A DNA stretch of 64,000 nucleotides from a virus. The stretch lies in the IMG/VR virus record IMGVR_UViG_3300050020_000030, positions 24,640 to 88,639 of that record; one strand, given 5' to 3'. A program made the position numbers and the translations under genes. This document shows, piece after piece, positions 1 to 64,000 of this stretch; the first letter of the stretch is position 1, and every line of letters starts with the position of its first letter. Under the pieces are notes generated by a model that saw only the letters and a list, made by a program, of their open reading frames with translations, searched no databases and was not told the DNA's origin.

Positions 1-395
1 AGGCGGCTCGGTCTCCGACCCGGCTCGCTTGATTGGTGAACTTGCTGCTTAAGCAGCTAATCGGCCAATCTAAAACTCAGCTATATCGGTGAACCTCTCC
101 TAAAATTTTAGGAGACAATACCGAGGGAAGACTAGGGAAAGTACCTAAACCTAGAACCCGTAACGACTAATACGCTGGGCCTTCGAAAGAAGTGAAGATA
201 GAGTCTGAGCTATACGGCGACGTATAGAGTGTCTCCGGGGTGATCCGGGGGTGGATTAAGTCCACGATGACCTGAAAAGGCATCTCCAAAACGCAACTGG
301 GGTGGATTTCATATAACTGTAAGTTCGTGGTCACGCCTCCGCCCGGAGTAGTTATGAGGGCACGCAAGCTCCTGAGCCAGACGTCTTCAAGCTAA
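1..395 (+). CDS. 3' end of an intron-split gene, possibly major capsid protein (partial)
   Basis: Exon pieces 1-8 and 300-395 join, after removal of the intron at 9-299, into an open frame that ends at TAA 393-395. The visible C-terminus is only 33 residues (..AAGWISYNCKFVV..VVMRARKLLSQTSSS). Its position at the upstream edge of a virion-gene block and the hydrophobic beta-like ending are compatible with the C-terminus of a major capsid protein, but this is a guess from context. A second frame across the junction is also open for 17 codons, so the frame choice is not certain. The rest of the gene lies outside the window. Confidence 0.45.
9..299 (+). ncRNA. Group I self-splicing intron (IA2, T4 td-like)
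   Basis: The RNA matches the core of the T4 td intron in order: P2 (GATTGG 31-36 with CCAATC 65-70 around a GCTGC/GCAGC hairpin), P4 (ATCGGT with ACCGA), P5 (CTCCTAAAA/TTTTAGGAG, 98-115), R-like segment AACGACTAA (about 162-170), P8 (CTTC GAAA GAAG, 181-192), S-like segment AGATAGAGTCTG, and P9 capped by a GCGA tetraloop (CTATACG/CGTATAG). P1 can form with the splice-site U8 paired to G22, and the exon start GGGT (300-303) pairs with ACCC 18-21 as P10, placing the 3' splice site after G299. It carries no ORF; the nearest endonuclease gene is the GIY-YIG gene downstream at 566. Confidence 0.85.
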
Positions 396-403
396 ACAAA
401 ACA

Positions 404-444
404 AAGGACTTATAGTTTATAGAAAATATTTTCTATAAGTCCTT
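404..444 (+). repeat. Perfect inverted repeat overlapping a promoter -35
   Basis: AAGGACTTATAG (404-415) is the exact reverse complement of CTATAAGTCCTT (433-444). The loop contains a second palindrome (ATAGAAAAT/ATTTTCTAT), so two hairpins can form. It sits just after the stop of the intron-split gene and its right arm runs into the -35 box at 443. It could be a terminator without a U-tract, an operator or both. Confidence 0.6.
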
Positions 445-471
445 GACTCAGTGAAGTTTTCGTGGTATAAT
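443..471 (+). promoter_or_regulatory. Strong sigma70-type promoter for the GIY-YIG gene
   Basis: TTGACT (443-448), 17-base spacer, TATAAT (466-471), with an extended -10 TGG immediately upstream. This is a near-consensus bacterial housekeeping promoter and suggests host RNA polymerase transcribes the downstream block independently of the upstream virion operon. Confidence 0.8.
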
Positions 472-487
472 GTAGTTAGGATCAAAC

Positions 488-543
488 TTCCGGTGTCATG
501 AACCGGAACACCCGAGGGGAGTTAGCTCCTACTTTCTCCCCTC
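488..543 (+). promoter_or_regulatory. Two hairpins in the leader of the GIY-YIG gene
   Basis: TTCCGG (488-493) pairs with CCGGAA (503-508), and GAGGGGAG (514-521) pairs with CTCCCCTC (536-543), 12 bases before the ribosome binding site AGGAGG. Structured leaders that restrain translation are known for T4 homing endonuclease mRNAs; the role here is inferred. Confidence 0.45.
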
Positions 544-565
544 AAAAATTCTTCTAGGAGGAAGA

Positions 566-1318
566 ATGTACGATATTTACGAATATACGAATCTAATTAA
601 TAACAAGAAGTATGTCGGGCAGAGTATAGATAAAGATACCCGGAGACGGCAGCACTTATACGAGGCTAAAAGGGGTTCTACCTGTCCCTTTCATCGTGCC
701 ATAAGAAAATACGGAATAGATAACTTCTCTTTTAGAATTATTGAATCTGTAGATACTCAAAAAGGCGCTGACGATCAAGAAGACTTTTGGATAAACGAAC
801 TAGACACGCGAAGCCGGGATCGAGGATATAATCTCAGGGGTGGGGGGATAGCAGGTCTCTTAGCTGAAGAGAGTAAGCAAAAAATCAGTAATTCTCTTAC
901 TGAGTACTACTCCGATGAAAAGAACCGCGAAACTATTAGGGATTCCTTGAAGAATTACTATGAGCAGAACCCGGATCGTGTAGAGAAGATACGGGAGGAG
1001 TCCAGAGAGAATATAAAGGAAAGAAAGAGAAATGACTTGGGTCAACTTCTTCCGTCTTCGGGTGTTCCCGTTCCCGAGAAGACTCCAGAGGAGAAAAAAG
1101 CTATTAATAAAAGAAAAAGCGAAATGATGCTTTCCAAGTCTCCCGAAGAAAAGGCTCGGATCAGCAAGAAGTTAAGTGATGCCCAGAAAGCCAGATATGC
1201 TGCTATGACCCCGGAAGAAAAAGAAGCCTTTTGTAAAAGAAAACGAGAGATTTCAGTTGCATATCACGCCAAAAAGAAATCAGGAATCCAATGCACAGTA
1301 GCCCAAGAAAATTCGTAA
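566..1318 (+). CDS. GIY-YIG homing endonuclease with NUMOD3-like tail
   Basis: 250 aa. The N-terminus carries a GIY-YIG nuclease: the YDIYEYTN / KKYVGQS strands, a following Arg-rich helix (RRRQHL) and a catalytic-type Glu in the QEDFWINELD helix. The C-terminal half is basic, with repeats of the type 'xTPEEKKAxxKRKxE' that resemble NUMOD3 DNA-binding modules. ATG at 566 has the site AGGAGG six bases upstream and a dedicated promoter at 443. It stands alone between virion genes and next to a group I intron, as mobile endonuclease genes do; it may act on the intron-less allele of the neighbouring gene, which is inference. Confidence 0.9.
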   Translation: MYDIYEYTNLINNKKYVGQSIDKDTRRRQHLYEAKRGSTCPFHRAIRKYGIDNFSFRIIESVDTQKGADDQEDFWINELDTRSRDRGYNLRGGGIAGLLAEESKQKISNSLTEYYSDEKNRETIRDSLKNYYEQNPDRVEKIREESRENIKERKRNDLGQLLPSSGVPVPEKTPEEKKAINKRKSEMMLSKSPEEKARISKKLSDAQKARYAAMTPEEKEAFCKRKREISVAYHAKKKSGIQCTVAQENS

Positions 1319-1485
1319 TATATACGGAGGCTTCCGTTTCTGATCCAGCCTTCGTTGTTGTAGCGGAGGAAATTTTTCCAGATAAAAGTCCAGTCCGTTA
1401 TAGCGATTTCAGCGTTTTGAAATCCATCATTGCTCAAGTAGAAGGAACTCCCGGATACAACACCGGGGTGTATTTTAGGAACTAA
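1291..1485 (+). CDS. Hypothetical small protein
   Basis: 64 aa, starting inside the last codons of the GIY-YIG gene in another frame; AGGA lies five bases before the ATG. It opens with a strand-like segment (KFVIYTEASVSDPAF) and has no domain I recognise. It is followed after 10 bases by another small gene, so it probably belongs to the virion operon that the endonuclease invaded. Confidence 0.55.
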   Translation: MHSSPRKFVIYTEASVSDPAFVVVAEEIFPDKSPVRYSDFSVLKSIIAQVEGTPGYNTGVYFRN

Positions 1486-1495
1486 AAGGAAACCC

Positions 1496-1639
1496 ATGCC
1501 TGACGAAAAAGTTGTAGTTCCCGCAGTGGCTCCGGTTGTAGCGGCTCCCGCCGTTCCCGCCCCTGAAAAATATGTCACCCTCGAAAAGTTTGCAAAACTG
1601 GTAACTCTACTTGCCGATCATGGCATTCATCTGAAGTAG
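1496..1639 (+). CDS. Hypothetical 47-aa protein, Pro/Ala/Val-rich N-terminus
   Basis: Short ORF with the ribosome site AAGGAAA before ATG 1496. The first 20 residues are a Val-Pro-Ala run; the rest (KYVTLEKFAKLVTLLADHG) looks like one amphipathic helix. No recognised family. The pattern of flexible arm plus helix suggests a small virion or scaffold-type protein, but nothing proves it. Confidence 0.55.
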   Translation: MPDEKVVVPAVAPVVAAPAVPAPEKYVTLEKFAKLVTLLADHGIHLK

Positions 1640-1831
1640 GGCGGTTTCTAGCGGGATTCGACAGGGCCTATCCTTGGCCGGTGACTCCCTGAAGATTGTT
1701 TGGTCTCGCAAATACATTCCAAGGCTACCGTAGGCACACCGCCTACTATTCCGGAAAATGGACTAGCGGGCCAAGACCTTTCAAGACCTCCCGCAAAATT
1801 ACTCCCCGCCCCTTCAATTTCTTGGAGACCA

Positions 1832-2023
1832 ATGAAAAAGATTTTTATACTGTGCTTCCTTGCGCTGATCCTCGCCTGTGGGATTAAGGCTAACGCTACC
1901 ACCTACTGTGTCCACTATACCAAGTGGACTATCGGTTTGGATGGAGTAGACGTGTACCTTATGGCGCAGTGCTCCGTTAATGGCATTTGGCAAGACCCTT
2001 ATGCCATCGCTCAAATCTACTAA
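1832..2023 (+). CDS. Small exported protein with signal peptide
   Basis: 63 aa. It begins MKKIFILCFLALILACGIKA, a typical Sec signal (charged start, hydrophobic core, small residues before the cut), followed by about 40 residues with two cysteines. ATG 1832 is chosen because GGAG lies eight bases upstream and the signal peptide starts there. The same frame is open back to about 1691 (Pro-rich, TTG start at 1700), so a longer form is possible. Interval 1640-1831 otherwise holds only a local hairpin (GTAGGC/GCCTAC near 1731). Function unknown. Confidence 0.6.
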   Translation: MKKIFILCFLALILACGIKANATTYCVHYTKWTIGLDGVDVYLMAQCSVNGIWQDPYAIAQIY

Positions 2024-2033
2024 GAGGTAATAT

Positions 2034-2429
2034 ATGTCCGTTACTGCCCAAGCTGTAGGTTCCGTAAAACTCACAAATAACTTAACGGGCGCGAACTCGT
2101 TCACAACTCCTCTTAACCTCGCTTACGCCGGGACGCTCTCCTCGTATGCTCAGGGATTTGCTATCGCTTCTACCCCCACGACAATTTCAGTTCCTAATCT
2201 GAGCGGGCAGTTTCTGTACATCAAGAACCTCGCATCGATAGCGGGGCAGAATGTTTTGGTCACCTGGACGCCACAGGGCGGCTCTACAGAGTCAGCCCTT
2301 ACTTTGTCCGCAGGAGCCTCGATCATCTTCTGTGAAAGCGATACGACAAACGGGATCACCGCCCTTTCTCTTACCGCAACAGGAACTACCACCACAGGAA
2401 CCACCGTCGAATTTCTCTTGGTAGGATAA
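2034..2429 (+). CDS. Putative virion decoration/head-fibre type protein
   Basis: 131 aa, ATG preceded by GAGG. The sequence is beta-rich, Thr/Ser/Ala/Gly-rich, without cysteines in the core and without an export signal (..SVPNLSGQFLYIKNLAS.., ends ..TTVEFLLVG). This composition is typical of phage surface or decoration proteins. It lies just after the presumed capsid gene. The specific role is not recognisable. Confidence 0.5.
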   Translation: MSVTAQAVGSVKLTNNLTGANSFTTPLNLAYAGTLSSYAQGFAIASTPTTISVPNLSGQFLYIKNLASIAGQNVLVTWTPQGGSTESALTLSAGASIIFCESDTTNGITALSLTATGTTTTGTTVEFLLVG

Positions 2430-2431
2430 TT

Positions 2432-3046
2432 TTGGACATCCCGGTGCTCTACCTAATCCGTCACGGACAAACGAAGCCCAACGCCGCCAACCAGTTTCGT
2501 GGGGATTCCGATGTCCCTCTGACCCCAAAAGGTCGTAAAGACGCTGAGGACGTTGCCGAATTCCTAAAGGGAATCGAGCCTAGCTTTATTATATCATCGG
2601 ACAGGTCCCGAGCGATAGAAACTACGCAAATTCTTCAGAAATATTTTGATGCTCCCGTACATACGTCCCCCGAACTTCGAGCATGGGATGTGGGGGAATT
2701 TACCGGAAAGCCCCGCAATAAAGAAAACTTGGCGGAGATTCAGAAGTATATAGATGATCCTTGTCTCACCGTTCCGGGCGGGGAATCTTTAGCAGAATTT
2801 GCATCGCGGACTATGCCCGCGATTGATGAGTGTTTTCAACTAGCCAACTGCCACGGAGTGGGGTTCGTCGTCGCACACAGTTCGGTAATCCATCAACTGG
2901 GTTCTGATCTGTTAGGAAGCCACACGGCCCTAGTGGTAGACCCCGGTGGGGTTGTTCTGGTAGGACTATCTGGCGAGGGTTGTTCCGAAGCAGAAGCAAT
3001 CTTCAAACCAATGGAAAAAGAAGAAAATTCAGAAAGTATCTCGTAA
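2432..3046 (+). CDS. Histidine phosphatase family protein (phosphoglycerate mutase-like)
   Basis: 204 aa. Residues 7-13 (YLIRHGQ) hold the RHG signature with the phosphorylated His; SSDRSRAIETT (about 55-65) supplies the family arginine; ELRAWDVGEF fits the proton-donor Glu region; VVAHSSVIHQL (about 145) carries the second catalytic His. The family hydrolyses phosphate esters of small molecules or proteins. The start is TTG at 2432, one base after the TAA of the previous gene, with TAGGA upstream. It sits between two virion-type genes, an unusual place for a metabolic enzyme. Substrate unknown. Confidence 0.88.
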   Translation: MDIPVLYLIRHGQTKPNAANQFRGDSDVPLTPKGRKDAEDVAEFLKGIEPSFIISSDRSRAIETTQILQKYFDAPVHTSPELRAWDVGEFTGKPRNKENLAEIQKYIDDPCLTVPGGESLAEFASRTMPAIDECFQLANCHGVGFVVAHSSVIHQLGSDLLGSHTALVVDPGGVVLVGLSGEGCSEAEAIFKPMEKEENSESIS

Positions 3047-3086
3047 AGTAGTTCATAGTCGGTCTGACCGAATAAGGAGAAACATC

Positions 3087-3797
3087 TTGGCAAATTTTGA
3101 TACAATCGATGCACACGTAGGTGGCACAGGCCGCGAACAAATCAATGTTCTTACCCTTACCTCCGCAACTGAAACCCTTCTCTTGATGGGTACTGACACT
3201 TCCGGTACGACGGTCACCGCCGTTCTTGGAGTTCCCACAGGATCACGTACTGACGCCTCGGGACATACTCTTCTGTATGGTGCGGGTGCTCCCGTCGAGT
3301 TTAACCAGAATGGGGCAGTTAGCTCCCAGAGCAAGGGCCGCAAGGCTTCTGTGTTTACCGCGTCCCCGAATTTCTCTGTCAGTACGTTTGACTCTGGTCG
3401 TCCGTTCCGGATCAGACTTTTTGGGACCGCCTCGGTAGCCGCAGTTACTGTTACTACGGTAACTAACTCAATCGTGGTGGCAATTTATCAGGGAACTGCA
3501 ATCGTGGCTACTCGTCAGGTTTCTATCCTTACAGCGGGCGGAAGCTCTACTAGCACGACCGCTGCCGCAGTGGGTCAGTTCTTCTTGGATACCACCGTGC
3601 AGTGGGACTCGGTAAATCAGGTTCTTGGTGGCTGGTACGGCGGAAACGCTCTTAACACCCTCACCGCGTTTCACGCGCTGGGTAACGCCGTGTCGGTTAC
3701 TACGGCCAACAACCTTCAGTTCTGTGCGTCGGCTACCTTCGGTCACGCAGAGGGTGGTACGGTCACGGTTTCTGAATTCTCGATTGAACAGGTTTGA
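3087..3797 (+). CDS. Putative virion structural protein
   Basis: 236 aa, TTG start at 3087 behind AAGGAGAAACATC. Beta-rich, Thr/Val/Gly/Ser-rich, with long alternating strands (TVTTVTNSIVVAIYQGTAIV) and no cysteine cluster or export signal. Resembles phage head-decoration or fibre proteins in composition only. It follows the phosphatase gene with a 40-base gap that contains no promoter I can see. Confidence 0.5.
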   Translation: MANFDTIDAHVGGTGREQINVLTLTSATETLLLMGTDTSGTTVTAVLGVPTGSRTDASGHTLLYGAGAPVEFNQNGAVSSQSKGRKASVFTASPNFSVSTFDSGRPFRIRLFGTASVAAVTVTTVTNSIVVAIYQGTAIVATRQVSILTAGGSSTSTTAAAVGQFFLDTTVQWDSVNQVLGGWYGGNALNTLTAFHALGNAVSVTTANNLQFCASATFGHAEGGTVTVSEFSIEQV

Positions 3798-3871
3798 TGA
3801 CTTTAGTAATTACTTTTGATTACTTTAATCTGAACAGTTCTCATAAAAGAGTATCATTATACCGGAATTTG

Positions 3872-3880
3872 TGATATAAT
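3872..3880 (+). promoter_or_regulatory. Extended -10 promoter giving a leaderless HNH mRNA
   Basis: TGATATAAT (3872-3880) is an extended -10 element; no good -35 is visible 17 bases upstream. The first base of the ATG at 3887 lies seven bases after the -10, the usual transcription start, and there is no ribosome binding site, so the message is probably leaderless. The stretch 3798-3886 contains nothing else. Confidence 0.6.
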
Positions 3881-3886
3881 GGTATA

Positions 3887-4633
3887 ATGAGTAAAATTAA
3901 AGATTTGACTAATCAAAAGTTCGGGAAGCTGACGGCAATAAAAAGAATAGGGGCTACGAAGCAGGGGGCTTCCCTGTGGTTGTGTAAATGCGACTGCGGG
4001 GAAACTTCCGAGGTTCGGGCAGCAAGCCTCCTTAACAAATCCACGCAGAGTTGTGGATGTTCTAAAGTAGAAAACGCCAAGAAGAGGATTCTTGACCTTA
4101 CCGGACAAAAGTTTGGAAGACTCCTAGTAACAGGACCCACCGATAAACGAGTTACCGGAAGAATCTGTTGGGAATGCCTATGTGACTGTGGGAAAACAAA
4201 AGCAGTTATCTCTAACAACTTGGTACGAGGTATCGCTACGAGTTGCGGGTGCTATAATTTAGAACTTATACGAGGAAACAAATTTGCCTCCACTCTGGAG
4301 TCTGGGGTGAAATATCTTTTAGAAATATACAGAAGTAATGCTCAGACGAAAGACCGGAGCTTTTGCCTCTCTTTTGAGGAGTTTAAAAATTTAACCTCAT
4401 CTCCGTGCCATTATTGTGGGTCTATGCCCTCAAAGGTGGCTAAAAGTAGAAAAGCCCGCATTCCATATACGTACAACGGGATAGACCGGAAAAACAACGA
4501 TGTTGGGTACGAAATAGATAATTGTCTTCCCTGTTGTTCGTTCTGTAACCATGCTAAGCACATTTTATCCTATGAAGATTTCCTATCTTGGATTCAACGT
4601 TTAGTTCAATTTAACCTTCATCGAGGCAACTGA
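3887..4633 (+). CDS. HNH homing endonuclease with two zinc-ribbon DNA-binding repeats
   Basis: 248 aa. Two tandem N-terminal modules share the pattern 'LTxQKFGxLxxxxxxG...WxCxCDCGxT...V...L......SCGC' (about residues 6-58 and 70-122), known from phage HNH endonucleases as DNA-binding units. The nuclease part follows: CHYCG, then YNGIDRKNNDVGYEIDN and CCSFCNHAK, i.e. zinc-binding cysteines around a catalytic strand-turn-helix. It is inserted between virion genes with its own promoter and probably spreads by cutting alleles lacking it. The last base overlaps the next ATG (TGATG). Confidence 0.88.
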   Translation: MSKIKDLTNQKFGKLTAIKRIGATKQGASLWLCKCDCGETSEVRAASLLNKSTQSCGCSKVENAKKRILDLTGQKFGRLLVTGPTDKRVTGRICWECLCDCGKTKAVISNNLVRGIATSCGCYNLELIRGNKFASTLESGVKYLLEIYRSNAQTKDRSFCLSFEEFKNLTSSPCHYCGSMPSKVAKSRKARIPYTYNGIDRKNNDVGYEIDNCLPCCSFCNHAKHILSYEDFLSWIQRLVQFNLHRGN

Positions 4634-5277
4634 TGACTGACGATCCGTATGTAAAGCCTTCACACAACCTTCTGTTCTCTCCCACTCTTTGTGGTAAAGA
4701 ATGCCAAGCCTGCCGCCGCGTTCTTCCATACTCAATTTTTCCGACCGATAGTTCTATCAGGGATGGAAGGGCACTTATTTGTCCAAAATGTAAAGCTACT
4801 CCAAGGCTTTCTACAGCCGAGAATGCGTCTCGGGTGCGGGAGGCCAATTTTTCTTCAGACGCAGTAAGGAAACAGCGTCGAGAGAATGAGGAAGATTTTT
4901 TGGACAGGGACCCCCGAGGCCGGGTAATGTACCTCGGGGATTTTGTTCACAAGCTTGAACAAGCCGGGGTCGTAATTATTGTGGGCGAGGCCCACTTTGC
5001 TCAAGAGGTTAGTCTGTACGTTTTTGATCTTCGGCATCCCCCCACAAACGCCTTCTATGTAGGTTGGCTCCCAACGGGGTTGATTCAAGAATTCTCCGAG
5101 TACGAGTACAATAAGTACTCTATTCCCCAGTGGGAAACCGTTCACGGTTACCGGGGAGTTCTGAAAAATCTTATCAGCAACGGATACCTTACTGAAGATA
5201 AGTGTAGCAAAACCTTCGGGCCTTGCGATGAAAAAGTATGGGTCAAGGAAATGTTCGGGATTCGTAACAAGCAGTAA
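4633..5277 (+). CDS. Hypothetical zinc-ribbon protein
   Basis: 214 aa. An N-terminal zinc ribbon is visible: CQAC at about residues 24-27 and CPKC at about 50-53. The middle (VMYLGDFVHKLEQAGVVII) may be a helix-strand unit; the rest is not recognised. It starts at an ATGA-like overlap with the HNH gene, so the HNH gene may have been inserted directly in front of it and now provides translational coupling. Confidence 0.6.
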   Translation: MTDDPYVKPSHNLLFSPTLCGKECQACRRVLPYSIFPTDSSIRDGRALICPKCKATPRLSTAENASRVREANFSSDAVRKQRRENEEDFLDRDPRGRVMYLGDFVHKLEQAGVVIIVGEAHFAQEVSLYVFDLRHPPTNAFYVGWLPTGLIQEFSEYEYNKYSIPQWETVHGYRGVLKNLISNGYLTEDKCSKTFGPCDEKVWVKEMFGIRNKQ

Positions 5278-5303
5278 GCGAGTAAATCGCGCCAATAAGG
5301 TGT

Positions 5304-5368
5304 ATTATATTGCACGTTAAGTGCCTTAACGTACATTATATTGCACGTTAACTGATTTGTTGTATAAG
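5304..5368 (+). promoter_or_regulatory. Operator-like direct and inverted repeats with a possible promoter
   Basis: A 17-bp direct repeat, ATTATATTGCACGTTAA, occurs at 5304-5320 and 5335-5351. Between the copies, ACGTTAAG (5314-5321) is mirrored by CTTAACGT (5325-5332). The second copy supplies TTGCAC (5341-5346), 16 bases before TATAAG (5363-5368), a plausible promoter for the gene at 5404. The layout looks like a protein-binding operator. Confidence 0.5.
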
Positions 5369-5403
5369 GAAACGGGGTATTCCGTTTTCCGGAAAAGAGA
5401 TAT

Positions 5404-5997
5404 ATGGCTAAGGAAACTACTACAAACGTCGATACAAACGCCCCGGTTACTTTGTCCGTCGCGGACCTTCTGACGGTAATTGCTAAGATTCAGGCGGATA
5501 ATGCCGAAGCTTTGGCTAAGTCCGGGGAGCGGAACGCGGAAGTTTTGTCCTCCTCACTAGAGAAGTTGAGTCCAAGCTACAAGACTCCGGGCCAGAAGCA
5601 GAACGAGCAGCAGCTTAAGCAGGCTTCCCGTGAGGGCGAGCTAAACAAGATTCGCATGAAGAAGCGTCAACAGCACTTCTGCGATCATGAGATTGGTCAG
5701 ACTGGTCGGAAGCGACTGGGCGAGGGCGCGTTCTTCCCCATGAAGATGGCTACCGGAGAAGTGATTGCCGTTTGCTGCTACTGCCAGAAAGTCATTTCCA
5801 GTATCAACCCCAAGCATGAGAAGTTCTGGAAGAAGGTCGGCGGAACGATGGGCGAGGCCGGTCAGATTTCCGGGCTTAACGATCCTATCGAGGCTGCTCT
5901 CCAGAGGCTTACTGGTGACGAGCAGGATGCCGTTCGCAAGTCCCGGCTGGAGTATAGGAAGATCGTTCCTACGGAAATCGATAACTACGACGACTAA
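5404..5997 (+). CDS. Hypothetical protein with CxxC-type zinc site
   Basis: 197 aa. The first 90 residues are helical and charged (coiled-coil-like, QKQNEQQLKQASREGELNK). A central module has FCDHE, then CCYCQKVI, which may bind zinc with the earlier Cys/His. The C-terminus is helical and acidic. No family recognised. Its place just before the tail-adaptor gene, with its own candidate operator, suggests a head-tail or assembly role, but that is inferred. Confidence 0.6.
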   Translation: MAKETTTNVDTNAPVTLSVADLLTVIAKIQADNAEALAKSGERNAEVLSSSLEKLSPSYKTPGQKQNEQQLKQASREGELNKIRMKKRQQHFCDHEIGQTGRKRLGEGAFFPMKMATGEVIAVCCYCQKVISSINPKHEKFWKKVGGTMGEAGQISGLNDPIEAALQRLTGDEQDAVRKSRLEYRKIVPTEIDNYDD

Positions 5998-6020
5998 TAC
6001 TACAAGTAATTTGAGGTACT

Positions 6021-6755
6021 ATGCCAAGTACGATTCCGCTGTCCAAAACGATAGAGTATGCTAGACGATTCATATACAATTCCCCCCTTCTGTTTACTAA
6101 TGAAGGTACGTTGGCGTTCTCTATCGCGGACGATGTTCGACAGTTTATTCTCTCTCCTCCTTTTTGCTGGAGATGGAATCGTGGAACCGTAGCTCCTATT
6201 ACCTGTCAAGCCGGTCAAACGGATTATCAGGTAAACCTCCCAGATTTTGGGTGGATCGAAAGAGCTTGGATTACCTTCCCATCAACAGGTATTGACCCTA
6301 ATCAGCCCCTCCCCACAAAAGAACTTACTGTCAATTCTACCTTGGCTCAGGAAACTGTCCAAGGCCAGCCCGCGTTCATAAGTGCATTGCTGGATGATAA
6401 CAATGGTAACATTACCTTTCGGCTTATGGGTACTCCGGATGACGAATATATTCTGAATATTATATATCAGAAAGTCCCGCCCAACTTCTCCTCGGTTACT
6501 GATACTTGGTACCCGATCCCGGACTATCTATCCTATCTCGTACAAGCCGGTTTTCTCAGTAAGGCTTACGAATACAAGGGAGACGAACGCCTCGGTTTCT
6601 CGTGGCAGCAATTTCTTAAACAGGTAGTCGCAGCCTCGGACGGCTTGACAGAAGCCGAGAAAAATATTTTCCTCGAACCTAGAATTGCAGCAGCCCGCGA
6701 GCAGGGTGCTTTGCAGACGAGTCAGCAAGCCAGAAGCGCACGCGGAGGTGCATAG
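6021..6755 (+). CDS. Tail adaptor / tail-tube A-like protein, copy 1
   Basis: 244 aa. Begins with a helix (IPLSKTIEYARRFI) and an 'F..ADDVxQFILxxPxxWRWNR' segment; ends with YPIPDYLSYLVQAGFLSKAYEYKGD and a helical tail. The same two blocks recur in the protein encoded at 11085 (DVLQKILFQGMNWRWN; IPDDYAFLFRQGFLAK), so the two are paralogs. The arrangement of N- and C-terminal helices around a beta domain resembles phage tail tubular A / gp6-type adaptors. ATG 6021 follows TTGAGG. It overlaps the next gene by one base. Confidence 0.6.
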   Translation: MPSTIPLSKTIEYARRFIYNSPLLFTNEGTLAFSIADDVRQFILSPPFCWRWNRGTVAPITCQAGQTDYQVNLPDFGWIERAWITFPSTGIDPNQPLPTKELTVNSTLAQETVQGQPAFISALLDDNNGNITFRLMGTPDDEYILNIIYQKVPPNFSSVTDTWYPIPDYLSYLVQAGFLSKAYEYKGDERLGFSWQQFLKQVVAASDGLTEAEKNIFLEPRIAAAREQGALQTSQQARSARGGA

Positions 6756-7036
6756 TGTTTAAATTTATTTTCGCACATCTCGGAAATCTAGGGACTAGCT
6801 TCAAATGGTTTATGACCATGTGCCTCGGAGAAGGCGGAACGATTAGTTTTGGCCGCTCCTTGAGTGCGTTTTGGAGTCTATATTTTGCTGCTATAGACTG
6901 GAATCTATTTGCTAAGTCAGGTCATCTAGTCGATAATGCTACGCTTTTGACACAACTTACTGTTATTACCACGAGTTACGCGATCACCAAGGCACTGAGA
7001 GCAAGCGACGGAGCGAAAGATGATCCTAAAGTTTAA
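6755..7036 (+). CDS. Small membrane protein, holin candidate
   Basis: 93 aa, GTG start overlapping the upstream TAG (TAGTG), with CGGAGG before it. Two hydrophobic segments are visible: about 37-55 (SLSAFWSLYFAAIDWNLF) and about 66-84 (LLTQLTVITTSYAITKAL), followed by a short charged tail. Size and topology fit a class II-like holin, but many phage membrane proteins look alike; no lytic enzyme lies next to it. Confidence 0.45.
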   Translation: MFKFIFAHLGNLGTSFKWFMTMCLGEGGTISFGRSLSAFWSLYFAAIDWNLFAKSGHLVDNATLLTQLTVITTSYAITKALRASDGAKDDPKV

Positions 7037-9620
7037 GTACCTTCTTCCCCTACTGTTAGTAGCCGCCGCTTTCGGTCAGTCCGGGCAGCGGTCTGGGCAG
7101 GCTTTGCTTAAAGGTGGGGGGAATTTTGCGATCATCGCCCCCAGCGCCTCTGTGTATGTGTGCGTATATAACTCCCAGCTTGCCTGTTCTACCCAAGTAG
7201 CTACATGGTCGGACCCCGCTCTTACTGTTCCGGTTTCTCAACCTATTATAGCAGATGTGAACGGTGTATATAGCTACTATCTCCCGAGTTCCCAGAGGGT
7301 AGTGGAAAAGGTTTGTTCTATACAGAACCAGTGTAGCTCCTACGCGGTAAGTATTCCATACGGGGCGAGCGGGTCCTCCGGAGCGGTACTTGCGGTATTC
7401 GGGAGATACGGGGCAGTTGTAGCGGGTACTGGGGATTATAGCTTCTCCCAAATATCAAGTACACTTCTTCACTCTCAGTTGCCTACTCTCCTTAGTGGGG
7501 ATATTCCAAACAACATTTCTACCGCTGCGCAGCTAACGTCGGCTTTGGCCGCGTGCGGCTCGGCAACTTGTTCGTTAACTATCATTGGAAACATTGCAAT
7601 TGCGTCCAATTTGTCAATCCCTTCTAACGTTAGCCTCACCTTTTCAGGGGGTCAGTTACTACCTGGATCAGGTGCTACAGTAACGATTCTTGGAAAGATA
7701 ACGGACACGTCTTCGCAGATATTCGGTGGTGTAGGTTCTATCGCCGGGTTGACTCTTGATCGACCTGAGTGGTTCGGAACGGGAGCAACGTGCGTAAGCG
7801 GTGCGTGCCCGTCGATTAAGACCGCCATCTCAGCGTTAGGTAGTAACGGGGGTACCGTAAGACTGGGCTACGCTTTCTACCGTAGCGGATACGAAGCGGG
7901 GACAAACCTGACGCTTCCGAATATCACAGTTCAAGGAGTTCAAGAGCCTGCATTTAATACCGCTACCCCCACTGCTTTGGTGAACGGATCGATTATTCAA
8001 GGTACCTTCGGGGTCGCTGCGGGGGCGAATAACCTCACTATTTCCGGTGTTGGCTTTGATACTGGGTCGGCCTTCGTCTCCTCGCAGTATGGAGGTACGT
8101 CTTCAGATGCCTTCTCCATCTACGTACCCGGACAAACTACAGGTACAACCCCAATATCAAATGTCAATATTAGTAACGCAGCGTGCTTGGTCTCAAGTGC
8201 TTCGGCGTTATTCCACTGTTTCTTAGCGGAGAATGTTGTCAACTCCACGTTCCGGGATATCTCAGGATTTTATGGTGTCCACGGGATGATTATCAAGGGC
8301 GTGCACGACACGGCGGACGGACTCTATTTCCACGGTCACAACTACGACTGCTTGATTGTTAAGTCGGACGACTACGCTCCAACCAGTAATATAACAGTGA
8401 GTAATATGCACTGCAATAGCGTGATAGCCGGAGATACGGGAGGCGTAATATTGCAGGCTGAAACGGCCTCGCTAGCTAACGTGTCTTTAAGCAACTTCGC
8501 TATTCAGGGAGCGAACTTCGGTGTTTCTACGATTGTTAGTGCATCTGGGGTCTCTAGGATATCAGTTGCAAACGGAACCGTTGACTACGGTGGGCTATCT
8601 TCTGCTCCGAGTTCTCAGATGTGTATTGGCGACTCCGGAACAGGAACCTATAATTACTCCAGCTTTACAAACATAGATTGCAATAACTACCAGTACGCCA
8701 CGTACTTTCCGACCCGCATGGATGCCTCCATGATCTCAAATCTAACCTCAAATAACTCCGCACAGGGCATTTGGCTTAACGGGTCAAACACGGTTATATC
8801 TAATGTGTTTGAGGAGGCAGACACGGGGTTCAATTCATCGCTTGTTACCTCAAGTGTAGGTGGATCGAGTATCTCTGTGCAAAATCTTACCGAGTACGGG
8901 GCTTATGGGTACTTATCTATCGTGAGCAACGGTGCGCACATTGCGTTCGGTGATTTACTGGACGGAACCGGATTATTTCTCCAGCAGACCATAGAAGTTG
9001 GAAGCCCGTACACCGTGCGTGGAGGGACCGGAGCTACTAACGACTTTACCGTACAGGATGCAACGGGAGTTTATAACAACTGGTTGGTGACAGATGCCGG
9101 AATTGGTCATCTACGCGGTGATATGTGGGCCAACAGCTATCTAGTACAAGGGCATATAGCGATCCCTGCTACGGCTGGTGGTTATTTAGGTCCGGCAACG
9201 GGATATGTCCAGCTTGCCCCCGCTCCTTCGGGTGCTGGCTGTCTCTACCAAAACGGCGCTAGTACCTATTCATGGGCTACGTGCGGCGGTGTTACGCCGC
9301 TGGCGACTCCCGCCTCGGCCATTACAATTTCTCTCCCCCACGGGTACGGAGTTTGTACCGGGACCTGTACTGTAACGCTACCCGCCCCAACAACAGCGGG
9401 GGATGACTTCTGTCTGTGGAACGACGTGGGAGTAAGTACTGCAATTACAATTTCAGGACATACAGGTGTTTTCTTTTCTCAAACTGATTTAAGTGCTTAC
9501 GGGACAACGGGCGGTACCTTTACTGCCACGGCAGCGGCGGGGAACAAAGTTTGCATGGTGGCAAGGGATACAACGCACTGGATTCCGCTATCCTATGCAG
9601 GAACTTGGACGGCCAATTAG
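7020..9620 (+). CDS. Tail-spike-like parallel beta-helix protein with an N-terminal signal sequence
   Basis: 866 aa. It starts MILKFKYLLPLLLVAAAFGQ, a textbook Sec signal, which is odd for a virion spike assembled in the cytoplasm. Residues about 30-130 form a Cys-containing beta domain; from about 160 the pattern of short strands with N/G turns and the RPEWFG motif (about 249) is typical of a right-handed beta-helix as in phage spikes and pectate-lyase-like depolymerases. The last 150 residues are Ala/Gly/Thr-rich. Catalytic residues cannot be assigned. It overlaps the upstream gene by 17 bases and the next by one base (TAGTG). Confidence 0.7.
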   Translation: MILKFKYLLPLLLVAAAFGQSGQRSGQALLKGGGNFAIIAPSASVYVCVYNSQLACSTQVATWSDPALTVPVSQPIIADVNGVYSYYLPSSQRVVEKVCSIQNQCSSYAVSIPYGASGSSGAVLAVFGRYGAVVAGTGDYSFSQISSTLLHSQLPTLLSGDIPNNISTAAQLTSALAACGSATCSLTIIGNIAIASNLSIPSNVSLTFSGGQLLPGSGATVTILGKITDTSSQIFGGVGSIAGLTLDRPEWFGTGATCVSGACPSIKTAISALGSNGGTVRLGYAFYRSGYEAGTNLTLPNITVQGVQEPAFNTATPTALVNGSIIQGTFGVAAGANNLTISGVGFDTGSAFVSSQYGGTSSDAFSIYVPGQTTGTTPISNVNISNAACLVSSASALFHCFLAENVVNSTFRDISGFYGVHGMIIKGVHDTADGLYFHGHNYDCLIVKSDDYAPTSNITVSNMHCNSVIAGDTGGVILQAETASLANVSLSNFAIQGANFGVSTIVSASGVSRISVANGTVDYGGLSSAPSSQMCIGDSGTGTYNYSSFTNIDCNNYQYATYFPTRMDASMISNLTSNNSAQGIWLNGSNTVISNVFEEADTGFNSSLVTSSVGGSSISVQNLTEYGAYGYLSIVSNGAHIAFGDLLDGTGLFLQQTIEVGSPYTVRGGTGATNDFTVQDATGVYNNWLVTDAGIGHLRGDMWANSYLVQGHIAIPATAGGYLGPATGYVQLAPAPSGAGCLYQNGASTYSWATCGGVTPLATPASAITISLPHGYGVCTGTCTVTLPAPTTAGDDFCLWNDVGVSTAITISGHTGVFFSQTDLSAYGTTGGTFTATAAAGNKVCMVARDTTHWIPLSYAGTWTAN

Positions 9621-10702
9621 TGAGATATTCTCTCATACTCCTCGTTCTTCTTTGGATTCCTGGATGCTCTTGGCCCCAGATTCCTGGGGGGCTGATAGGG
9701 GGGATCACTCCGGTATCTTCGAATATTTTTTCCCCCGCTGCGGGACATTACAGCACTGCGCAGAGTGTAACGATCACTGCTCCAGCCGGAACCACTTGTT
9801 ACTACACCACAGACGGTAGCACTCCAAATATTGCTTCTACCCCCTATACAACTCCAATTACTGTTTCAGCAAACACAACCCTGAGTGCCGTATGCGCTGA
9901 TGTTGTTAAGAGCTACACGAACGTTCAAGCTGACTCGACGCAGGATACCGGCACTAGCAGGGGTTGGAAGTGTATCACCGCGAGCGGCCTGCCTTCACCT
10001 TGCTATTCCGGTGGAGGCGTGGTGGGAACAATCTCGGCGGAATCGCAGACCTATGGTAGTACGGGGGTCGAGTCAGCTTCGACGACGGCGAGCACAGGCG
10101 AAAATCAACTCCTAGTCGTTTACACACAGTTAGGAGCGGGTGGCCTAGCGTCCGTGCTCGCAGAAGACAAAATCATTCAACCCTCGCAAGGTTCAACATA
10201 CGTCGCTAATCAAGAAGCTGATATGAATTTGAACGACTCTACACAGTCTCCTCCCCGGTATCATGCAGGAGGTCTTCAGTGTAACCAGCAGTCGGGATCG
10301 CTTCAATGGCAGATTGATAATCAGCAGGGAAGTTGGCAAAACATCTCACCGCCCATTACATTCGGGTGCCCGTTATCTACCACTCAGGCTACCGAAATCA
10401 AATACTCTATGCACTGGACAAACGGAGATACGGGGTGTGGCGGGTATGGATGTGATAGTTATGATGTACTAAGTATCTGTGTTGGGGGAACGTGTAACAA
10501 CTACTCTCTTGGAAGAACACTTGAGGCATACACGGAGACCTGGGGCGACATCATGATTATTCAGGATCAGACAGACTTGACTAATACAACGCAGTCTGGT
10601 GCAAATCCAACTACTTCTACGCGCACCATCACGCAGGATAACATGGCTGCGGGCATTTACTCAACAATGGTTACAGCTACCGCAGGATATACGATTCCAT
10701 GA
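9620..10702 (+). CDS. Lipoprotein with chitobiase-C-like domain
   Basis: 360 aa from a GTG at 9620 that overlaps the preceding TAG. The start MRYSLILLVLLWIPGCSW has a lipobox-like IPGC, predicting lipid attachment. Residues about 38-100 (YYTTDGSTPNIASTPYTTPI) match the CHB_HEX-type beta-sandwich that follows many secreted enzymes, especially in Acidobacteriota. The remainder is a Gly/Ser/Cys-rich beta region with paired cysteines. It could coat the host or sit in the envelope after expression; a virion role is not excluded. A longer upstream frame exists (to 9551) but lacks the signal. Confidence 0.6.
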   Translation: MRYSLILLVLLWIPGCSWPQIPGGLIGGITPVSSNIFSPAAGHYSTAQSVTITAPAGTTCYYTTDGSTPNIASTPYTTPITVSANTTLSAVCADVVKSYTNVQADSTQDTGTSRGWKCITASGLPSPCYSGGGVVGTISAESQTYGSTGVESASTTASTGENQLLVVYTQLGAGGLASVLAEDKIIQPSQGSTYVANQEADMNLNDSTQSPPRYHAGGLQCNQQSGSLQWQIDNQQGSWQNISPPITFGCPLSTTQATEIKYSMHWTNGDTGCGGYGCDSYDVLSICVGGTCNNYSLGRTLEAYTETWGDIMIIQDQTDLTNTTQSGANPTTSTRTITQDNMAAGIYSTMVTATAGYTIP

Positions 10703-10962
10703 TACGCGCCCTAGCAATCTTACTGCTCTCGATAAGTATTCCTAGTCACCAGTCTGCTCCTGTAGCTAGTCTAGTCCAGCCTCCTTCATATCCGCATAAT
10801 CTTACACTCTATAATCCGAAGGGTGAGCAGGTTATAACCTGTCAAATCGTGGATAACGGAGACACCATCAAAGACTGCAAGATTCGGGATGGGTTCACCT
10901 TGGACGATGTAATGACATCATGGGCCGATGCTTATAAGGACTTGGAAGGCAAAAAACAGTGA
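10699..10962 (+). CDS. Small exported protein
   Basis: 87 aa, ATGA overlap with the lipoprotein gene. MIRALAILLLSISIPSHQSA is a signal sequence; the mature part has a strand pair (NLTLYNPKGEQVITCQIVDN) with two cysteines that could form a disulfide, and a C-terminal helix. Third exported product in a row. No family recognised. Confidence 0.6.
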   Translation: MIRALAILLLSISIPSHQSAPVASLVQPPSYPHNLTLYNPKGEQVITCQIVDNGDTIKDCKIRDGFTLDDVMTSWADAYKDLEGKKQ

Positions 10963-11066
10963 CTCTCGACGTGTTTGTATTTGCGGTTGGACTTATTGGC
11001 GGCCTTTTGCTCGCGGGTGTCTTACTCGAAATGTTCTTCACGAAGTTGCTCCAAAAATATTTATAA
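10959..11066 (+). CDS. 35-aa single-span membrane peptide
   Basis: GTG at 10959 overlaps the upstream TGA (GTGA). The peptide has one membrane helix (FVFAVGLIGGLLLAGVLLEMFF) shown here only by composition, ending in a basic FTKLLQKYL tail. Size and charge fit tiny phage membrane proteins, including pinholin-like or lysis regulators, but function is not proven. Confidence 0.5.
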   Translation: MTLDVFVFAVGLIGGLLLAGVLLEMFFTKLLQKYL

Positions 11067-11084
11067 GAAAGCAGAGGAGACCCC

Positions 11085-12179
11085 ATTCCCGTCTTTCCAA
11101 ATCTAGCCCCACCGAGTTCCGTAACTATTCAAAGCGTGGTCGATTACTGCCGAGCGGTGGACCCCGCGTGTAACCCTATCCTCCCGGCTGGTGGCTACAA
11201 CTATGAGCCCGCGCTTACGTTTGCGAATGACGTACTCCAGAAAATCTTGTTTCAAGGAATGAACTGGAGATGGAATACCTCCTATATTCCGCTGTTCCTT
11301 ACTAACTGCCTCCAGCAGGATTACATTACGAACGTTAAAGATATTGGTTGGTTTACCTCCGGCTATATCATCGATATCAATAACTCGACCAACGCCAATA
11401 ATCAAGCACCTAAACCTATCCGAGGTCTGGAAGTAAACCGGGCAATGGGGATTACTCCCTTCGCAAATCTTCCTACTGAGTCCTGCTTCATCCTGAACAA
11501 TCAAGCCAATTTTGGGGTGTGGCAACCTAATACTGCGTACCCCTGTCCTTACGGAGTCGCTGCTGCCCCGGCTACACCTATCTGCCAAATTGTGGATGGC
11601 GTCGGTAACATGCTGTTTTTGGATACCGCGCAGATGGGATTGACGACTAACTCCCCCGGATTTCCTAACAATAATTCAATACCCCCGGTCGCGCCCAATA
11701 GTCCTTATGGAGTTACAGGAAGCGTAGCACCACTGCTTCCTCCTAACTCTGCTCCGGGTACGCAGGTAATTGACGGTACGGTAACGTGGACAGTAGCCGA
11801 TCCTAACGGGTATGCTATTAGATTTAATCCGCTCCCCGGTCTAGGTGGGCTTGCTTGGCTAGTGTGGATGGAGTACCAGAGGAAAGCCCCCAAGTGGCTT
11901 ACTTTACAGAGTACGATTTCTCCTATCCCAGATGACTACGCCTTTTTGTTTCGTCAAGGTTTCTTGGCTAAGTGCCTGCAAGCGGCAGGGAGCAAGAATG
12001 CTCAGGCGGCTTACCAGCAATTCGAAGAGCAGGTAGATCAAGCCCTTCGTGCGTCTACCCGAGAGATTTCTGCTTTCGGTATGGTTCCGGACAACTCTAT
12101 GAGTTCTTCCAACAGTTCTATAATGAGCTACCCTGCTGGCCCATCTAATCCGTTTTCCAGCAATGTCCAGTACTATTGA
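11085..12179 (+). CDS. Tail adaptor / tail-tube A-like protein, copy 2; probable ATT start
   Basis: About 364 aa. Paralog of the 6021 product: TIQSVVDYCRAV matches its N-terminal helix, NWRWN its core, IPDDYAFLFRQGFLAK its C-terminal block; the middle carries roughly 100 extra residues rich in Pro/Asn (PNNNSIPPVAPNSPYG). The only Shine-Dalgarno sequence, AGAGGAG at 11073-11079, is five bases before an ATT at 11085, and homology to copy 1 extends upstream of the first GTG (11136). So translation probably begins at AUU; GTG 11136 is the alternative and would lose the conserved helix. Confidence 0.6.
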   Translation: MPVFPNLAPPSSVTIQSVVDYCRAVDPACNPILPAGGYNYEPALTFANDVLQKILFQGMNWRWNTSYIPLFLTNCLQQDYITNVKDIGWFTSGYIIDINNSTNANNQAPKPIRGLEVNRAMGITPFANLPTESCFILNNQANFGVWQPNTAYPCPYGVAAAPATPICQIVDGVGNMLFLDTAQMGLTTNSPGFPNNNSIPPVAPNSPYGVTGSVAPLLPPNSAPGTQVIDGTVTWTVADPNGYAIRFNPLPGLGGLAWLVWMEYQRKAPKWLTLQSTISPIPDDYAFLFRQGFLAKCLQAAGSKNAQAAYQQFEEQVDQALRASTREISAFGMVPDNSMSSSNSSIMSYPAGPSNPFSSNVQYY

Positions 12180-12180
12180 T

Positions 12181-12209
12181 TTGACGAGATCAGAACTATG
12201 TGATATAAT
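12181..12209 (+). promoter_or_regulatory. Sigma70-type promoter giving a leaderless GIY-YIG mRNA
   Basis: TTGACG (12181-12186), 17-base spacer ending in TGA, TATAAT (12204-12209). The A of ATG 12217 is eight bases past the last -10 base, at the expected start point, and no ribosome site precedes it. Confidence 0.75.
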
Positions 12210-12216
12210 ATAGATA

Positions 12217-13107
12217 ATGGAAAATATAGAACAAAAGCCGTACGGGATTATCTACTTTGCTTTGAACAAGTTGAATGGAAAGTGCTACGTGGGACAGTCC
12301 ATCCAAGCCGAAGGGAAAAGGTGGAAGCAGCATATATCCTCCAGTCGCCATAGGGGAAGTAAACTATATTTTCATAAAGCCATTCACCACTACGGACCCG
12401 AAAACTTCGAGTTTCGTACTATCCTATCCTGCCCCGATCAAGCGTCTCTAAACTCCGCTGAAACCTATTTTATAGAATTCTTCGGTTCTATAGACCCCAA
12501 AATAGGATACAATAGTACCCTCGGAGGGGACGCGGAAGTTCCTAGCGAGCAGACCAAAAAGAACATGATTACTGCTTGGGCTAAGCGCCGGGGAGGGGAT
12601 ATCCCGGATACAGAAACCCTGATTAGGGATTATAAGTCAGGGCTATCTTCCGTTAAGATTGCAAAAAAATACGGGATATCCAAGTTCTGTGTACTCCGTA
12701 GATTTAAAGTGGTGGGGTTTGATACACGATCTAATTCTGAGTCTAAAAGACTGCCCGGAATACCGTCGCTAGGGGATGAGTATCTGGCAGGAAAAGACCT
12801 CGGGGTTCTGGCCGAAAAATACGGGGTAACTCCTTCGTGGGTGTGGGGTCAACTAAAACAGAGCAACGTGCCCCTGAGAACGGCTACGGCCTCCCGCACT
12901 CTCAATATGGAGAAAACCGGAGAATTAAGTACACTACCCTCCCCCGAAGATTTGGCAGAAGAATACCTATCTGGAGTATCTTCCGTAAAGCTTTCGAAGA
13001 AGTACAATACAACTAAAACTAGGATATTAGCCTACCTCATCAAGAGTGGAATTACCCTTCGGACTAAATCCGAGGCTTGGGTAGGGCGAAAACAAAGCAA
13101 AACATAA
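12217..13107 (+). CDS. GIY-YIG homing endonuclease with three helix-turn-helix repeats
   Basis: 296 aa. GIY-YIG nuclease at the N-terminus: YGIIYFALNK / GKCYVGQS strands, Arg-containing helix (KRWKQHI), catalytic-type Glu in LNSAETYFIEFF. The C-terminal half has three helix-turn-helix units with the same wording, '..DYKSGLSSVKIAKKYGIS..', '..EYLAGKDLGVLAEKYGVT..', '..EYLSGVSSVKLSKKYNTT..', which should read the target site. It interrupts the virion gene order just before the giant tail gene and carries its own promoter. Confidence 0.9.
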   Translation: MENIEQKPYGIIYFALNKLNGKCYVGQSIQAEGKRWKQHISSSRHRGSKLYFHKAIHHYGPENFEFRTILSCPDQASLNSAETYFIEFFGSIDPKIGYNSTLGGDAEVPSEQTKKNMITAWAKRRGGDIPDTETLIRDYKSGLSSVKIAKKYGISKFCVLRRFKVVGFDTRSNSESKRLPGIPSLGDEYLAGKDLGVLAEKYGVTPSWVWGQLKQSNVPLRTATASRTLNMEKTGELSTLPSPEDLAEEYLSGVSSVKLSKKYNTTKTRILAYLIKSGITLRTKSEAWVGRKQSKT

Positions 13108-13116
13108 AAGGATAAA

Positions 13117-16100
13117 ATGCCTAACCAGCTTAGCATAGCAGGCGCGAATCCGGGAAAACAAACCAAGAGAACTGCACTTTGGACGGCCCGCTGGTCAGAT
13201 GGGCTTTTCACGAACTCTGGTGCCCTTAGAGACGTGTCTTCAAGGATCGAAGAGCATTATTACGGTGCTCACAATGGCCGTCTTATCGAACCTAGCGAAA
13301 ATGTCGAGATTACCTCCAAACTGACTCTCAAGAGACGGTATGGTAATTCTGTTTGGAATAGTAACACCTGGACCGACCTAAATTCTTTCTACGAGTTTCG
13401 CCAGTTTAACGCAAACGAAGAACAAATCAAGGTCATGGTTGATACCCAAGGCGCGTTGTATGACGCCTCAAATAACCAGCAATTGAATATCTGGTCCAAG
13501 GTTCCCACTAGTGGTCAGTCCTATATGCAGAGTGTAGGAAACACTCTATTTTGGGGGGACGGATACGACCGTAAAAAGTGGCTGACTACCCTGCTCGATA
13601 GAATCCCATACAAGGTAAGTCCCTTCCCCGAGCCGCAGAATCCCTATAACTTCACTCCGTATAACCTAAACTCCTTTATCATAGATACCAACGGGGATAC
13701 CGAACAGCTTATCGGTACCGTTTTACAGTTATCTAGCTTCTATATCTTAAATGACACTATTGTATTCTCCCTGTTATCTACCAAGAACGGACACGCTCTT
13801 CCTAGCGCGTATGAAATCTTGGTTCCCGGATTACAAATTTTCTTCCCCGCTGACTCCCAAGTCTCTCAAACTCTCGGTGAGCCTAACGGGGTAACTTTGT
13901 CTATAGGGAGTCTTGTCGGCGGAATAGAGGCCGCGTCGGTTACCTTTGGAGGGTCTGGATACACTATTGGAGACATCGTTGCAGTAAACCAGACTTCGCC
14001 TCTGGGTAGCATGAACGGTACCCTAAAAGTTCTGAACGTCGGGGCAGCAGTCGGAACAGGATATAGTACAGCCACAGTTCCTACTACCACGAAGGGCGGG
14101 GGGTCCGGAGCGACCCTGAATATTGCCGCCCCTACGGGATACCTTGTCTCAGCCACTGTGGGAGCGGGCGGAACCGGATACGTAAACGGGGACTATATTA
14201 TACCTACGCAGGCAAACGCCTCTGGAGGGTATTTTAAAGTTGTAAGTACCGGGGGTGGCGGGAGTGTAGTTACCGTAGCCGTAGCTACGAATGCGGCAAC
14301 AAGTTTAGGAATCCAGACAGCGGGGGAGGGGTACTACAATGCTACCGGAATTCCGGTTTCCGGAGGAACAGGAACCGGACTTACTGTAAGTATCGTTGAC
14401 GACGAAACACAGTTCAATGCTCCGTTTACCTACGGCGGTGGACCTGTAGCTACGGTTACTGTCACCACGCCCGGATCGAACTATAACATCGGGGATGTTA
14501 TCGTGCCACTTGAGAGTACCCAGACCACTTCTGGAGGGGCGCAGTTTACGGTTACCAACGTGACCGGAGCGGCTTCTGGAGCAGGTCTTACCTACGGTGG
14601 TGCTGCGGTTGCGGGGTACGCTCTAGGCGCAGCCAGTGTATGGCAGACCTCCGGATACGGTACCAGTGCAGCTATGACTATTACTGGTGTGTCTGGCGGA
14701 GTAATCACCTCGGCTACTACAGCTTATGGGGGGTCTGGGTACTCGTCCGGAGACTTGTTATATATTTCTCAGGGTCCTGTTCGCGGTGCAACTCTTATAG
14801 TAAGTACCACGGGAGGCGGAGGGGCAGTTGCCCTTGTCACCGTGCTTAACGGGGGTCCCACAGCGTATACTCCAGCTACAGGGGTCGCCACATATACATC
14901 CGGGGGAGGCAACGGGGCTACAATAGATATTACCACGGTATCTTCCGGACAGATCACGGCAGGAGTTTTGAATGCCGGGGGTACTGGATATACTATAGGA
15001 GACTTGTTGTACGTTGTACAGACGGGAACTGCCGGGGATGCTTATTTTACAGTAACATCCGTAACTGCCACGGGCGCAGGAGGGATCACGGGTCTAAGCA
15101 TTCTTACTCCGGGACACGGCTATATTCAGGAAAGTGGAGTTGTAACTACCGCGCAGACGGGTACGGGAACGGGAGCTATACTTACCCTCGGGGTAGGCGC
15201 AGCGTCTTTCTTCCCACCTTTCGCGCTTTCGGATACACCTACGGTGTTTTCGGGCGGTAACCCTATCTCCGACGCGAGAACCAATGCACATATAACATGG
15301 GCCGGGGTTGGACAAGAGACTATTGACGGCTCCGCTTTGTGGGTCAACAGGGGAGTATCGATAGACGGCGGACCCGTGTATAACTGGGGGATGGCGGGCG
15401 GGACTAACGCCCCCTCGGTTGTAGTAAACAACGCAATTGGCGGGTGGGTTGCGGATACTTACTACTCCCGCTGGGACTTTATTATAGTTACCGTTTCAGG
15501 AAGCAATTACCTGATGCAGGTAGAAGGAAGTGGAAAATCCGGAGCCGCCGCGCCTACGTGGAATACAGTTGTCGGGCAGAAAACTACCGATGGTACAGTA
15601 ACATGGATGTGTATTGCAAACGACGGTGATACCTCCTTTACTTGGGCGGCAACTCATACATACACTCCGGGCCACGTTATTGAGGCTACGGTAAGTTCGC
15701 TGTCCTGTGTTTTTCGGCTACAGTCCTATTCTGGAATCATGACACAAGGAGTTATTCCTGCGTATTGCTGGCAACTCGGCTCGCAGTTCGGGACAGACGT
15801 AGGGGCCGCAGGAGAGATAAACGTAGGTGGAACTAATGCACCTATGGCTCAGAACGGCGGTCAGTCTCTAGCTACTGCCACCTATACGGGAAACATGAGC
15901 GGGCTATTCCTGACCTCTGGCTCAGGAACTGTAGGAACCCCCGCTGTCTCGGGAAATGGCTCAGTAGCGGGATCAAGTCCCCAATTGTTCCCGGCTACCT
16001 CCGATCTAAATATTGGGATGTTCCCCCAGCTAGTTATTCCCGCAGCAGGGACCTATACGTTTACAATCGGTCATCAGGTTGCGATGTTCTGGGGAATAGG

Positions 16101-18462
16101 TAGTGGAAGTCTAAGTCTGAATGTTACTTCAGTTCAGGTACGTGGTGGAACTCTAACAATCGTAGCTGACCGGGATTTGACGACTCTTCTTACCCCAGCG
16201 GTTAGCCTAACCTTTAATGGGCTGTTGTCTTCTACTTGGCTAAATGGGACTACGGTTGCAGTTAGTACGGTGACCGGAAATACTTTTACTGCGAATCTTG
16301 CTCATGCAAATTACGGGCCTATCACCGACACAGGCACGGCTACTACCGGAGCTACGCTATCCCCGACTCCTGTTAGTGGGCCGATGACATGGAAAACGGG
16401 TAGTCCGAATACCTATAATTTCTCTACGGGTACTCCTGTAAAAGGATATCCGATCATGAGTGCAAACTACCCCTCATCCGGAGGAACGGTTGTTGAGGAT
16501 TCTGTTCAGATTTCTTTTCCATCTGCTGGAGTCTACCCCGCTGAGATTCATTATGGAGTCTGGTACCACACCACGAGTGGGTATACCGCTCCCGTAACTT
16601 CTCCTACTCTCCCCGGAACTCCGTTTAGTTTCTATATGGTGTACACCCCTCCGGGGAGCACTACTAAATACAATATCCTCCCCGAGTCCCTCGCATGTAG
16701 CTCAGCCGGAGCACCTGCATTTCCCGCATGGCCTACTTCGGTAGTTAACATCCAAGCTATCTCTCCCGCGTATCCGTCTGTAGTAGAAGCCTCGGGGAAC
16801 TTTACTTGGTGGAATCTTGGTCCTACCTCCCAGCTTGGGTGGACGGCGAATACTAATTACACGACCCAAGAGTTCGTTGTAGACCAGAACTCTAACCAAG
16901 AAGCGGCGTATGAACCGGGGATAAGTGGAACCGCAATACCTCTGTTCTCTACCACTCTTAATGGGGTTACCGCAGATACTATCACTACGGGATCAACGGG
17001 ACTTCTCTGGGTAAATACTGGCCCAGAAGGGAGTACTCCCACCGGAACTCTTGCTACGACCCAAGGAGGGTGGAGCTACGCTGTCGCGCTGGTTAATACC
17101 CTAGATGACACCGTAAGTAACGCTAGCCCCATATCGGCATATACGGGGAACTTCTTCGCATCTACCGGCGTCTATGTTAGCGGAGGTCTCCCCTCAGTTA
17201 TCGACCCACAGGCCGATTATGTGGCTATTTTCCGCACGCAAGATGGCGGTGCGACCTATTACCTGATTCCGGGGCCAATTTCCGGAAATGGGAATACGGA
17301 GTATACTCTTCCTCTCAGCGTTTACGAGTCTCAGGGATTCACAGATACTACTCTGGATTCTGGACTCAATACTCTCTTACAGGCTCCTCTCTCGAAGCAG
17401 AACTCAGTTCCGCCGAAGGGGATCATCAACCTTGCCTTCCATGTTAGCAGAATTTTTGGTAGTGTTGGCAACGTGGTATACTGGAGCACCGGACCAGACA
17501 CCCCCGTTGGTAACGGGTACAATGGTTTTGCCCCGAATAACTTCGCGGAAGCTCCATCCTTAGTTACCAAGATCGTTCCCCTGAATGCCGGAACTCTAAT
17601 CTTTACAGTATCCGATATTTATATTCTTTCGGGTGACGGAACTCCCGGAAACCCATTTATACTAGAACCCTACCTGCAAAGGATCGGACTTCTCAGTTAC
17701 AACGCCCTTACAGTAAATGGAAGCATCGTTTACTTCATGACTACCGACAATCAGATAGTCGAGCTAAACGTTCATACCGGCGTAAGCGGAATTGGAACGC
17801 CTATCGCTGATTTGATAAGCGCCAATATGTCTCCTTCTAAGAGCTATCTAACGTGGCATACGAGTGGATACCAGGATCAGTGTTTGTTTGCCGCAGACGG
17901 AAGTACCGGCTGGTACAGGATGCTTCCCACGGTCCCCCCTGAGCAGGGGATGCCGTGGTGCCCGAAGGCGAATATTATTGGCGGGGTTGGCGCAGTACAG
18001 TCCGTCGAAACTCTCCCCGGTAACATCCAACTCCTGATGGGTCCTCCTCCTGCTATCTCCGGTCCCATTCTGTTCAGGGATTACACTACTTATCAGGATA
18101 ACGGCGCGAACTACCCGGCCAACATTACCTTTGGTCCTATCGTTCTTGCTCATCCGGGCCAGTTAGCGAGCATCGAGTTTATCACGGTAGATTCCCATAA
18201 GTTTACTGGAGCGGTTCCTCTTACCCTAGCTGTCCTTCTCGGGGAACTGTACGGGACCTTTGAACCCCTAACGGAATACGATTACGATCCGCCCCAACTG
18301 GGTCCGAGCGAGTCGGTAAACAACCAGAGGTTCTATCTCTCCCAAAGTAATGACTCGGTTGAGTGCCGGTACTTCCAACTACAGGTTATCTGGCCTCCCC
18401 AGAACTTCGCGGATGAGGTGGAAAGTTTAAGCCCAGTCGGCGGCTACAGCCAGGAAAGTTAA
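13117..18462 (+). CDS. Giant tail protein, tail-tube B-like with Gly-rich repeat insertion
   Basis: 1781 aa. The first 200 residues (..ITSKLTLKRRYGNSVW.., ..YDRKKWLT..) and the C-terminal third (..VYWSTGPDTPVGNGYNGF.., ..TLIFTVSDIYILSGDG..) have the look of T7 gp12-type tail-tube/nozzle proteins, which are about 800 aa; this one is more than twice that size. Residues about 275-690 are a long insertion with at least five copies of 'GGSGYTIGDxxxV' type repeats, likely a beta-solenoid. It should form the tail nozzle and reach the host surface. ATG 13117 follows AAGGAT. Confidence 0.65.
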   Translation: MPNQLSIAGANPGKQTKRTALWTARWSDGLFTNSGALRDVSSRIEEHYYGAHNGRLIEPSENVEITSKLTLKRRYGNSVWNSNTWTDLNSFYEFRQFNANEEQIKVMVDTQGALYDASNNQQLNIWSKVPTSGQSYMQSVGNTLFWGDGYDRKKWLTTLLDRIPYKVSPFPEPQNPYNFTPYNLNSFIIDTNGDTEQLIGTVLQLSSFYILNDTIVFSLLSTKNGHALPSAYEILVPGLQIFFPADSQVSQTLGEPNGVTLSIGSLVGGIEAASVTFGGSGYTIGDIVAVNQTSPLGSMNGTLKVLNVGAAVGTGYSTATVPTTTKGGGSGATLNIAAPTGYLVSATVGAGGTGYVNGDYIIPTQANASGGYFKVVSTGGGGSVVTVAVATNAATSLGIQTAGEGYYNATGIPVSGGTGTGLTVSIVDDETQFNAPFTYGGGPVATVTVTTPGSNYNIGDVIVPLESTQTTSGGAQFTVTNVTGAASGAGLTYGGAAVAGYALGAASVWQTSGYGTSAAMTITGVSGGVITSATTAYGGSGYSSGDLLYISQGPVRGATLIVSTTGGGGAVALVTVLNGGPTAYTPATGVATYTSGGGNGATIDITTVSSGQITAGVLNAGGTGYTIGDLLYVVQTGTAGDAYFTVTSVTATGAGGITGLSILTPGHGYIQESGVVTTAQTGTGTGAILTLGVGAASFFPPFALSDTPTVFSGGNPISDARTNAHITWAGVGQETIDGSALWVNRGVSIDGGPVYNWGMAGGTNAPSVVVNNAIGGWVADTYYSRWDFIIVTVSGSNYLMQVEGSGKSGAAAPTWNTVVGQKTTDGTVTWMCIANDGDTSFTWAATHTYTPGHVIEATVSSLSCVFRLQSYSGIMTQGVIPAYCWQLGSQFGTDVGAAGEINVGGTNAPMAQNGGQSLATATYTGNMSGLFLTSGSGTVGTPAVSGNGSVAGSSPQLFPATSDLNIGMFPQLVIPAAGTYTFTIGHQVAMFWGIGSGSLSLNVTSVQVRGGTLTIVADRDLTTLLTPAVSLTFNGLLSSTWLNGTTVAVSTVTGNTFTANLAHANYGPITDTGTATTGATLSPTPVSGPMTWKTGSPNTYNFSTGTPVKGYPIMSANYPSSGGTVVEDSVQISFPSAGVYPAEIHYGVWYHTTSGYTAPVTSPTLPGTPFSFYMVYTPPGSTTKYNILPESLACSSAGAPAFPAWPTSVVNIQAISPAYPSVVEASGNFTWWNLGPTSQLGWTANTNYTTQEFVVDQNSNQEAAYEPGISGTAIPLFSTTLNGVTADTITTGSTGLLWVNTGPEGSTPTGTLATTQGGWSYAVALVNTLDDTVSNASPISAYTGNFFASTGVYVSGGLPSVIDPQADYVAIFRTQDGGATYYLIPGPISGNGNTEYTLPLSVYESQGFTDTTLDSGLNTLLQAPLSKQNSVPPKGIINLAFHVSRIFGSVGNVVYWSTGPDTPVGNGYNGFAPNNFAEAPSLVTKIVPLNAGTLIFTVSDIYILSGDGTPGNPFILEPYLQRIGLLSYNALTVNGSIVYFMTTDNQIVELNVHTGVSGIGTPIADLISANMSPSKSYLTWHTSGYQDQCLFAADGSTGWYRMLPTVPPEQGMPWCPKANIIGGVGAVQSVETLPGNIQLLMGPPPAISGPILFRDYTTYQDNGANYPANITFGPIVLAHPGQLASIEFITVDSHKFTGAVPLTLAVLLGELYGTFEPLTEYDYDPPQLGPSESVNNQRFYLSQSNDSVECRYFQLQVIWPPQNFADEVESLSPVGGYSQES

Positions 18463-18477
18463 TAGAATCAATAACTT

Positions 18478-19251
18478 ATGAGCGCATCTAAGAGGAATAT
18501 AACGCACTGCAAATACGGCCACGAGTTTACTCCCGAGAACACTAGAATAAATAAAGGAGGAAAACGGTCGTGTAAAATCTGCGAGTTTTATAAACACCTA
18601 AAGAAACAGTACGGAATATCCCCTCAAGAATACCAGCAGGTTATTGATACACAAGGCGGTAAGTGCCCTCGGTGCGGGATCATTCTATCCGACCCAAACG
18701 TTGTCTTCGATAGGGAGACCAAAAAGGTAGAAAGCATTAGATGCTATGCTTGTAGCAGGATCAGAGGCGAGTTTAAAATACCTACCCACTGTAGTAAAGG
18801 ACATGAGCTTACAGAAGATAACCTATTTGTTTACCCGGAAAAACGTATATGGTTTTGCCGAGAGTGCGGAAGAGCTAACGGCCAAAGGTGGAAAAAAGAT
18901 AATCCGGACAAAGTAAGATTATCTAACAGTACTCCCGAGGCGCGAGCGAGCCAGAAGCGAAAAAGAATGAAGAGAAATGCTAAATTTCCTAGATACTATA
19001 AAGGAAGAGACCTAAAGAAGTTCTATAAGATGACCCTAGAAGACTGGGATAGGATGTATTCTGAACAAAAGGGACTCTGCGATATATGTAAGACAGAAGT
19101 CGAAAATCCAGTAGTCGATCACAATCACCTAACTGGAAAAGTTCGCGGACTACTCTGCCGAACCTGCAATCTAGGTATAGGACACTTACAGGAATCTCCC
19201 GAAGTACTTCTGTCTGCCATAGAGTACCTTCAGAAACACAAAGAGTCATGA
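18478..19251 (+). CDS. Homing endonuclease of the endonuclease VII type, duplicated domain
   Basis: 257 aa. The C-terminus is a clear endonuclease VII (T4 gp49) fold: CDICKTEVENPVVDHNHLTG then VRGLLCRTCNLGIGHLQES, with zinc cysteines and the catalytic DHNH. The N-terminal half holds a worn second copy: QYGISPQEYQQVIDTQGGKC, CPRCG, CYACSRIRG, without the DHxH. CKYGHEFTPENT and CSKGHELTEDN are small zinc motifs. It stands alone between virion genes, so homing is more likely than junction resolution. No clear ribosome site is seen before the ATG. Confidence 0.82.
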   Translation: MSASKRNITHCKYGHEFTPENTRINKGGKRSCKICEFYKHLKKQYGISPQEYQQVIDTQGGKCPRCGIILSDPNVVFDRETKKVESIRCYACSRIRGEFKIPTHCSKGHELTEDNLFVYPEKRIWFCRECGRANGQRWKKDNPDKVRLSNSTPEARASQKRKRMKRNAKFPRYYKGRDLKKFYKMTLEDWDRMYSEQKGLCDICKTEVENPVVDHNHLTGKVRGLLCRTCNLGIGHLQESPEVLLSAIEYLQKHKES

Positions 19252-19266
19252 TAAGAAAGGAGTTAT

Positions 19267-19506
19267 ATGCCATCAATCTCTAAGTCCCTAACATCTACTC
19301 TGGATATGTCTAAGTATAAGCCTTTGGAACCGGCTCCGCCGTCTGCTCCTTCTTCCTTTGGCACGGCGGAAATTACTCAGAGGAACGCCTTTCTTAGATG
19401 TCCAGTTCCCTCCATAAGTAGCTCGGCCACCTCTGATGACCTTAGACAGTTTTACCAAAACTCCAGAATCCCACAGTATCGCTCGTTCGTCGGACCCAAG
19501 AAATAG
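19267..19506 (+). CDS. Hypothetical small virion-region protein
   Basis: 79 aa, ATG after AAAGGAG. Pro/Ser-rich N-terminal half (PLEPAPPSAPSSFG) and a polar C-terminal half. No domain recognised. The uniform spacing and orientation place it in the tail operon. Confidence 0.55.
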   Translation: MPSISKSLTSTLDMSKYKPLEPAPPSAPSSFGTAEITQRNAFLRCPVPSISSSATSDDLRQFYQNSRIPQYRSFVGPKK

Positions 19507-19512
19507 GATAAC

Positions 19513-19878
19513 ATGACAGATATCTATCAGAAGACCGCGCTTACGGGAGGCAGATTCCAAGACTCACAGGGAAATCCTCTGTCACTCGGATATCTAGTCT
19601 TCAAACTCAGCCATGATAGTAATGTAGCCGTATTCGGAAGTCCCACAGGAGAGCAGGTTGTCGCGGGCAGGAATACAAAGATGTATCTAAACATGAACGG
19701 TTCTTTGAACTCCGGATATTCTATCTGGGCAAATAATATATTGGCACCATCAGGTTCTTTTTACGGGGTGCGTGCATTTAACTCGTCGGGTTTAGAAGTG
19801 TGGAGTTCGCCTCAAATATTCCAGCTTACCTACGCTCCGACCCTAGACATCGGATCGGTTCAGCCCGTAACTCCCTAG
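19513..19878 (+). CDS. Putative tail fibre/collar accessory protein
   Basis: 121 aa beta-rich protein beginning MTDIYQKTALTGGRFQDSQG and containing GYLVFKLSHDSNVAVFGSP and a SGSFYGVRAFNSSG strand pair. The 'G.P...G.L.F.LS.D..V' wording recurs in phage tail-fibre-associated proteins. Six bases after the previous stop. Exact role unknown. Confidence 0.5.
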   Translation: MTDIYQKTALTGGRFQDSQGNPLSLGYLVFKLSHDSNVAVFGSPTGEQVVAGRNTKMYLNMNGSLNSGYSIWANNILAPSGSFYGVRAFNSSGLEVWSSPQIFQLTYAPTLDIGSVQPVTP

Positions 19879-19906
19879 CCTTGGGCCTCCGTTAACAGGA
19901 GATTGC

Positions 19907-20248
19907 ATGAACGAGTTTCTTAACGCCTTCTCGTATTTTTCAGATCACGTTCATATCGTGGGCTGGACATTCATCATAATCATCGCAATTAAAGTATCGT
20001 GGAAATTCTCTGCCTTCAAACTATACGTCGAGGGTCTGGTAGCTAAAGCTCAAGAGGTCGAGAATACAGTAGACCTTTTAGCCACTAATCATTTGCCCCA
20101 TCTTCAGGCGGGGCTGGACGCAAATATCGAGTCTAATAAAGAGGTGGGAAGATCGGTAGATAACCTGCGAACAGACCTTCTTGCGGAGCTTCGCGGTCTT
20201 AGGGGCGATATCCTGCAATATGCTTTGAATGACGCGAGGAAGAAATGA
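19907..20248 (+). CDS. Membrane-anchored coiled-coil protein
   Basis: 113 aa. One membrane segment at about 17-31 (IVGWTFIIIIAIKVSW), then a long heptad-like helix (VEGLVAKAQEVENTVDLL.., ..VGRSVDNLRTDLLAEL..). Ribosome site AGGAGA. Overlaps the next ATG (ATGA). Candidate for a holin-associated or ejection-channel accessory protein; no family recognised. Confidence 0.55.
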   Translation: MNEFLNAFSYFSDHVHIVGWTFIIIIAIKVSWKFSAFKLYVEGLVAKAQEVENTVDLLATNHLPHLQAGLDANIESNKEVGRSVDNLRTDLLAELRGLRGDILQYALNDARKK

Positions 20249-20670
20249 TTTTTGTCAGGCCAACCCGACCGGAAGACTCAGAGAAGTTTACTGAGTGGTA
20301 TTCTAAGCACCCGAGTTTTGATCCAGATGTTATCCGTTTTCCGGAAACTTATACCCTCTGTGCGTACCGCGCTCCTAGATGTAAAGATGGTAACGGAAAA
20401 ATTATTGGCTTTATGCCCGTCCAGAGTTTGAGTTTTGTTTCCTCTCAGGTTCTGGACTCTTTGATAATAAACCCCGAGGCTACTAACCTCGAAATTGCAG
20501 AAGCTATGAGAGAGCTAGTTAAACAAGCAATATTTTTAGGCCACCTAAAAGGCTGTGGGATGGTTTACTTTGTGGGCGATCATCCAGAAACAAATAAGAT
20601 AGCCGAAAAGATTTTTGAAAAAGTAGAGTACCCCGTATACAGGCTACGTCTCAAAGATTTGGAAGGATGA
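20245..20670 (+). CDS. GNAT-like protein in the position of T7 gp13
   Basis: 141 aa. MIFVRPTRPEDSEKFTEWY is a GNAT-type opening; a central strand-helix with MRELVKQAIFLGHLKGCGMVYF and the C-terminal ETNKIAEKIFEKVEYPVYRL fit the rest of the acetyltransferase fold, though the acetyl-CoA loop is poor. T7 gp13 (138 aa) has the same length, opening and genomic place, directly before the internal core protein. It may be an assembly factor rather than an enzyme. Confidence 0.6.
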   Translation: MIFVRPTRPEDSEKFTEWYSKHPSFDPDVIRFPETYTLCAYRAPRCKDGNGKIIGFMPVQSLSFVSSQVLDSLIINPEATNLEIAEAMRELVKQAIFLGHLKGCGMVYFVGDHPETNKIAEKIFEKVEYPVYRLRLKDLEG

Positions 20671-20671
20671 C

Positions 20672-21451
20672 ATGGGAAACGGCGCATCAAAGGGACAAAC
20701 AGATATTGCAGCCAGCCAGAAGAACTTTGCTAGCTCTCTTCAGGCTGATTTTGGTACGGCTTTTGCGGGCCAGCAGAATATCCTTAATGGGCTTACCAAG
20801 TCCCTTACGAGTACTCTCGCGGGGGGTCCCAGCCAGTTCGGATTCTCTGAACCGGAGAATACCGCTATGAAGACACTGGCTACCTCCGCTAATTCCCAAG
20901 CCTACCAAAACGCTAAGGCTGCGGCAGGAGAAGCGGCTGCTGCTGCGGGTGGGGGAGGAGCCGTTCTTCCTACGGGTTCTCAAGGACAGACCCAAGCAGA
21001 CCTCGCTTTAAAAACCGCCCAGAACCAGAGTAACTCTTTACTGGGAATTCAGGAAGCCGGGTACAAGCAGGGTAATGCAAACTACAATGAAGCTGTTTCC
21101 GGACTTCAAGGAACTGCTAGTTTAGAGAATCCTAATGGTCTAGCCAGTAATGCAAACTCCGCAGGGAATGATGCTTTCAACTCTGCAACTACTATCCAGA
21201 AAACTAATGCTGCTGCCAGTCCTTGGGCGCAGGTTGGTGGTTTGGTAGGGTCTCTCGGGGGAGCAGCACTTAATGCCTTTGTCCCCGGAGCAGGAGCTTT
21301 GGGAAAAATATCTAATCCCATGTCTGGAACCTCTGCGGCTTCGTTAGGCGGGCTAGGAAACGCTCCGGGTGGTAATATCAATATGTCTGGACTAGGAAGT
21401 TCTCCCGATCTGTCTATGTTCAATACCTCTTATAATGTTGGTCAGGGGTGA
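20672..21451 (+). CDS. Internal virion / ejection protein (gp14-like)
   Basis: 259 aa. Very rich in Ala, Gly, Ser, Asn and Gln; starts MGNGASKGQTDIAASQ, has an Ala-Gly run (AAAAAGGGGAVL) around residue 90 and a hydrophobic Gly-rich helix (QVGGLVGSLGGAALNAFVPG) around 190. That composition and location fit the small core protein that forms part of the ejection channel in podoviruses. Follows the gp13-like gene at once. Confidence 0.55.
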   Translation: MGNGASKGQTDIAASQKNFASSLQADFGTAFAGQQNILNGLTKSLTSTLAGGPSQFGFSEPENTAMKTLATSANSQAYQNAKAAAGEAAAAAGGGGAVLPTGSQGQTQADLALKTAQNQSNSLLGIQEAGYKQGNANYNEAVSGLQGTASLENPNGLASNANSAGNDAFNSATTIQKTNAAASPWAQVGGLVGSLGGAALNAFVPGAGALGKISNPMSGTSAASLGGLGNAPGGNINMSGLGSSPDLSMFNTSYNVGQG

Positions 21452-21453
21452 TT

Positions 21454-21837
21454 ATGGTAAACAAAATCGAAGCATTGGCTGACGCCCTCATGACCGTCCA
21501 CGGGTACTTTAAACCCGACTCGGAGAGCTACAAACTTCGTAACCCCCTCATGCTACGCTCGTGGGGCCGAGCGGGTAAACACGAAGTTACTGAGGACGGA
21601 GTGCGTATATTCCCTAGCTTCCTCGGGGCGTATCGCGCCGGAATTTTCGATATTGAAAAAAAATTGAGCGGAGAGTCAAACTCGGGAATCCAGAAAACGG
21701 ATAAACTGAAGAACCTCTTAGGAGTATACGGCGTAAACCAAGAAAAAGATATTCTCGTTGTGGTCTCCTTCTTGAGGAAGGCTTTGGGGGACCCCTCTAT
21801 TTCTATCTCTACCCCGCTGTCCTATTTTGCAGTATAG
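21454..21837 (+). CDS. Putative virion-associated peptidoglycan-degrading protein (RNNNPGNLR-like)
   Basis: 127 aa from ATG 21454 (AGGGG before it; GTG 21448 is an alternative). Helix ALADALMTVHGYFKPDSESY followed by LRNPLMLRSWG and VRIFPSFLGAYRAGIFDIEKK resembles the phage family whose members read '..EGF..G....RNNNPGNLR..W........F.....G..AL', thought to cleave cell wall. The Asn-rich motif is degraded here (RNPLMLRS), so activity is doubtful. Its place among ejection proteins fits a local wall-opening role. Confidence 0.45.
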   Translation: MVNKIEALADALMTVHGYFKPDSESYKLRNPLMLRSWGRAGKHEVTEDGVRIFPSFLGAYRAGIFDIEKKLSGESNSGIQKTDKLKNLLGVYGVNQEKDILVVVSFLRKALGDPSISISTPLSYFAV

Positions 21838-21866
21838 TTCAATTTTGGAACTAAATTGACATAAAC

Positions 21867-21895
21867 TTGACATATACGTAAAAATGTGTTATAAT
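21867..21895 (+). promoter_or_regulatory. Consensus sigma70-type promoter for the late ejection genes
   Basis: TTGACA (21867-21872), 17-base spacer, TATAAT (21890-21895), TGT extended -10. A second TTGACA occurs at 21856. It lies in the 73-base gap after the 21837 stop and should start transcription near 21902. Confidence 0.82.
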
Positions 21896-21910
21896 GTACT
21901 TGGAGTGAAA

Positions 21911-22612
21911 ATGGGATTCATGGATAGCTTATCGGGCCTTCACCCGGACGCTCAAAAATTCTTCTCCGAGCTAGGTCCCTCCAGCGGTCCTCAGTCTAAA
22001 GTAGATACTTCTTTTCCTCGGAACCAAAGTAAACCTACTGGGTACTCGGATGTTCTGAACGATGTAGCCGAAACCTACCCTGCACTCGCGCCTCACGCCA
22101 AAAATGCAATCGTGTACGATGCCCCTCCCCCCGCAGAAAATGCTACCGCAAAGTATCCTAAAGGCTTAGAAACCTATCCTCCGTGGGAAGACTGGAACCC
22201 CCATCCCGGAAAGACTACGGTAGAACTTTACAAGTCCTTCCAAAGTAGAGCACAACTTCGGGATGTTCTGGCCGGGGACATGATCCATATAGCAGGGGCA
22301 ATTCATCCGGAAACCGGAAAGCCTGTTGACCCCGTTTACTACGGACTTAAGCAGCAGGTAAAAAAGGCTAGGAGTTCCGAGCAGATTGCTATGGACTACA
22401 AAGCATATAAACAGGACCAGAAAGATGGGGAAGATCGTTCCTTTAGCAAATGGTTCAATGATAGCCGATCTGAAGCGTATGTTAGGGGAAAACTATTTCC
22501 AGACGAAAAAGATGAGTGGAAACATGTCTACGAGAAAAATCCCAAACTAGCTAGCACCATAGACCGAATTGGAAGTTACCTACGAACAGGTAAAGACATA
22601 AAGGAAAAATAA
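21911..22612 (+). CDS. Hypothetical virion-region protein
   Basis: 233 aa from ATG 21911, which has GGAG before it and lies downstream of the promoter; the longer frame to 21884 would start inside the -10 box and is rejected. Polar and Pro-rich; helical C-terminal part with a long charged stretch (MDYKAYKQDQKDGEDRSFSK). It overlaps the next gene by one base (TAATG). No domain recognised; probably part of the ejection apparatus by position. Confidence 0.55.
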   Translation: MGFMDSLSGLHPDAQKFFSELGPSSGPQSKVDTSFPRNQSKPTGYSDVLNDVAETYPALAPHAKNAIVYDAPPPAENATAKYPKGLETYPPWEDWNPHPGKTTVELYKSFQSRAQLRDVLAGDMIHIAGAIHPETGKPVDPVYYGLKQQVKKARSSEQIAMDYKAYKQDQKDGEDRSFSKWFNDSRSEAYVRGKLFPDEKDEWKHVYEKNPKLASTIDRIGSYLRTGKDIKEK

Positions 22613-24591
22613 TGGCTTTTCTTGATACCCTCGGACCCGACCCGGACGCTACCTCTAGTATTCCTTCTCCGACAACCCCTGCTTCAGGAACTCCTCCGGT
22701 GGCGGGAATGTCTATGCCGGGTCAGCCTTTATCCTCACCAGCTACACCCCCTCCCGCCCAGCCTCAGTCAGAACAGGCTGCACAGGCACATAAGCACATC
22801 TGGGATAGCATCGGTAAAGGCGTAGATACTGAGTACAACATCGATCCGCAAACCGGAAAGACGGTAGCTACCCAGACTCCTCAGAAGCCGGGGCAGTTCT
22901 TCAGGAACATTTTGGCGGCTGCGGCTACTGGAGCAGCGGGTATCGGCCCGAATCACGGAGAACAGAACTTCGCACAAGGCTTGATGGCGGGCCTCGGCGG
23001 GGGCGTCATGGCCTCAAACAACCTTACCGACAAGCAGAACGCAGAGAAGCGTGCTCAGGCCCAGCAGGACTACCAGAACCAGCTTAAAGCACAGGAAGAG
23101 CAGCGGAAGACGAACGAGGAAACCCGTCAGGTAAAGCAATTCGACTACCAGCAGCAGATGGATAAAATCATGCTGGCGAATGAAAAGATCAAAGCGGTCG
23201 GTCTCGCCCAGATCGCCCATCAGGGAGAATACGATAGAACTTTGGAGGGCCAAAGCGCGGGTGTGAATATGCTCATGGTTCATGACAAGGTTAAGGTAGA
23301 CGCCTACGATAAGGCGGGAATGAAACCTATCGCCACCTATCGGGCGGACGAGCTTGTGGACCCCAAAACTGGCGGGATGAGCGAGGAGTTCAAGAAGGCT
23401 CATCCGAATTATCTGGGGTACGATCAAGCGGTAATTGGCTCTGAGAAAGTCCCCGTCTTAGACGCGGCGGGAAACCAAGCCAAGGATGCAAACGGTATCC
23501 TCCAGTACAGGAACGAGGCTGTGTACGCCCTGTATAACCCTCTCGCGGTAGTTACCGATGATATGGTTAGTAATGCTAAGTCCAAGGGAGTTGATAAACA
23601 AAACCCCAATATGTTCAAAAAGATGGAAGCCATGAACAAGGCTTGGCATACAAACGGTTCCCCCGACCCGAACACAGTAAAAGCTGAGGACCCCGCGAAC
23701 AAAGTGTTCACTGTTGGCTATCAGGATATGGGAAATTTCCTCGGGCAGATTCAGAAGTCCACCGACCTCCAGAAGCAGCAGGACGACCACCTCGATAAAG
23801 TAGCTACTAGGCAGAGATCACAAGCCGAGGCTGCGGACTCCTGGACAAGAAATGCCCTTGCTAAGAGACAGGTCCTGAAGGAGGATCAGGCAGATCAGGC
23901 CAGTAAAGATTCTATCCTGCTTTTCGATAATCAGGGAAATATGAATGACATTGGCAAGAAACTTTTAGATAGTACCAAGGACCCCAAGCTTACCGAGGCC
24001 CAGAGGAAGCAGGCTACTGAGAGACTCACTAACCTAGAGCAATACCAGACAATGAATAAAGAAGGCTTGGCGGAAAAACTAGACAAAGGTAAGACGTGGA
24101 ATAAAGACCAGAACAAGTGGGAATATGCCGATGACTTCGACGTGTTTCACTCCATGCTTACTAACTCCAGCAATAAGCTGAGTTCTCTCCAGAATGGTGG
24201 CAAAGCGGCCCCATTTTCCGGAGTCGGAGTCGGAGTAGCGTCTAAGCAGCCCTACATGGCTCAACTTCCTGAAATATCCGCACAGGCTTTTGATACAGTA
24301 ACAAACGACGAAAAAGGGAATTTAGTCCCCACGGAGTCTGTGGCTTTAGATAACCTGAGAAAACTCGCGGCAACTCCGGGATTTAGCTCACACGGAGTAG
24401 ATACAACTCAGGTAGCTAGACAGATTTCCGCTTTCTATAAGGGGAGAGCGCGGGAGACTCAGGCGGCAAAGGAAGAGGCACTAGCCACAGACGAAAAGGC
24501 AAAAGCGGATATCGAAGCTAGTCAGCCCCCCTCATTCTTTAATCCTAGATCGCTAACCGATGAAGATGTTTCTCCCTATAATAAGAAGTAG
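22612..24591 (+). CDS. Internal virion / ejection protein (gp15-like position)
   Basis: 659 aa. Pro/Ser/Thr-rich start (residues 10-70), a Gly/Ala hydrophobic stretch (ILAAAATGAAGIGPN) near 105, then a long Gln/Glu/Lys-rich helical region from 140 to 200 (AQAQQDYQNQLKAQEEQR). The remaining 450 residues are helical and polar. Size, helicity and place between gp14-like and giant proteins match the second ejection protein of T7-type phages. No enzymatic motif seen. Confidence 0.55.
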   Translation: MAFLDTLGPDPDATSSIPSPTTPASGTPPVAGMSMPGQPLSSPATPPPAQPQSEQAAQAHKHIWDSIGKGVDTEYNIDPQTGKTVATQTPQKPGQFFRNILAAAATGAAGIGPNHGEQNFAQGLMAGLGGGVMASNNLTDKQNAEKRAQAQQDYQNQLKAQEEQRKTNEETRQVKQFDYQQQMDKIMLANEKIKAVGLAQIAHQGEYDRTLEGQSAGVNMLMVHDKVKVDAYDKAGMKPIATYRADELVDPKTGGMSEEFKKAHPNYLGYDQAVIGSEKVPVLDAAGNQAKDANGILQYRNEAVYALYNPLAVVTDDMVSNAKSKGVDKQNPNMFKKMEAMNKAWHTNGSPDPNTVKAEDPANKVFTVGYQDMGNFLGQIQKSTDLQKQQDDHLDKVATRQRSQAEAADSWTRNALAKRQVLKEDQADQASKDSILLFDNQGNMNDIGKKLLDSTKDPKLTEAQRKQATERLTNLEQYQTMNKEGLAEKLDKGKTWNKDQNKWEYADDFDVFHSMLTNSSNKLSSLQNGGKAAPFSGVGVGVASKQPYMAQLPEISAQAFDTVTNDEKGNLVPTESVALDNLRKLAATPGFSSHGVDTTQVARQISAFYKGRARETQAAKEEALATDEKAKADIEASQPPSFFNPRSLTDEDVSPYNKK

Positions 24592-24596
24592 GAAAA

Positions 24597-27500
24597 ATGC
24601 CAGAAAACCCATTTACAAATCTATTATATCCCGGAGCACCGACTCCCGGAGAAAGTTCTCAAGGTACCACGCAGGGGGCGGGGGGAACTTCGTCTGGAAA
24701 TCCCTTTACAAGTATGCTCTACGGGCGGGGTACTGGCGGTTCTGGGCAATCGTCCCCCGGCTCTCCGCTTTCCGGAATTAACCCGGAGTCTGGACACGAC
24801 GAGTCTGACCGCTTCACTCAAGAAGACCCTAACGACAACTGGCTCCAAAAAGGCTGGTCTGCTCTAAACAAGCCGTTGAGTGAAACTATTGGAACATGGG
24901 TGACAGGGAAACCTTTTGGGCAATACCGTTCTGGGGCGGGCGGTCTAGAACGCGGAGCGGAGAAAGTTCTCTCCGGGATTACCTCCCCTCTCAGCTTACT
25001 GACTCTCGCTGCATTCGCACCAGCGAGCATTGGGGAATCCGTCGCCGGAACTGCTATCAAAGAAGGGCTGATGAGCGAAGTTGCTCCTCTCCTTGGCGAA
25101 GGTATGGACGCGGCTAAGGCCGGGAGTACAGTAGAAACCTACGCCAAAGCTTTGGGCGCGGCTAAGAAAGCCCTAGTAGCAAATACCAATATTGACGAAG
25201 CAGTAACCGCTGCTGGCATGGACCCGGCTCACTATACCAAGATTGGAGAATTCCTCCGGTCTCAGGGTCTCAAAGAAGACGATATGCTGGCCGAAGGTAC
25301 TGTCCGGAGAGTGGCCGCGCAAGGACTTAAAAAGGCCGGGGTATCTGCTGCCGGTTCCGTGGCTATCGCTAAAGGCGCGGAAACTCTAGTTAACGCCGGA
25401 TTTGCCTACCAGCAGATTCAGAGCGCCGTGTACTCTTTCCCCCGATTTACAGACCTAATGGAGCATGGACAATATGACGAGGCCGGGGAGTACCTTGTTA
25501 CCGGTGGGGCGGGAGTTCTGTTTGGCGGACTAGGAGCAGCACACTCTCTTCACAGTTTGGATACTCTGGTTCCCGGACTAAACGAAAAAGGGGAACTCCA
25601 GTATACCGAAGCTAACCGAAGTATGATGAATTTAGTCAAGGGCCGGGATGAAGAAATGGGCACGGGAAATACCCGCGTAAATACCCAAGCTAGCAATCTG
25701 CACCGAGAAGCCTTTAAACTTGCCGGGATAGATATCCCCGAATCTTTACAGTACAAAGAGGTTCCTTCTGATTTTGCGGGGCAGGCTAAACAATTCTTTG
25801 AGTCCCTCGTAGGGTCGGTCGCCAAAGTCAAAAGTGATGTACTCCACAACTCCCCGGCCAACGATCCGCGCTTACAGGCGTTTAGAAAGAAGATCAACTT
25901 TTCCATACAAGCCGGAGGGGATAGGAATTCTCTATTCCAGCAGGGAGATGCACTCGCACACGCTATGGGTCCGGAGGCGGAAAACGCTTGGCACGCATTT
26001 ACAAAAGACTATGTTAAGCCCGAAAGAACTGTAGAAAACATCATTGCTCGGCAAACAGAGGACTTACAACTAGTCAAGAAACAGGTAGCCACCGGGCAAG
26101 AGAACATCAAGTCTCTTTCAGACTCTGTGGCCCGGAAGACTCTAGATCGGGATAGGGCGAAAAGCCCGGAAGCGAAGGCAGAACACCAAAAAGTTTTGGA
26201 CGAGTTTCAAGACCAACTTTCGCAAGCTAGAGACACCCAAGAAGCCGCTCAGCAGAAGTTTGAAAGTCTCCGGAAGTGGGAAGGAAATCCTGATGAGGCT
26301 CTTAAGGCCCATCACCAAGACCTAGTACACCAGTTCTACGAAGCAAGGGAGCACCAGCCTTCTACCGAACCTTCTCCGGAAAATGGAACTGCCCTAGACG
26401 AGTTTAACCGCCGCGCTAATCTGATGGGTCGCGTAGGACGAGATGCCCAGATTATTCAGGAAGCCCACCCCGAATGGTTCAAAAATCAAGAACCTGTCGT
26501 TTCTTACCCAGAAAAAGGAACTGAAGGTAAAGTACCAACCTCCGAAGAGCAGACGGCGGAAGTAAGGCCAGAAGCTAAGTTACAGACTGTCCTCCCCGAA
26601 GACCTCGAAGGCTTTCAAGGAAGCAAGAACGCTACGTGGGAACAAGGCCCCCGCCATCCCGATCTTCCTGATGACCTCGAAGAACGCGTGGAAAAAGCCA
26701 AACCCAAGTTTCAAGAGATGGCTAGGAAAACTCCGAAGGAGTACCAGCACCGCCTAGATATCCTCAAGGGGTACGCTGATGCTGCGCGTGGACTCTCCCC
26801 GGAAGAACAGGCTTTCGCAGACAAGATCAAGGAAATGGATTTTGAAACCTGGGCTGCTGGAAGCAATAATAACCTCCTCAAAGGCTTCATAGAGAACCAT
26901 CTTTACCGCGACTGGAGTAAGGACTCCGGGGTAGGAAATGAACTCCTCGCACAGTCCCGTGCAGGAAACTTTGCTACTAATGTTATTCAGGCCCGCCATC
27001 GTACATTCCAAACCCCGCTAGAGGGTTTTCTCAAAACCAAGAGGATGACGAACTACGACCCAGTTGAGATGGTTCGCAAGAACGCAAACTGGATTGTAGA
27101 TGCTGCGGCGAATAGAAAAGTTGTCCATTCCCTCTTGAAGTCCGGACTCACCAACTCTAGGGGTATGCCCCTGTTTTTACTGAAGGGTTCCGGTAATGTG
27201 GCAGAGGGTGTGGATGGAAAACCGTCCGCTGCTATGGTTAACCCCGACAAGGTAATGCCTACGGATATTACTCCAGAACAAAAAGCCCGCATGTACGCCA
27301 ACGGGCAATGGGAGGCTTTACTCGCCACTAGGGAAGTTATAGATCGTACACCTTATGTATCTCTAGATAACATACCAGAGTGGATCAATTCTGTCAAGAA
27401 GAAAATCGCAAAGCTAGAACAAACTAATCCTCTCCTCGGAAATGGGATGACGGAAGCAGCCCGCCATAAAGCTAGCTGGGAAGAGATAGGAACTTTTGTC

Positions 27501-29828
27501 AAGGATAGAGCGGCTCGGTCTGCCCAGTATATCCGCGCCACTCTGAAAGCAGCGAAAGCTGATGGCGGTCGAACTTCTACGGACGTTCCTTCCGATATCG
27601 CAGTAACTCCCTACATAACCAAGATACTCCACTCGGGGGGAGTCCTGTCCGATAGAGATATTCTTCGGGCGAGTCAGCACGCAGATAAACTTGAAACTCA
27701 GGCAGAAGGCGCAAGTAGTTCTGCTCACTGGAGGAATCCTAAAGAAGGAGTTATCCGTGCTCCGGAAGTCGGGGAACTCCTGCGTATGAACAAAAAATTC
27801 ATCCCCCCCGAACTCCAGAAGTACCTGGATGAACAACACGACAAATTTGCCTACGATAAAGACGGTAAGCCTATTCGTACCGCCGATGGTAACTGGGATA
27901 CCAAGGGTTTAACCAAAGCTATGCAGGCCGTCGAGCACGCCGCGAATAGCGGGGAGTACCCTCAACTACAGCTAGACCTCAAGGACTTAAGTGAAATTCA
28001 TGAGAAATACTCCTCAGTAAATCCAATCTCCCAAGCGAATGCTCGACCCGAGGCGGAAAAACTTCTTTCGGATATAAACTCTCGCCAGCCCGGAAAATTT
28101 CAGTTCGCCCCCAAGCCCGGAGACTATCAGGAGATCGACCACCCTGCATTCCAAAACTGGAACTTCATGACCTCTACCCCAGACGGTACCTCAGTACTAG
28201 CTAAAACAGGGGTAATGGTAGACAAGAGTATCCATAATTATATTGTAAACAGACTGGGGTTAGAAACCTCGGCTCTCCGGAAAACGGAAGGGATCGGTAA
28301 GCTAACTGCTCCTATCCTCAAGGGCGGGGCTGAAGCTAAATCCCTGCTGTTGAGCGGCTCACCTTTCCACGTCATCCAGGAAATGATTCGCGGACTTATG
28401 CTGGGGATTAACCCCCTGATCCGTCCTAATCCGGTAGCTGATCTTACTGCAAAGTTCAATACAGTACGGGGGGAAAAAGCCCTCTATCAGCTTGGAGTTA
28501 GAAACGGTCTAACTATCGGAGGTTCCCACGAAGGCTCGCTATTTTCTGAGGGACTGGCTTCACCCTCAAAGCTCGTAGCTAAGATTCCGGTCTGGGGTCC
28601 GATCTCGGATGAAATCCATTCGATGTTATTTGATCGATACATTCCTGCACTTAAAGCTTCTGCTTTCAAGAAGATGTTCGATAAGTACGCTACGGCTCAC
28701 CCAGACTGGGAAGACGACGCCGTAGCAGAGCACGCGGCTAAACACGTCAACAACGCTTTCGGTGGGCAGAACTGGAAGGAGATGGGCCGGTCAGCTACCA
28801 CACAAGACTGGTTCAATCTTGTATCTCTCGCACCTGACTGGCTGGAATCTGAAATGAGATTCGCGGCTAGCACAATGAACAATGCAGGACTAGGTGCCGG
28901 TAAGTACAGAGAAGAAGAAGGCAAGAACTTCTCCCGCCAGCAGGTAGCTGTTATGGCGGCGGGAACCTACATGATGGCCCGCGTCCTGAATGGTCTGTAC
29001 TCCGGAGACCCTCATTTTGAAACACCGTTCGGGCTAGCCACTAAGGATAAGGACGGAAAAACGATAGAGTTCGGAGTAAGGACTTTACCGGGGGATATCC
29101 TGCACATGGCGAGCGATCCTAAAGGATTCCTCACCGGACGCGAAAGTCCCTTTGTCCGCACTGCCCAAGAACTTGTTACCGGACGAAACCAGTTCGGTCA
29201 GAAGCTCACGGACGGTGAAAAGTTTGCTGATGTGGTTTCCCAGTTCTCGCCAATCGGTTTCCAGAATGTAATGAAAACTGTCACAGGCACAACCACAGGA
29301 ACCGACGTTGGTACCCCCGCTCAGATAGCAAAATCCTCCGGCGCAACCGCCTCGGTCTACAGGTCTCCTGCGCAAAAGTTGGCCGCTAACCTAGCCGCCG
29401 AGAGAAGCGAGGAAGGCGCAATGTCTCCACAAAAGGTAGCAAAGCATCGTGTCATTCTTAAGCTTGAGGAGGATATCAAGGCGGGCAGGCTCACCGGGCA
29501 AGGTCTTCAGGACATGGCGGATAGCGGACAGTTAGATCAAGACTCGGTAAAGAACATCCTCAAGGTCGTAAAGGAGACCGCAGGACTGGACCCAGAAAAC
29601 ACTCGACTATACTCCCGCGTTTCTAGACTCGATGCTCAAGGGGCTATGGATGTGCTTAAGGACGCTAACTCTTCTGAACGGCAGATTCTCCTACCCCTGG
29701 TGGAGAAAAAAGTGAAGGCTTATTTGAAAAAGAGTAGAACCGGGTCGGTTCCAACAGAAAGAATGTCAGACCCTACTTTTCTTGAGGCTCGGAAAATGTT
29801 CCCACAAACAGTTGAAGCCCCTGATTAA
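24597..29828 (+). CDS. Giant internal virion / ejection protein (gp16-like position)
   Basis: 1743 aa. Gly/Ser/Pro-rich first 60 residues, hydrophobic Ala/Gly helices at about 125-155 (SPLSLLTLAAFAPASIGESV) and 315-340 (YLVTGGAGVLFGGLGAAHSL), a heptad-rich region at about 485-560, and a long helical remainder. T7 gp16 (1318 aa) occupies the same last place in the operon and carries a transglycosylase domain at its N-terminus; I do not see that domain here. ATG 24597 follows AGGAAAA. Terminator-like hairpin 62 bases after the stop. Confidence 0.6.
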   Translation: MPENPFTNLLYPGAPTPGESSQGTTQGAGGTSSGNPFTSMLYGRGTGGSGQSSPGSPLSGINPESGHDESDRFTQEDPNDNWLQKGWSALNKPLSETIGTWVTGKPFGQYRSGAGGLERGAEKVLSGITSPLSLLTLAAFAPASIGESVAGTAIKEGLMSEVAPLLGEGMDAAKAGSTVETYAKALGAAKKALVANTNIDEAVTAAGMDPAHYTKIGEFLRSQGLKEDDMLAEGTVRRVAAQGLKKAGVSAAGSVAIAKGAETLVNAGFAYQQIQSAVYSFPRFTDLMEHGQYDEAGEYLVTGGAGVLFGGLGAAHSLHSLDTLVPGLNEKGELQYTEANRSMMNLVKGRDEEMGTGNTRVNTQASNLHREAFKLAGIDIPESLQYKEVPSDFAGQAKQFFESLVGSVAKVKSDVLHNSPANDPRLQAFRKKINFSIQAGGDRNSLFQQGDALAHAMGPEAENAWHAFTKDYVKPERTVENIIARQTEDLQLVKKQVATGQENIKSLSDSVARKTLDRDRAKSPEAKAEHQKVLDEFQDQLSQARDTQEAAQQKFESLRKWEGNPDEALKAHHQDLVHQFYEAREHQPSTEPSPENGTALDEFNRRANLMGRVGRDAQIIQEAHPEWFKNQEPVVSYPEKGTEGKVPTSEEQTAEVRPEAKLQTVLPEDLEGFQGSKNATWEQGPRHPDLPDDLEERVEKAKPKFQEMARKTPKEYQHRLDILKGYADAARGLSPEEQAFADKIKEMDFETWAAGSNNNLLKGFIENHLYRDWSKDSGVGNELLAQSRAGNFATNVIQARHRTFQTPLEGFLKTKRMTNYDPVEMVRKNANWIVDAAANRKVVHSLLKSGLTNSRGMPLFLLKGSGNVAEGVDGKPSAAMVNPDKVMPTDITPEQKARMYANGQWEALLATREVIDRTPYVSLDNIPEWINSVKKKIAKLEQTNPLLGNGMTEAARHKASWEEIGTFVKDRAARSAQYIRATLKAAKADGGRTSTDVPSDIAVTPYITKILHSGGVLSDRDILRASQHADKLETQAEGASSSAHWRNPKEGVIRAPEVGELLRMNKKFIPPELQKYLDEQHDKFAYDKDGKPIRTADGNWDTKGLTKAMQAVEHAANSGEYPQLQLDLKDLSEIHEKYSSVNPISQANARPEAEKLLSDINSRQPGKFQFAPKPGDYQEIDHPAFQNWNFMTSTPDGTSVLAKTGVMVDKSIHNYIVNRLGLETSALRKTEGIGKLTAPILKGGAEAKSLLLSGSPFHVIQEMIRGLMLGINPLIRPNPVADLTAKFNTVRGEKALYQLGVRNGLTIGGSHEGSLFSEGLASPSKLVAKIPVWGPISDEIHSMLFDRYIPALKASAFKKMFDKYATAHPDWEDDAVAEHAAKHVNNAFGGQNWKEMGRSATTQDWFNLVSLAPDWLESEMRFAASTMNNAGLGAGKYREEEGKNFSRQQVAVMAAGTYMMARVLNGLYSGDPHFETPFGLATKDKDGKTIEFGVRTLPGDILHMASDPKGFLTGRESPFVRTAQELVTGRNQFGQKLTDGEKFADVVSQFSPIGFQNVMKTVTGTTTGTDVGTPAQIAKSSGATASVYRSPAQKLAANLAAERSEEGAMSPQKVAKHRVILKLEEDIKAGRLTGQGLQDMADSGQLDQDSVKNILKVVKETAGLDPENTRLYSRVSRLDAQGAMDVLKDANSSERQILLPLVEKKVKAYLKKSRTGSVPTERMSDPTFLEARKMFPQTVEAPD

Positions 29829-29889
29829 GGAGGCTTCATACTTATTAGATGTAACAGAACTCAAAAGGATTCAAAAAGTTTTCAAAATA

Positions 29890-29916
29890 AAAGCCCACCC
29901 CTAAAAGGTGGGCTTT
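29890..29916 (+). terminator. Intrinsic terminator of the virion operon
   Basis: AAAGCCCACC (29890-29899) pairs with GGTGGGCTTT (29907-29916), followed by TTGTTCT; A-rich on the left side, so it can also act on the opposite strand. Confidence 0.85.
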
Positions 29917-30126
29917 GTTCTGGTCTCGCTCTCGGTGGTCTGGGAAAGTTAAGAATTCTTTCGGCCAAAACTCAAGGGTACTCCGCTTTCTTTCTGGTAT
30001 CAATATAGATTATTCTACTGTGCCTTGCGGGTGAGTGCATGTTTTTCTCCTATACCCTATTAGATGTAGGTTAGGAGAAAAGGTATACTTGCAGTTCAAA
30101 AAATGAGTAATAAAAGTAGTAGTAAA
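29917..30126. other. Convergent intergenic stretch with inverted repeat
   Basis: No credible gene in about 210 bases between the two terminators. It holds a 10-bp inverted repeat, TTTTCTCCTA (30043-30052) with TAGGAGAAAA (30072-30081), and two copies of ATTAGATGTA (29845-29854 and 30059-30068). Role unknown. Confidence 0.5.
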
Positions 30127-30146
30127 AAGCCCCCTTTCGGGGGCTT
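30127..30146 (-). terminator. Intrinsic terminator of the minus-strand operon
   Basis: AAGCCCCC (30127-30134), loop TTTC, GGGGGCTT (30139-30146). Read on the minus strand the hairpin begins at the stop codon of the last gene and ends in a T-run (TTTTTACT). The plus-strand side also ends near TTTTT, so it is bidirectional. Confidence 0.85.
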
Positions 30147-30474
30147 AGTTTTTGTCTACGTGTTTTCTTAGTTGGTCCCAAACATCTTGCGATACCATTA
30201 GAGTCCTTGGCGGGAGCCAGTCGTGTACCCGAATTGTCCACCCTTCAAAGCCTCCTTCAGCCACTACGTCTGAATACTCTTTTTTCCTTCTTTCATACTC
30301 TTCTTCCCAGAACTGGGTATTAGCTTCTCCGGGAGTATCTGCTCTAGGGCCGGTGAGCAGACACCTAGAACACACACTGTAGTAGTCTTTTTTCTTAGTT
30401 GGATTCCACAAAGGGGTAACGGTTTCAACATTCTCTACAAGGTAATCAGCCCCGCAAGTATGAAAACATCTCAT
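30145..30474 (-). CDS. Hypothetical zinc-ribbon-like protein
   Basis: 109 aa from ATG 30474 (GGAGG nine bases upstream; one-base TAATG overlap). Four cysteines and a histidine (CFHTCGADYL .. CSRCLLTG) could form one zinc site; the rest is charged and helical with a Trp-rich end. Last gene of the minus arm. Not recognised. Confidence 0.6.
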   Translation of the reverse strand: MRCFHTCGADYLVENVETVTPLWNPTKKKDYYSVCSRCLLTGPRADTPGEANTQFWEEEYERRKKEYSDVVAEGGFEGWTIRVHDWLPPRTLMVSQDVWDQLRKHVDKN

Positions 30475-30671
30475 TATAGTCCTCCTACATCCCACCTACG
30501 GTTAATCTCGTGGTTGTCTTGCGTGCCGTAAATTTCTGAGACCACCCACACCCTATCGTCGCCTTTGAGAGAAATCCTCATGGCGACTTTTAGTTTGTAT
30601 TCGTCACTGGGTAGCCAACAAGTCATTTCGGTTCCCGGCTCACTGAATAGTTTTACTTGGGTGATTTTCAT
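30474..30671 (-). CDS. Hypothetical small protein
   Basis: 65 aa, mostly beta by pattern (KITQVKLF.., KLKVAMRISLKGDDRVWVVSEIYG). Overlaps the RNR gene by four bases (ATGA) and the following gene by one, so it is translationally coupled. No family known to me. Confidence 0.55.
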   Translation of the reverse strand: MKITQVKLFSEPGTEMTCWLPSDEYKLKVAMRISLKGDDRVWVVSEIYGTQDNHEINRRWDVGGL

Positions 30672-33487
30672 CGTAGTGGGCAGGCCCCTCCTTCACATTC
30701 CATCCCGTCAATCAAACCACCTTCTCCCACGTCTTCGAAGTCAATAGGCTTGATTTTCTTGGATAGCTTCTCGTACTGTTCCCTCGTGATTGCTTCCTTC
30801 GGTGCCTGAACAAATCCGTGATCGCTGGCGCAAAGAAAGCTAATAGACTTGATGTACTGAAGATTCTCCGCGAGCCAAATCTTCAGCTTAGGGATATCTT
30901 CCCGCTTGTAATACACGGTAACAGATACGGCTTGATCCGACCAATGCTTCTGAGCGAACTTCAGAACATCAAGCTGCTTCCATGTATCCCAGTCTTCGTC
31001 TGCTACGGGGAACCCGTCCGGAGCCTTCTGATAGAAGTCTACAACCATCGTATTCGGGTTAACCTCCCCAAAGTTGTTCTGAGGCTCCATGTAGTGCCCC
31101 GCTGCCCGGAGTTTAGGAATCAGGGGGTCACTTGAGCCGAACCTAACTCTCTGGATCATGTACCGGCTATATGCTGCGTGTATCCCCTCGTACCCCATAC
31201 AGTCAAGAACCTTGCTCATAGTTCCGCTTGGCTTGACCAACGTAGTTCTCTTACTGAGTGGAATTCCTAGTTCCGCGCTATACTTTCGGTCCTCGTCCTG
31301 AACTGCCTCGTAAACCCTGTCTAGTGTACTTGCATTAAAAAGAGGCGAAGCCAGACACCCGGTAATGCCGATACCCGTCCTGCGGTTCCTCTTAATAACC
31401 TCATCGGACAGCTTGTGGTGGTACTTCTCCATAGTAACCCGCTTGGTGTACCTCTGCATTAGGCGGGCGATTTTTTCAAACTCTTCTTCTGAGTCTACAT
31501 TCGGGAGAGGGATTTCCGCCAGATTACAGCTTTCCCCATTCTCTAGTTGCGATTCAACACACTGCCCAGTAACTACCCCCTCGAAGCATCCTGTGCCATT
31601 TTTGGGGTCTGTAAAACAGTAGACCTTCTCGGCAAACCCGGAGTCTTCTACAGATACTACAGTTACAAATCTTCCTGCATTTCTTTGGGGAGAGAACCCT
31701 TCCAGAGGTAGCCTCTCACAGTGTAGTCCGATGCTTACTAATTCCTGCATTTCCTGAGAGCCAACTAGTAGTCTCCAAGAGTCTTGACAGTCAAAAAGCC
31801 TAGTTCCTCCCCGTCCATTGGGCATCAGCCTCTTCCCCGCGAGATTAGCTAGAGTAACCTTTGTATTTACTCCCAGAGTTGTTAACATCTTTTGGGTGTC
31901 AAGAAGAAAAGTTTTATCGACAGAGCATACTTGGGTACCCCCCTCTTTTAGAAGAGTTCCGTCTCCATCCAACAAACCCGCAAACCAGTTCAGTCGAGAA
32001 TCTACGTCCCAAACAGTATCTGGGACAAAGGACTTCTTTAGCTTCTGGTAGGTGGGTATTACCGTGGCTCTTTCTTGAGATTCTTTATATTCTTTTGCCT
32101 CTGCCTGAAGACGGGAAATGCACATAAACTTCGGTCTGTACACATAGAAGTACTTGTAGTCATCCATCCCCTCTGCCGAGAGAAAACCCTGTGTATACGC
32201 AAAATCATAGTTATACTTTCCGGGAACTATGGGCATATCAAACTTAGCTAAAGGAGTTCCTATCGCCAAATCTTTTGCTTTAACTTTTTTTGTCGCCCCG
32301 GTATACCCAATAGCAGTTACGAATTCATGGTAGAGGGTGCATGTAAGACTTTGACCAGAAGAAAGGATAACTTTTACGAGAGGCTGGTTTCCCCCTGTAA
32401 TCCCCGGACGTACTTTGGAGAATTCAATGCCATTCCAAACTTCTACTTCCTGTCCGATAAGAGAGTCAATTCTCCGGTACCCCTCTGAGGTAAGAATCTC
32501 CGTGTATCCCGGAACGCAAGGATTAAACCCAATCGCCGCGTCGGGTTTCAGTTCTCCCATACGCCCGTACTTCTGGGCGTTCTTGATGTTGATAATCCCA
32601 AAAGGCTCTCCCTGCTCATAGGTCTTCCAGAACAAGGGATGTAGGTCCTCTATGTCCTCACACACGATACTGTAGTTTGCATTGCTCCTGTGGGGAGGAA
32701 TCTGCCCAAGGTCCCACCTCTTAGCCTTCAGATACTCCTTGTCCCAGCAGTCCCCTTGGATTAGAATCGCGCTTCTGCGAACATTGCCGCTTACTACTAG
32801 TTGACCTGTTGCTGTAAGGATATCCGCCGCGTCTATCGGTCTCATATTCTTCCCTTCTCGGGAGACGAAGATAGCACATAGGTTTTTAACAAATTCAATT
32901 AGGGGAAGAGGCCCAGAGGCCGTCCCGCCAAACCCAATAATAGCTTCGTCCCTCCCCCGCAGACAGATAGTGGAGTAACTGAAACTCTTGCCCGTAACAA
33001 AGAAACTTTCAAGAATCCTGTGGAAAAATTCTCCCCACCCTTCTCTACTATCCGGAATAATAAAGTCTGCGTCCTTGGTGGGCTTGTGGATAATCACAAT
33101 ACCCTTCTTCACCTTCGGGAGTTTACTGGTGTATTTATGTTCCACACTCATCCCGACCCCTCCCCCCAGCATGAGGAGGTCGAGAGCGATTACAAAGTTG
33201 TACCAGTCTGCCGCTGTCAGGAACCAGCAGTTACAGCACGCGGCTCCGCCCACCTTCTGGTGGCTAGGTGCCCCCGAGAACCAATACCCCCGTCCTGCGG
33301 GACCCCCTTTTCGTTCCTGCCCAATCCTGATAAGCTCTTTGATCTCACTTTCCGGTACGTTCTTTCCTTTAACATTTCCCATTACGGAACGCTCTACGGT
33401 CTGATCCCAGTTCTCTAGGACTCCGGAGTCCTTGCGGGCGTAAGTTCGGCGGTAGACCACACGAGCCAAATTGCTCCAATCTTTCAA
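30668..33487 (-). CDS. Class II (cobalamin-dependent) ribonucleotide reductase with intein
   Basis: 939 aa precursor, about 620 aa after splicing. The reductase reads RTYARKDSGVLENWDQTVER at the start, a GGGVG loop near 108, NVRRSAILI near 235, the radical-site block N-P-C-V-E, ESCNL, and KPSGT near 753; the end CEGGACPLR carries the C-terminal redox cysteine pair of monomeric cobalamin-type enzymes. It makes dNTPs for phage DNA. The TTG start (33487) has AAGGAG upstream. An intein (residues 324-642) is inserted directly before the thiyl-radical cysteine, so activity depends on splicing. Confidence 0.9.
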   Translation of the reverse strand: MKDWSNLARVVYRRTYARKDSGVLENWDQTVERSVMGNVKGKNVPESEIKELIRIGQERKGGPAGRGYWFSGAPSHQKVGGAACCNCWFLTAADWYNFVIALDLLMLGGGVGMSVEHKYTSKLPKVKKGIVIIHKPTKDADFIIPDSREGWGEFFHRILESFFVTGKSFSYSTICLRGRDEAIIGFGGTASGPLPLIEFVKNLCAIFVSREGKNMRPIDAADILTATGQLVVSGNVRRSAILIQGDCWDKEYLKAKRWDLGQIPPHRSNANYSIVCEDIEDLHPLFWKTYEQGEPFGIINIKNAQKYGRMGELKPDAAIGFNPCVPGYTEILTSEGYRRIDSLIGQEVEVWNGIEFSKVRPGITGGNQPLVKVILSSGQSLTCTLYHEFVTAIGYTGATKKVKAKDLAIGTPLAKFDMPIVPGKYNYDFAYTQGFLSAEGMDDYKYFYVYRPKFMCISRLQAEAKEYKESQERATVIPTYQKLKKSFVPDTVWDVDSRLNWFAGLLDGDGTLLKEGGTQVCSVDKTFLLDTQKMLTTLGVNTKVTLANLAGKRLMPNGRGGTRLFDCQDSWRLLVGSQEMQELVSIGLHCERLPLEGFSPQRNAGRFVTVVSVEDSGFAEKVYCFTDPKNGTGCFEGVVTGQCVESQLENGESCNLAEIPLPNVDSEEEFEKIARLMQRYTKRVTMEKYHHKLSDEVIKRNRRTGIGITGCLASPLFNASTLDRVYEAVQDEDRKYSAELGIPLSKRTTLVKPSGTMSKVLDCMGYEGIHAAYSRYMIQRVRFGSSDPLIPKLRAAGHYMEPQNNFGEVNPNTMVVDFYQKAPDGFPVADEDWDTWKQLDVLKFAQKHWSDQAVSVTVYYKREDIPKLKIWLAENLQYIKSISFLCASDHGFVQAPKEAITREQYEKLSKKIKPIDFEDVGEGGLIDGMECEGGACPLR
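31562..32518 (-). mobile_element. Intein with LAGLIDADG endonuclease in the RNR
   Basis: 319 residues. Starts CVPGYTEILTSEGYRRIDSL (block A of Hint domains), has an LTCTLYHEF block B, two LAGLIDADG-type helices (GFLSAEGM and GLLDGDGT) and ends FEGVVTGQ before the extein Cys. The final residue is Gln rather than Asn, and the usual penultimate His is absent (TGQ). Gln-ending inteins are known, but rarer. The C+1 residue is the catalytic Cys of the reductase. Confidence 0.88.
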
Positions 33488-33488
33488 T

Positions 33489-33848
33489 TTACTTAATCTC
33501 CTTGATACTTATATTTCGTCGGGCGGCTACCATCGCTATGGCGGTGGACTCAATTGCACACTCTACGTGTGGGTTAAATTTTCCGGTATGCGGAGTACAG
33601 TAAAAGAATCGTAAATGAAGTAGCTCGTGAACTACCGTGACTTCCAGATCATGAACAGCCGTATGAGTTTCGTCCATGAACTCCGGGTCCAAGACTTCCA
33701 TCAAGACTGTATTCTGCATAGGCTTAATAGTAGAGCACCCATAGCTAGCGGGGTCTTGTGTTATTACCGGGGTGATAGCCCAATCTGTTAATCGGAGAGC
33801 TTTCTGCCAGTAATGGGTGTGTGCTTTTACTTCCGAGATCAGGCTAAT
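33489..33848 (-). CDS. Putative zinc metallopeptidase (HELLH); probable ATT start
   Basis: 119 aa. HELLH with a downstream ECAIES helix is a gluzincin-type zinc site: two His and a Glu from the first motif, a third ligand from the second. The conserved lead-in (HYWQKALRLTDWAITPVIT.., YGCSTIKPMQNTVLMEVLDP) continues far upstream of the first ATG (33719), so that start would truncate the fold. The only ribosome site, GGAGG at 33859-33855, is six bases before ATT 33848, which overlaps the upstream TAG. Similar phage proteins are common but of unknown role. Confidence 0.7.
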   Translation of the reverse strand: MSLISEVKAHTHYWQKALRLTDWAITPVITQDPASYGCSTIKPMQNTVLMEVLDPEFMDETHTAVHDLEVTVVHELLHLRFFYCTPHTGKFNPHVECAIESTAIAMVAARRNISIKEIK

Positions 33849-34047
33849 TTTGGGCCTCCGCTCTTCGATTCCAGCCTGTAGACACTTTTAGGGGGTCCCA
33901 GTGGCCCATCTCGGCAGGGCACTCAGTACAGCGTATTGAGTAAATAAAGGAGCCACCTATTCCTTCTTGGGAGGTGAGGTCTGTGGTATTCCATATTTTA
34001 CTACTTCCACAAAAAGGGCAAGGTTTAATACCCGGTGTATATGCCAT
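33844..34047 (-). CDS. Lar-like zinc-ribbon protein
   Basis: 67 aa. KPCPFCGSSKIW, then RCTECPAEMGHW and GWNRRA, is the pattern of the restriction-alleviation (Lar) family of small phage/prophage zinc ribbons, which can modulate host type I restriction. The family name is by motif only; many members have no tested role. Shares a base with the kinase stop. Confidence 0.65.
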   Translation of the reverse strand: MAYTPGIKPCPFCGSSKIWNTTDLTSQEGIGGSFIYSIRCTECPAEMGHWDPLKVSTGWNRRAEAQN

Positions 34048-34619
34048 TAGTTGTTTGCCTCCCCCTGTAAGTAGTTAAGTAACGCCCCCGCTTGGGCTTC
34101 AAGCAGCTTTGTCTGACCTTTCTTTACCGTCAGAAAGTAGTCAGCCTCAATATCGTGTGTCCCTGTTTCCGAGATATGGTTAGGGTCCCTATCTTGACTA
34201 ATGTAGGAAATCCCGTCCTTGACCAAAGCTGTTACCCGGACAATAGCCGAAGTCCCTGTAGGACCTACGCAATATTGCTCCTGAATAAAGGTAGCTTCAT
34301 TAGGAAACCGCACGTTTGGAATAATCGCCACGTCCCAGAAAGTATTCTCAAGGTCTTCCTCAAGGAGTTCAACCCAATGATCTACGTTCTCCGCACGGCG
34401 GGACATTCCCCTTTCGACCAGTAAGGATACATTGTCCTTGAGGTCTTCTCGTGTAGCCGACTTAGGAACTAGCCCGTCACTTTTCAGATCGGCTAGAACG
34501 TAGTCAGACAACTCAAAAATCTTGGCCGTAAGACCTTTAGCTTCAGCGGCCTTGAGAATTCCAAGGGCCACCATAGACTTCCCACTTTTTGCGCGGCCAG
34601 TTATCCCCAGCAAAATCAT
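34047..34619 (-). CDS. Deoxynucleoside monophosphate kinase
   Basis: 190 aa P-loop kinase: GITGRAKSGKSMVA (5-18) is the Walker A; a mid-protein Arg-rich helix (VERGMSRRAENV) and VAIIPNVRFPNE strand follow; RDPNHISETGTHDIEAD near 150 matches T4 gp1-type dNMP kinases. It should phosphorylate dNMPs to dNDPs, next to the RNR that makes the deoxynucleotides. ATGA overlap with the gene before it. Confidence 0.8.
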   Translation of the reverse strand: MILLGITGRAKSGKSMVALGILKAAEAKGLTAKIFELSDYVLADLKSDGLVPKSATREDLKDNVSLLVERGMSRRAENVDHWVELLEEDLENTFWDVAIIPNVRFPNEATFIQEQYCVGPTGTSAIVRVTALVKDGISYISQDRDPNHISETGTHDIEADYFLTVKKGQTKLLEAQAGALLNYLQGEANN

Positions 34620-35065
34620 TGAATTTCCTTTCCGGTTTCCGAAAATTCTTTAAACCTAACTTTGTAGTCCTTGAGGTCATCGAAGTAGGGGTAAGTATAG
34701 GTCACGTAGGGTGCTTGCCACCCCCACGTCCACTTTTCGCTTTGAACCTGATCGACCGCCTCATTAACGATATTAGAGCCTGTGATAGTCCCGCCAGACT
34801 CGACACTGGCCCCCTCAGTATCCTTTACCGCGTCTTTGGTTATTCCTGTAAACACAGTACCAACCTCGTTGATACTAATTATATCATAGAACTGGTAAGG
34901 ACCGTCTTGACCGACAGCTTCGGCATAGTCTTCTGCAAGTTCATTTGCTTCTCGAAGGCTATTGGCTAGGATTTGGACTTCTTCCTCATCTTGGCTATCT
35001 TGGTCGGCTGACTTGTACTTTCGGATTGTAACGTCGTAGAGGGTGCTGAAATTTGGCTCGGACAT
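34616..35065 (-). CDS. Hypothetical protein with small beta-alpha-beta N-terminus
   Basis: 149 aa, ATG 35065 with GGAG eight bases before it and promoter 35124-35096 just upstream. The N-terminal 70 residues (TLYDVTIRKYKSA, ILANSLREANELAEDYAE, YDIISINEV) share a strand-helix-strand layout with several other small proteins of this arm. The C-terminal half is Trp/Tyr-rich. It is overlapped by 100 bases of the previous gene's tail. Confidence 0.6.
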   Translation of the reverse strand: MSEPNFSTLYDVTIRKYKSADQDSQDEEEVQILANSLREANELAEDYAEAVGQDGPYQFYDIISINEVGTVFTGITKDAVKDTEGASVESGGTITGSNIVNEAVDQVQSEKWTWGWQAPYVTYTYPYFDDLKDYKVRFKEFSETGKEIQ

Positions 35066-35298
35066 GTTTTGGTCTCCAGTTTGACTACTGATTCTATTCT
35101 AACACAGTCTCTTCCCTGTGTCAAGTCCAGCCAAGAATTTAATCCAGACTTTGCCTGTTCTAGCGAGTCTGCCGGAAAGTATACTTCGGCCAAAAGCCGC
35201 CCTTTCTTGGTACCATCCGGTTGCTCGGTAAGAGCGCGGTAAAGGTACTTAAACTGAGCGGCTTGAGGGGTTATCTTAAGATAGAATTCCGGGGTCAC
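34966..35298 (-). CDS. Hypothetical small beta-alpha-beta protein with overrunning tail
   Basis: 110 aa from GTG 35298, which overlaps the preceding TGA (GTGA); an ATG at 35316 is the alternative. The core is PEFYLKITPQAAQ, LLAEVYFPADSLEQAKSG, VRIESVVKLE. The last 30 residues (Ser/Thr/Lys-rich) run 100 bases into the next gene in another frame and look non-functional, as if an original stop was lost. Confidence 0.55.
   Translation of the reverse strand: MTPEFYLKITPQAAQFKYLYRALTEQPDGTKKGRLLAEVYFPADSLEQAKSGLNSWLDLTQGRDCVRIESVVKLETKTCPSQISAPSTTLQSESTSQPTKIAKMRKKSKS
35096..35124 (-). promoter_or_regulatory. Early promoter inside a coding sequence
   Basis: Minus strand TTGACA (35124-35119), 17-base spacer, TAGAAT (35101-35096). 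Transcription would start near 35089, 24 bases before ATG 35065. Confidence 0.7.
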
Positions 35299-35558
35299 TC
35301 CTGATTCCCAAGGCATACTTCGCGGTCGCAGTTTGGGTCTGGTTCTTCCGGATCGGGGTCAGCTTCTGAGGACCAAACAAAGTCAATCTCGTAGATCGCC
35401 TTGATGTCGTAGTCCTCCTCATCAAACCCGTAGTCTTCCAGAGCGACCTCATGGGCTGTTGATACCGCGTGTTCAAAACAACACGCACTCACAACGAAGG
35501 TTGCATCTTCTTCGTCAGCATTGATAGTTACTTCATAAATCTTGTTCAGATTGAGCAT
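35295..35558 (-). CDS. Hypothetical acidic small protein
   Basis: 87 aa from ATG 35558 (GGGGAG eight bases upstream, TAATG overlap). Strand-helix-strand layout: KIYEVTINADEEDATFVVSA, HAVSTAHEVALEDYG, IKAIYEIDFV; then a Pro/Asp-rich acidic tail. Resembles the other small beta-alpha-beta proteins of this arm. Function unknown. Confidence 0.6.
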   Translation of the reverse strand: MLNLNKIYEVTINADEEDATFVVSACCFEHAVSTAHEVALEDYGFDEEDYDIKAIYEIDFVWSSEADPDPEEPDPNCDREVCLGNQE

Positions 35559-36085
35559 TACCAAGTCTCCCCTGTATGTTTTTGAACCTGTGATTTAATG
35601 TCTTCTAGTGAAATTGGCGTGTAGCCAAGAGTCTCAACGCACACTGAAAAATATTTGTCCCCCACCAGCCACTGATCCTTCTGGTGGGAATGTCCGTGAA
35701 CGCAGGCGTGATTTTTCCCAAGGCTGTTTGGGTGGATAGGTATGTGTGTAAAGATCATCCTATCCAGTAAGCGGCTAGAATAGATAGCCTCGAAGTACGG
35801 AGTGTACAACTGGACTTTCCCCCGGTCGTGGTTTCCGAGGATTAGGCGACCGTGGCCGTTCATCCTTTTTAAAAACTGAAGTCCGGAGTCCTTCATTGAA
35901 ACGTCTCCAAGACAGTACCATTTATCTTGCGGACGGACCACGGAGTTGTGCCTATCGACCATGTACTCGTCCATCTCCTCTACCGATCCGAAGTCTCGCA
36001 TAGGGGAGCCGTCGGCCCGCTTGAACGAAAAGATCGTCGCTGCGTGGCTGAAATGGTGGTCGCTACTCACAAAAACATTTGGCAC
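35558..36085 (-). CDS. Calcineurin-like metallophosphoesterase
   Basis: 175 aa. All metal motifs are present in order: SDHHFSH (7-13), GDVS, GNHD, HIPIHP and HGHSH, giving the two-metal phosphoesterase site. Phage enzymes of this compact type hydrolyse phosphodiesters or nucleotides; the substrate cannot be told. It lies two bases from a second, larger metallophosphoesterase gene. Confidence 0.85.
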   Translation of the reverse strand: MPNVFVSSDHHFSHAATIFSFKRADGSPMRDFGSVEEMDEYMVDRHNSVVRPQDKWYCLGDVSMKDSGLQFLKRMNGHGRLILGNHDRGKVQLYTPYFEAIYSSRLLDRMIFTHIPIHPNSLGKNHACVHGHSHQKDQWLVGDKYFSVCVETLGYTPISLEDIKSQVQKHTGETW

Positions 36086-36086
36086 G

Positions 36087-37238
36087 TTAGTCCTTTTCCG
36101 TATGGAATACTATTGAGATAAGTCCTTCTTCCCTGTCCCAGACATAGGCTTCCGCACTGCGCTTGTTGCCTACGAAGGCATTCTGGGCGTGCCAATCATC
36201 CGCTGCACATAATGCTGGGAGTACTCGAACTCGAACGCCGTGCTGCTCGTCTAGCTGGGTCTTATGAGTATGCCCTGTATGGCATTCCCGATGAGTAGTC
36301 TCTCCGAACATGCGTGGCTCCTCTGTTGCCATGACCAGCGGGTAGTCCGACTTCTTACCTTTATCACCGTGGGTAAAACACAACATCACCTTACCGTGCT
36401 GGTGATACTTCCTAGCCCGTGGTCGGTTGTCAATAGTAATCTTATCGTCATTCATGAAGAACATCTCGACGCTATCTGCGAGATGCCAGCTACTAAGCTG
36501 ATCGTGGTTTCCATAAACCGGAATAACCTTTACCGGGGCGAGTTGTTTAAGCCGTTGTATAGCCTTGATGGTCATAGTCCGAGCTACAGCAAAGGTCTTA
36601 TGGTACCGAGCGTCAGAACTCACGTAGGTTCCTGCGGTTGTGCGGCCCTCGATGTCATCTGAATTGAGCAGGTCATTGCCTAAAATATAGATTACCTGAT
36701 CGAACTTATATCCGGATACCCTGTCGATGAGAGTTTCGAGAGAGCGGTTGAAGGTGGCTTCCGCAATCTTCACATCGTAGTTCGGCCCACCAGTCTCCGT
36801 TCCCCAGGCGAGCTTGCCAATATGTAAATCTGGCGTATTTATTTCCAACATAAGTCCAGAGGGCTTACGCGGCCTCTCTCGGAGGAGTTCCTGGGGCCAC
36901 GGAAACTCTATGGCCAGTTTCTTGAGGCTCTCAATCTCCTTCCTGATATTCTCGACTTCTACTTTCTTCTTCAAGAACGCCTTGACTTGGAACAAAGGCT
37001 CCGTCTTGACCTTAGCGTTGTCCCCTTTACCAACCTTGATTCCCACTTCCCATTTATTAACTTGGAATTTTTCCACGGCCCACACAGACTCGTCCACCTT
37101 GCAGTAATCGAGGAGTTGGGGGAGAGTATGAATCCTAGTCTTAGGGAGCGAGATAGCCCACGTATCCCCAGTAATTTCACTGGTCTCCACTGGACCCTTG
37201 CCAACAACATCTTCAGTTTTCAAGCTTTGCCACCTCAA
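36087..37238 (-). CDS. Larger metallophosphoesterase with N-terminal extension
   Basis: 383 aa. Residues 1-125 are an unrecognised charged domain; the phosphoesterase begins at LEINTPDLHIGKLAW (about 131), with LGNDLLNSDD, YGNHDQLSSWH, FTHGDKG and HTGHTHKTQ supplying metal ligands. The style resembles DNA-repair exonuclease/SbcD-like and phage MPE proteins. Overlaps the next upstream gene by 26 bases. Confidence 0.75.
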   Translation of the reverse strand: MRWQSLKTEDVVGKGPVETSEITGDTWAISLPKTRIHTLPQLLDYCKVDESVWAVEKFQVNKWEVGIKVGKGDNAKVKTEPLFQVKAFLKKKVEVENIRKEIESLKKLAIEFPWPQELLRERPRKPSGLMLEINTPDLHIGKLAWGTETGGPNYDVKIAEATFNRSLETLIDRVSGYKFDQVIYILGNDLLNSDDIEGRTTAGTYVSSDARYHKTFAVARTMTIKAIQRLKQLAPVKVIPVYGNHDQLSSWHLADSVEMFFMNDDKITIDNRPRARKYHQHGKVMLCFTHGDKGKKSDYPLVMATEEPRMFGETTHRECHTGHTHKTQLDEQHGVRVRVLPALCAADDWHAQNAFVGNKRSAEAYVWDREEGLISIVFHTEKD

Positions 37239-37482
37239 AAAGTTTCTTGTGTTTCTTCTTAAATTCTTTTATTACGGATTTCGCTCCGTAGTATTCTACT
37301 CCCCGGAATTCTACGCACCATCCGTTAAGTAGCGGGGAGGTCTGAACATCCCAACAAGGTACAGAAGTTTCTCTACTCAGGTCTTCGCTCCTATACATTT
37401 CTGGCGCATTTACTTCCAGATAAGTAATGACCTTTTGGATGTGGTCCGGAAAAGGCTGGCTAAGAATCTCATCAATCTTCAT
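37213..37482 (-). CDS. Small paralog pair, member 1
   Basis: 89 aa from ATG 37482 (GAGGA upstream), overlapping the stop of member 2. Helix VITYLEVNAPEMYRSEDLS, then a strand pair FRGVEYYGAKSVIKEF. The same wording occurs in the neighbour (IISFLETSPDDEVYTVQELF, FQGKNYFGSSSAITAF). Looks like a small winged-helix-type fold. Function unknown. Confidence 0.6.
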   Translation of the reverse strand: MKIDEILSQPFPDHIQKVITYLEVNAPEMYRSEDLSRETSVPCWDVQTSPLLNGWCVEFRGVEYYGAKSVIKEFKKKHKKLFEVAKLEN

Positions 37483-37711
37483 TTTGCTGGTCCTCAAACG
37501 CAGTAATCGCAGAACTTGACCCGAAATAATTTTTGCCTTGGAAGTTAGTCCTGAACGCTCGAAGAGTGCTAGAACTCTTGATGGTGCTCTCAGCTACCCC
37601 AAACCGTTCAAACAACTCCTGCACTGTGTACACCTCGTCGTCCGGGGAGGTCTCCAAAAAAGAGATGATACTCTTGATACTCCCACCCTTAATCACGTCT
37701 GATACTTTCAT
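37472..37711 (-). CDS. Small paralog pair, member 2 (winged-helix-like)
   Basis: 79 aa from ATG 37711 behind GGAGGAAGA; the longer frame to 37792 is ignored. VYTVQELFERFGVAESTIKS looks like a helix-turn-helix; the C-terminal FQGKNYFGSSSAITAF is shared with member 1. Possible DNA-binding regulator, unproven. Confidence 0.6.
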   Translation of the reverse strand: MKVSDVIKGGSIKSIISFLETSPDDEVYTVQELFERFGVAESTIKSSSTLRAFRTNFQGKNYFGSSSAITAFEDQQNED

Positions 37712-37872
37712 TCTTCCTCCAAGGGTTCGAAGCTCACAATATTCGCCACTAGGGTAGTTGGAAGACCTTCTTCGAGGGCCTCCGCAATCCACAGTTCTAT
37801 ATCGTCCCCTTCAGCTTCTAGGGAATAGTCAGTCACTTCAAGAGTGAGCGCGTACACGCGAGGGGCGGGCAT
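37708..37872 (-). CDS. Hypothetical 54-aa acidic protein
   Basis: Starts at TAATG with the spanin-like gene's stop and ends at ATGA with the next gene, so it is embedded in a coupled string. MPAPRVYALTLEVTDYSLEA then an acidic helix. No family recognised. Confidence 0.6.
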   Translation of the reverse strand: MPAPRVYALTLEVTDYSLEAEGDDIELWIAEALEEGLPTTLVANIVSFEPLEEE

Positions 37873-38633
37873 TACTTGAACACCCCTGTTAGGAACCCGG
37901 CGATGAACCCAAGACCGAAACTCTTCAATGTGCTTTTCAAATTATGTGCCTTCAGTACTTTAATTTGAGCCGTACACTCTTTCTGCTGATCTACAATCTG
38001 AGTGTTAAGACCCTTATTAAGATTATCGCAAACCAACCCTTGACTTGTCAAGCCCAAAATTTGCTTATCATCATTAGACTTGATAAGTATATCGGAGGCT
38101 ACCTGCTCCTTGAGGGCCGGAATCGTATCTAGGGTAGTCGTCACTCCAACACTTTGGTCGTGCGTAAGAGTGACCCCGTTAGGGTTAGACTGTATTCCCT
38201 GCTGATTCGTTAGCGCGTCGAGCCTTGCAGCGAGTTGATCGTTGTTAAGTCGTTGATCCGAAGCAGCTTGAGCCGCTGCTGCTTTGTAAGCGTTCGCTGC
38301 CTGTTGCGCAAGGGTAGCATTCTGGGCCTGTAGCTGGGCATTAGCCTGCACTGTTTGTATCTGTAGGGCTGCGTAGCTGGTTTGCAGAGCCTTATTAGAC
38401 TCCTGCTGGTTGGCAAGAGTTTGCGCGGTAAGAGATTCCTCTGCCTTAACGGAGTTGTAATGTCCGTCGATGAATTTATATCCGAGGAACAAAATGAGAA
38501 GCAAAACAAAAGTGGTCAGAATGAACTTCTCATGAATGATTAGCCAGCTAATGCCTCCCTTGATTTCCACCTGTGTCACGCCCGGAATCTCCTGAGCCTG
38601 TTCTTTTACCGTATCCAAAAATCCTGCTCCCAT
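37872..38633 (-). CDS. Membrane coiled-coil protein, spanin candidate
   Basis: 253 aa. One membrane helix at about 34-51 (ILTTFVLLLILFLGYKFI), then a long Ala/Gln-rich heptad region (about 60-125), a middle segment and a C-terminal Gly/Phe hydrophobic stretch (SFGLGFIAGFLTGVFK). Anchor plus periplasmic coiled coil is the plan of Rz-type inner spanins; the second hydrophobic end would be unusual. No partner outer-spanin is evident next to it. It could also be a tape-like or anchoring protein. Confidence 0.45.
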   Translation of the reverse strand: MGAGFLDTVKEQAQEIPGVTQVEIKGGISWLIIHEKFILTTFVLLLILFLGYKFIDGHYNSVKAEESLTAQTLANQQESNKALQTSYAALQIQTVQANAQLQAQNATLAQQAANAYKAAAAQAASDQRLNNDQLAARLDALTNQQGIQSNPNGVTLTHDQSVGVTTTLDTIPALKEQVASDILIKSNDDKQILGLTSQGLVCDNLNKGLNTQIVDQQKECTAQIKVLKAHNLKSTLKSFGLGFIAGFLTGVFK

Positions 38634-39127
38634 TACTCCCCCTCGAATCCGTTCCGGTAGTTTGATTCTCCCGCCAGAAACTTTTGATAATTCCTGATAT
38701 ACTTGGCCGCGTTTTCCAAATACTCTGGGTTATCTTGCCATTTTCTGAGTCCCGAATTAGCCAGCCAACTGAGTATACCTCTGACACTTAACCGCTTGAG
38801 TCGGGCCTTGACCTTGGCCCTAGAAACTGCTTTCAGCCTATCAAATTCTACGAACTTGAGTCTGCCAATCCCGGAATCCTGCCTGCCATATCCTTTCGGC
38901 CAAGAATACCAAACCCCTTGTCCCTTCTCGGATACGATCTTCCACCGCTCAATCTTATGGTCGTGGTCCACATGAAGACTTACCGTACCTGGGGGGTTAC
39001 CTGTTATCGAGCACACCCCTCCATTCTTGCGAAGAGCGTCATTGTATTCTTTCTCCGAGATCAGAAAGTTCCTGCGAAGGTACTTCTCCCTCTTGGATGC
39101 GGGGTTAATCGTTCTTGGCTTCCTCAT
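38633..39127 (-). CDS. Endonuclease VII-like resolvase with lost zinc pair
   Basis: 164 aa. REKYLRRNFLISEKEYNDAL, KNGGVCSITGNPPG, LHVDHDHK (catalytic) and VRGILSWLANSGLRKWQDNP follow T4 gp49. In normal members two CxxC pairs bind zinc; here CSIT and SWLANSG replace them, so zinc is likely lost while DHDH is kept. As the only such enzyme in the replication arm it may resolve branched phage DNA before packaging. Confidence 0.75.
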   Translation of the reverse strand: MRKPRTINPASKREKYLRRNFLISEKEYNDALRKNGGVCSITGNPPGTVSLHVDHDHKIERWKIVSEKGQGVWYSWPKGYGRQDSGIGRLKFVEFDRLKAVSRAKVKARLKRLSVRGILSWLANSGLRKWQDNPEYLENAAKYIRNYQKFLAGESNYRNGFEGE

Positions 39128-39266
39128 TAGTCTCCTCGTGTAGTTTTTTCAGTGAAGGGTAGCGGGCGGATATCCTAACTATGTGAGAATGGCAGTTCGG
39201 GCACGTATCGGTCATTACCCCCTCAAAGAGTATCATACAGTAATCGCAGCGAATAGTCTCTATCAT
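39105..39266 (-). CDS. Hypothetical 53-aa zinc-ribbon protein
   Basis: ATGA overlap with the upstream stop and 23-base overlap with the resolvase start. CDYC and CPNCH form one zinc ribbon, followed by a basic-acidic helix. Short DNA- or protein-binding factor at most; role unknown. Confidence 0.6.
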   Translation of the reverse strand: MIETIRCDYCMILFEGVMTDTCPNCHSHIVRISARYPSLKKLHEETNEEAKND

Positions 39267-39553
39267 CCTTCCTTCCCCTCTGCTTTGTCCAGGGCTAAAT
39301 CGATAGCTTTACAAGCCGCCTTCCATCCGAAGTCAGCCATCCAGTTTCCAGAAAGAATTATCTCTGCTTTCGCTAATTGTAAAGCTCTATACATGCTGGG
39401 GACAGCGGAGATAGAATAGCAGTCTTCAGACCTGTCCGGCTGACAGATTCCAGTAAACCCGTTTCCGAAGTCCCCCGAAGTATCCAGAAGGACCACATAT
39501 CTAGGTTCTAGGTGGCGGTCGATTACTTCCCAAGTCTCGTCTTTAAAACTCAT
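39263..39553 (-). CDS. Hypothetical protein
   Basis: 96 aa. Strand YVVLLDTSGDFGNGFTGI followed by helices MYRALQLAKAEIILSG and AACKAIDLALDKAEG. Coupled to the RNA ligase gene by ATGA. No family recognised. Confidence 0.55.
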   Translation of the reverse strand: MSFKDETWEVIDRHLEPRYVVLLDTSGDFGNGFTGICQPDRSEDCYSISAVPSMYRALQLAKAEIILSGNWMADFGWKAACKAIDLALDKAEGKEG

Positions 39554-40677
39554 CCTTCCTCCAATTCCGTTTTGCGGAAAAATTGTTTTGATGCGGGCTT
39601 CACAAACTCCCAGACCATCTCCTCGAACCTGTCCATCTTCCCGTCAAACAGCGTAAACAAAAGGCTGCTCTTTTCGTAGCCTTTTGCATACATAGCAAAT
39701 AGTTTCCGCCGCTCCCTATCTACTACGTCCCCTTCGCTGATATTACAAAGAGCTATTACTGTTCTGAACGCTTCTGTGTAGGCGGTTCGCAAGCTGTCGT
39801 GGTCCCTCCGGATATCCGCCGCTATCTTCCCCGCCCAATCCTTTAGAGCCTGATCTGCATCCTGTAGTTCCATTATAACAGATTTTCCGACGCGAGTCAA
39901 GTCCCAAATTACTAGAGTGCTGGTCTGGAAATAGAGTTTATGAAGAGTTTTGTAAAGGTCAAATTTGATCTTCCTGCGCTCGGTACGAGGTCCATCAAAC
40001 CATAGAGCTACATACCCCTCTTGATTTTCAATATCTTTCTTCTGGAGAACGTCAAGGTCCTCATAGTCGTACTGCTTAATTTCCCTGAAATCTCTAAGCC
40101 ACCTGCTAACACTCAGACTCGCAGACGAGGGTAAGTACTCCGTTCCATTAACTTTATCCACCGCACCAAGGAGAACAAGTCCAAAAAATTCGTATTCAAC
40201 TACCTTCCTATCTTCCGGAATGATAACTTCAAAAACATAGTTCATCCTAGTGTTGGCAAGGAGTACAGATTGTTTGATTAGGTGTTCCTCAACCCACTTA
40301 GCTGCCCACTTAGCTTGGTCGGATTCAAAACTGCCTCGCGTGCTGACTACTATCTCTCCCTTATAGAAAAATAAATTTAGGTAACTTCCGTCCGCTTTCT
40401 CAAAGATAAACGGAATTCCTTCTGGAAGTTTCCCGGCCCGAGGGTCATCATACGAGAAGAATTTCTTGAACGGAATAGCTATTACCTCAAGAGTCTCTGT
40501 GTCATAAACCAAGCCCCGACAGTAAGATAAAGTGTCCGTCCAGATTTGGACTGACTGGGCAGCGGGCGAGTAATTAAGGATTTGAAGCGGAAGTCGAGGA
40601 TGCGGTCGGGCACGCACAATCCCGTCATCAATATACTGCCCCAGCAATTTCACGTCGATAAGTTCACTTAGCAACAT
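39550..40677 (-). CDS. RNA ligase (T4 Rnl1-like)
   Basis: 375 aa. Nucleotidyltransferase motif I, FEKADGSY, with catalytic Lys94 (T4 Rnl1 Lys99); VSTRGSF (motif Ia/III region), VFEVI near 148, EGYVALW (motif IV) and KIKFDLYKT (motif V). It joins 3'-OH to 5'-phosphate RNA ends. One small gene away lies a 5'-kinase/3'-phosphatase, the classic partner that prepares ends of tRNAs broken by host anticodon nucleases. An internal promoter lies in this gene. Confidence 0.88.
   Translation of the reverse strand: MLLSELIDVKLLGQYIDDGIVRARPHPRLPLQILNYSPAAQSVQIWTDTLSYCRGLVYDTETLEVIAIPFKKFFSYDDPRAGKLPEGIPFIFEKADGSYLNLFFYKGEIVVSTRGSFESDQAKWAAKWVEEHLIKQSVLLANTRMNYVFEVIIPEDRKVVEYEFFGLVLLGAVDKVNGTEYLPSSASLSVSRWLRDFREIKQYDYEDLDVLQKKDIENQEGYVALWFDGPRTERRKIKFDLYKTLHKLYFQTSTLVIWDLTRVGKSVIMELQDADQALKDWAGKIAADIRRDHDSLRTAYTEAFRTVIALCNISEGDVVDRERRKLFAMYAKGYEKSSLLFTLFDGKMDRFEEMVWEFVKPASKQFFRKTELEEG
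39872..39900 (-). promoter_or_regulatory. Internal promoter within the RNA ligase gene
   Basis: Minus strand TTGACT (39900-39895), 17-base spacer, perfect TATAAT (39877-39872). It would transcribe the downstream group from 39553 leftward without the ligase. Confidence 0.7.
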
Positions 40678-40901
40678 TACCAGTCCTCATTTACAGTAAA
40701 GGGCAGGATAGAGTACTCGTTCGGGTAGCAGCCCATATCTCTGGGGAGTTCTAGACGATGGCTAGTACGGAGATCAACGCACCGTTTTACATCCTTGTCA
40801 ATCTTATCTTTAGCTAGCTCTGGCGTATCGTAGACGCCTTGAACAATGTCTACAGAATACTCGCACCCATCTGTTTCAGTAAACATTACTGCATATAACA
40901 T
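40677..40901 (-). CDS. Hypothetical small protein
   Basis: 74 aa from ATG 40901, one-base overlap with the Pnkp stop (TGATG). MLYAVMFTETDGCEYSVDIV, then helix TPELAKDKIDKDV: a strand-helix type shared with other small proteins of this arm. Lies between kinase and ligase and is translated with them. Confidence 0.6.
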   Translation of the reverse strand: MLYAVMFTETDGCEYSVDIVQGVYDTPELAKDKIDKDVKRCVDLRTSHRLELPRDMGCYPNEYSILPFTVNEDW

Positions 40902-41776
40902 CAAAAGTCTTCCTGTTCTCCGCCCACGGCGATTACCCACGGTATCTTCTCGTCGCGCCACATCTTCAGAACTTGGGGGCGATCATCAGCCACGAGCCAA
41001 ACTTTCTCCCTTGGGAGTAGATTGAGAATATCTTTCTTCACCTGAAAATCTGGACGCCCATCTGAGCGGTCTCTGAAAAATACTTGGTAGATCAGGAACT
41101 TCGGAACTTCCGTTTCCCGGAATAAAGGTCGAGGAGACCAGATAGACTGAAACCATGACAGGGTTTTCTCTAGGTATGTATCTGGTCTCCCGCTCACCAA
41201 AACGATATGGTTCTCTTTACTAAGTTCTGACATCCACTTAAAAATAGGGATGATCGGAGTATCCTCGTGCAGTAAATGATAGTAGGAGTCCCAGTTTTTC
41301 TTTTCCTGCTTCAAGTACTCTAAACGCTTTCCATTCTGGGCTAGGGTCCCGTCTATGTCACAGATAACAATAGGCTTAGTCCACTCGATCAAGCCATTTC
41401 TAGCGGCGGTCTTGGTAATTACGTTCCGGCCTACTGGGTTTTCTCTGAGGGCGTCTCTGCGAATACACTCTTCCAAAGTGGTATCGAAGGTTTTGGTCTC
41501 CAAAATAGCAGGGGCAATTTCGTTCCAGCCGGGATCACGAAAACCCGTATCATCAACAACTACCGAGTACCCGTGCTCTAGGATAGTCTTCGCCATAGAC
41601 ATCTCTACTTCGATGACTACCTTCTCCCGCTCCCTAGTCCATTTACTGTCGAACATCATAGCACGGAGATCGTCTCGATTCAGACGAAAGTAATTGCCAG
41701 AGTCTTTGACGAGGGATTTTGCGAAGGTTGTTTTTCCAGAGGCTTGCAAACCCTTTAGAACGAGTAACTTAGACAA
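40901..41776 (-). CDS. Polynucleotide 5'-kinase / 3'-phosphatase (T4 Pnkp-like)
   Basis: 291 aa. Kinase: P-loop GLQASGKTT (9-17), LNRDDLR and DDTGFRDPGWN. Phosphatase: haloacid-dehalogenase motifs DIDGT (140-144), LVSGRPDTY, and VADDRPQVLKMW near the end, the same order as T4 Pnkp. TTG start at 41776 directly after the TAA of the previous gene, with GGAGGAAAAG before it. It heals broken RNA ends for the ligase encoded next. Confidence 0.9.
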   Translation of the reverse strand: MSKLLVLKGLQASGKTTFAKSLVKDSGNYFRLNRDDLRAMMFDSKWTREREKVVIEVEMSMAKTILEHGYSVVVDDTGFRDPGWNEIAPAILETKTFDTTLEECIRRDALRENPVGRNVITKTAARNGLIEWTKPIVICDIDGTLAQNGKRLEYLKQEKKNWDSYYHLLHEDTPIIPIFKWMSELSKENHIVLVSGRPDTYLEKTLSWFQSIWSPRPLFRETEVPKFLIYQVFFRDRSDGRPDFQVKKDILNLLPREKVWLVADDRPQVLKMWRDEKIPWVIAVGGEQEDF

Positions 41777-41935
41777 TTACTTTTCCTCCTCGACTGAAAT
41801 TATCTTTTCCCGGCCCTCAAGAATCCTGCGGGTCGCTTTTTCCCATGCGATGGCTAGAGAAGGGGCCTCGACTTCAAAGGTCCTCTCTTCATCCTCCGAG
41901 AATCTGGTCCAGCAAGTCACCCACCAAACCTTCAT
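41777..41935 (-). CDS. Small beta-alpha-beta paralog
   Basis: 52 aa, ATG 41935 overlapping the previous stop. MKVWWVTCWTRFSEDE, RTFEVEAPSLAIAWEKATRR, EKIISVEEEK: same pattern as the neighbour (RTFEVDAVDYLDAQDMAEQ), indicating tandem duplication. Function unknown. Confidence 0.65.
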   Translation of the reverse strand: MKVWWVTCWTRFSEDEERTFEVEAPSLAIAWEKATRRILEGREKIISVEEEK

Positions 41936-42102
41936 TCTTTACTGGCTCCAAAAACCAATCTGATATCAAAAATCTTTTCCACCCCGGAGATGCTAACCTG
42001 TTCCGCCATATCCTGCGCGTCTAGGTAGTCTACTGCGTCTACCTCGAAGGTTCTGACTCCGCCTTCCCCATAGGGACTTGAGATACTAACTCGGTAGATC
42101 AC
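41932..42102 (-). CDS. Small beta-alpha-beta paralog
   Basis: 56 aa from GTG 42102, which overlaps the upstream TGA and has GGAGG five bases before it; the longer TTG frame (42138) is rejected. IYRVSISSPYGEGGV, RTFEVDAVDYLDAQDMAE, VEKIFDIRLVF. Paralog of the gene at 41777. Confidence 0.65.
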   Translation of the reverse strand: MIYRVSISSPYGEGGVRTFEVDAVDYLDAQDMAEQVSISGVEKIFDIRLVFGASKE

Positions 42103-42440
42103 TTGTTCCTCCACCTTTTGTAAATTGAAATTCCCCAAGCACCCAGCTTCGCGTGTTGTTCTGCGTGTGTCCTCATCTGGTCTTCGACGTTAGCCGGGAT
42201 TGTCTTTCCCTGCCCGAACTCGTCTGTGTACCAATACTCCCCGATAGCTTCTTGACAGGACATACAGGTATATCTGTATTTGTACGTTGGTACTGCCTCC
42301 CCGATCCGGTGGATAGGACTTCCCCACACCCTACCAAAGATGATCCGTATATCTGGAACAACCTCGTTTATATCGAAATCTTCATAGAAGGACTTCAACA
42401 GGAGAAACACGGGATAGTAAATTCGAGAAATCTGATCCAT
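42099..42440 (-). CDS. Hypothetical protein, leaderless
   Basis: 113 aa. YTCMSCQEAIGEY with HAEQHAKLG may bind one zinc (Cys2-His2). ATG 42440 lies seven bases after the -10 box of promoter 42475-42447 and has no ribosome binding site, so its mRNA should be leaderless. No family recognised. Confidence 0.6.
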   Translation of the reverse strand: MDQISRIYYPVFLLLKSFYEDFDINEVVPDIRIIFGRVWGSPIHRIGEAVPTYKYRYTCMSCQEAIGEYWYTDEFGQGKTIPANVEDQMRTHAEQHAKLGAWGISIYKRWRNK

Positions 42441-42446
42441 GTACTT

Positions 42447-42475
42447 ACTATATACCTACACCTTTCCCGTGTCAA
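42447..42475 (-). promoter_or_regulatory. Early promoter, TTGACACGGG type
   Basis: Minus strand TTGACA (42475-42470), 17-base spacer, TATAGT (42452-42447). It overlaps the last codons of the hydrolase gene. Confidence 0.75.
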
Positions 42476-42986
42476 GGGATTTATCATAATTGCGGTAAAA
42501 AATTAGAGAACCCACCACAGATAGCTTTACAAAGTTGGGCGGGATATAGTAGCCCTTTTCAGTAAAATACTGTGATCCGTTCGTGCTGTCGAACGTCTTA
42601 CCTGCGAGTACCACATCCAAATTCTCCAGTAGCCGGGTAAAGTTAATCTCCTCCTCCGGGTAGTCTTCTTTATGAGGGTTGTCCGGATACCCCATACTAA
42701 AGGTCTCAACATCAGTAAGATGAGATCGGTGGACTCCTTTTTTCTCCCTATTAACCAAAACGTGCAGAACGGCGCTCATGCCGGGATACATCTCTGTCCT
42801 GCCCTCTCTCCAGCAGCAGAGAGCTACCAAGGACTTCTCTAGGTCTTGGGCGACAGCCCCAGACTCCTCTAGGTACTTAGAGAACGAGGGGTCTCGGGGG
42901 TCCGGCCACTCGTGGGGGAGTTTAGATTCTTTCTCCCGCCAGTACTTGACCAGATCGATACTCTTTTGAAAAGTTTTAAAATCCAT
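42456..42986 (-). CDS. Cell-wall hydrolase (SleB/Hydrolase_2-like)
   Basis: 176 aa. Residues about 51-85 (KSLVALCCWREGRTEMYPG then MSAVLHVLVNREKKG) match the SleB/CwlJ lytic family: the Trp-x-Glu-x-Arg helix with the catalytic Glu, then the AVxxVxxNR block. The region after it is less clear. It lacks a signal peptide. The phage also encodes a GH24 lysozyme at 62685, so this may serve another step or be host-directed in another way. Confidence 0.6.
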   Translation of the reverse strand: MDFKTFQKSIDLVKYWREKESKLPHEWPDPRDPSFSKYLEESGAVAQDLEKSLVALCCWREGRTEMYPGMSAVLHVLVNREKKGVHRSHLTDVETFSMGYPDNPHKEDYPEEEINFTRLLENLDVVLAGKTFDSTNGSQYFTEKGYYIPPNFVKLSVVGSLIFYRNYDKSLDTGKV

Positions 42987-43071
42987 ACAAGCTTTCTAAG
43001 TCCAGATCGGACGTGGGAGTATCCGTGCCGTATAGGTGCGACCCGAACTTTGTGCGGAAGATCGTTTCCAT
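42976..43071 (-). pseudogene. Truncated nucleotidyltransferase remnant
   Basis: 31 codons: TIFRTKFGSHLYGTDTPTSD then LDLESLYGF and TAA. FGSHLYGTxTPxSDxD is the signature of the phage nucleotidyltransferase (Pol beta-like) family, normally over 200 aa; the downstream part is absent and the hydrolase gene starts inside it. Either a decayed gene or a scar of a deletion. Confidence 0.6.
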
Positions 43072-43077
43072 TATTTT

Positions 43078-43512
43078 CTACTTTCCACTTTCCGGAATAC
43101 ATAGTCCCTTTCCTACAGGGAACTCGATCACGTTAATCAGCTTACTGGACCGGCGCAGGTAGCCCGCCGCGCATTCCGAGGAGCAGAATACCTTCTTGTT
43201 TCCTTGGTAGTCTGCCATAATAACTACACTAACTACGTCCTTGATAAACTTTTCCGCGCCAGTACCATCATCCTCAAATGAGAAGGTCTTGGGGTGGGTC
43301 TCAAAAGTCGCGTCCACAACAATATTTGTGCAGTAGTTGCCCGCATCGCAGGTTACAGTCACAAAGTTCTTTTGAGAGACTGGTGTTCCGTAAACAGTAG
43401 TCTCTTCGATCTTGTCCTTGATGGCCGCAAGGTTCTGGGCCACAAAAGTCCCCGTCCGCTCTACCCCATCCAGACCTTTTATGGTCAAGATTGTTTCGAT
43501 CTCTACGCTCAT
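43078..43512 (-). CDS. Hypothetical protein
   Basis: 144 aa, ATG 43512 behind GAGGAGAACA. N-terminal strand-helix (ILTIKGLDGVERTGTFVAQN, LAAIKDKIEE), central beta, and FCSSECAAGYLRRSSK near the end, a short treble-clef-like Cys motif. ATGA overlap with the HNH gene. Not recognised. Confidence 0.55.
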   Translation of the reverse strand: MSVEIETILTIKGLDGVERTGTFVAQNLAAIKDKIEETTVYGTPVSQKNFVTVTCDAGNYCTNIVVDATFETHPKTFSFEDDGTGAEKFIKDVVSVVIMADYQGNKKVFCSSECAAGYLRRSSKLINVIEFPVGKGLCIPESGK

Positions 43513-43895
43513 TGTTCTCCTCTAATCTTACTGCTTTGAAACCTACGATCTCCGTGGGCTACCTGTAGGTGACAGTAGCTACACAAAGCCACTGAGTTTG
43601 AAATACTTACTTCTCCGGGCTTATCGTCTTCGTCCCTCTTACCCCTAGCAAGCCTCTCGTGCATGTGACCAGTATACCAGTCAATACGTTTACCGCAATC
43701 CTCGCAGTGTACTATACCGTCGTCGTCTGTGGCCCGTTTAAAAACTGCTCTTCGGATTTCTTCAACCGCCACCTTCTTGGCTACCTGCTGTACCCGTTCT
43801 GGCTCCATACGGTGGGCTTCATGCGAGAGTTTTATGATCCGGATAATCTGTCCGGTTTCCGGAATCACCTCAACATAGACCATTTGCTTAGCCAC
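43509..43895 (-). CDS. HNH endonuclease-like protein
   Basis: 128 aa from GTG 43895 (overlaps the upstream TAG; ATG 43883 is possible). CEDCGKRIDWYTGHMHE, then SISNSVALCSYCHLQVAHG: zinc cysteines with a His-x-His and Asn typical of HNH nucleases, followed by a basic tail. It is embedded in the coupled string, so it may be a phage nuclease rather than a homing element. Confidence 0.65.
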   Translation of the reverse strand: MAKQMVYVEVIPETGQIIRIIKLSHEAHRMEPERVQQVAKKVAVEEIRRAVFKRATDDDGIVHCEDCGKRIDWYTGHMHERLARGKRDEDDKPGEVSISNSVALCSYCHLQVAHGDRRFQSSKIRGEQ

Positions 43896-44404
43896 TAGTA
43901 CCAAACCTTCCACCAAGGCTTACGCGGGATAGGCTCGTTCTCAAGTGTGTAACTCCCATAATAAGACGTAGCCAGTTGGGGATCAAACTCCGGGAGAACC
44001 CCCGCCAGGTACTTACGGAAAGCCTCTTGACTCTTCATTTCTCTGGATGCGCTATCCACTCTATACCAATCCTCGTATTTAAGTCCGGAGACTTCTGTTG
44101 AGATAGTTACACGGTCGTCTACGCCATAATACCCCGGTCGTTTCGGTTCGGGTCTAAAATCCTTTAGGTTTCCTTTATAGGCGATATAGGAATATCCACA
44201 GTCTTCCAGGGAAGACTTACTTCCGGGACTACTAAGACCCCAGTAAAGTCCCCCCAAGAAGACGTAGTATCTACTACCATAAGAAAACGCGGTATAGTAA
44301 ATCCCGCCCTCCTCTGGAATAAGTTTAGGGTGTTCCAGGATTCTGATCGTGGGAACTACCCCCGGTTTATCTGTCTTAACGGTCTTAGCTTTCTTAACTG
44401 TCAT
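43895..44404 (-). CDS. Hypothetical protein
   Basis: 169 aa from ATG 44404 (GAGGAG upstream, ATGA overlap). Basic start (MTVKKAKTVKTDKPG), then Tyr/Gly-rich beta (GGIYYTAFSYGSRYYVFLGG). Ends in a Trp-rich tail (PRKPWWKVWY). No domain recognised. Confidence 0.55.
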   Translation of the reverse strand: MTVKKAKTVKTDKPGVVPTIRILEHPKLIPEEGGIYYTAFSYGSRYYVFLGGLYWGLSSPGSKSSLEDCGYSYIAYKGNLKDFRPEPKRPGYYGVDDRVTISTEVSGLKYEDWYRVDSASREMKSQEAFRKYLAGVLPEFDPQLATSYYGSYTLENEPIPRKPWWKVWY

Positions 44405-44634
44405 TCTTTCTCCTCGAATCCATTTTCCAAAGCCCACTTCCTCAGTGTATCAAATCCAAACACGTCGGGGTCGAAGTTGTTAGTACAGTGGTTAATAATC
44501 TGCTCTTCTGAAAATACTTCATCCACGTCGAGGTTGTCCTGAATCCAACTTACATAGGTATCCAGTAGGTCTCGGGGAAGTTCATCCAGTACAAAATCCC
44601 GGAACTTCGATTCAGTATTATACGACAGTGACAT
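44401..44634 (-). CDS. Hypothetical small acidic protein
   Basis: 77 aa. All-helical, acidic; ends DPDVFGFDTLRKWALENGFE, a 'VF....L..WA..NGF' motif seen in small phage proteins that follow larger early genes. 17-base overlap with the gene upstream. Function unknown. Confidence 0.55.
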   Translation of the reverse strand: MSLSYNTESKFRDFVLDELPRDLLDTYVSWIQDNLDVDEVFSEEQIINHCTNNFDPDVFGFDTLRKWALENGFEEKE

Positions 44635-45163
44635 TCTTTTCCTCCTTGGCTACCTTTTGCGCGTATGCGAGATTAAATTCTGCTCGGGCGATCTCTACCC
44701 TCGCTTTCTTAATTATACCACGGTAATAGGTAACGTGCCAAGCCCACGACTTATAGTTTCTTTCTTTGTTCTTGACTCGATCTCGGGCTTCCCGAGAAAT
44801 CTGCTCGGCCAGAGCAACTGCTCTAATTTCCGCTTCTGCTTGCGAAGCGAAAGTATTCTCTTCCTTCAGACACCAAGAAGAGTACTCGGAGTCCCCCTCT
44901 GCGATCTTGTATTCTACTCCTTCCGTACTAACCTCGATGCCCTTGATTTTCCCAGACAGGACTTTAGGCTCCTGCTCGAAGTAGATATTAACTCCTCGTG
45001 GCCCATTGTACCCGTTTGTACATCCCTCGCACGGAACAGTGACCTCTTCTCCGTCACCAAGAATGACGGTAAGAAACCTCTTGCCGAAGCAGTCGTTACA
45101 GGTTACATACTTCTCAACTGATCTTGTCTGGGCCATCCAGACCGTATCTCCAATATTAAACAT
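44618..45163 (-). CDS. Hypothetical zinc-finger protein with coiled-coil tail
   Basis: 181 aa from ATG 45163 (GGGGGAACA upstream); the longer frame to 45259 has no such site. CNDCFGKRF and CEGCTNGYNGPRG form a DnaJ-like zinc module; the last 70 residues are a charged helix (RARDRVKNKERNYKSW-type). An internal promoter lies near its end. Role unknown. Confidence 0.6.
   Translation of the reverse strand: MFNIGDTVWMAQTRSVEKYVTCNDCFGKRFLTVILGDGEEVTVPCEGCTNGYNGPRGVNIYFEQEPKVLSGKIKGIEVSTEGVEYKIAEGDSEYSSWCLKEENTFASQAEAEIRAVALAEQISREARDRVKNKERNYKSWAWHVTYYRGIIKKARVEIARAEFNLAYAQKVAKEEKNVTVV
44712..44741 (-). promoter_or_regulatory. Internal early promoter
   Basis: Minus strand TTGGCA (44741-44736), 18-base spacer ending in TGG, TATAAT (44717-44712). 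It should serve the genes from 44634 leftward. Confidence 0.6.
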
Positions 45164-45830
45164 TGTTCCCCCATGTTCCTGTAAATTCTTGTGCAAGACG
45201 AAGTACTGCTTCCTTGAGTTGTAACCATTCTGGGTATGTGTGTGGAATAGCTGGATCAACTGCCTTAGCGATTTCTAGAGCCTTGAGCCATGTTTTCTTC
45301 TCATCCTCTAAAAGAAACGCCCCTCCAAATGAAAACCAATGTCCTACCTCTTCTGGAAGAACTTGATGTAGCCGAAGGGCGGTCGCCCCCCGAAGTTCCT
45401 CGGTCTTGGTCTTGGGGTCCATCGCCATAGCGAGAAGGTCTTCCGGTAAGGATAGTACCCCGGACTGCTCTGCGTATTTACTGAGCACGCTTGCTTTAGT
45501 GATCCCTATGTTGCAAAGCGATTCCTCCGATAAAAGTGGCGTGAGATTTTGAGCGATACTGATCCCCAAATACAATTGCGAGTGCCCGATATCATACTTC
45601 TTTGCCACAAACTTTACGTAGTCTCCGAAGCTGCGGTAATTCCCAAGTAGCCAGTATTTCTTGGCCCGGACACAGTGCAGCAAACTACCCAATCGGGCGT
45701 AATTTGAGGCCAACGTCCGGGTAGCCGCGAGGATAACCCCGGTAGCTGAATCAATATCTTCTTCGAGCTTCTTGGCCTCAAGTTTTTCTTCAGTCGAAAA
45801 ACTCTCAATTACGAGACTTTGGGAGTCCAA
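45156..45830 (-). CDS. Hypothetical replication-region protein
   Basis: 224 aa, helical. The segment YWLLGNYRSFGDYVKFVAKK then SQLYLGISIAQNLTPLL and NIGITKASVLSKYA resembles ParB-C-terminal or DUF3102-like helical proteins found near phage and plasmid replication genes. No catalytic motif. Stop overlaps the next start. Confidence 0.5.
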   Translation of the reverse strand: MDSQSLVIESFSTEEKLEAKKLEEDIDSATGVILAATRTLASNYARLGSLLHCVRAKKYWLLGNYRSFGDYVKFVAKKYDIGHSQLYLGISIAQNLTPLLSEESLCNIGITKASVLSKYAEQSGVLSLPEDLLAMAMDPKTKTEELRGATALRLHQVLPEEVGHWFSFGGAFLLEDEKKTWLKALEIAKAVDPAIPHTYPEWLQLKEAVLRLAQEFTGTWGNNV

Positions 45831-46045
45831 ACCTTCTCCTCTTCATCCACTTTACCGAGCATCTTCAGGGTGTGGATAAGCCCCTGATAGAAACTGTACC
45901 CGCCGCAGAGAGTGGACAGCAAGAGGAGAACAAGACACGACCCCTCCCCCCAAGCTGCGAGAAACAAACTCAGGGTTGCACAAGCAAACCCGAGGGTAGC
46001 CGCCGAAAAATACGCTACTGCCGCCCAGTTAGTTTTTTGGATCAC
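45809..46045 (-). CDS. Two-span membrane protein
   Basis: 78 aa from GTG 46045 (AGGGAGG nine bases upstream). Two hydrophobic segments, about 8-30 (AAVAYFSAATLGFACATLSL) and 36-58 (CLVLLLLSTLCGGYSFYQG), then an acidic-basic tail. Candidate holin or antiholin by plan only; no other evidence. Confidence 0.55.
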   Translation of the reverse strand: MIQKTNWAAVAYFSAATLGFACATLSLFLAAWGEGSCLVLLLLSTLCGGYSFYQGLIHTLKMLGKVDEEEKVWTPKVS

Positions 46046-46196
46046 GAATCGTTACCTCCCTGAAAGTCTCGGCTGGATAGCCTTTATAGGCGTTTTTGAG
46101 ACTAGCCCAATACGTATCCTGCCACAAAAAAGTATCTTCGTCTATATCTATCCGCCTCTGGACAGTAAACACACCCTTTGTCTCGGTTTTCTTCAT
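46029..46196 (-). CDS. Hypothetical 55-aa protein
   Basis: First gene behind promoter 46241-46213; ATG 46196 has GAGGGA before it. MKKTETKGVFTVQRRIDIDE, then WQDTYWASLKNAYKG. No family recognised. Confidence 0.6.
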   Translation of the reverse strand: MKKTETKGVFTVQRRIDIDEDTFLWQDTYWASLKNAYKGYPAETFREVTIRDPKN

Positions 46197-46212
46197 AATC
46201 CCTCACTCTTCT

Positions 46213-46241
46213 AGACTACCACAGACAGGTGTCCGTGTCAA
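46213..46241 (-). promoter_or_regulatory. Early promoter, TTGACACGG type
   Basis: Minus strand TTGACA (46241-46236), 17-base spacer ending in TGG, TAGTCT (46218-46213), then AGAAGAGTGAGG as at 56860. It starts the operon that runs left from 46196. Confidence 0.78.
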
Positions 46242-46253
46242 GGTTAAAAAGAT

Positions 46254-48143
46254 TTAAAATTCAAAATCACTTTGGGTCATCGGGGGTTCGATGTTTATGA
46301 TCTCCGTAAAGGTGGCAATAGCCCCAATGAAGAATAGTTTAGTAAACGCTGCGCCCTTACCCCGACTCCGACCTTTCATACACCGTATCTGCACCTCTGG
46401 AGATAAGTTGTCCTTGGTATTCTCATCCATGTTCTTGACTACTTCCCTGTGAAGGTATAGAACCACGTCAGCATCAGAAACGAGAGACTCGCTACCCTTC
46501 GCGTCGTAAATATCGATCTGCTTTCCCTGCGTCTTTTGCCCTGGTTTTCTCGGCTGACCGACCACAAAGAACTTCAGTCGGTAAATCTGGGCCATACGCT
46601 TGATTCGCTGCATAGCCTGACTCTGGGCCTTCGTCTCATCCTTCTCGTTCCTGCAAATGAAATGTATATGATCTAGGACCACACTGGTGGCCCCCACGCG
46701 TCGTACCCCAGCCTCTATCAAGTCCAGAACCTCTGTCATCGTGTTCAGGTTAGGGTTGTTGCCAATAAAGTAGGATACCCCTTTGAGTTTCTTTGCCGCC
46801 TCTAGCCGGTCTTCTTTCTTAATATCTCCACGCTCTTTAGCCATCAGGTTCGCGGTAACAATCTCTCCGATCTCGCTGTCGGACATTTCCGTTTGGTAGT
46901 TGAGAACTACCTCATCATTCTTTCTCGCTGCTGCGATAGTAGACTGTAACAAAAATTGGGTTTTTCCACTCGACGTTTGGGTGGCAGACACATACACAAT
47001 ACTCCCCGGCAGAATGTTTGCCATACTGTCCACGGAGTTCCAGCAGAACCTGAACCTATTAGGGTTGTCCTCTGCTGTACCCGACTCATCACTACGCAGG
47101 ATATCTTGCAGGCTCTTCACGCCCGGTAAAGGGTTAGCATACGCCTGAACGACTAAGTTATCCACCAGATTCCGGAAAACGGAGATATCCCTATTAGCTA
47201 CTTCGAGGTAGGTCTGGTTTGCGTCCTTCTGTCCTTTAGGCCACACGAGCCTGTAGGTACGCTCCTTGAACTCCGCCCACAGTTTGTTCATCCTGTCCGT
47301 ACCCACGGAGCCATCGTTGTCCCCCGCGAGGATAACAACAGCCGCCCCCATTATGCGGTCCCTCATTTCAGGCGTAAGATTCATGCTAGCGTTAGGCAAA
47401 GATACTGCTCGGTATCCGGCCTGAATCATCACGGCTTGATCGAATTTTCCCTCGGTGATATAGATCACTTCGTCCGGGGAAATCCAGTCTACTCCGAAGA
47501 GTACCTTGGTTTCCATGCCAGTCTTGCGAGAGAATTTCTTCTCCGCCATACTACGAAGTTCGATACAAACAACTTCATCTCCTTCGACGGCGGGTGTGAT
47601 AATCCATCCAGAATCGGCAACTCCTCGCAAGTCCTCCGAAAACTTTTTGTTAATGGATTCCAAATTCTGGCAAAAGCCAAAGTGTAGTTTCCGAGCAGTA
47701 TCGTAAAGAATTCCGCGCTCTCGGAAGAGCCACTCCTTAGCCACTTCCGATTCATACAGTGCAATCTCAAATTTGGCATATTCGTGTAGTGAGTACCTCT
47801 TGGCTGGCTTGATTTCGGCTAGGTCTATCTTCTGGAAAGTTCTGTCCGCCAGATTCTTGGTCTCTTCCCAGTCTCCCCCGGTAATCCCTTCTACGATTTT
47901 TACTGCCTCACCGAAAGAAATTTTGTCAAATTTTTGGAGGAAGGCGAGCACATCCCCGCCCCACCCACAGCCGAAGCAGTGAGCTACCCAGTCTCCTTTT
48001 TCGTCCCTATTGAGATTAAATGACGGATTCTTATCTGGGTGAAATGGACAGACGGCCCAATAACTACTATCTCTTTTCTCCAGTTTCACCCTCTGCGCGA
48101 AAACTTGGAGCAGTGCCGGGTGATTCTTTACTGTCTCAGACAT
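46254..48143 (-). CDS. DNA primase-helicase (T7 gp4-like)
   Basis: 629 aa. CHC2 zinc module: CPFHPDKNPSF .. HCFGCGWGGDV (residues about 31-65). Toprim: EVIYITEGKFDQAVMI and VVILAGDND. RecA/DnaB-type helicase: ATQTSSGKTQF (Walker A with Ala for the first Gly), QTEMSDSE, and a VVLDHIHFI Walker B. Makes primers and unwinds DNA for the polymerase encoded at 59005. ATG 48143 overlaps the upstream stop. Confidence 0.9.
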   Translation of the reverse strand: MSETVKNHPALLQVFAQRVKLEKRDSSYWAVCPFHPDKNPSFNLNRDEKGDWVAHCFGCGWGGDVLAFLQKFDKISFGEAVKIVEGITGGDWEETKNLADRTFQKIDLAEIKPAKRYSLHEYAKFEIALYESEVAKEWLFRERGILYDTARKLHFGFCQNLESINKKFSEDLRGVADSGWIITPAVEGDEVVCIELRSMAEKKFSRKTGMETKVLFGVDWISPDEVIYITEGKFDQAVMIQAGYRAVSLPNASMNLTPEMRDRIMGAAVVILAGDNDGSVGTDRMNKLWAEFKERTYRLVWPKGQKDANQTYLEVANRDISVFRNLVDNLVVQAYANPLPGVKSLQDILRSDESGTAEDNPNRFRFCWNSVDSMANILPGSIVYVSATQTSSGKTQFLLQSTIAAARKNDEVVLNYQTEMSDSEIGEIVTANLMAKERGDIKKEDRLEAAKKLKGVSYFIGNNPNLNTMTEVLDLIEAGVRRVGATSVVLDHIHFICRNEKDETKAQSQAMQRIKRMAQIYRLKFFVVGQPRKPGQKTQGKQIDIYDAKGSESLVSDADVVLYLHREVVKNMDENTKDNLSPEVQIRCMKGRSRGKGAAFTKLFFIGAIATFTEIINIEPPMTQSDFEF

Positions 48144-48433
48144 TAGCTCCCCGATTGATGTTCTAGATAGTCGTTTCTGTTTTTATACTCTTGATGGAAG
48201 TCGTATAGCTTACCAAGGGCCTCGTTAGTAATAAAGGTGCAGCCTACTTTCATTCCGTCTGGATAGCTGATTATCGGAATAGTCTTTACAACCCCGTCCT
48301 GTATGTGAACTATCCTGTGTAAAGGCCCTTCCACCCCGAGCTTAACCCTCTCTCCATAATAGGTCAGAGGGACCGTATAAACTTTCTGGTTAACTAGGTA
48401 CTCCTCGTAAGTTATTCCGCGACCTACACTCAT
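48143..48433 (-). CDS. Hypothetical protein upstream of primase
   Basis: 96 aa. Beta-rich (VYTVPLTYYGERVKLGV, HRIVHIQDGVVKTIPIIS), ends in a charged helix. ATGA-coupled to the gene before it. Not recognised. Confidence 0.55.
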   Translation of the reverse strand: MSVGRGITYEEYLVNQKVYTVPLTYYGERVKLGVEGPLHRIVHIQDGVVKTIPIISYPDGMKVGCTFITNEALGKLYDFHQEYKNRNDYLEHQSGS

Positions 48434-49227
48434 AGTTCCTCCTCCGCGTCTTCCGGCTCCTCGGTGATCTGTTGCTTTGCTGCTTCCATCTGGGCGATAG
48501 CAATACTCTCTTGCATACGCTGTTCATACTGCTGGCGTTTTAGAGTATCGATCAGGATATCCGCTCGCTCAAGAAAATTCTTGGCTGCGAAAGGAATACT
48601 CTTGTCGTCCACACTAGAGTAGAAAGTCAGGAACGCTTCCGTGACCAGATTCTTCCCGTGGTCCTTGAGAAGTCGAGCAAGTCGAATCCTGTAATCTCCT
48701 GTAAAGAATACCCGGCTGTCTGTCTTGTACGCAATATCCCGCTCTACCGAGTCGAGGGCGGGGTTTGATACGGCAGGTTTCCTGTGAGAGATTCCGATCA
48801 GGCTACCTACGTTCCGGAGAAAAGCAGAGATAGGCTTCTTCCCCAGAAAATTACTCTGGCTGGAACTCCACTCGTAGAAGGCCGACAAAACTTCGTCGTG
48901 CCCGTATTGCTTTACCGCCGTGCTAAGGTCTTTCTTCCACCACCTCTTCTCCTCAAAAAACCCGAGGTTCTCCGTAGAAATCTTCTCGACATTCCCCTCG
49001 ATAGGCATGTGGTTACTAAGGTACTTATCTACCCCCTCAGTAAGAGAGAAGTTCTCAGAAGTCTCTTCTTTGGCGGGCGGGAAAGGGCTGGTCTGAATGG
49101 GGGACTTCGTGTAGGGGGCCACGAACATCTTTTCCACCTTCCGGAAAGCCCCGCCCGCTACCAAGGCTTCCAAAAGAGGCGAGACCCAAACTCCCTCAAG
49201 AATCTGCTGATATGTATCACCGATCAT
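48430..49227 (-). CDS. Putative replication accessory protein (helicase-loader-like place)
   Basis: 265 aa, helical. The start QILEGVWVSPLLEALVAGGA could be a winged-helix; the centre has YGHDEVLSAFYEWSSSQSNF and RIRLARLLKDHGKNLV; the C-terminus is a Gln/Glu coiled coil. It precedes the primase-helicase as loaders or origin proteins often do. No motif proves this. Confidence 0.45.
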   Translation of the reverse strand: MIGDTYQQILEGVWVSPLLEALVAGGAFRKVEKMFVAPYTKSPIQTSPFPPAKEETSENFSLTEGVDKYLSNHMPIEGNVEKISTENLGFFEEKRWWKKDLSTAVKQYGHDEVLSAFYEWSSSQSNFLGKKPISAFLRNVGSLIGISHRKPAVSNPALDSVERDIAYKTDSRVFFTGDYRIRLARLLKDHGKNLVTEAFLTFYSSVDDKSIPFAAKNFLERADILIDTLKRQQYEQRMQESIAIAQMEAAKQQITEEPEDAEEEL

Positions 49228-49415
49228 CCGATCTCCACTTCTTCGCTAAGTTCCTCGATACTCCCGATATCTCCCCCACGACGGAGATAGTCATTGCCGC
49301 CATCAACAAACATTGCCCCGCAAGTACAGGAAACGAAGTCATGGCGATGTGTACTAATTACCACATCCCCGCACTTAAGGCACCTAGCCGCATTTTTAAT
49401 AATCTTAGTCGTCAT
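49224..49415 (-). CDS. Small zinc-ribbon protein
   Basis: 63 aa from ATG 49415 (GAGGAGGAAG upstream). CLKCGDVVIS with HRHDFVSCTCGAMFVDGG is a conserved phage zinc ribbon ('..CxCG..FVDGG..YxRR'). Function unknown. Confidence 0.65.
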   Translation of the reverse strand: MTTKIIKNAARCLKCGDVVISTHRHDFVSCTCGAMFVDGGNDYLRRGGDIGSIEELSEEVEIG

Positions 49416-49509
49416 CTTCCTCCTCGTCATTGATAGAGTGGACTTTTACCATTCCCCAAAATATCAGGAGGAACAAAAGGAACGCCCCTAGAATAAATAG
49501 AAATTGCAT
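49405..49509 (-). CDS. 34-aa single-span membrane peptide
   Basis: ATG 49509 in a TAATG overlap. LFILGAFLLFLLIFWGMV spans the membrane; the tail is acidic (NDEEEDDD). Overlaps the zinc-ribbon gene start by 11 bases. Function unknown. Confidence 0.6.
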   Translation of the reverse strand: MQFLFILGAFLLFLLIFWGMVKVHSINDEEEDDD

Positions 49510-49733
49510 TAGAACTCCTTCTTCTTAAAAACAACAATAGCAGTCCCGGAGGGCCGTTCGACCCAGTAAACCACCGTAGCACAAAACAGAGAAATTGCGG
49601 GGAATCCGGATAAAAAGATAAAGCACACCAAATCTCCTCTAGTTACATCAAATGAGAATCTCCACGCCTGTATAAATAAGTAAAGAGATAAGCTCCATGA
49701 AACCACCCATCCGAGAATAAACCAAATAATCAT
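49509..49733 (-). CDS. Membrane protein, paralog pair member 1
   Basis: 74 aa. Two hydrophobic segments (WFILGWVVSWSLSLYLFIQA and LVCFIFLSGFPAISLFCATV) with a basic end, VVFKKKEF, as in the neighbour. TAATG coupling. Function unknown. Confidence 0.6.
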   Translation of the reverse strand: MIIWFILGWVVSWSLSLYLFIQAWRFSFDVTRGDLVCFIFLSGFPAISLFCATVVYWVERPSGTAIVVFKKKEF

Positions 49734-49948
49734 TAGAACACCTTCTTCTTAAAAACGATTCTAGAATCCCAGGGAGTTCCTCCTATATAGAATACTAAAG
49801 AAACCAAGAGGTTAGCTCCGGGGATCAAGGACGCAGACACGCAAACAGCCACGTCGCTCCTATATACATCCCCCATGTATCTAAGAGAAGTGATAGTTAC
49901 GTACATAGATACTACGACGGACACTATATATATGCTAAAATCCACCAA
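49733..49948 (-). CDS. Membrane protein, paralog pair member 2
   Basis: About 71 aa from TTG 49948 (GTG 49945 possible; the TTG at 49969 would add polar residues absent in member 1). Two spans (SIYIVSVVVSMYVTITSL and VSASLIPGANLLVSLVFYIG) and the ending RIVFKKKVF shared with member 1. Confidence 0.55.
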   Translation of the reverse strand: MVDFSIYIVSVVVSMYVTITSLRYMGDVYRSDVAVCVSASLIPGANLLVSLVFYIGGTPWDSRIVFKKKVF

Positions 49949-49952
49949 ATCA

Positions 49953-51092
49953 TCAGAACACCCCGTCAATTCGGATCAAACGCTCGCGTACAAGTTCATC
50001 GTCCCCAATGCACAGACCTAAGCATGAGCAGGCCCCGCAAATATTTTTCGGGAAGCGTACTCCCGGATTCTGCGGGAAGTTCCCCGCCAGATTACAGGCC
50101 GAAATTTCAATAGCTTCCCTCTTCAAAAGCTGCTCTGCGTCGCTTCTGGCCTGATCCGAAATAATCGCGGGCAAGAACTGAATCCTAGTCTTGGTTACTG
50201 AAGATATAGGAAGACGGACCCCCTTGAAGATGTACTCAGCAAGGAGAGCCTCCTTCGCGGCTACAGCACCCTTACCGACGATAAGAGCTTTCCTAGATTG
50301 GTATTCCTCATATTGGAGTCTACTCTTTAATACTACCACATAACCATCTTCCGTGTCAAGTACTGTATAGGGCTCCCCAAGACCGAGACCCTTAGTAGGC
50401 TGAAGGATGTTTACCCACTGCCCGGTGCCGATGGCCGAAATATTTTTGACGAGGACGATGAATCCGACTGTCGATATCCCTGTAGCCCACGAGTACTCAC
50501 GAAGCTGACGGTCCAGAGAAGCGAGCCGGGGGTCACTAAAGTAGGAATTTTGGGCCGTTTTTAAATCCCAAATTACCTTTCGGGTAGGACTTCCGTTTTC
50601 CAGAATCTTGGGCAGTAAAGGATGATCCCACGCGGGTTCGGCCACGATATCCAGATACGCCAGATGCTCTAGACCGTCATATTCCGTTCCGGGGAATAGC
50701 GGGGTGACTATCTTTTGCTGAAAGACTGCGCCCTCAAGAGGAAGTTTGGGCCGCTGAATTTCATAAAGGGCTAGAAGTTCCGACCCGCATTTATACAGGT
50801 CTTCCCAAGAGCCATCCTTCTCCCCATAGGTAACGTCGGCGTTGTCTTTTTCTCGTAACCAAAGTTGCTTGAATTCGAGAATTCCAGTACCCGGCTCGAA
50901 GTTCTGGTTATGGTGAAATTGAATTGCGCTCTCAACGGCTTTACCGAATCCAAGTGCCGCTCGTTCGTCACGCTCGACCCAACCGTTAAGCCTTTTGTGC
51001 TGGTATTTTCTGGGACAGCCCCAGTCAAGCCCTCCCGAATATGAGTGCGCAGTGACTTGACGGCCCTTGATGTTCTGATAGAGTATAGCCAT
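49953..51092 (-). CDS. PD-(D/E)XK nuclease (RecB/Cas4-like)
   Basis: 379 aa. GFGKAVESAIQFHH supplies the family His/Glu; LAYLDIVAE and VIWDLKTAQNSY give the D..D-x-K catalytic core; QLREYSWA is the following conserved Gln-Tyr helix. Cys at SACNL and the later ICGACSCLGLC may coordinate an iron-sulfur cluster, as in Cas4/AddB-type nucleases. It probably processes phage or host DNA ends. An early promoter lies inside it. Confidence 0.82.
   Translation of the reverse strand: MAILYQNIKGRQVTAHSYSGGLDWGCPRKYQHKRLNGWVERDERAALGFGKAVESAIQFHHNQNFEPGTGILEFKQLWLREKDNADVTYGEKDGSWEDLYKCGSELLALYEIQRPKLPLEGAVFQQKIVTPLFPGTEYDGLEHLAYLDIVAEPAWDHPLLPKILENGSPTRKVIWDLKTAQNSYFSDPRLASLDRQLREYSWATGISTVGFIVLVKNISAIGTGQWVNILQPTKGLGLGEPYTVLDTEDGYVVVLKSRLQYEEYQSRKALIVGKGAVAAKEALLAEYIFKGVRLPISSVTKTRIQFLPAIISDQARSDAEQLLKREAIEISACNLAGNFPQNPGVRFPKNICGACSCLGLCIGDDELVRERLIRIDGVF
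50330..50359 (-). promoter_or_regulatory. Internal early promoter in the nuclease gene
   Basis: Minus strand TTGACA (50359-50354), 18-base spacer ending in TGG, TAGTAT (50335-50330), then TAAAGAGTAG as at 56860. It would express the small membrane proteins and primase operon alone. Confidence 0.7.
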
Positions 51093-51292
51093 TACTTACC
51101 CCTCCGGACTTCTTCTCTCGTCATCCACACTAAAGTGTTAATATGGTCCAACTGCGAAAGAACAAGGTGGTAGTAAGATTCGGACACCACACCTATAGGG
51201 AAATCCGACCATCGTTTTCCTATGGATCGGATACCTTGCTCAATCTCGTAGGTTAGCTCCTCCGCTAAAGCTTTCTTTTCCGGATCGGTCAT
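51092..51292 (-). CDS. Hypothetical small helical protein
   Basis: 66 aa, helical, charged (KKALAEELTYEIEQGIRSI; MTREEVRRGK). ATGA-coupled on both sides. No family recognised. Confidence 0.55.
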   Translation of the reverse strand: MTDPEKKALAEELTYEIEQGIRSIGKRWSDFPIGVVSESYYHLVLSQLDHINTLVWMTREEVRRGK

Positions 51293-51690
51293 TTCATACC
51301 TTTCTTAAGATCAGTAAGGGCAGCTTCCAGACGGGCGAGGGTACGAAACCCACGAATCATCCCAATAATTGTTCCCAGCCTGATAGGGTACCCGCTGCTC
51401 AAATATTCATCCCATGTTCCGTTCCACTCATCTAACTCTTTGATCTCTTCGCACAACTGCCTGATCTCCTCTTGGCGGTCCCGTGTAAATTCTGTGGCTG
51501 CGGATAGAGCCAGATCGAGAGTCGGCGCAGAGAAATATAAATCATCTTCCCAAGAGTATTTCAGCCGGATTTTTACAAACCAGTAGGTAGGCTGAGGCTT
51601 TGGTTTCCGTCCCTGCGCCCCGCTATACCCACTACCCGTCTGAAACTCCTCCGCATCCCACGCGGCCCTAACTACCTCTTCGTCTGTCAT
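51289..51690 (-). CDS. Hypothetical protein
   Basis: 133 aa. Centre: YWFVKIRLKYSWEDDLYFSA, APTLDLALSAATEFTRD, again a strand-helix unit like the small proteins elsewhere; the ends are charged helices. ATGA overlaps. Function unknown. Confidence 0.55.
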   Translation of the reverse strand: MTDEEVVRAAWDAEEFQTGSGYSGAQGRKPKPQPTYWFVKIRLKYSWEDDLYFSAPTLDLALSAATEFTRDRQEEIRQLCEEIKELDEWNGTWDEYLSSGYPIRLGTIIGMIRGFRTLARLEAALTDLKKGMK

Positions 51691-51911
51691 ACATAACCCC
51701 CTAAATCAGTGATTTGTGCAATGCCCCGTAATGTCCAGATGTGGTCACAGTGTGTGCATATACCGACTACCTTGTAGGGACTCCCCTCATTCTGGCATCC
51801 TCCCATTAGCCTGCCGTCCTTCTCCTGGATAAACTCGATAGAGTGATTCTTCCACAGTTCCTGTAGGCATATGTCGGAACCTTTGGCTTGGCATTTAGGA
51901 CATATAACCAT
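51687..51911 (-). CDS. Zinc-ribbon protein
   Basis: 74 aa from ATG 51911 (GAGGAG seven bases upstream). CPKCQAKG .. ICTHCDHIW forms one ribbon; a loop between them is charged. Could bind nucleic acid. Not recognised further. Confidence 0.6.
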   Translation of the reverse strand: MVICPKCQAKGSDICLQELWKNHSIEFIQEKDGRLMGGCQNEGSPYKVVGICTHCDHIWTLRGIAQITDLGGYV

Positions 51912-52113
51912 TTTCAAACTCCTCTCCTTTTAGAGTATCGGGTTTCCAGTGGCGCATCTCATATTCTACATCGTTGCGGATACACCAGTAACAGTCACAA
52001 TCTACGATGATAGCCGCGCAGCGACCGGAGTTTAGCTGTTTCTCCTCACGCTCGGCAAAGCGTCTCGAAAACTCTGTATTGTAAGCCTCCGCAAGTTTTT
52101 CTTGGTCGGTCAC
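51895..52113 (-). CDS. Hypothetical small protein
   Basis: 72 aa, GTG start in a GTGA overlap with the helicase stop. CDCYWC cluster in the centre with an acidic tail. Function unknown. Confidence 0.55.
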   Translation of the reverse strand: MTDQEKLAEAYNTEFSRRFAEREEKQLNSGRCAAIIVDCDCYWCIRNDVEYEMRHWKPDTLKGEEFENGYMS

Positions 52114-54755
52114 ACACCCACCTCTGTTTCTATTGTATCACCTTCTCGCTGTTTCACGCTAGCTAAATAACGCGAGGGTGTCCCCCAATAAGAAATATTT
52201 AGAGTGCGTTCAGGGCGCGAAACGGCCACATAAAAGGTGTTGGCCTCCCCTTGCAGGTCCTCCGGGGATTGACTTTTACTGTGGGGCAGCACCCCCTCGT
52301 TGCAGCTTATTAGAAACACATTTACAGCTTGTCTGCCCTTAAAACTGTGTATGGTACTAAGGACTACACCTTTTCGACTCCTGTTAGCTCCCATGACCTT
52401 CCTAACGTAGCTCAGAAAGTCCAGGAGAGAGTCTTTCTTCTCACTTACCCTGAGCAGTTCCCTCAGGCTTGCCACGGGGTCTTTGTCCGGACAGATACCT
52501 GACTCCTCGCGGTAATGTTCTAGAGCCTTGAGGTCCCTAAGCAGGTTTGCTACTACCTCTTTAGCAGGTAGCCCCCGGTATCCATATATTTTCCGGACGA
52601 AATCTACAAACTTCTTTACTGCCTGATTTTGCCGGTCGTCTCTACTCCTGTAGTTACTAAGGAGTACCCAAGCTGTCTTACCTTGCTTTGTGATTTGTTC
52701 CCGGATTTCTTGTGCGACCAATTTTCGTTTGATGAACTGAGTAGGCCAGAACGGTGTTTGCAAAGCAGCCAGTAAAAAGTTGTCTACCGGGGCCTGTACG
52801 CACCGAATCCACGCCAGCATTTCTCGAACCTCGGGCTGATCCCAGAAGCCTTCGTCATTCAACAGATAGTGGGGGATTCCCCTTTCGATCAAAATTTCTT
52901 CCACGCTCCGGAGGGCCAAGTTTGTACGGGCCAGTACCGCGCAGTCGTTTGGGGGAAGAAGAGCGATCTTGCTGACTACTCCTTCGGCCTCCATAAAGTC
53001 TGTGCTGTAGCCGGTAATGACAGGCTCCGGGCCTTGCTCGGTACTTACCGCCTCGAAATGTTCTGATATCTCTGCGAATGGCGCGGCATTTTTGACATAA
53101 GACACAATCGATTTTGTGCTTCGGTAGTTTTTGCCAAGAAATAATTTCTGGGTTCCGGGAAAGTAGTCGTTCATGCTAAGGAAGTGTTCTGAAATCCCCC
53201 CTCGAAATCCATAAATGGAGTTTCCGACCACTATCCCGTCAGCGATATACGTATGATCTTTTTCAACATCTAAGGAGTACACCAAACCCTCGTAGTGCTC
53301 CCTCGTAATCTTGTCAATGACTTCGGATTCGCATCCCCCTACTGCGGGAAGTTTCATAAGTTCGGGAATAAGGTTACAGGCAGATATTTGAAAATAACGA
53401 GAATGCGGCCTCCCCCCTACCCTTCGAAACAAAGGAATATCAAAAAATAGATTATGTTCTTCTAAGCAATCAAATCCTCTTTTTAAAGGTACTTGGGCGA
53501 ATATCTCGTTTATAAGCTCTTGGGTAACTTTGCAGCTTTTGTTTGCGCAATAAACGCTCGTGGGAACCCCAAATTTAGCGGCGGTAACCAGTTCATATCT
53601 GTGCGCTTCTTCTCGGGTCTCCCATACCCTGAGAATCCATGCCATGTCTGCTCTTTCTTCGAAGCATCTGCTTGTAAATCCGGCCACCCCGTTTCTATTA
53701 TTTTTATATATAGCCGCTTTACACATTCCTATTCTAAAACCTAAACCCTCCCGGTACATGATGTAAGTTATGTGTTGAAATCTGCAATCTCTAGACAAAG
53801 TTGCCCAAAACTTATGATTAGGGGTTACTTTCGTTTGTTTTCCGCCCGAATGGATTGTAAGTAGGTCTCCCTCATAGTGTCGGGAAGATTTTTCTAAAAT
53901 CTTTTCTCCTACCATCTTGGAGTAAGCTTTCCTTCGGTACCAAGTGGATACTTTGTCTCCTACAGAAAGAGACTCTATGGGAACGGAAGTCAGATGACAT
54001 TTGTTTCCTCGGCGTCCTGATCTACTGCCAACCACTTGAACCATAGTTCCGGGGGGCTGGCATTGCCCTGTATCTCCTACAGCCATTAGACTTTTGTTTT
54101 TTCTGGTCAAGAGGCTCATTAAGTCCCACTCAATTTTACTCAGGTCTTGCGCCTCGTCCACAAGTATATGATTATACTGCCACTTAGCTCGAATATCGGG
54201 GCGCGACTCTAAAATATCAACCATGAACGAGATGAGGTCGTCAAAGTCGAGCACGCCTAAGTTTTTGAGCAGACGTTGGTACTCTTTGAAAGCGAGGGCC
54301 GAGGCCAAGTCCTTCCCTGTTCTTTCCGCTATCTGGACAGCTTCTACCGGGGAGATGCGCTTCCGTTTCTGTAAAGAAACATACGCCGTAAAAACTCTGA
54401 AATTGATATTGTTTTTTGTAGCCTGAAACGCAGCTTTCATAGCTACCCCGTCCCCCGCCAGCGGGTTGTCTGAGAGGGGGAAAGGAAAGCTGTCAGGGTG
54501 CTCGTTTGCAAATTGTAGCGCGAGCGAATGAACTGTGCGAAACTCCGCCGTGGAGGAAGGGAAGAGTTTCGCACACCTGTCCCGCATATTTCTGCCGGAC
54601 TCGGAGGTAAAAGTCAAGCATAGGGTCTTGCCCAGCAGGGACAATCTTGCAGCCCGATTTACAAGTACAGTCGTTTTACCGCTTCCAGCGCCTGCGTACA
54701 CCGCTAAATAAGCGGCGGGGGCATCAACGACTCGCTTCTGGTCTTCATCAAGCAT
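52110..54755 (-). CDS. UvrD/Rep-family helicase with intein
   Basis: 881 aa precursor, about 600 aa mature. SF1A motifs: Q-like DEDQKRVV, Walker A AGAGSGKTT (21-29), TFTSESGRNM (Ia), DEAQD (200-204), motif III AVGDTGQ/SIYGFRGG split by the intein at residues 232-512, LGKNYRST (IV), and STIHSFKGR and VAVSRPERTL (V, VI). It unwinds DNA with 3'-5' polarity in relatives. The ATG follows AAGGA. Splicing is needed for motif III. Confidence 0.9.
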   Translation of the reverse strand: MLDEDQKRVVDAPAAYLAVYAGAGSGKTTVLVNRAARLSLLGKTLCLTFTSESGRNMRDRCAKLFPSSTAEFRTVHSLALQFANEHPDSFPFPLSDNPLAGDGVAMKAAFQATKNNINFRVFTAYVSLQKRKRISPVEAVQIAERTGKDLASALAFKEYQRLLKNLGVLDFDDLISFMVDILESRPDIRAKWQYNHILVDEAQDLSKIEWDLMSLLTRKNKSLMAVGDTGQCQPPGTMVQVVGSRSGRRGNKCHLTSVPIESLSVGDKVSTWYRRKAYSKMVGEKILEKSSRHYEGDLLTIHSGGKQTKVTPNHKFWATLSRDCRFQHITYIMYREGLGFRIGMCKAAIYKNNRNGVAGFTSRCFEERADMAWILRVWETREEAHRYELVTAAKFGVPTSVYCANKSCKVTQELINEIFAQVPLKRGFDCLEEHNLFFDIPLFRRVGGRPHSRYFQISACNLIPELMKLPAVGGCESEVIDKITREHYEGLVYSLDVEKDHTYIADGIVVGNSIYGFRGGISEHFLSMNDYFPGTQKLFLGKNYRSTKSIVSYVKNAAPFAEISEHFEAVSTEQGPEPVITGYSTDFMEAEGVVSKIALLPPNDCAVLARTNLALRSVEEILIERGIPHYLLNDEGFWDQPEVREMLAWIRCVQAPVDNFLLAALQTPFWPTQFIKRKLVAQEIREQITKQGKTAWVLLSNYRSRDDRQNQAVKKFVDFVRKIYGYRGLPAKEVVANLLRDLKALEHYREESGICPDKDPVASLRELLRVSEKKDSLLDFLSYVRKVMGANRSRKGVVLSTIHSFKGRQAVNVFLISCNEGVLPHSKSQSPEDLQGEANTFYVAVSRPERTLNISYWGTPSRYLASVKQREGDTIETEVGV
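53220..54062 (-). mobile_element. Intein in helicase motif III, non-LAGLIDADG insert
   Basis: 281 residues. Starts CQPPGTMVQVVG (Cys1), has the Hint block B TKVTPNHKFWAT (TxxH), and ends DVEKDHTYIADGIVVGN before the extein Ser. The centre has no LAGLIDADG; HITYIMYREGLGFRIGMCK with a following RADMAWILRVWETREEAHR looks like a worn GIY-YIG-type fold. Insertion point is the Q-S junction of 'VGDxxQSIYxFRG'. Confidence 0.85.
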
Positions 54756-54767
54756 CTATATCCTTCT

Positions 54768-54959
54768 TTATTCCCTGTGGATCATCCTGTTTTGAAGAAC
54801 CAGTGGAAACTTCTGGCGTTTTATAACCGTTGGGAATTGAGAGCATCCGTATTCAAAAGCGGCATCCGCTTCCGACCGACCAAAACCGCGCACATAGATG
54901 CCAGAGTTACAAGCTCCCCGCGTATCGACCCCACCAATAAAAGGCGTACCAGAAAGCAT
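54768..54959 (-). CDS. Hypothetical small protein, overlapping start
   Basis: 63 aa; AGGAGGAGCGA directly precedes ATG 54959, which lies inside the previous gene. SGIYVRGFGRSEADAAFEYG is a strand-helix unit like the other small proteins of the arm. Function unknown. Confidence 0.55.
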   Translation of the reverse strand: MLSGTPFIGGVDTRGACNSGIYVRGFGRSEADAAFEYGCSQFPTVIKRQKFPLVLQNRMIHRE

Positions 54960-55068
54960 TCGCTCCTCCTGGACCGTGTAGGTAGTGTCCAGGTTGATCC
55001 CAGCAGCCGAAGTATAGGGCTAGTTTGCCCATCTTCCGGTCTTCATCAATCGCTGTCTCTAAGGTCAT
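54907..55068 (-). CDS. Small conserved-looking protein with GCWDQPGHYLH motif
   Basis: 53 aa from ATG 55068, one base after the previous stop, with GGAGG before it. LALYFGCWDQPGHYLHGPGG and a Trp/Tyr-rich end (FWYAFYWWGRY). I have seen this wording in other phage proteins of unknown role. ATG 55134 gives a longer but unlikely version. Confidence 0.6.
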   Translation of the reverse strand: MTLETAIDEDRKMGKLALYFGCWDQPGHYLHGPGGANAFWYAFYWWGRYAGSL

Positions 55069-55069
55069 T

Positions 55070-55270
55070 TCAATCATTTCCTCCAAGGGAGTTAAGTATG
55101 TAAGTCCCAATACTTTTATGGTATACGCAGGCATGTGCCATATCGCGTATCCAGGGTCTCTCGGGCGGGGGAGGGTACTGTCCGTACAGGACAAGACTCT
55201 CCCACATCTTTTTGTACTCGTAGTCGAGGAGCTTTTGAAGGGCCTCCTCTACATCAGAACGAGTCTTCAT
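55070..55270 (-). CDS. Hypothetical small protein
   Basis: 66 aa from ATG 55270, overlapping the ssb stop by 17 bases. Helical start (RSDVEEALQKLLDYEYKKMW) and Pro-rich centre. Function unknown. Confidence 0.55.
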   Translation of the reverse strand: MKTRSDVEEALQKLLDYEYKKMWESLVLYGQYPPPPERPWIRDMAHACVYHKSIGTYILNSLGGND

Positions 55271-55586
55271 CGCGGGGCGGAAAATCAATAAAATCAATGT
55301 TATTCACGATTACCTTGGTACGCGACTGCTTTACACCGTCTTTTTCCCACTCGTCCAGCCCGAGTCGTCCGGTAACTGTGAGTCGGGAACCCTTGTCTCC
55401 GAATCGAAGCAGAGCCTCGGCGTTCTTCTCCCATACTTCTAGTGCAGTCCACAAAACTTTTTTCTTGTCCCCATATCTGTCATCAACAGCAAGGCTAATG
55501 GATACCACAGTTTTACCGCCGTTCGTAGTCTTGGCCTCGGGCTTCTTCCCCAAACGACCACTCAATACTACCAGATTAACACTCAT
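55254..55586 (-). CDS. ssb: Single-stranded DNA-binding protein
   Basis: 110 aa OB fold from ATG 55586 (CAGGAGGAAAAGC upstream): MSVNLVVLSGRLGKKPE, VVSISLAVDDRYGDKK, TALEVWEKNAEAL, VTGRLGLDEWEKDG, IVNNIDFID. The end PPRDEDSF has the acidic Phe-ended tip by which SSBs bind partners. Protects ssDNA during replication with the polymerase and primase. Its leader can fold in two exclusive ways. Confidence 0.9.
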   Translation of the reverse strand: MSVNLVVLSGRLGKKPEAKTTNGGKTVVSISLAVDDRYGDKKKVLWTALEVWEKNAEALLRFGDKGSRLTVTGRLGLDEWEKDGVKQSRTKVIVNNIDFIDFPPRDEDSF

Positions 55587-55592
55587 GCTTTT

Positions 55593-55628
55593 CCTCCTGA
55601 TATAATAGGAGGTCCAGAAAAACCTCCT
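55593..55628 (-). promoter_or_regulatory. Candidate translation switch in the ssb leader
   Basis: On the minus strand CCTCC (around 55611-55607) can pair either with AGGAGG at 55628-55623 (hairpin in the leader) or with the ribosome binding AGGAGG at 55598-55593. The two pairings exclude each other, so one frees and the other hides the ssb start. Confidence 0.45.
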
Positions 55629-55703
55629 ACCCGACGCCATCGGGACCACCCAATCATACGGGTTGGGACGGTTAGTTAATATTATCCTCTTTCTGTTGAG
55701 GGG

Positions 55704-56645
55704 CTACTTTGCTCCATTAAAGAGTTCCTTGACTGCTGCGGGGCCTGCTTCTACGGCCTCTTCGATCAGCTTTAGTGTGTTCTCTGCGGTAACAGAAGGT
55801 ACATACACGAGCTTCTTTCCGTTATGGCGGGCTTCCAAATACCCACTTACCGCCTTAGTCGAGAACTTCTTCTGGGTAACTAGTTCCTTCAGTCGGTCCT
55901 GGATATATGTGTGGCGTTCCTGAGAAAGAGTTTCAGGCGCGTCTACACCGGAAGCGGCATTTTCAGCTTCTTCTGAAAGGGGCTGTTCTACTGAAACCTG
56001 TTCAGAGAACATTTCCTTCGGGAGGTCTTCGCTGGTAATCTCTGGATTCTTTCCGTTTCCGTTTTCCGGAACATTTTTTCCGAAGTTAAAGTCTGTGGGG
56101 CTACTCTTGGGCTGTTCCTTGAACGCCTCCTTCTTGAAAGCCTTCTCCTGTGCGATCTTCCGTGCTGCTTCCGGATCGTTAGGAAGTTTATTCGGGAACT
56201 GCGCTGAGAAAGGCTTATTCTGCTGGGACTGAGGAGGAGTAGTTCCTTTTTTGAGATCAGGGGCATCCTCGTCGTCGTCTTCTCCACTAATTCCTAGAAA
56301 CGGAAAGAGGTCTATACGACGGGCATACGTGATAATTTTTCCGAGTTCCTTCCCCGGACTGATTTTGGGGAGAGGAATACCTGCGGACTGGTCCCACTCT
56401 TCGGCAAGCTGAACCTTGGTTGTTTGCCTAAGAACTCCGTCTGAACCCTCCACGATAGGCTGGCTCAGATAGATTCCCTCCGCGTTGAGCAGGGGGCGAA
56501 CTACTGCGAGGCCATCGGGAAGGGCCGCGTAACTGAATTTCAAATTTCCTTCTTGGCCTGTTTTATCCTTCTTAATAGTCGTAAACTTCGCCTGTGCCCG
56601 TGCTAGGGCGGAGGCCAATTTTGCTGTACTTTCGCTCTGTGCCAT
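55704..56645 (-). CDS. ERF-type single-strand annealing recombination protein
   Basis: 313 aa. NLKFSYAALPDGLAVVRPLL (about 34-53), LSQPIVEGSDGVLRQTTKV, ISPGKELGKIITYARRIDLF (about 96-113) and LGISGEDDDED match the ERF family. The C-terminal 180 residues are a polar linker with acidic segments. Anneals ssDNA in phage recombination; encoded beside SSB. ATG 56645 shares a base with the upstream stop. Confidence 0.82.
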   Translation of the reverse strand: MAQSESTAKLASALARAQAKFTTIKKDKTGQEGNLKFSYAALPDGLAVVRPLLNAEGIYLSQPIVEGSDGVLRQTTKVQLAEEWDQSAGIPLPKISPGKELGKIITYARRIDLFPFLGISGEDDDEDAPDLKKGTTPPQSQQNKPFSAQFPNKLPNDPEAARKIAQEKAFKKEAFKEQPKSSPTDFNFGKNVPENGNGKNPEITSEDLPKEMFSEQVSVEQPLSEEAENAASGVDAPETLSQERHTYIQDRLKELVTQKKFSTKAVSGYLEARHNGKKLVYVPSVTAENTLKLIEEAVEAGPAAVKELFNGAK

Positions 56646-56842
56646 CAGTTCTCCTTGGTTTCTTCTAATTCTTTTGTGTACTTCTCTATACGATCCAGCT
56701 TAACTTTTTGGTTGTGTAGTTTTATGATATAGTCTCTCAGCCAGTTTGCCCCGGAAGTAATAACGTACTGACCAGACTCTGATTGTATCTGGGTTCCGTA
56801 CCCGGAATGCCTATCCGTCCACAGTTCGTCAAGAATACTCAT
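56645..56842 (-). CDS. Hypothetical small protein
   Basis: 65 aa from ATG 56842 (GAGGAGAGT), first gene behind promoter 56888-56860. SILDELWTDRHSGYGTQIQS, then a charged C-terminal helix. Function unknown. Confidence 0.6.
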   Translation of the reverse strand: MSILDELWTDRHSGYGTQIQSESGQYVITSGANWLRDYIIKLHNQKVKLDRIEKYTKELEETKEN

Positions 56843-56859
56843 ACTCTCCTCACTCTTTA

Positions 56860-56888
56860 ATACTACCATTGTTCTTGTCCCGTGTCAA
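56860..56888 (-). promoter_or_regulatory. Early promoter, TTGACACGGG type
   Basis: Minus strand TTGACA (56888-56883), 17-base spacer ending in TGG, TAGTAT (56865-56860), then TAAAGAGTGAGG. It overlaps the last codons of the GIY-YIG gene. Confidence 0.78.
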
Positions 56889-57658
56889 GAGATTTCTAAC
56901 AGTTGGTTTTCTGCTTCTTGCTTTTTTCTAAGCCTAGCCGCCGCTCGTCCCAATGTGGAGGCCAGCACCCTCTCCGGGGAGTATTTTTTACCGCTGTTGG
57001 ATTTTCTAATCTTGTCACGGGTCTCCTCTGATGGAGTGTAGCTCGTTTTCCCTAGTTTAGATTTTCGTATCTTTTCTCTGGCCTCCTCCGAACAGGGATG
57101 TCCCGGCTTTCCTTTTCTCGATACAGACATCTTGTCTCGGGTCTCTTGCGTAACTATCCTATTTCGGTTAGCTGCCGCCAAAAGTGCGGCGTGCTCCGGG
57201 GTTCTGGGAGGCATTGGCTTTCCTAAACGGGCCTTGCTTTGCTTCTCTCTAGTTTCCGGAGTAGCTTTCCTTCCTCTGTTAGAGTTTCCTATTTTCTCTC
57301 TAGTCTCCTTGTTAGAAACAACACCATCTCCCCCGAGGGTACTGTTATACCCAAAAGACCTCTTATGTGAGGCGAACATCCATATAAAAAATCTCTCTGC
57401 CTCGTCTAGAGCGTGCTTGTCCGGACAACTGCACAGAAGAAAAGACTCGAAGTTTTCTGACCCGTACTTTCTGACCGCATTATAAAAATAGGTATTTATA
57501 ACCGATTTAGTAGTCAGAATCCCCGCCTTAGTAAAATGGTTTTTTACCCTCTTTTTCCAAGTTACAGTAGTTTGTCCTACGTAGATTTTCCTATTTATCT
57601 TGTTAAGGATGAGGTAGATACCCCCGTACTCCTTTTTATCCAAACTTTTCACTTTCAT
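56885..57658 (-). CDS. GIY-YIG homing endonuclease with NUMOD3 repeats
   Basis: 257 aa. GGIYLILNKI and RKIYVGQTT strands, Arg-containing helix WKKRVKNHF, Glu in DEAERFFIWMF. The C-terminal half is at least four NUMOD3-type repeats ('S.ETREKI..S..GRK', 'TPETREKQSKARLGK', 'EEAREKIRKSKLGK', 'EETRDKIRKSNSGKK'). Coupled by overlap to the recombinase gene, so it may home near this locus. Confidence 0.9.
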   Translation of the reverse strand: MKVKSLDKKEYGGIYLILNKINRKIYVGQTTVTWKKRVKNHFTKAGILTTKSVINTYFYNAVRKYGSENFESFLLCSCPDKHALDEAERFFIWMFASHKRSFGYNSTLGGDGVVSNKETREKIGNSNRGRKATPETREKQSKARLGKPMPPRTPEHAALLAAANRNRIVTQETRDKMSVSRKGKPGHPCSEEAREKIRKSKLGKTSYTPSEETRDKIRKSNSGKKYSPERVLASTLGRAAARLRKKQEAENQLLEIS

Positions 57659-58542
57659 TTTGTTTCTCCGTAAAACAGTTCCACAATTTTAGGCACCCAC
57701 TCCCTGTCACACCCGAGAGTAGCCATACAGTAAATTCCTAAAGTTATCGAGGACGTACTGTTATGCCCCGCACGGTACCCAACCACCCTTTCCGGAATTT
57801 TTAGGTCGAGAAGCAGGGACGTGATGTTCCCTCGCCTAAAAGCGTGCGGGGACTTGTACTTAACCCCCGCCTTAGTGCACACCTTCTGGATCATCTTCAT
57901 CAGCTTTGTGGGATAGCACATTCTGTCGTCCGGTTTCCGGAAAATAAATTCCTCTGGCCCACCAAGAATCAGATGCTTGAGTTCCCGTACAAGTTCGTCC
58001 GAGATACATATCGATCTTACTGAGGAATCTGTCTTGGGGGAGTCCTGTAAAAATCCTTGGGATACGTCTCTCCGGATGTGCAGAGTATTCCCTTCAAGGT
58101 CCTGTGTTTGTAGCCCGAGGACTTCTCCTATCCGGACCCCTGTTTCGCAGAATAGCATGATAAGGGCTTTGTCCTCCCCTGTAGCCGCTTTGATTAAATC
58201 TCTCATCTCCTGGGTAGTATAGAAGTCCTGCTGCTTTCGTCTTTTGCGGGGCAAAGTCAGTCGAGGAAGTACAAATTCTTCGTCGGCCCACATGCAGATA
58301 CTCCGGAAAACGGAAATGTACCTGCGGATAGCCGCCGCACCTATAGTCATATTCAGCTTACCAATGTACCTCTGGATCAACTTCTTGTCTATACTAGAAA
58401 TTTTCAGGTGGCCGAATTCCAAGACAAGTTTTTGGATCAAGTAGTTTAGGTTGTAATACGTGCTCGCTTTCTTCATAGAAAGAACTTCTGTCTTATAGTT
58501 ATCCGCAGCGATCATAAAGATGGAAGACTCTCTAGATTTCAC
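57655..58542 (-). CDS. Tyrosine recombinase / integrase
   Basis: 295 aa, GTG start overlapping the upstream TGA. All active-site residues are visible: Arg137 (TGVRIGEVLG), Lys170, His233 and Arg236 (HAFRRG), His260 (RAGHN) and nucleophile Tyr271. N-terminal SAM-like helices at 20-90. Could integrate the genome, resolve multimers or invert DNA. No attachment site or repressor is seen in the window. Confidence 0.88.
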   Translation of the reverse strand: MKSRESSIFMIAADNYKTEVLSMKKASTYYNLNYLIQKLVLEFGHLKISSIDKKLIQRYIGKLNMTIGAAAIRRYISVFRSICMWADEEFVLPRLTLPRKRRKQQDFYTTQEMRDLIKAATGEDKALIMLFCETGVRIGEVLGLQTQDLEGNTLHIRRDVSQGFLQDSPKTDSSVRSICISDELVRELKHLILGGPEEFIFRKPDDRMCYPTKLMKMIQKVCTKAGVKYKSPHAFRRGNITSLLLDLKIPERVVGYRAGHNSTSSITLGIYCMATLGCDREWVPKIVELFYGETK

Positions 58543-58889
58543 GGCTGTACCTCCCGTGTTACGTGCTTCCCATCTATCATGCAGGGAGCCCCGTGGTCGC
58601 TAATCTTCCAATGATATGGTCCACCCTCGAACCAGCAATTATGTACTTCAAATTGGGACGCTGTTGAGAACAGCTTTCCGTCTACCCAGGTGCCAGCATC
58701 GTTAACGCAGATAGCGTATTCTCCCGTTGAGCAGATCGCTTCAGGTTTAGGAGGTACTAGCCACTTTGAATGTACAATGTAGCCTGCCATTATCCTGTCC
58801 TCTCGCGGGCCGTGTACAAACGGCTCACACCCGTCTGCCAGTGCCAGCACCAAGCAAAGCCACAAGATTGTAAGTAGTATCTTGTTCAC
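58539..58889 (-). CDS. Secreted or lipoprotein-type small protein
   Basis: 116 aa from GTG 58889 (AAGG seven bases upstream; GTG 58958 possible). NKILLTILWLCLVLALADGC is a signal sequence ending in Cys, close to a lipobox. The mature part has several Cys (ICSTGEYAICVNDAGTWV, NCWFEGG, PCMIDG). First gene behind promoter 59008-58980. Possibly a superinfection-exclusion type envelope protein; unproven. Confidence 0.55.
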   Translation of the reverse strand: MNKILLTILWLCLVLALADGCEPFVHGPREDRIMAGYIVHSKWLVPPKPEAICSTGEYAICVNDAGTWVDGKLFSTASQFEVHNCWFEGGPYHWKISDHGAPCMIDGKHVTREVQP

Positions 58890-58979
58890 GGCTGCACCTT
58901 TCCTGCGCGGGCCGCAACAAACGTGTTTATAAAGCCGCGCATACCACCATCCGCTCACTTGCTTTCTTGCTCCATATTT

Positions 58980-59008
58980 AGAATACCACTATACCCTGCC
59001 CGTGTCAA
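58980..59008 (-). promoter_or_regulatory. Early promoter, TTGACACGGG type
   Basis: Minus strand TTGACA (59008-59003), 17-base spacer ending in TGG, TATTCT (58985-58980). The -35 overlaps the stop of the DNA polymerase gene. Confidence 0.75.
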
Positions 59009-62000
59009 CCCTTAGTATAATATAAAGATTCCATACCTTCCGCGCCTAGTAAAAAATCTGATGCCCAAGGAGGAGCCGTTGTCATACACTCTACTAGCTC
59101 CTTTACTCCGAGGGGGGAGTCTTCATCCACTTCGGCCACGATTTCGTCGTGACAAGTTAGTACGATCTGGAAGCCCATATTTTTGGCTAGGTGCATTCCG
59201 TAAAACAGAATATCCCGGCAAAAAGCCTGCACGATGTTTTCGAAAGTCTTAGCCCCCCTAGTCTCTATACTCGTCCATTGGTGAGTGACTTGCGAGATGC
59301 CGTCCACACGGAGATCAGCTTTTCGGTAAGAATTACCCTTACGGGAGGTGGCGTCTACCCACGTTACCGAGGGGTTAATATAGTGCAGAGCGCGGCCCGA
59401 GGGTAGCCAGACACAGAGTACCCGGCCCTTCATTTCTAGGCGGATAGGCCCTAGTTCGGCGGTCGTATCGTTTTCCACGACTCTAGCGAAAGCCCGGTGG
59501 AGATCGTACCAGTACTGTTCTACCTCTCGGTATGTATTTCTGTAGACCTGTACCGCCTTTTCTGCATACTCTAAGGTAAGTTCAATACCCATATTTTCCG
59601 CGTAAGCAAGCAAGCCAGTCTTAACCGAGTTACCCTCTTCATCTGTAGTTTCTTCGCCCGCACTAAGTCCGTACCCGCAGTTATGAACAATCAGGGGACC
59701 CTTCTCCGTCAGGATCGTGAACCGACTCCTCGGACCCGAGTTTAGAATGTCGAACGTAGGCACCCCGGCATTGGGACTGTTCTGCAATGATCCTTTCTGG
59801 AGAGAATCCTTTGTTGATTTTTCGGCAGACGTTTCCGCACTCCCGGTACTGGGGGCAGTATCTTTCCCAGAACTCAACGGCAGAAAGTTTTTCTCCCAGA
59901 TAGTGGATGTAGCAAAGGTTTTCTTTATTCCTCCCATTAACTTTTGAGGTAACAAATCGAAGATTCCCTTTTTCATAATGGCCGTCATTATCTTCTCGGT
60001 CGATCTGGTACGCGGGCTTGTCATAGTTCTTAAGGGTAAGGCAGTGTCCGATGAAATCGTACACATCCTCAAATTTGCACTGAATCCCCCGTCCTCCGTA
60101 GCGATGAGCGGCAGAACCGACTCCCCGGCAGCGCGACAGAATCGCGTAGTACCTGTTCGCCAGCCGGTCAATAAGTTCTCTAGGTTCCGAAAATCTGACG
60201 TATACTCCGTTCTGGTCTTCCTGAACCTTTTTTCGGGCACAAGGGAGGCAACGACTTGTCTTACCCTTTTCAAGATTCTCCCTATTGACCAGTTTTTCGG
60301 AGCCGCAGACCCCGCATCGGCAAGGGTAACTGAGGTATTTTTTAACCTTCTGAGCGAGTCCGGTAGTAACCCACTCGCCAAATTTATAGCCGACCTCTCG
60401 TAGAGGCCACTTTGCGTCACTTCGCACGCTTCTTTCCACCCTTCTTCTGTAAGAATCCCGTGCTCCGGAGTAACATCTACTCGGAGCAGGTTGATAACTT
60501 TCTTGTCCCCCTGATACACACAACCATCGTGAGACACCCATTCACCGCCATCCCACAGCTTATCCTCTAAGGTAACGTTCACAATCTTCTTTACCCCGTG
60601 GTTGGTAAGGACCATAGTATCTTCACCGAAACATCCGAGGGTAGGCGCTTTAGCGTTTGTCCTAGCGGTCTTATCCCCCGCCTTATACGTCTCCCACAAC
60701 TCCTCGTAGGTAGCGTGACCATCCATTTGTGCTGCAAAAGCAATATAAGGGTCTCTCCCCTGACGAAACACTTCCAGAAGAGGTTCGCACTCTGTAACCC
60801 ATCCGGCTCCACGAGCTTCGATAGCGGAGAGATCGGCAATCACGAACTTCTTCCCCGGAGCCGCACACAAAATCGGGCGCAAGGCCGCACAAGCCACGTC
60901 TAGCGGGCTACTAAAATTTTTCTTGATTCCCTCATAATCCCCTGATTTTAATAGGGATAAAGCGAGATCGAATTTTCCGCCCACTTCCTTGGATGCCTTC
61001 ACGAGATTCTGCACTTGCACCAGCCCGGAAGTCATGCGCCCGGTTCTAGCCGCCCCCATAAAATGGAACAATCCGCGAACCCTACCATCTGACATGATAG
61101 AAGCCCGGTATGCGTCCAGCTTACTAACCGAACTTTTACTGAGTTGTAGCCTAAGTTCCAGAGCTTTCCGGCACTGTTCATTTAGATCACACTCCCCGTT
61201 CAAAGCCCGCTTGATAAAGGGCTTTCCGATAGACAGAAAAGTGTACCCGTTCTGTCTGGCATACGCCAGCACCTGAACCGGGGACTTGGGGTTCTTGATG
61301 CCTGTAAGTTCGAGAAACTGTTTGGTAAGAGCCGATTGCTCTTTTTCTACGACTATACTCGCCCCCTGTAGAAGCACCGAGTCCGTGTAGATTCCATAGT
61401 CGTTGATTTCTTCTGATAGCGCGAAGTTTTCATATTCCCAGTCCGGAAGAGGAAAGTCCTTTAGCCGGTGCAGGATTTCCCGCATAGCTTCTACGTCCGT
61501 TTTGCAGTAATCACAGAAGCGGGAATACTCCTTAACATGGGTATCCCAGTCACGATAGGAAGTCGGCTCAATTCCGAAGAGGGTTAGCTCCCCGCCAAAC
61601 CGAAGGGGCTTGCAGAAAAGATCGACCATGCTAACATCTTTTACAAAAAATTCGGTCAGCTTCTTGGACTTGATATCCAGAATCTTGCCCACTTTTTCCA
61701 GCTTACCGGGCATACTCATAGCCCGACTCAGGATCATCGGGTCAATAAATCTATCAACCGGAATATCAATATCAAAAAATCTTTTTATGGCAAGGCGTTC
61801 AAACTGACAATTGTGAGCGACGATTATTTGAAAAGGGTCCTGCAACCCCTGAAGTAAGTCTTCCGGGATAGGACCCTTGTGGCATTCCCATAGCTGTACG
61901 TCGGCATCCCCCCACGCATAAGCAAACATGAGGAGTTCGCAGCTAGGATGATCTATGTATTTGTATGCCCCAGTTGTCGAGATATCCAGTTCGTTCCGTG

Positions 62001-62025
62001 TTTCGAGGTCGATATGCAGAAGCAT
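59005..62025 (-). CDS. Family A DNA polymerase with intein
   Basis: 1006 aa precursor, about 690 aa mature. 3'-5' exonuclease: HIDLETR (4-10) and HNCQFERLAI, DYCKTDVEAM. Polymerase: motif A DLSAIEARG (398-406), motif B RTNAKAPTLG/CGYG (455-786, split by the intein), motif C CHDEIVAEV (958-966). T7 gp5-type layout with no 5' nuclease. An intein occupies residues 465-782. ATG 62025 follows AAAAGGATAAA. Replicates the phage genome with the encoded primase-helicase. Confidence 0.92.
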   Translation of the reverse strand: MLLHIDLETRNELDISTTGAYKYIDHPSCELLMFAYAWGDADVQLWECHKGPIPEDLLQGLQDPFQIIVAHNCQFERLAIKRFFDIDIPVDRFIDPMILSRAMSMPGKLEKVGKILDIKSKKLTEFFVKDVSMVDLFCKPLRFGGELTLFGIEPTSYRDWDTHVKEYSRFCDYCKTDVEAMREILHRLKDFPLPDWEYENFALSEEINDYGIYTDSVLLQGASIVVEKEQSALTKQFLELTGIKNPKSPVQVLAYARQNGYTFLSIGKPFIKRALNGECDLNEQCRKALELRLQLSKSSVSKLDAYRASIMSDGRVRGLFHFMGAARTGRMTSGLVQVQNLVKASKEVGGKFDLALSLLKSGDYEGIKKNFSSPLDVACAALRPILCAAPGKKFVIADLSAIEARGAGWVTECEPLLEVFRQGRDPYIAFAAQMDGHATYEELWETYKAGDKTARTNAKAPTLGCFGEDTMVLTNHGVKKIVNVTLEDKLWDGGEWVSHDGCVYQGDKKVINLLRVDVTPEHGILTEEGWKEACEVTQSGLYERSAINLASGLLPDSLRRLKNTSVTLADAGSAAPKNWSIGRILKRVRQVVASLVPEKRFRKTRTEYTSDFRNLENLLTGWRTGTTRFCRAAGESVLPLIATEDGGFSANLRMCTISSDTALPLRTMTSPRTRSTEKIMTAIMKKGIFDLLPQKLMGGIKKTFATSTIWEKNFLPLSSGKDTAPSTGSAETSAEKSTKDSLQKGSLQNSPNAGVPTFDILNSGPRSRFTILTEKGPLIVHNCGYGLSAGEETTDEEGNSVKTGLLAYAENMGIELTLEYAEKAVQVYRNTYREVEQYWYDLHRAFARVVENDTTAELGPIRLEMKGRVLCVWLPSGRALHYINPSVTWVDATSRKGNSYRKADLRVDGISQVTHQWTSIETRGAKTFENIVQAFCRDILFYGMHLAKNMGFQIVLTCHDEIVAEVDEDSPLGVKELVECMTTAPPWASDFLLGAEGMESLYYTKG
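59680..60633 (-). mobile_element. DNA polymerase intein carrying an out-of-frame endonuclease
   Basis: 318 residues. Starts CFGEDTMVLTNHGVKKIVNV, block B RVDVTPEHGILTEEGW, and ends PTFDILNSGPRSRF .. GPLIVHN before extein Cys. Between about residues 550 and 752 the intein frame is Ser/Thr/Arg/Lys-rich and matches no fold. A complete HNH endonuclease lies there in a different frame. Confidence 0.88.
59681..60427 (-). CDS. HNH homing endonuclease nested out of frame in the polymerase intein
   Basis: 248 aa from GTG 60427 (AAGGGTGG eight bases upstream; the frame is open from 60541). Zinc DNA-binding start GYKFGEWVTTGLAQKV .. YPCRCGVCGSEKL .. RCLPCARKK; HNH core HRYGGRGIQCKFEDVYDF, YQIDREDNDGHYEKGNLR, FVTSKVNGRN (60109-59921); C-terminal KINKGFSPERII, as in phage HNH homing enzymes. 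The frame is shifted by two bases from the intein frame and ends four bases before the intein does. The start codon is inferred. Confidence 0.8.
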   Translation of the reverse strand: MRSDAKWPLREVGYKFGEWVTTGLAQKVKKYLSYPCRCGVCGSEKLVNRENLEKGKTSRCLPCARKKVQEDQNGVYVRFSEPRELIDRLANRYYAILSRCRGVGSAAHRYGGRGIQCKFEDVYDFIGHCLTLKNYDKPAYQIDREDNDGHYEKGNLRFVTSKVNGRNKENLCYIHYLGEKLSAVEFWERYCPQYRECGNVCRKINKGFSPERIIAEQSQCRGAYVRHSKLGSEESVHDPDGEGSPDCS

Positions 62026-62035
62026 TTTATCCTTT

Positions 62036-62109
62036 TGGTTCCGGGTCCACGAATCGAACGTAGGTTAGGAGGATCAAAACCTCCTGTCTTACCACTAAAC
62101 GAACCCGGA
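62036..62109 (-). tRNA. tRNA-Gln(TTG), CCA encoded
   Basis: Minus strand cloverleaf: acceptor TCCGGGT/ACCCGGA, D loop TTTAGTGGTAA, anticodon stem GGAGG/CCTCC with loop TTTTGAT (anticodon TTG), T stem CTACG/CGTGG around TTCGATT, discriminator A and encoded CCA. Lies between the polymerase gene and the gene at 62113. Could supply CAA decoding or replace a cleaved host tRNA. Confidence 0.92.
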
Positions 62110-62112
62110 ATT

Positions 62113-62688
62113 TTATTCCTGTTCCACCTGGTCCCAGAAAGTCTTCAGATTTATCCGAATCTTCCCCGGATACCAGCAAACAGTGGGGGCGTTACGGATT
62201 GCCTCGTTCAGTTCTTCGATTTTAGTACATACCTCGTCAGGGAGTTCTCCATCTTCCGGAAGATCGTCACACCAATTGTCATAGTCAATAGTGTGAAGTT
62301 TCCCCCGCGCACACTTCACTATTTGAACTTCTGCTTCTTCGTTCTCCCCTAAGTCGGCTTTCAAATCGGCCATCCAATCCAAAAGAGAATCTTCATCGAA
62401 GAAGTATGTATCATCATTATAGACGCACACCGGCTCAGACCCGTCCCAGTCTTCCACAGGAAGAGCATAGTACTTATCTGAGTCTAGCTTAGACTGGCAA
62501 GAATCACACCTAACATGGCCCTTTGAGTATATTTTACCGCAAGGGCAGGTTCGGTGGGTACACCCCGCGTATCTGGCAATATTTTCGTCTTTCCCGTAAA
62601 ACCTCCCGTCGCTGGCTACCCACCCGCTTATGTCTGTTTTGAAGGTTGCAGCTTCCGGGCTATCATACATGATTATTTTCTCGGTCAT
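62113..62688 (-). CDS. Hypothetical zinc-ribbon protein
   Basis: 191 aa from ATG 62688 (GGGAG upstream, ATGA overlap). HRTCPCGKIYSKGHVRCDSC is one zinc ribbon at about 45-67; the C-terminal part is acidic (DLPEDGELPDEV). Similar proteins accompany phage replication genes. Role unknown. Confidence 0.6.
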   Translation of the reverse strand: MTEKIIMYDSPEAATFKTDISGWVASDGRFYGKDENIARYAGCTHRTCPCGKIYSKGHVRCDSCQSKLDSDKYYALPVEDWDGSEPVCVYNDDTYFFDEDSLLDWMADLKADLGENEEAEVQIVKCARGKLHTIDYDNWCDDLPEDGELPDEVCTKIEELNEAIRNAPTVCWYPGKIRINLKTFWDQVEQE

Positions 62689-63104
62689 TGTGTCTCCCAC
62701 AACTTGAGTTCTGCTTCCCTGCGCCTAGTAAGTCCGGGCACTGGTAGTCCGCCTGATTTATCCCACCGAAGAATCTGAACAGGAATATTTTCCAGTCCGT
62801 GAGACAGCAAAAGTCGGAGTGATCCTACCCCCAAATTAAATCCAAAATCCACGAGGGAATCAAATTGATTCTGGGTAAATGTATGTTCTAGCGCGAGTCT
62901 ATTTAAGACAGACTCCACGCCCTGTACATCCTTGCTGAGGAGTTCGGCGCACTGCTCTTCTGATATCCCGTTCGGGTAATGTTCCCCCGGAAGCAACAAA
63001 TGGCCTACTCCGATAGTCCACTTACCGGCTACATCTTGGTACTGTGTTAGCCGCCGCCCCTCAAAAGATTCGATAAATTGTAAACCCGCACTACTGGTTT
63101 TCAT
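62685..63104 (-). CDS. GH24 lysozyme (endolysin)
   Basis: 139 aa, T4/P22-type lysozyme: IESFEGRRLTQYQDVAGK with Glu15 and Asp24, then WTIGVGHLL with Thr30, the catalytic triad; NQFDSLVDFGFNLG and TRRREAELKLW follow. Cleaves peptidoglycan glycan strands for lysis. No signal peptide, so a holin is needed. It sits in the early/replication arm, far from the membrane candidates. Confidence 0.92.
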   Translation of the reverse strand: MKTSSAGLQFIESFEGRRLTQYQDVAGKWTIGVGHLLLPGEHYPNGISEEQCAELLSKDVQGVESVLNRLALEHTFTQNQFDSLVDFGFNLGVGSLRLLLSHGLENIPVQILRWDKSGGLPVPGLTRRREAELKLWETQ

Positions 63105-63418
63105 AGCTGGCTCCCCGAGAATTCAATGCTAAAAAATAGCTCTACTTCCTCACTATCTCTTTCGGCGGAAAACCCTCCCGTGCGAATGTAGACGCTCTTG
63201 GGCTTATCAAGCAAATCAGAAATTAGCCCCTCGGCAACCTCTTTTATCTTCTCTAGAGTGGGGATAGCTTCTCCCCACTTCCATCCGGTAAGCACCATAT
63301 AGGCATGTACCTTCTCGAAGTCAAACTCAGAAAATATTTCCCGTATGATTCTCCGCTTGGCTACCTCTTTACTGATTTTCATAATTCTCTGCTTATCTAC
63401 ATTTTTACTGGTTTTCAT
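63101..63418 (-). CDS. Hypothetical protein with duplicated N-terminus
   Basis: 105 aa from ATG 63418 (GGAGACCTACT). The first 24 residues are a tandem duplication: MKTSKNVDKQRI then MKISKEVAKRRI. A second start at 63382 would begin at the repeat. The later part (GWKWGEAIPTLEKIKEVAEG; TGGFSAERD) resembles a small phage family of unknown role. Confidence 0.6.
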   Translation of the reverse strand: MKTSKNVDKQRIMKISKEVAKRRIIREIFSEFDFEKVHAYMVLTGWKWGEAIPTLEKIKEVAEGLISDLLDKPKSVYIRTGGFSAERDSEEVELFFSIEFSGSQL

Positions 63419-63620
63419 AGTAGGTCTCCTCACAAGCCTCCTGAATTTGTTTGATAATTCCTAGCTGTTCCGGAGTGAATGGTCGAGATCGCTCAAAATC
63501 CTGTTTGGAATCTGCCTTCAGCCGCTCGGCCCCGCTAGGATTACTTTGCTTATTCGCAGGTAGCAACTTCCGCCAACTTACTAGGACATTTTTACTGGCC
63601 GTCTTGAAGTTGGAAGTCAT
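63405..63620 (-). CDS. Hypothetical small protein
   Basis: 71 aa, basic N-terminus (TASKNVLVSWRKLLPANKQS), helical end (TPEQLGIIKQIQEACEETYY). Overlaps the next start by 14 bases. Function unknown. Confidence 0.55.
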   Translation of the reverse strand: MTSNFKTASKNVLVSWRKLLPANKQSNPSGAERLKADSKQDFERSRPFTPEQLGIIKQIQEACEETYYENQ

Positions 63621-63629
63621 CCAGCCATC

Positions 63630-64000
63630 TTAGAACATTCTGTCTAGAATTTCGACCAAATACGTAGTCTCGACCTTATCTGGATTCTTGTCCCGAAGAA
63701 GTTTGATAACCTGTAGGAAATACGCCGTGTCAACACCAATCAACTGATCCTCTAGAACGTCAATGTCGGTAAGGTCCAATTCGCTGATCTGCATACAAAT
63801 CTTGAGTATCTGTCCTGCATTTGCGTGCCAGCCGCGAGAAATAAATTTCTTAAGTCGAGCCACGCTGCATACAGGATACTTACTGCCCACGTACACAAGC
63901 TGCTTCGCTAGGATAGCCGCGAGAGCTTCCGGCCTAAGAACCAACTCATTATCCCAACTCGTCCAGACGTTAGTCGTGTGGATAAAGTCATAATTCTTGT
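63630..64000 (-). CDS. Hypothetical protein, start outside the window (partial)
   Basis: The frame is open to the window edge (KNYDFIHTTNVWTSWDNE before VLRPEALAAILAKQLVYVG). A TTG at 63944 is a possible internal start, but the upstream residues look coding. Two Val/Leu-rich helices (RLKKFISRG; FLQVIKLLRDKNP) follow. No domain recognised. Confidence 0.5.
   Translation of the reverse strand, partial: KNYDFIHTTNVWTSWDNELVLRPEALAAILAKQLVYVGSKYPVCSVARLKKFISRGWHANAGQILKICMQISELDLTDIDVLEDQLIGVDTAYFLQVIKLLRDKNPDKVETTYLVEILDRMF

Follow-up and report, generated by a model that had tools for sequence, protein, structure and literature searches.

An HNH endonuclease gene nested out of frame within the inteins of phage DNA polymerases

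In the textbook view, the endonuclease of an intein is an in-frame domain of the intein, and inteins that lack such a domain are mini-inteins that have lost their mobility. The family A DNA polymerase gene studied here does not fit this scheme at first sight: The middle part of its intein (blocks B to F) contains no recognisable domain in the polymerase frame, and the same bases, read in another frame of the same strand, specify a protein of the HNH type. Are both frames genes, and if so, how might the nested gene be expressed, and how does it relate to the intein that harbours it? The window, i.e. the whole stretch of DNA that was analysed, comprises 64,000 nucleotides and is part of an IMG/VR virus record of 88,639 bases. 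The polymerase gene and its intein have the following parts:

59005-62025, minus strand: open reading frame of a family A DNA polymerase (PolA), the host of the intein; 1006 amino acids; Pfam DNA_pol_A E=8e-9, PHROG_17 DNA polymerase 7e-87
59680-60633, minus strand: intein of 318 amino acids, from Cys1 to His317-Asn318, followed by Cys+1; insertion site ...KAPTLG^CGYG, with the exact empty site in the related loci L169 and L170
60349-60633, minus strand: N-terminal splicing half with block A (CFGEDTMVLT) and block B (TPEH); pLDDT 97-98 for residues 1-90; matches to inteins in the PDB by sequence profile and fold
59767-60348, minus strand: central part of the intein as read in the polymerase frame, rich in Ser, Thr and Arg, free of stops and predicted to be disordered; pLDDT about 37, poorly conserved
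59680-59766, minus strand: C-terminal splicing half with block F (FDILNSGPRSRFTI) and block G (LIVHN), then Cys+1; pLDDT about 97, kept in all relatives

The insert covers residues 465-782 of PolA, with Cys1 at position 60633, and it has the hallmarks of an intein. The nucleophile and the TxxH motif of block B are present (Cys1 and TPEH; the Cys, Thr and His residues are invariant in 35 relatives), and the C-terminus reads VHN^C in the window. Nearly all relatives end in HN^C or HN^S; only rarely is HN replaced by SN (L030, L062 and L073). Sequence profiles match solved mini-inteins in the PDB, and the intein_Nterm model TIGR01445 was detected in 14 of 35 members. The AlphaFold model, with a pLDDT of about 97 at residues 1-90 and 290-318 and of about 37 at residues 100-290, adopts the Hint fold: Its best match to a mini-intein has an E-value of 1.4e-3 at a probability of 1.00, and the top 37 matches of the fold search in the PDB are all inteins or related Hint domains. 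Judged by its blocks and its modelled fold, the insert is a genuine protein-splicing intein; splicing itself is inferred. An earlier note on this DNA had described the middle of the intein as featureless and rich in Ser, Thr and Arg, and this description holds, as this part is free of stops, modelled with low confidence and poorly conserved. The neighbourhood of the polymerase gene contains a tRNA-Gln (ttg) gene directly upstream (62036-62109, minus strand), the only tRNA gene of the window, and, about 1.3 kb downstream, a gene for a GIY-YIG endonuclease with a NUMOD3 motif (56885-57658, minus strand). The latter adjoins a tyrosine integrase gene (57655-58542) and is a second mobile-endonuclease gene near the intein.

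The central claim of the earlier note, a full HNH endonuclease encoded out of frame on the same strand inside this intein, was confirmed. The splicing blocks are intact, and the nested frame is offset by +2 from the frame of the host protein, so that it does not qualify as an in-frame endonuclease domain. Its features are:

59681-60541, minus strand: open HNH frame, 286 codons from the ATG at 60541, offset +2 (equal to -1) relative to the polymerase
59681-60439, minus strand: most likely HNH coding sequence, from GTG 60439 or GTG 60427 to the TAA at 59683-59681; GTG 60439 is the homologue of the one start that L016 can use
60436-60443, minus strand: SD-like sequence AAGGGTGG upstream of GTG 60427; weak when taken alone (p=0.77 in comparison with shuffles)
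60239-60322, minus strand: Cys4-type zinc-binding segment of the HNH protein, CRCGVCG...CLPC; cysteines invariant in 35 relatives
59927-60106, minus strand: HNH-family core HRYGGRGI...QIDREDNDGHYEKGNLRFVTSKVNGRN; Y.xRG, DR, YExGNxRF and N invariant; PHROG_374 HNH endonuclease 2e-21

The TAA stop codon of the HNH frame overlaps the last His-Asn codons of the intein (CA-TAA-C), and the third frame of the same strand is full of stops across the overlap. The HNH protein matches the families PHROG_374 (2e-21) and PHROG_3377 (4e-16), and its model folds well (pLDDT 85.6). The Pfam HNH models gave no credible E-value for any of the nested HNH proteins, whose small, divergent motif may escape detection, and sequence and fold searches of the HNH protein in the PDB returned nothing useful, with no fold match to the HNH model. 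The designation as a nuclease thus rests on the PHROG matches and the motifs. The first 34 to 38 or so of the 286 codons are probably not part of the putative enzyme, since L016, the nearest relative, has two stops in this region.

Could the second frame be open by chance? At the window locus, 9.5 stops are expected in the intein frame if the codons for a fixed HNH protein are shuffled synonymously, and 10.5 in the HNH frame for the reverse shuffle; in neither case was any of 1000 shuffles free of stops. For 60 non-redundant relatives (clustered at 85% at the nucleotide level), the polymerase frame has no stop over the HNH overlap versus 406 expected with the HNH protein fixed, and the HNH frame has none versus 394 expected with the polymerase protein fixed, while 754 stops are present in the third frame. 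The same holds true for a second set of 41 loci (no stops in the polymerase and HNH frames, 533 in the third frame). Eleven free-standing phage HNH homologues served as controls, and all of them contain stops in both other frames of the same strand (3-12 and 6-39 over the matched stretch). The shuffles and these controls rule out a chance open frame, and they bear out the proposal of the earlier note that the double open frame is a sign of selection. An indel or an assembly error as the source of the two frames, the finding that would have refuted the arrangement, is excluded because two further assembled contigs are identical in sequence to the window locus and because the layout recurs in isolate genomes.

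Both frames and their conservation are matters of observation, and their conservation is unequal. In 183 of 183 pairs (62-97% nucleotide identity), the HNH protein is more conserved than the overlapping polymerase-frame sequence, and in every one of these pairs the substitutions cluster at the third codon positions of the HNH frame. For the window and L016, the identities are 66% for the HNH protein and 39% for the polymerase frame, and the differences per codon position are 0.28, 0.19 and 0.53. As far as such substitution patterns can tell, the HNH frame is under purifying selection. The divergence at four-fold sites is 0.55 in the overlap as compared to 0.64 in the exteins (0.62 versus 0.68 for the window and L016). 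With the value for the overlap only slightly below that for the exteins, the polymerase frame seems to demand little more of the linker than freedom from stops, even though horizontal transfer confounds this comparison. In L151 and L152, the HNH region is deleted, leaving mini-inteins of 124 and 168 amino acids, and in L272 it is a relic, indicating that the polymerase frame can do without the overprinted region. Together with L240, these three loci are natural mini-inteins of the same family with a deleted or relic HNH. Homologues with a broken HNH frame and an intact intein had been named in advance as evidence against the arrangement. They do occur (L151, L152, L240 and L272, as well as L054 with one stop), but they are rare deleted or decaying copies of the kind expected in a homing life cycle, and the large majority of the loci keep both frames intact.

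An HNH frame that is putatively coding and lies out of frame inside an intein is common to well over a hundred other phages; we are dealing with a class rather than with a single case. A tblastn search with the HNH protein gave matches in the polymerase genes of Salmonella Jerseyvirus, Dhillonvirus, Pseudomonas MR14, Vibrio 97.13, Streptococcus prophages and Gardnerella AB1, and the HNH was out of frame in all matched polymerase genes. Scans of IMG/VR and of bacterial genomes added many more loci, including contigs assigned to Erwinia, Corynebacterium silvaticum, Lachnospiraceae and Tissierella. For an unbiased sample, 89 inteins were picked by their N-terminal blocks alone, with the HNH ignored. 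Out-of-frame HNH sequences are the rule in this sample: They were present in 83 of the inteins (60 at +2 and 23 at +1); none was in frame, four scored no HNH, and two could not be scored. Among the loci from the tblastn search, the scans and the sampling by intein N-termini, not a single in-frame copy was found. The sets of loci overlap, and the counts describe prevalence and not independent events because the loci are related. In one contig (L095, NZ_JACVEL010000022.1, assigned to Taishania pollutisoli), the hidden HNH is nearly identical to that of Salmonella Jerseyvirus; this contig is likely to be a phage contaminant in a Bacteroidota assembly.

The arrangement is confined neither to one site nor to one host gene. 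In PolA, overprinted inteins are inserted at GK^CELGLGY, LG^CGYG and GGKL^CEN. SNF2-like helicases carry inteins with an HNH at +1 (L044:5980 and L045:7564), whereas the polymerase inteins of the same phages have it at +2, and the terminase-like protein L286 contains two inteins (L286:1762 and L286:3001), each with an out-of-frame HNH at +1. The helicase and terminase-like hosts were identified by eye from sequence. Two inteins, each with a hidden HNH of its own, one at +2 and one at +1, were also seen in the polymerases of L026, L084 and L086. In a tree of the HNH proteins, the +1 arrangement appears in two places: in a clade rich in Bacillota and Actinomycetota that is nested among +2 sequences, and in a four-member clade formed by L026, L084, Caulobacter phage KcrB and L044. 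The latter clade, which represents the third PolA site and the helicase, is placed amid free-standing HNH genes of phages (support 100/99). AU tests did not reject a single origin, neither for the +1 arrangement (p=0.076) nor for the hidden arrangement overall (p=0.22). Thus, the tree suggests repeated capture and multiple origins but does not prove them. We consider it probable, with due reservation, that overprinted inteins form a distinct and widespread class of mobile elements in which a splicing intein is combined with an autonomous homing endonuclease in an overlapping frame. This class would have been assembled more than once, in both alternative frames, at several sites and in at least three types of host genes, and its linker would have been born by overprinting and kept only as a stop-free sequence.

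How could the nested gene be translated? L016 must start at an ATG that is homologous to GTG 60439 of the window; this ATG is preceded by GGAGG, and there are stops just upstream. In the window, GTG 60427 lies four codons past GTG 60439 and has the better SD-like sequence of the two, and the window's own SD is weak and no better than chance. Of 60 loci, 27 have an HNH-frame start behind an SD of at least 5 nt versus 15.3 expected from shuffles (binomial p=0.0008); for the third frame, the count is one. When SD strength was combined across all loci in a summed Fisher test, the result was not significant (p=0.90), and only the count of strong sites was; the SD signal therefore stems from a subset of the loci. 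Most loci of the +1 class have an ATG at nucleotide 145 of the intein behind a purine-rich SD. The typical site, AAAGGAGGT...TATG, lies within the conserved intein segment KEVIxYxG. Here, Tyr is encoded by TAT, which creates the ATG, rather than by TAC in 29 of 35 cases versus 20.9 expected. A conserved slippery site before the overlap was not found; slippery heptamers occur in 6 of the 60 loci at scattered positions. The enrichment of starts preceded by an SD and the lack of conserved slippery sites favour independent initiation over frameshifting, an inference without expression data in which we have moderate confidence. The earlier note had left both routes open. Its frameshift has found no support, and its separate initiation near GTG 60427 gains plausibility from the enrichment of SD-preceded starts, with the amendment that GTG 60439 is a further candidate.

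Several observations speak to the mobility of these elements. L169 and L170, both relatives of the window, have uninterrupted polymerases at exactly the position of the window's intein, and an intein-free allele is also present in Dhillonvirus TheodorHerzl. For the polymerase of EP23, the best 60 listed relatives, many of them Dhillonvirus, are uninterrupted and 98.4-99.3% identical to the joined exteins. The inteins of three Dhillonvirus phages (EP23, SO-1 and AV129) differ at only 7-10 of 897 nucleotides, their exteins at 140-169 of 2292. The low divergence of these inteins could in part reflect the double coding constraint. Between Jerseyvirus and Dhillonvirus, the inteins are 83% identical and the exteins 67-69% over their full length. 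The empty sites and the horizontal spread are directly observed, and the cleavage of empty sites is inferred. The polymerase of MG065648.1 (Campylobacter phage A144) and the joined exteins of EP23 share 99.3% identity, and judging from this sequence the Campylobacter host label looks wrong.

Taken together, we regard it as very likely that the locus is a phage family A polymerase intein whose homing endonuclease is a separate gene nested in another frame; splicing, independent initiation and cleavage remain inferences. Ribosomes translating the polymerase would pass from the Hint-N half through a long linker, free of stops but without meaning, into the Hint-C half, and the intein would be expected to remove itself by splicing. 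Other ribosomes would initiate inside the Hint-N coding region and read the HNH gene in the shifted frame as far as a stop codon of its own, which lies within the Hint-C coding region or shortly upstream of it. Intein-free polymerase alleles would then be cut by the HNH protein, and repair would copy the intein in. The out-of-frame layout may exist because an in-frame stop of the endonuclease would truncate the polymerase. In the +2 class, the terminal His-Asn, encoded as CAT-AAY, supplies the TAA stop in 32 of the 54 inteins counted.

Alternatively, the nested HNH might be a separate selfish gene for which the intein is merely a safe site and which has another target or another role. The site of cleavage is unknown, and the position of the four-member clade among free-standing phage HNH genes (100/99 support) tells us that such genes can move in. 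However, the precise empty sites, the sporadic presence and the inteins that are far more alike than the exteins fit joint homing of intein and HNH, and loss of the HNH is rare (4 of 89); we consider a separate selfish gene unlikely. It is even harder to imagine that the HNH is made by a programmed -1 frameshift in the N-terminal half of the intein, resulting in a polymerase-intein-HNH fusion: A -1 shift would reach the commonest offset (+2, equal to -1), but slippery heptamers are present in only 6 of 60 loci without a conserved place, the +1 class would require another mechanism, and pairs of SD and start are enriched.

HNH genes are common in phage introns. The record of Sodalis phage SO-1 indeed states 'contains type I self-splicing intron', and one may ask whether a group I intron that contains an endonuclease open reading frame accounts for the insert, as the label there implies. 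Rfam scans of the window and six relatives gave no match, the host frame is open across the whole insert, and the intein blocks are conserved, all of which leaves hardly any room for an intron. Just as little speaks for a relic or an artefact, i.e. an endonuclease that was once in frame and was displaced by indels or by errors of assembly. A few degenerate copies exist (L054, L151, L152 and L272), but no in-frame copy is present among the loci examined, the HNH frame bears the marks of purifying selection, and the layout recurs unchanged across several assemblies and numerous isolate genomes.

For the nested homing endonuclease that we favour, the consequences concern both annotation and the study of overprinting. 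Many phage polymerase inteins that resemble dead or oversized mini-inteins, among them the 'intein-containing DNA polymerase precursor' of Salmonella Jerseyvirus, carry a conserved endonuclease in another frame, and this changes the annotation of intein mobility. For overprinting, these loci rank among the larger conserved collections of long overlaps on the same strand, with about 200 codons each in dozens of lineages. Direct tests are within easy reach, as the layout occurs in cultured phages of Salmonella and E. coli that have near-identical intein-free relatives.

Several known systems share parts of this design. In 2009, Dassa et al. reportedly described fractured genes in which an endonuclease gene lies between the two parts of a split intein. 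Here, too, the endonuclease is a separate gene between the intein halves; however, in the fractured genes the intein is split into two genes, whereas our loci have one uninterrupted open reading frame that overlaps the endonuclease. Group I introns of the I-HmuI type in phage DNA polymerase genes resemble the overprinted inteins in that a nested HNH gene has its own start and stop, but they rely on RNA splicing, while protein splicing is inferred here, no intron RNA was detected and the host frame is open. Two recorded phages, Sodalis phage SO-1 (gp38/gp39, NC_013600) and Salmonella phage vB_SenS-Ent1 (HE775250), are members of the overprinted class. The SO-1 record annotates the nested HNH open reading frame as a type I intron and the Ent1 record only the splicing domains, so that neither combines both. 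In SO-1 (L163), the intron label is placed on the nested HNH open reading frame (1349-4537 and 2833-3591), and it appears to be a mis-annotation of an overprinted intein.

Canonical inteins, such as those with a LAGLIDADG endonuclease (e.g. PI-SceI) or the dCTP deaminase intein of cyanophage CL131 with its in-frame HNH_3 (PMC6293099), have in common with our class the Hint domain, an endonuclease between blocks B and F and a conserved site in a replication gene. They differ in that intein and endonuclease form one polypeptide, whereas our class has a separate overlapping gene for the endonuclease. The earlier note knew of no well-described system of this kind, but a related precedent exists in the ShiLan domain, a hidden HNH in an actinophage DNA methylase (Arsenault, Gosselin, Gogarten 2025, PMC11855218). 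As in our loci, the HNH is out of frame in an insert, the host frame is open, the distribution is sporadic, and the insert ends with TAAC, of which TAA is the stop of the HNH gene (PMC11855218). The ShiLan insert has no detectable splicing domain, is thought to be retained in the host protein, and its HNH begins 18 bp into the insert (PMC11855218). By contrast, complete Hint halves flank the HNH in the window, so that our locus meets the ShiLan pattern of an out-of-frame HNH with an open host frame but not its absence of a splicing domain, and the class extends to DNA polymerase, helicase and terminase-like hosts in many phage groups. In the open-access literature, which leaves out subscription papers and bioRxiv, no paper was found that joins a splicing intein and an out-of-frame endonuclease. 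Compared with all of these systems, the overprinted intein with its autonomous endonuclease gene, for which splicing, separate translation and homing are inferred, is a real, widespread and new variant of inteins.
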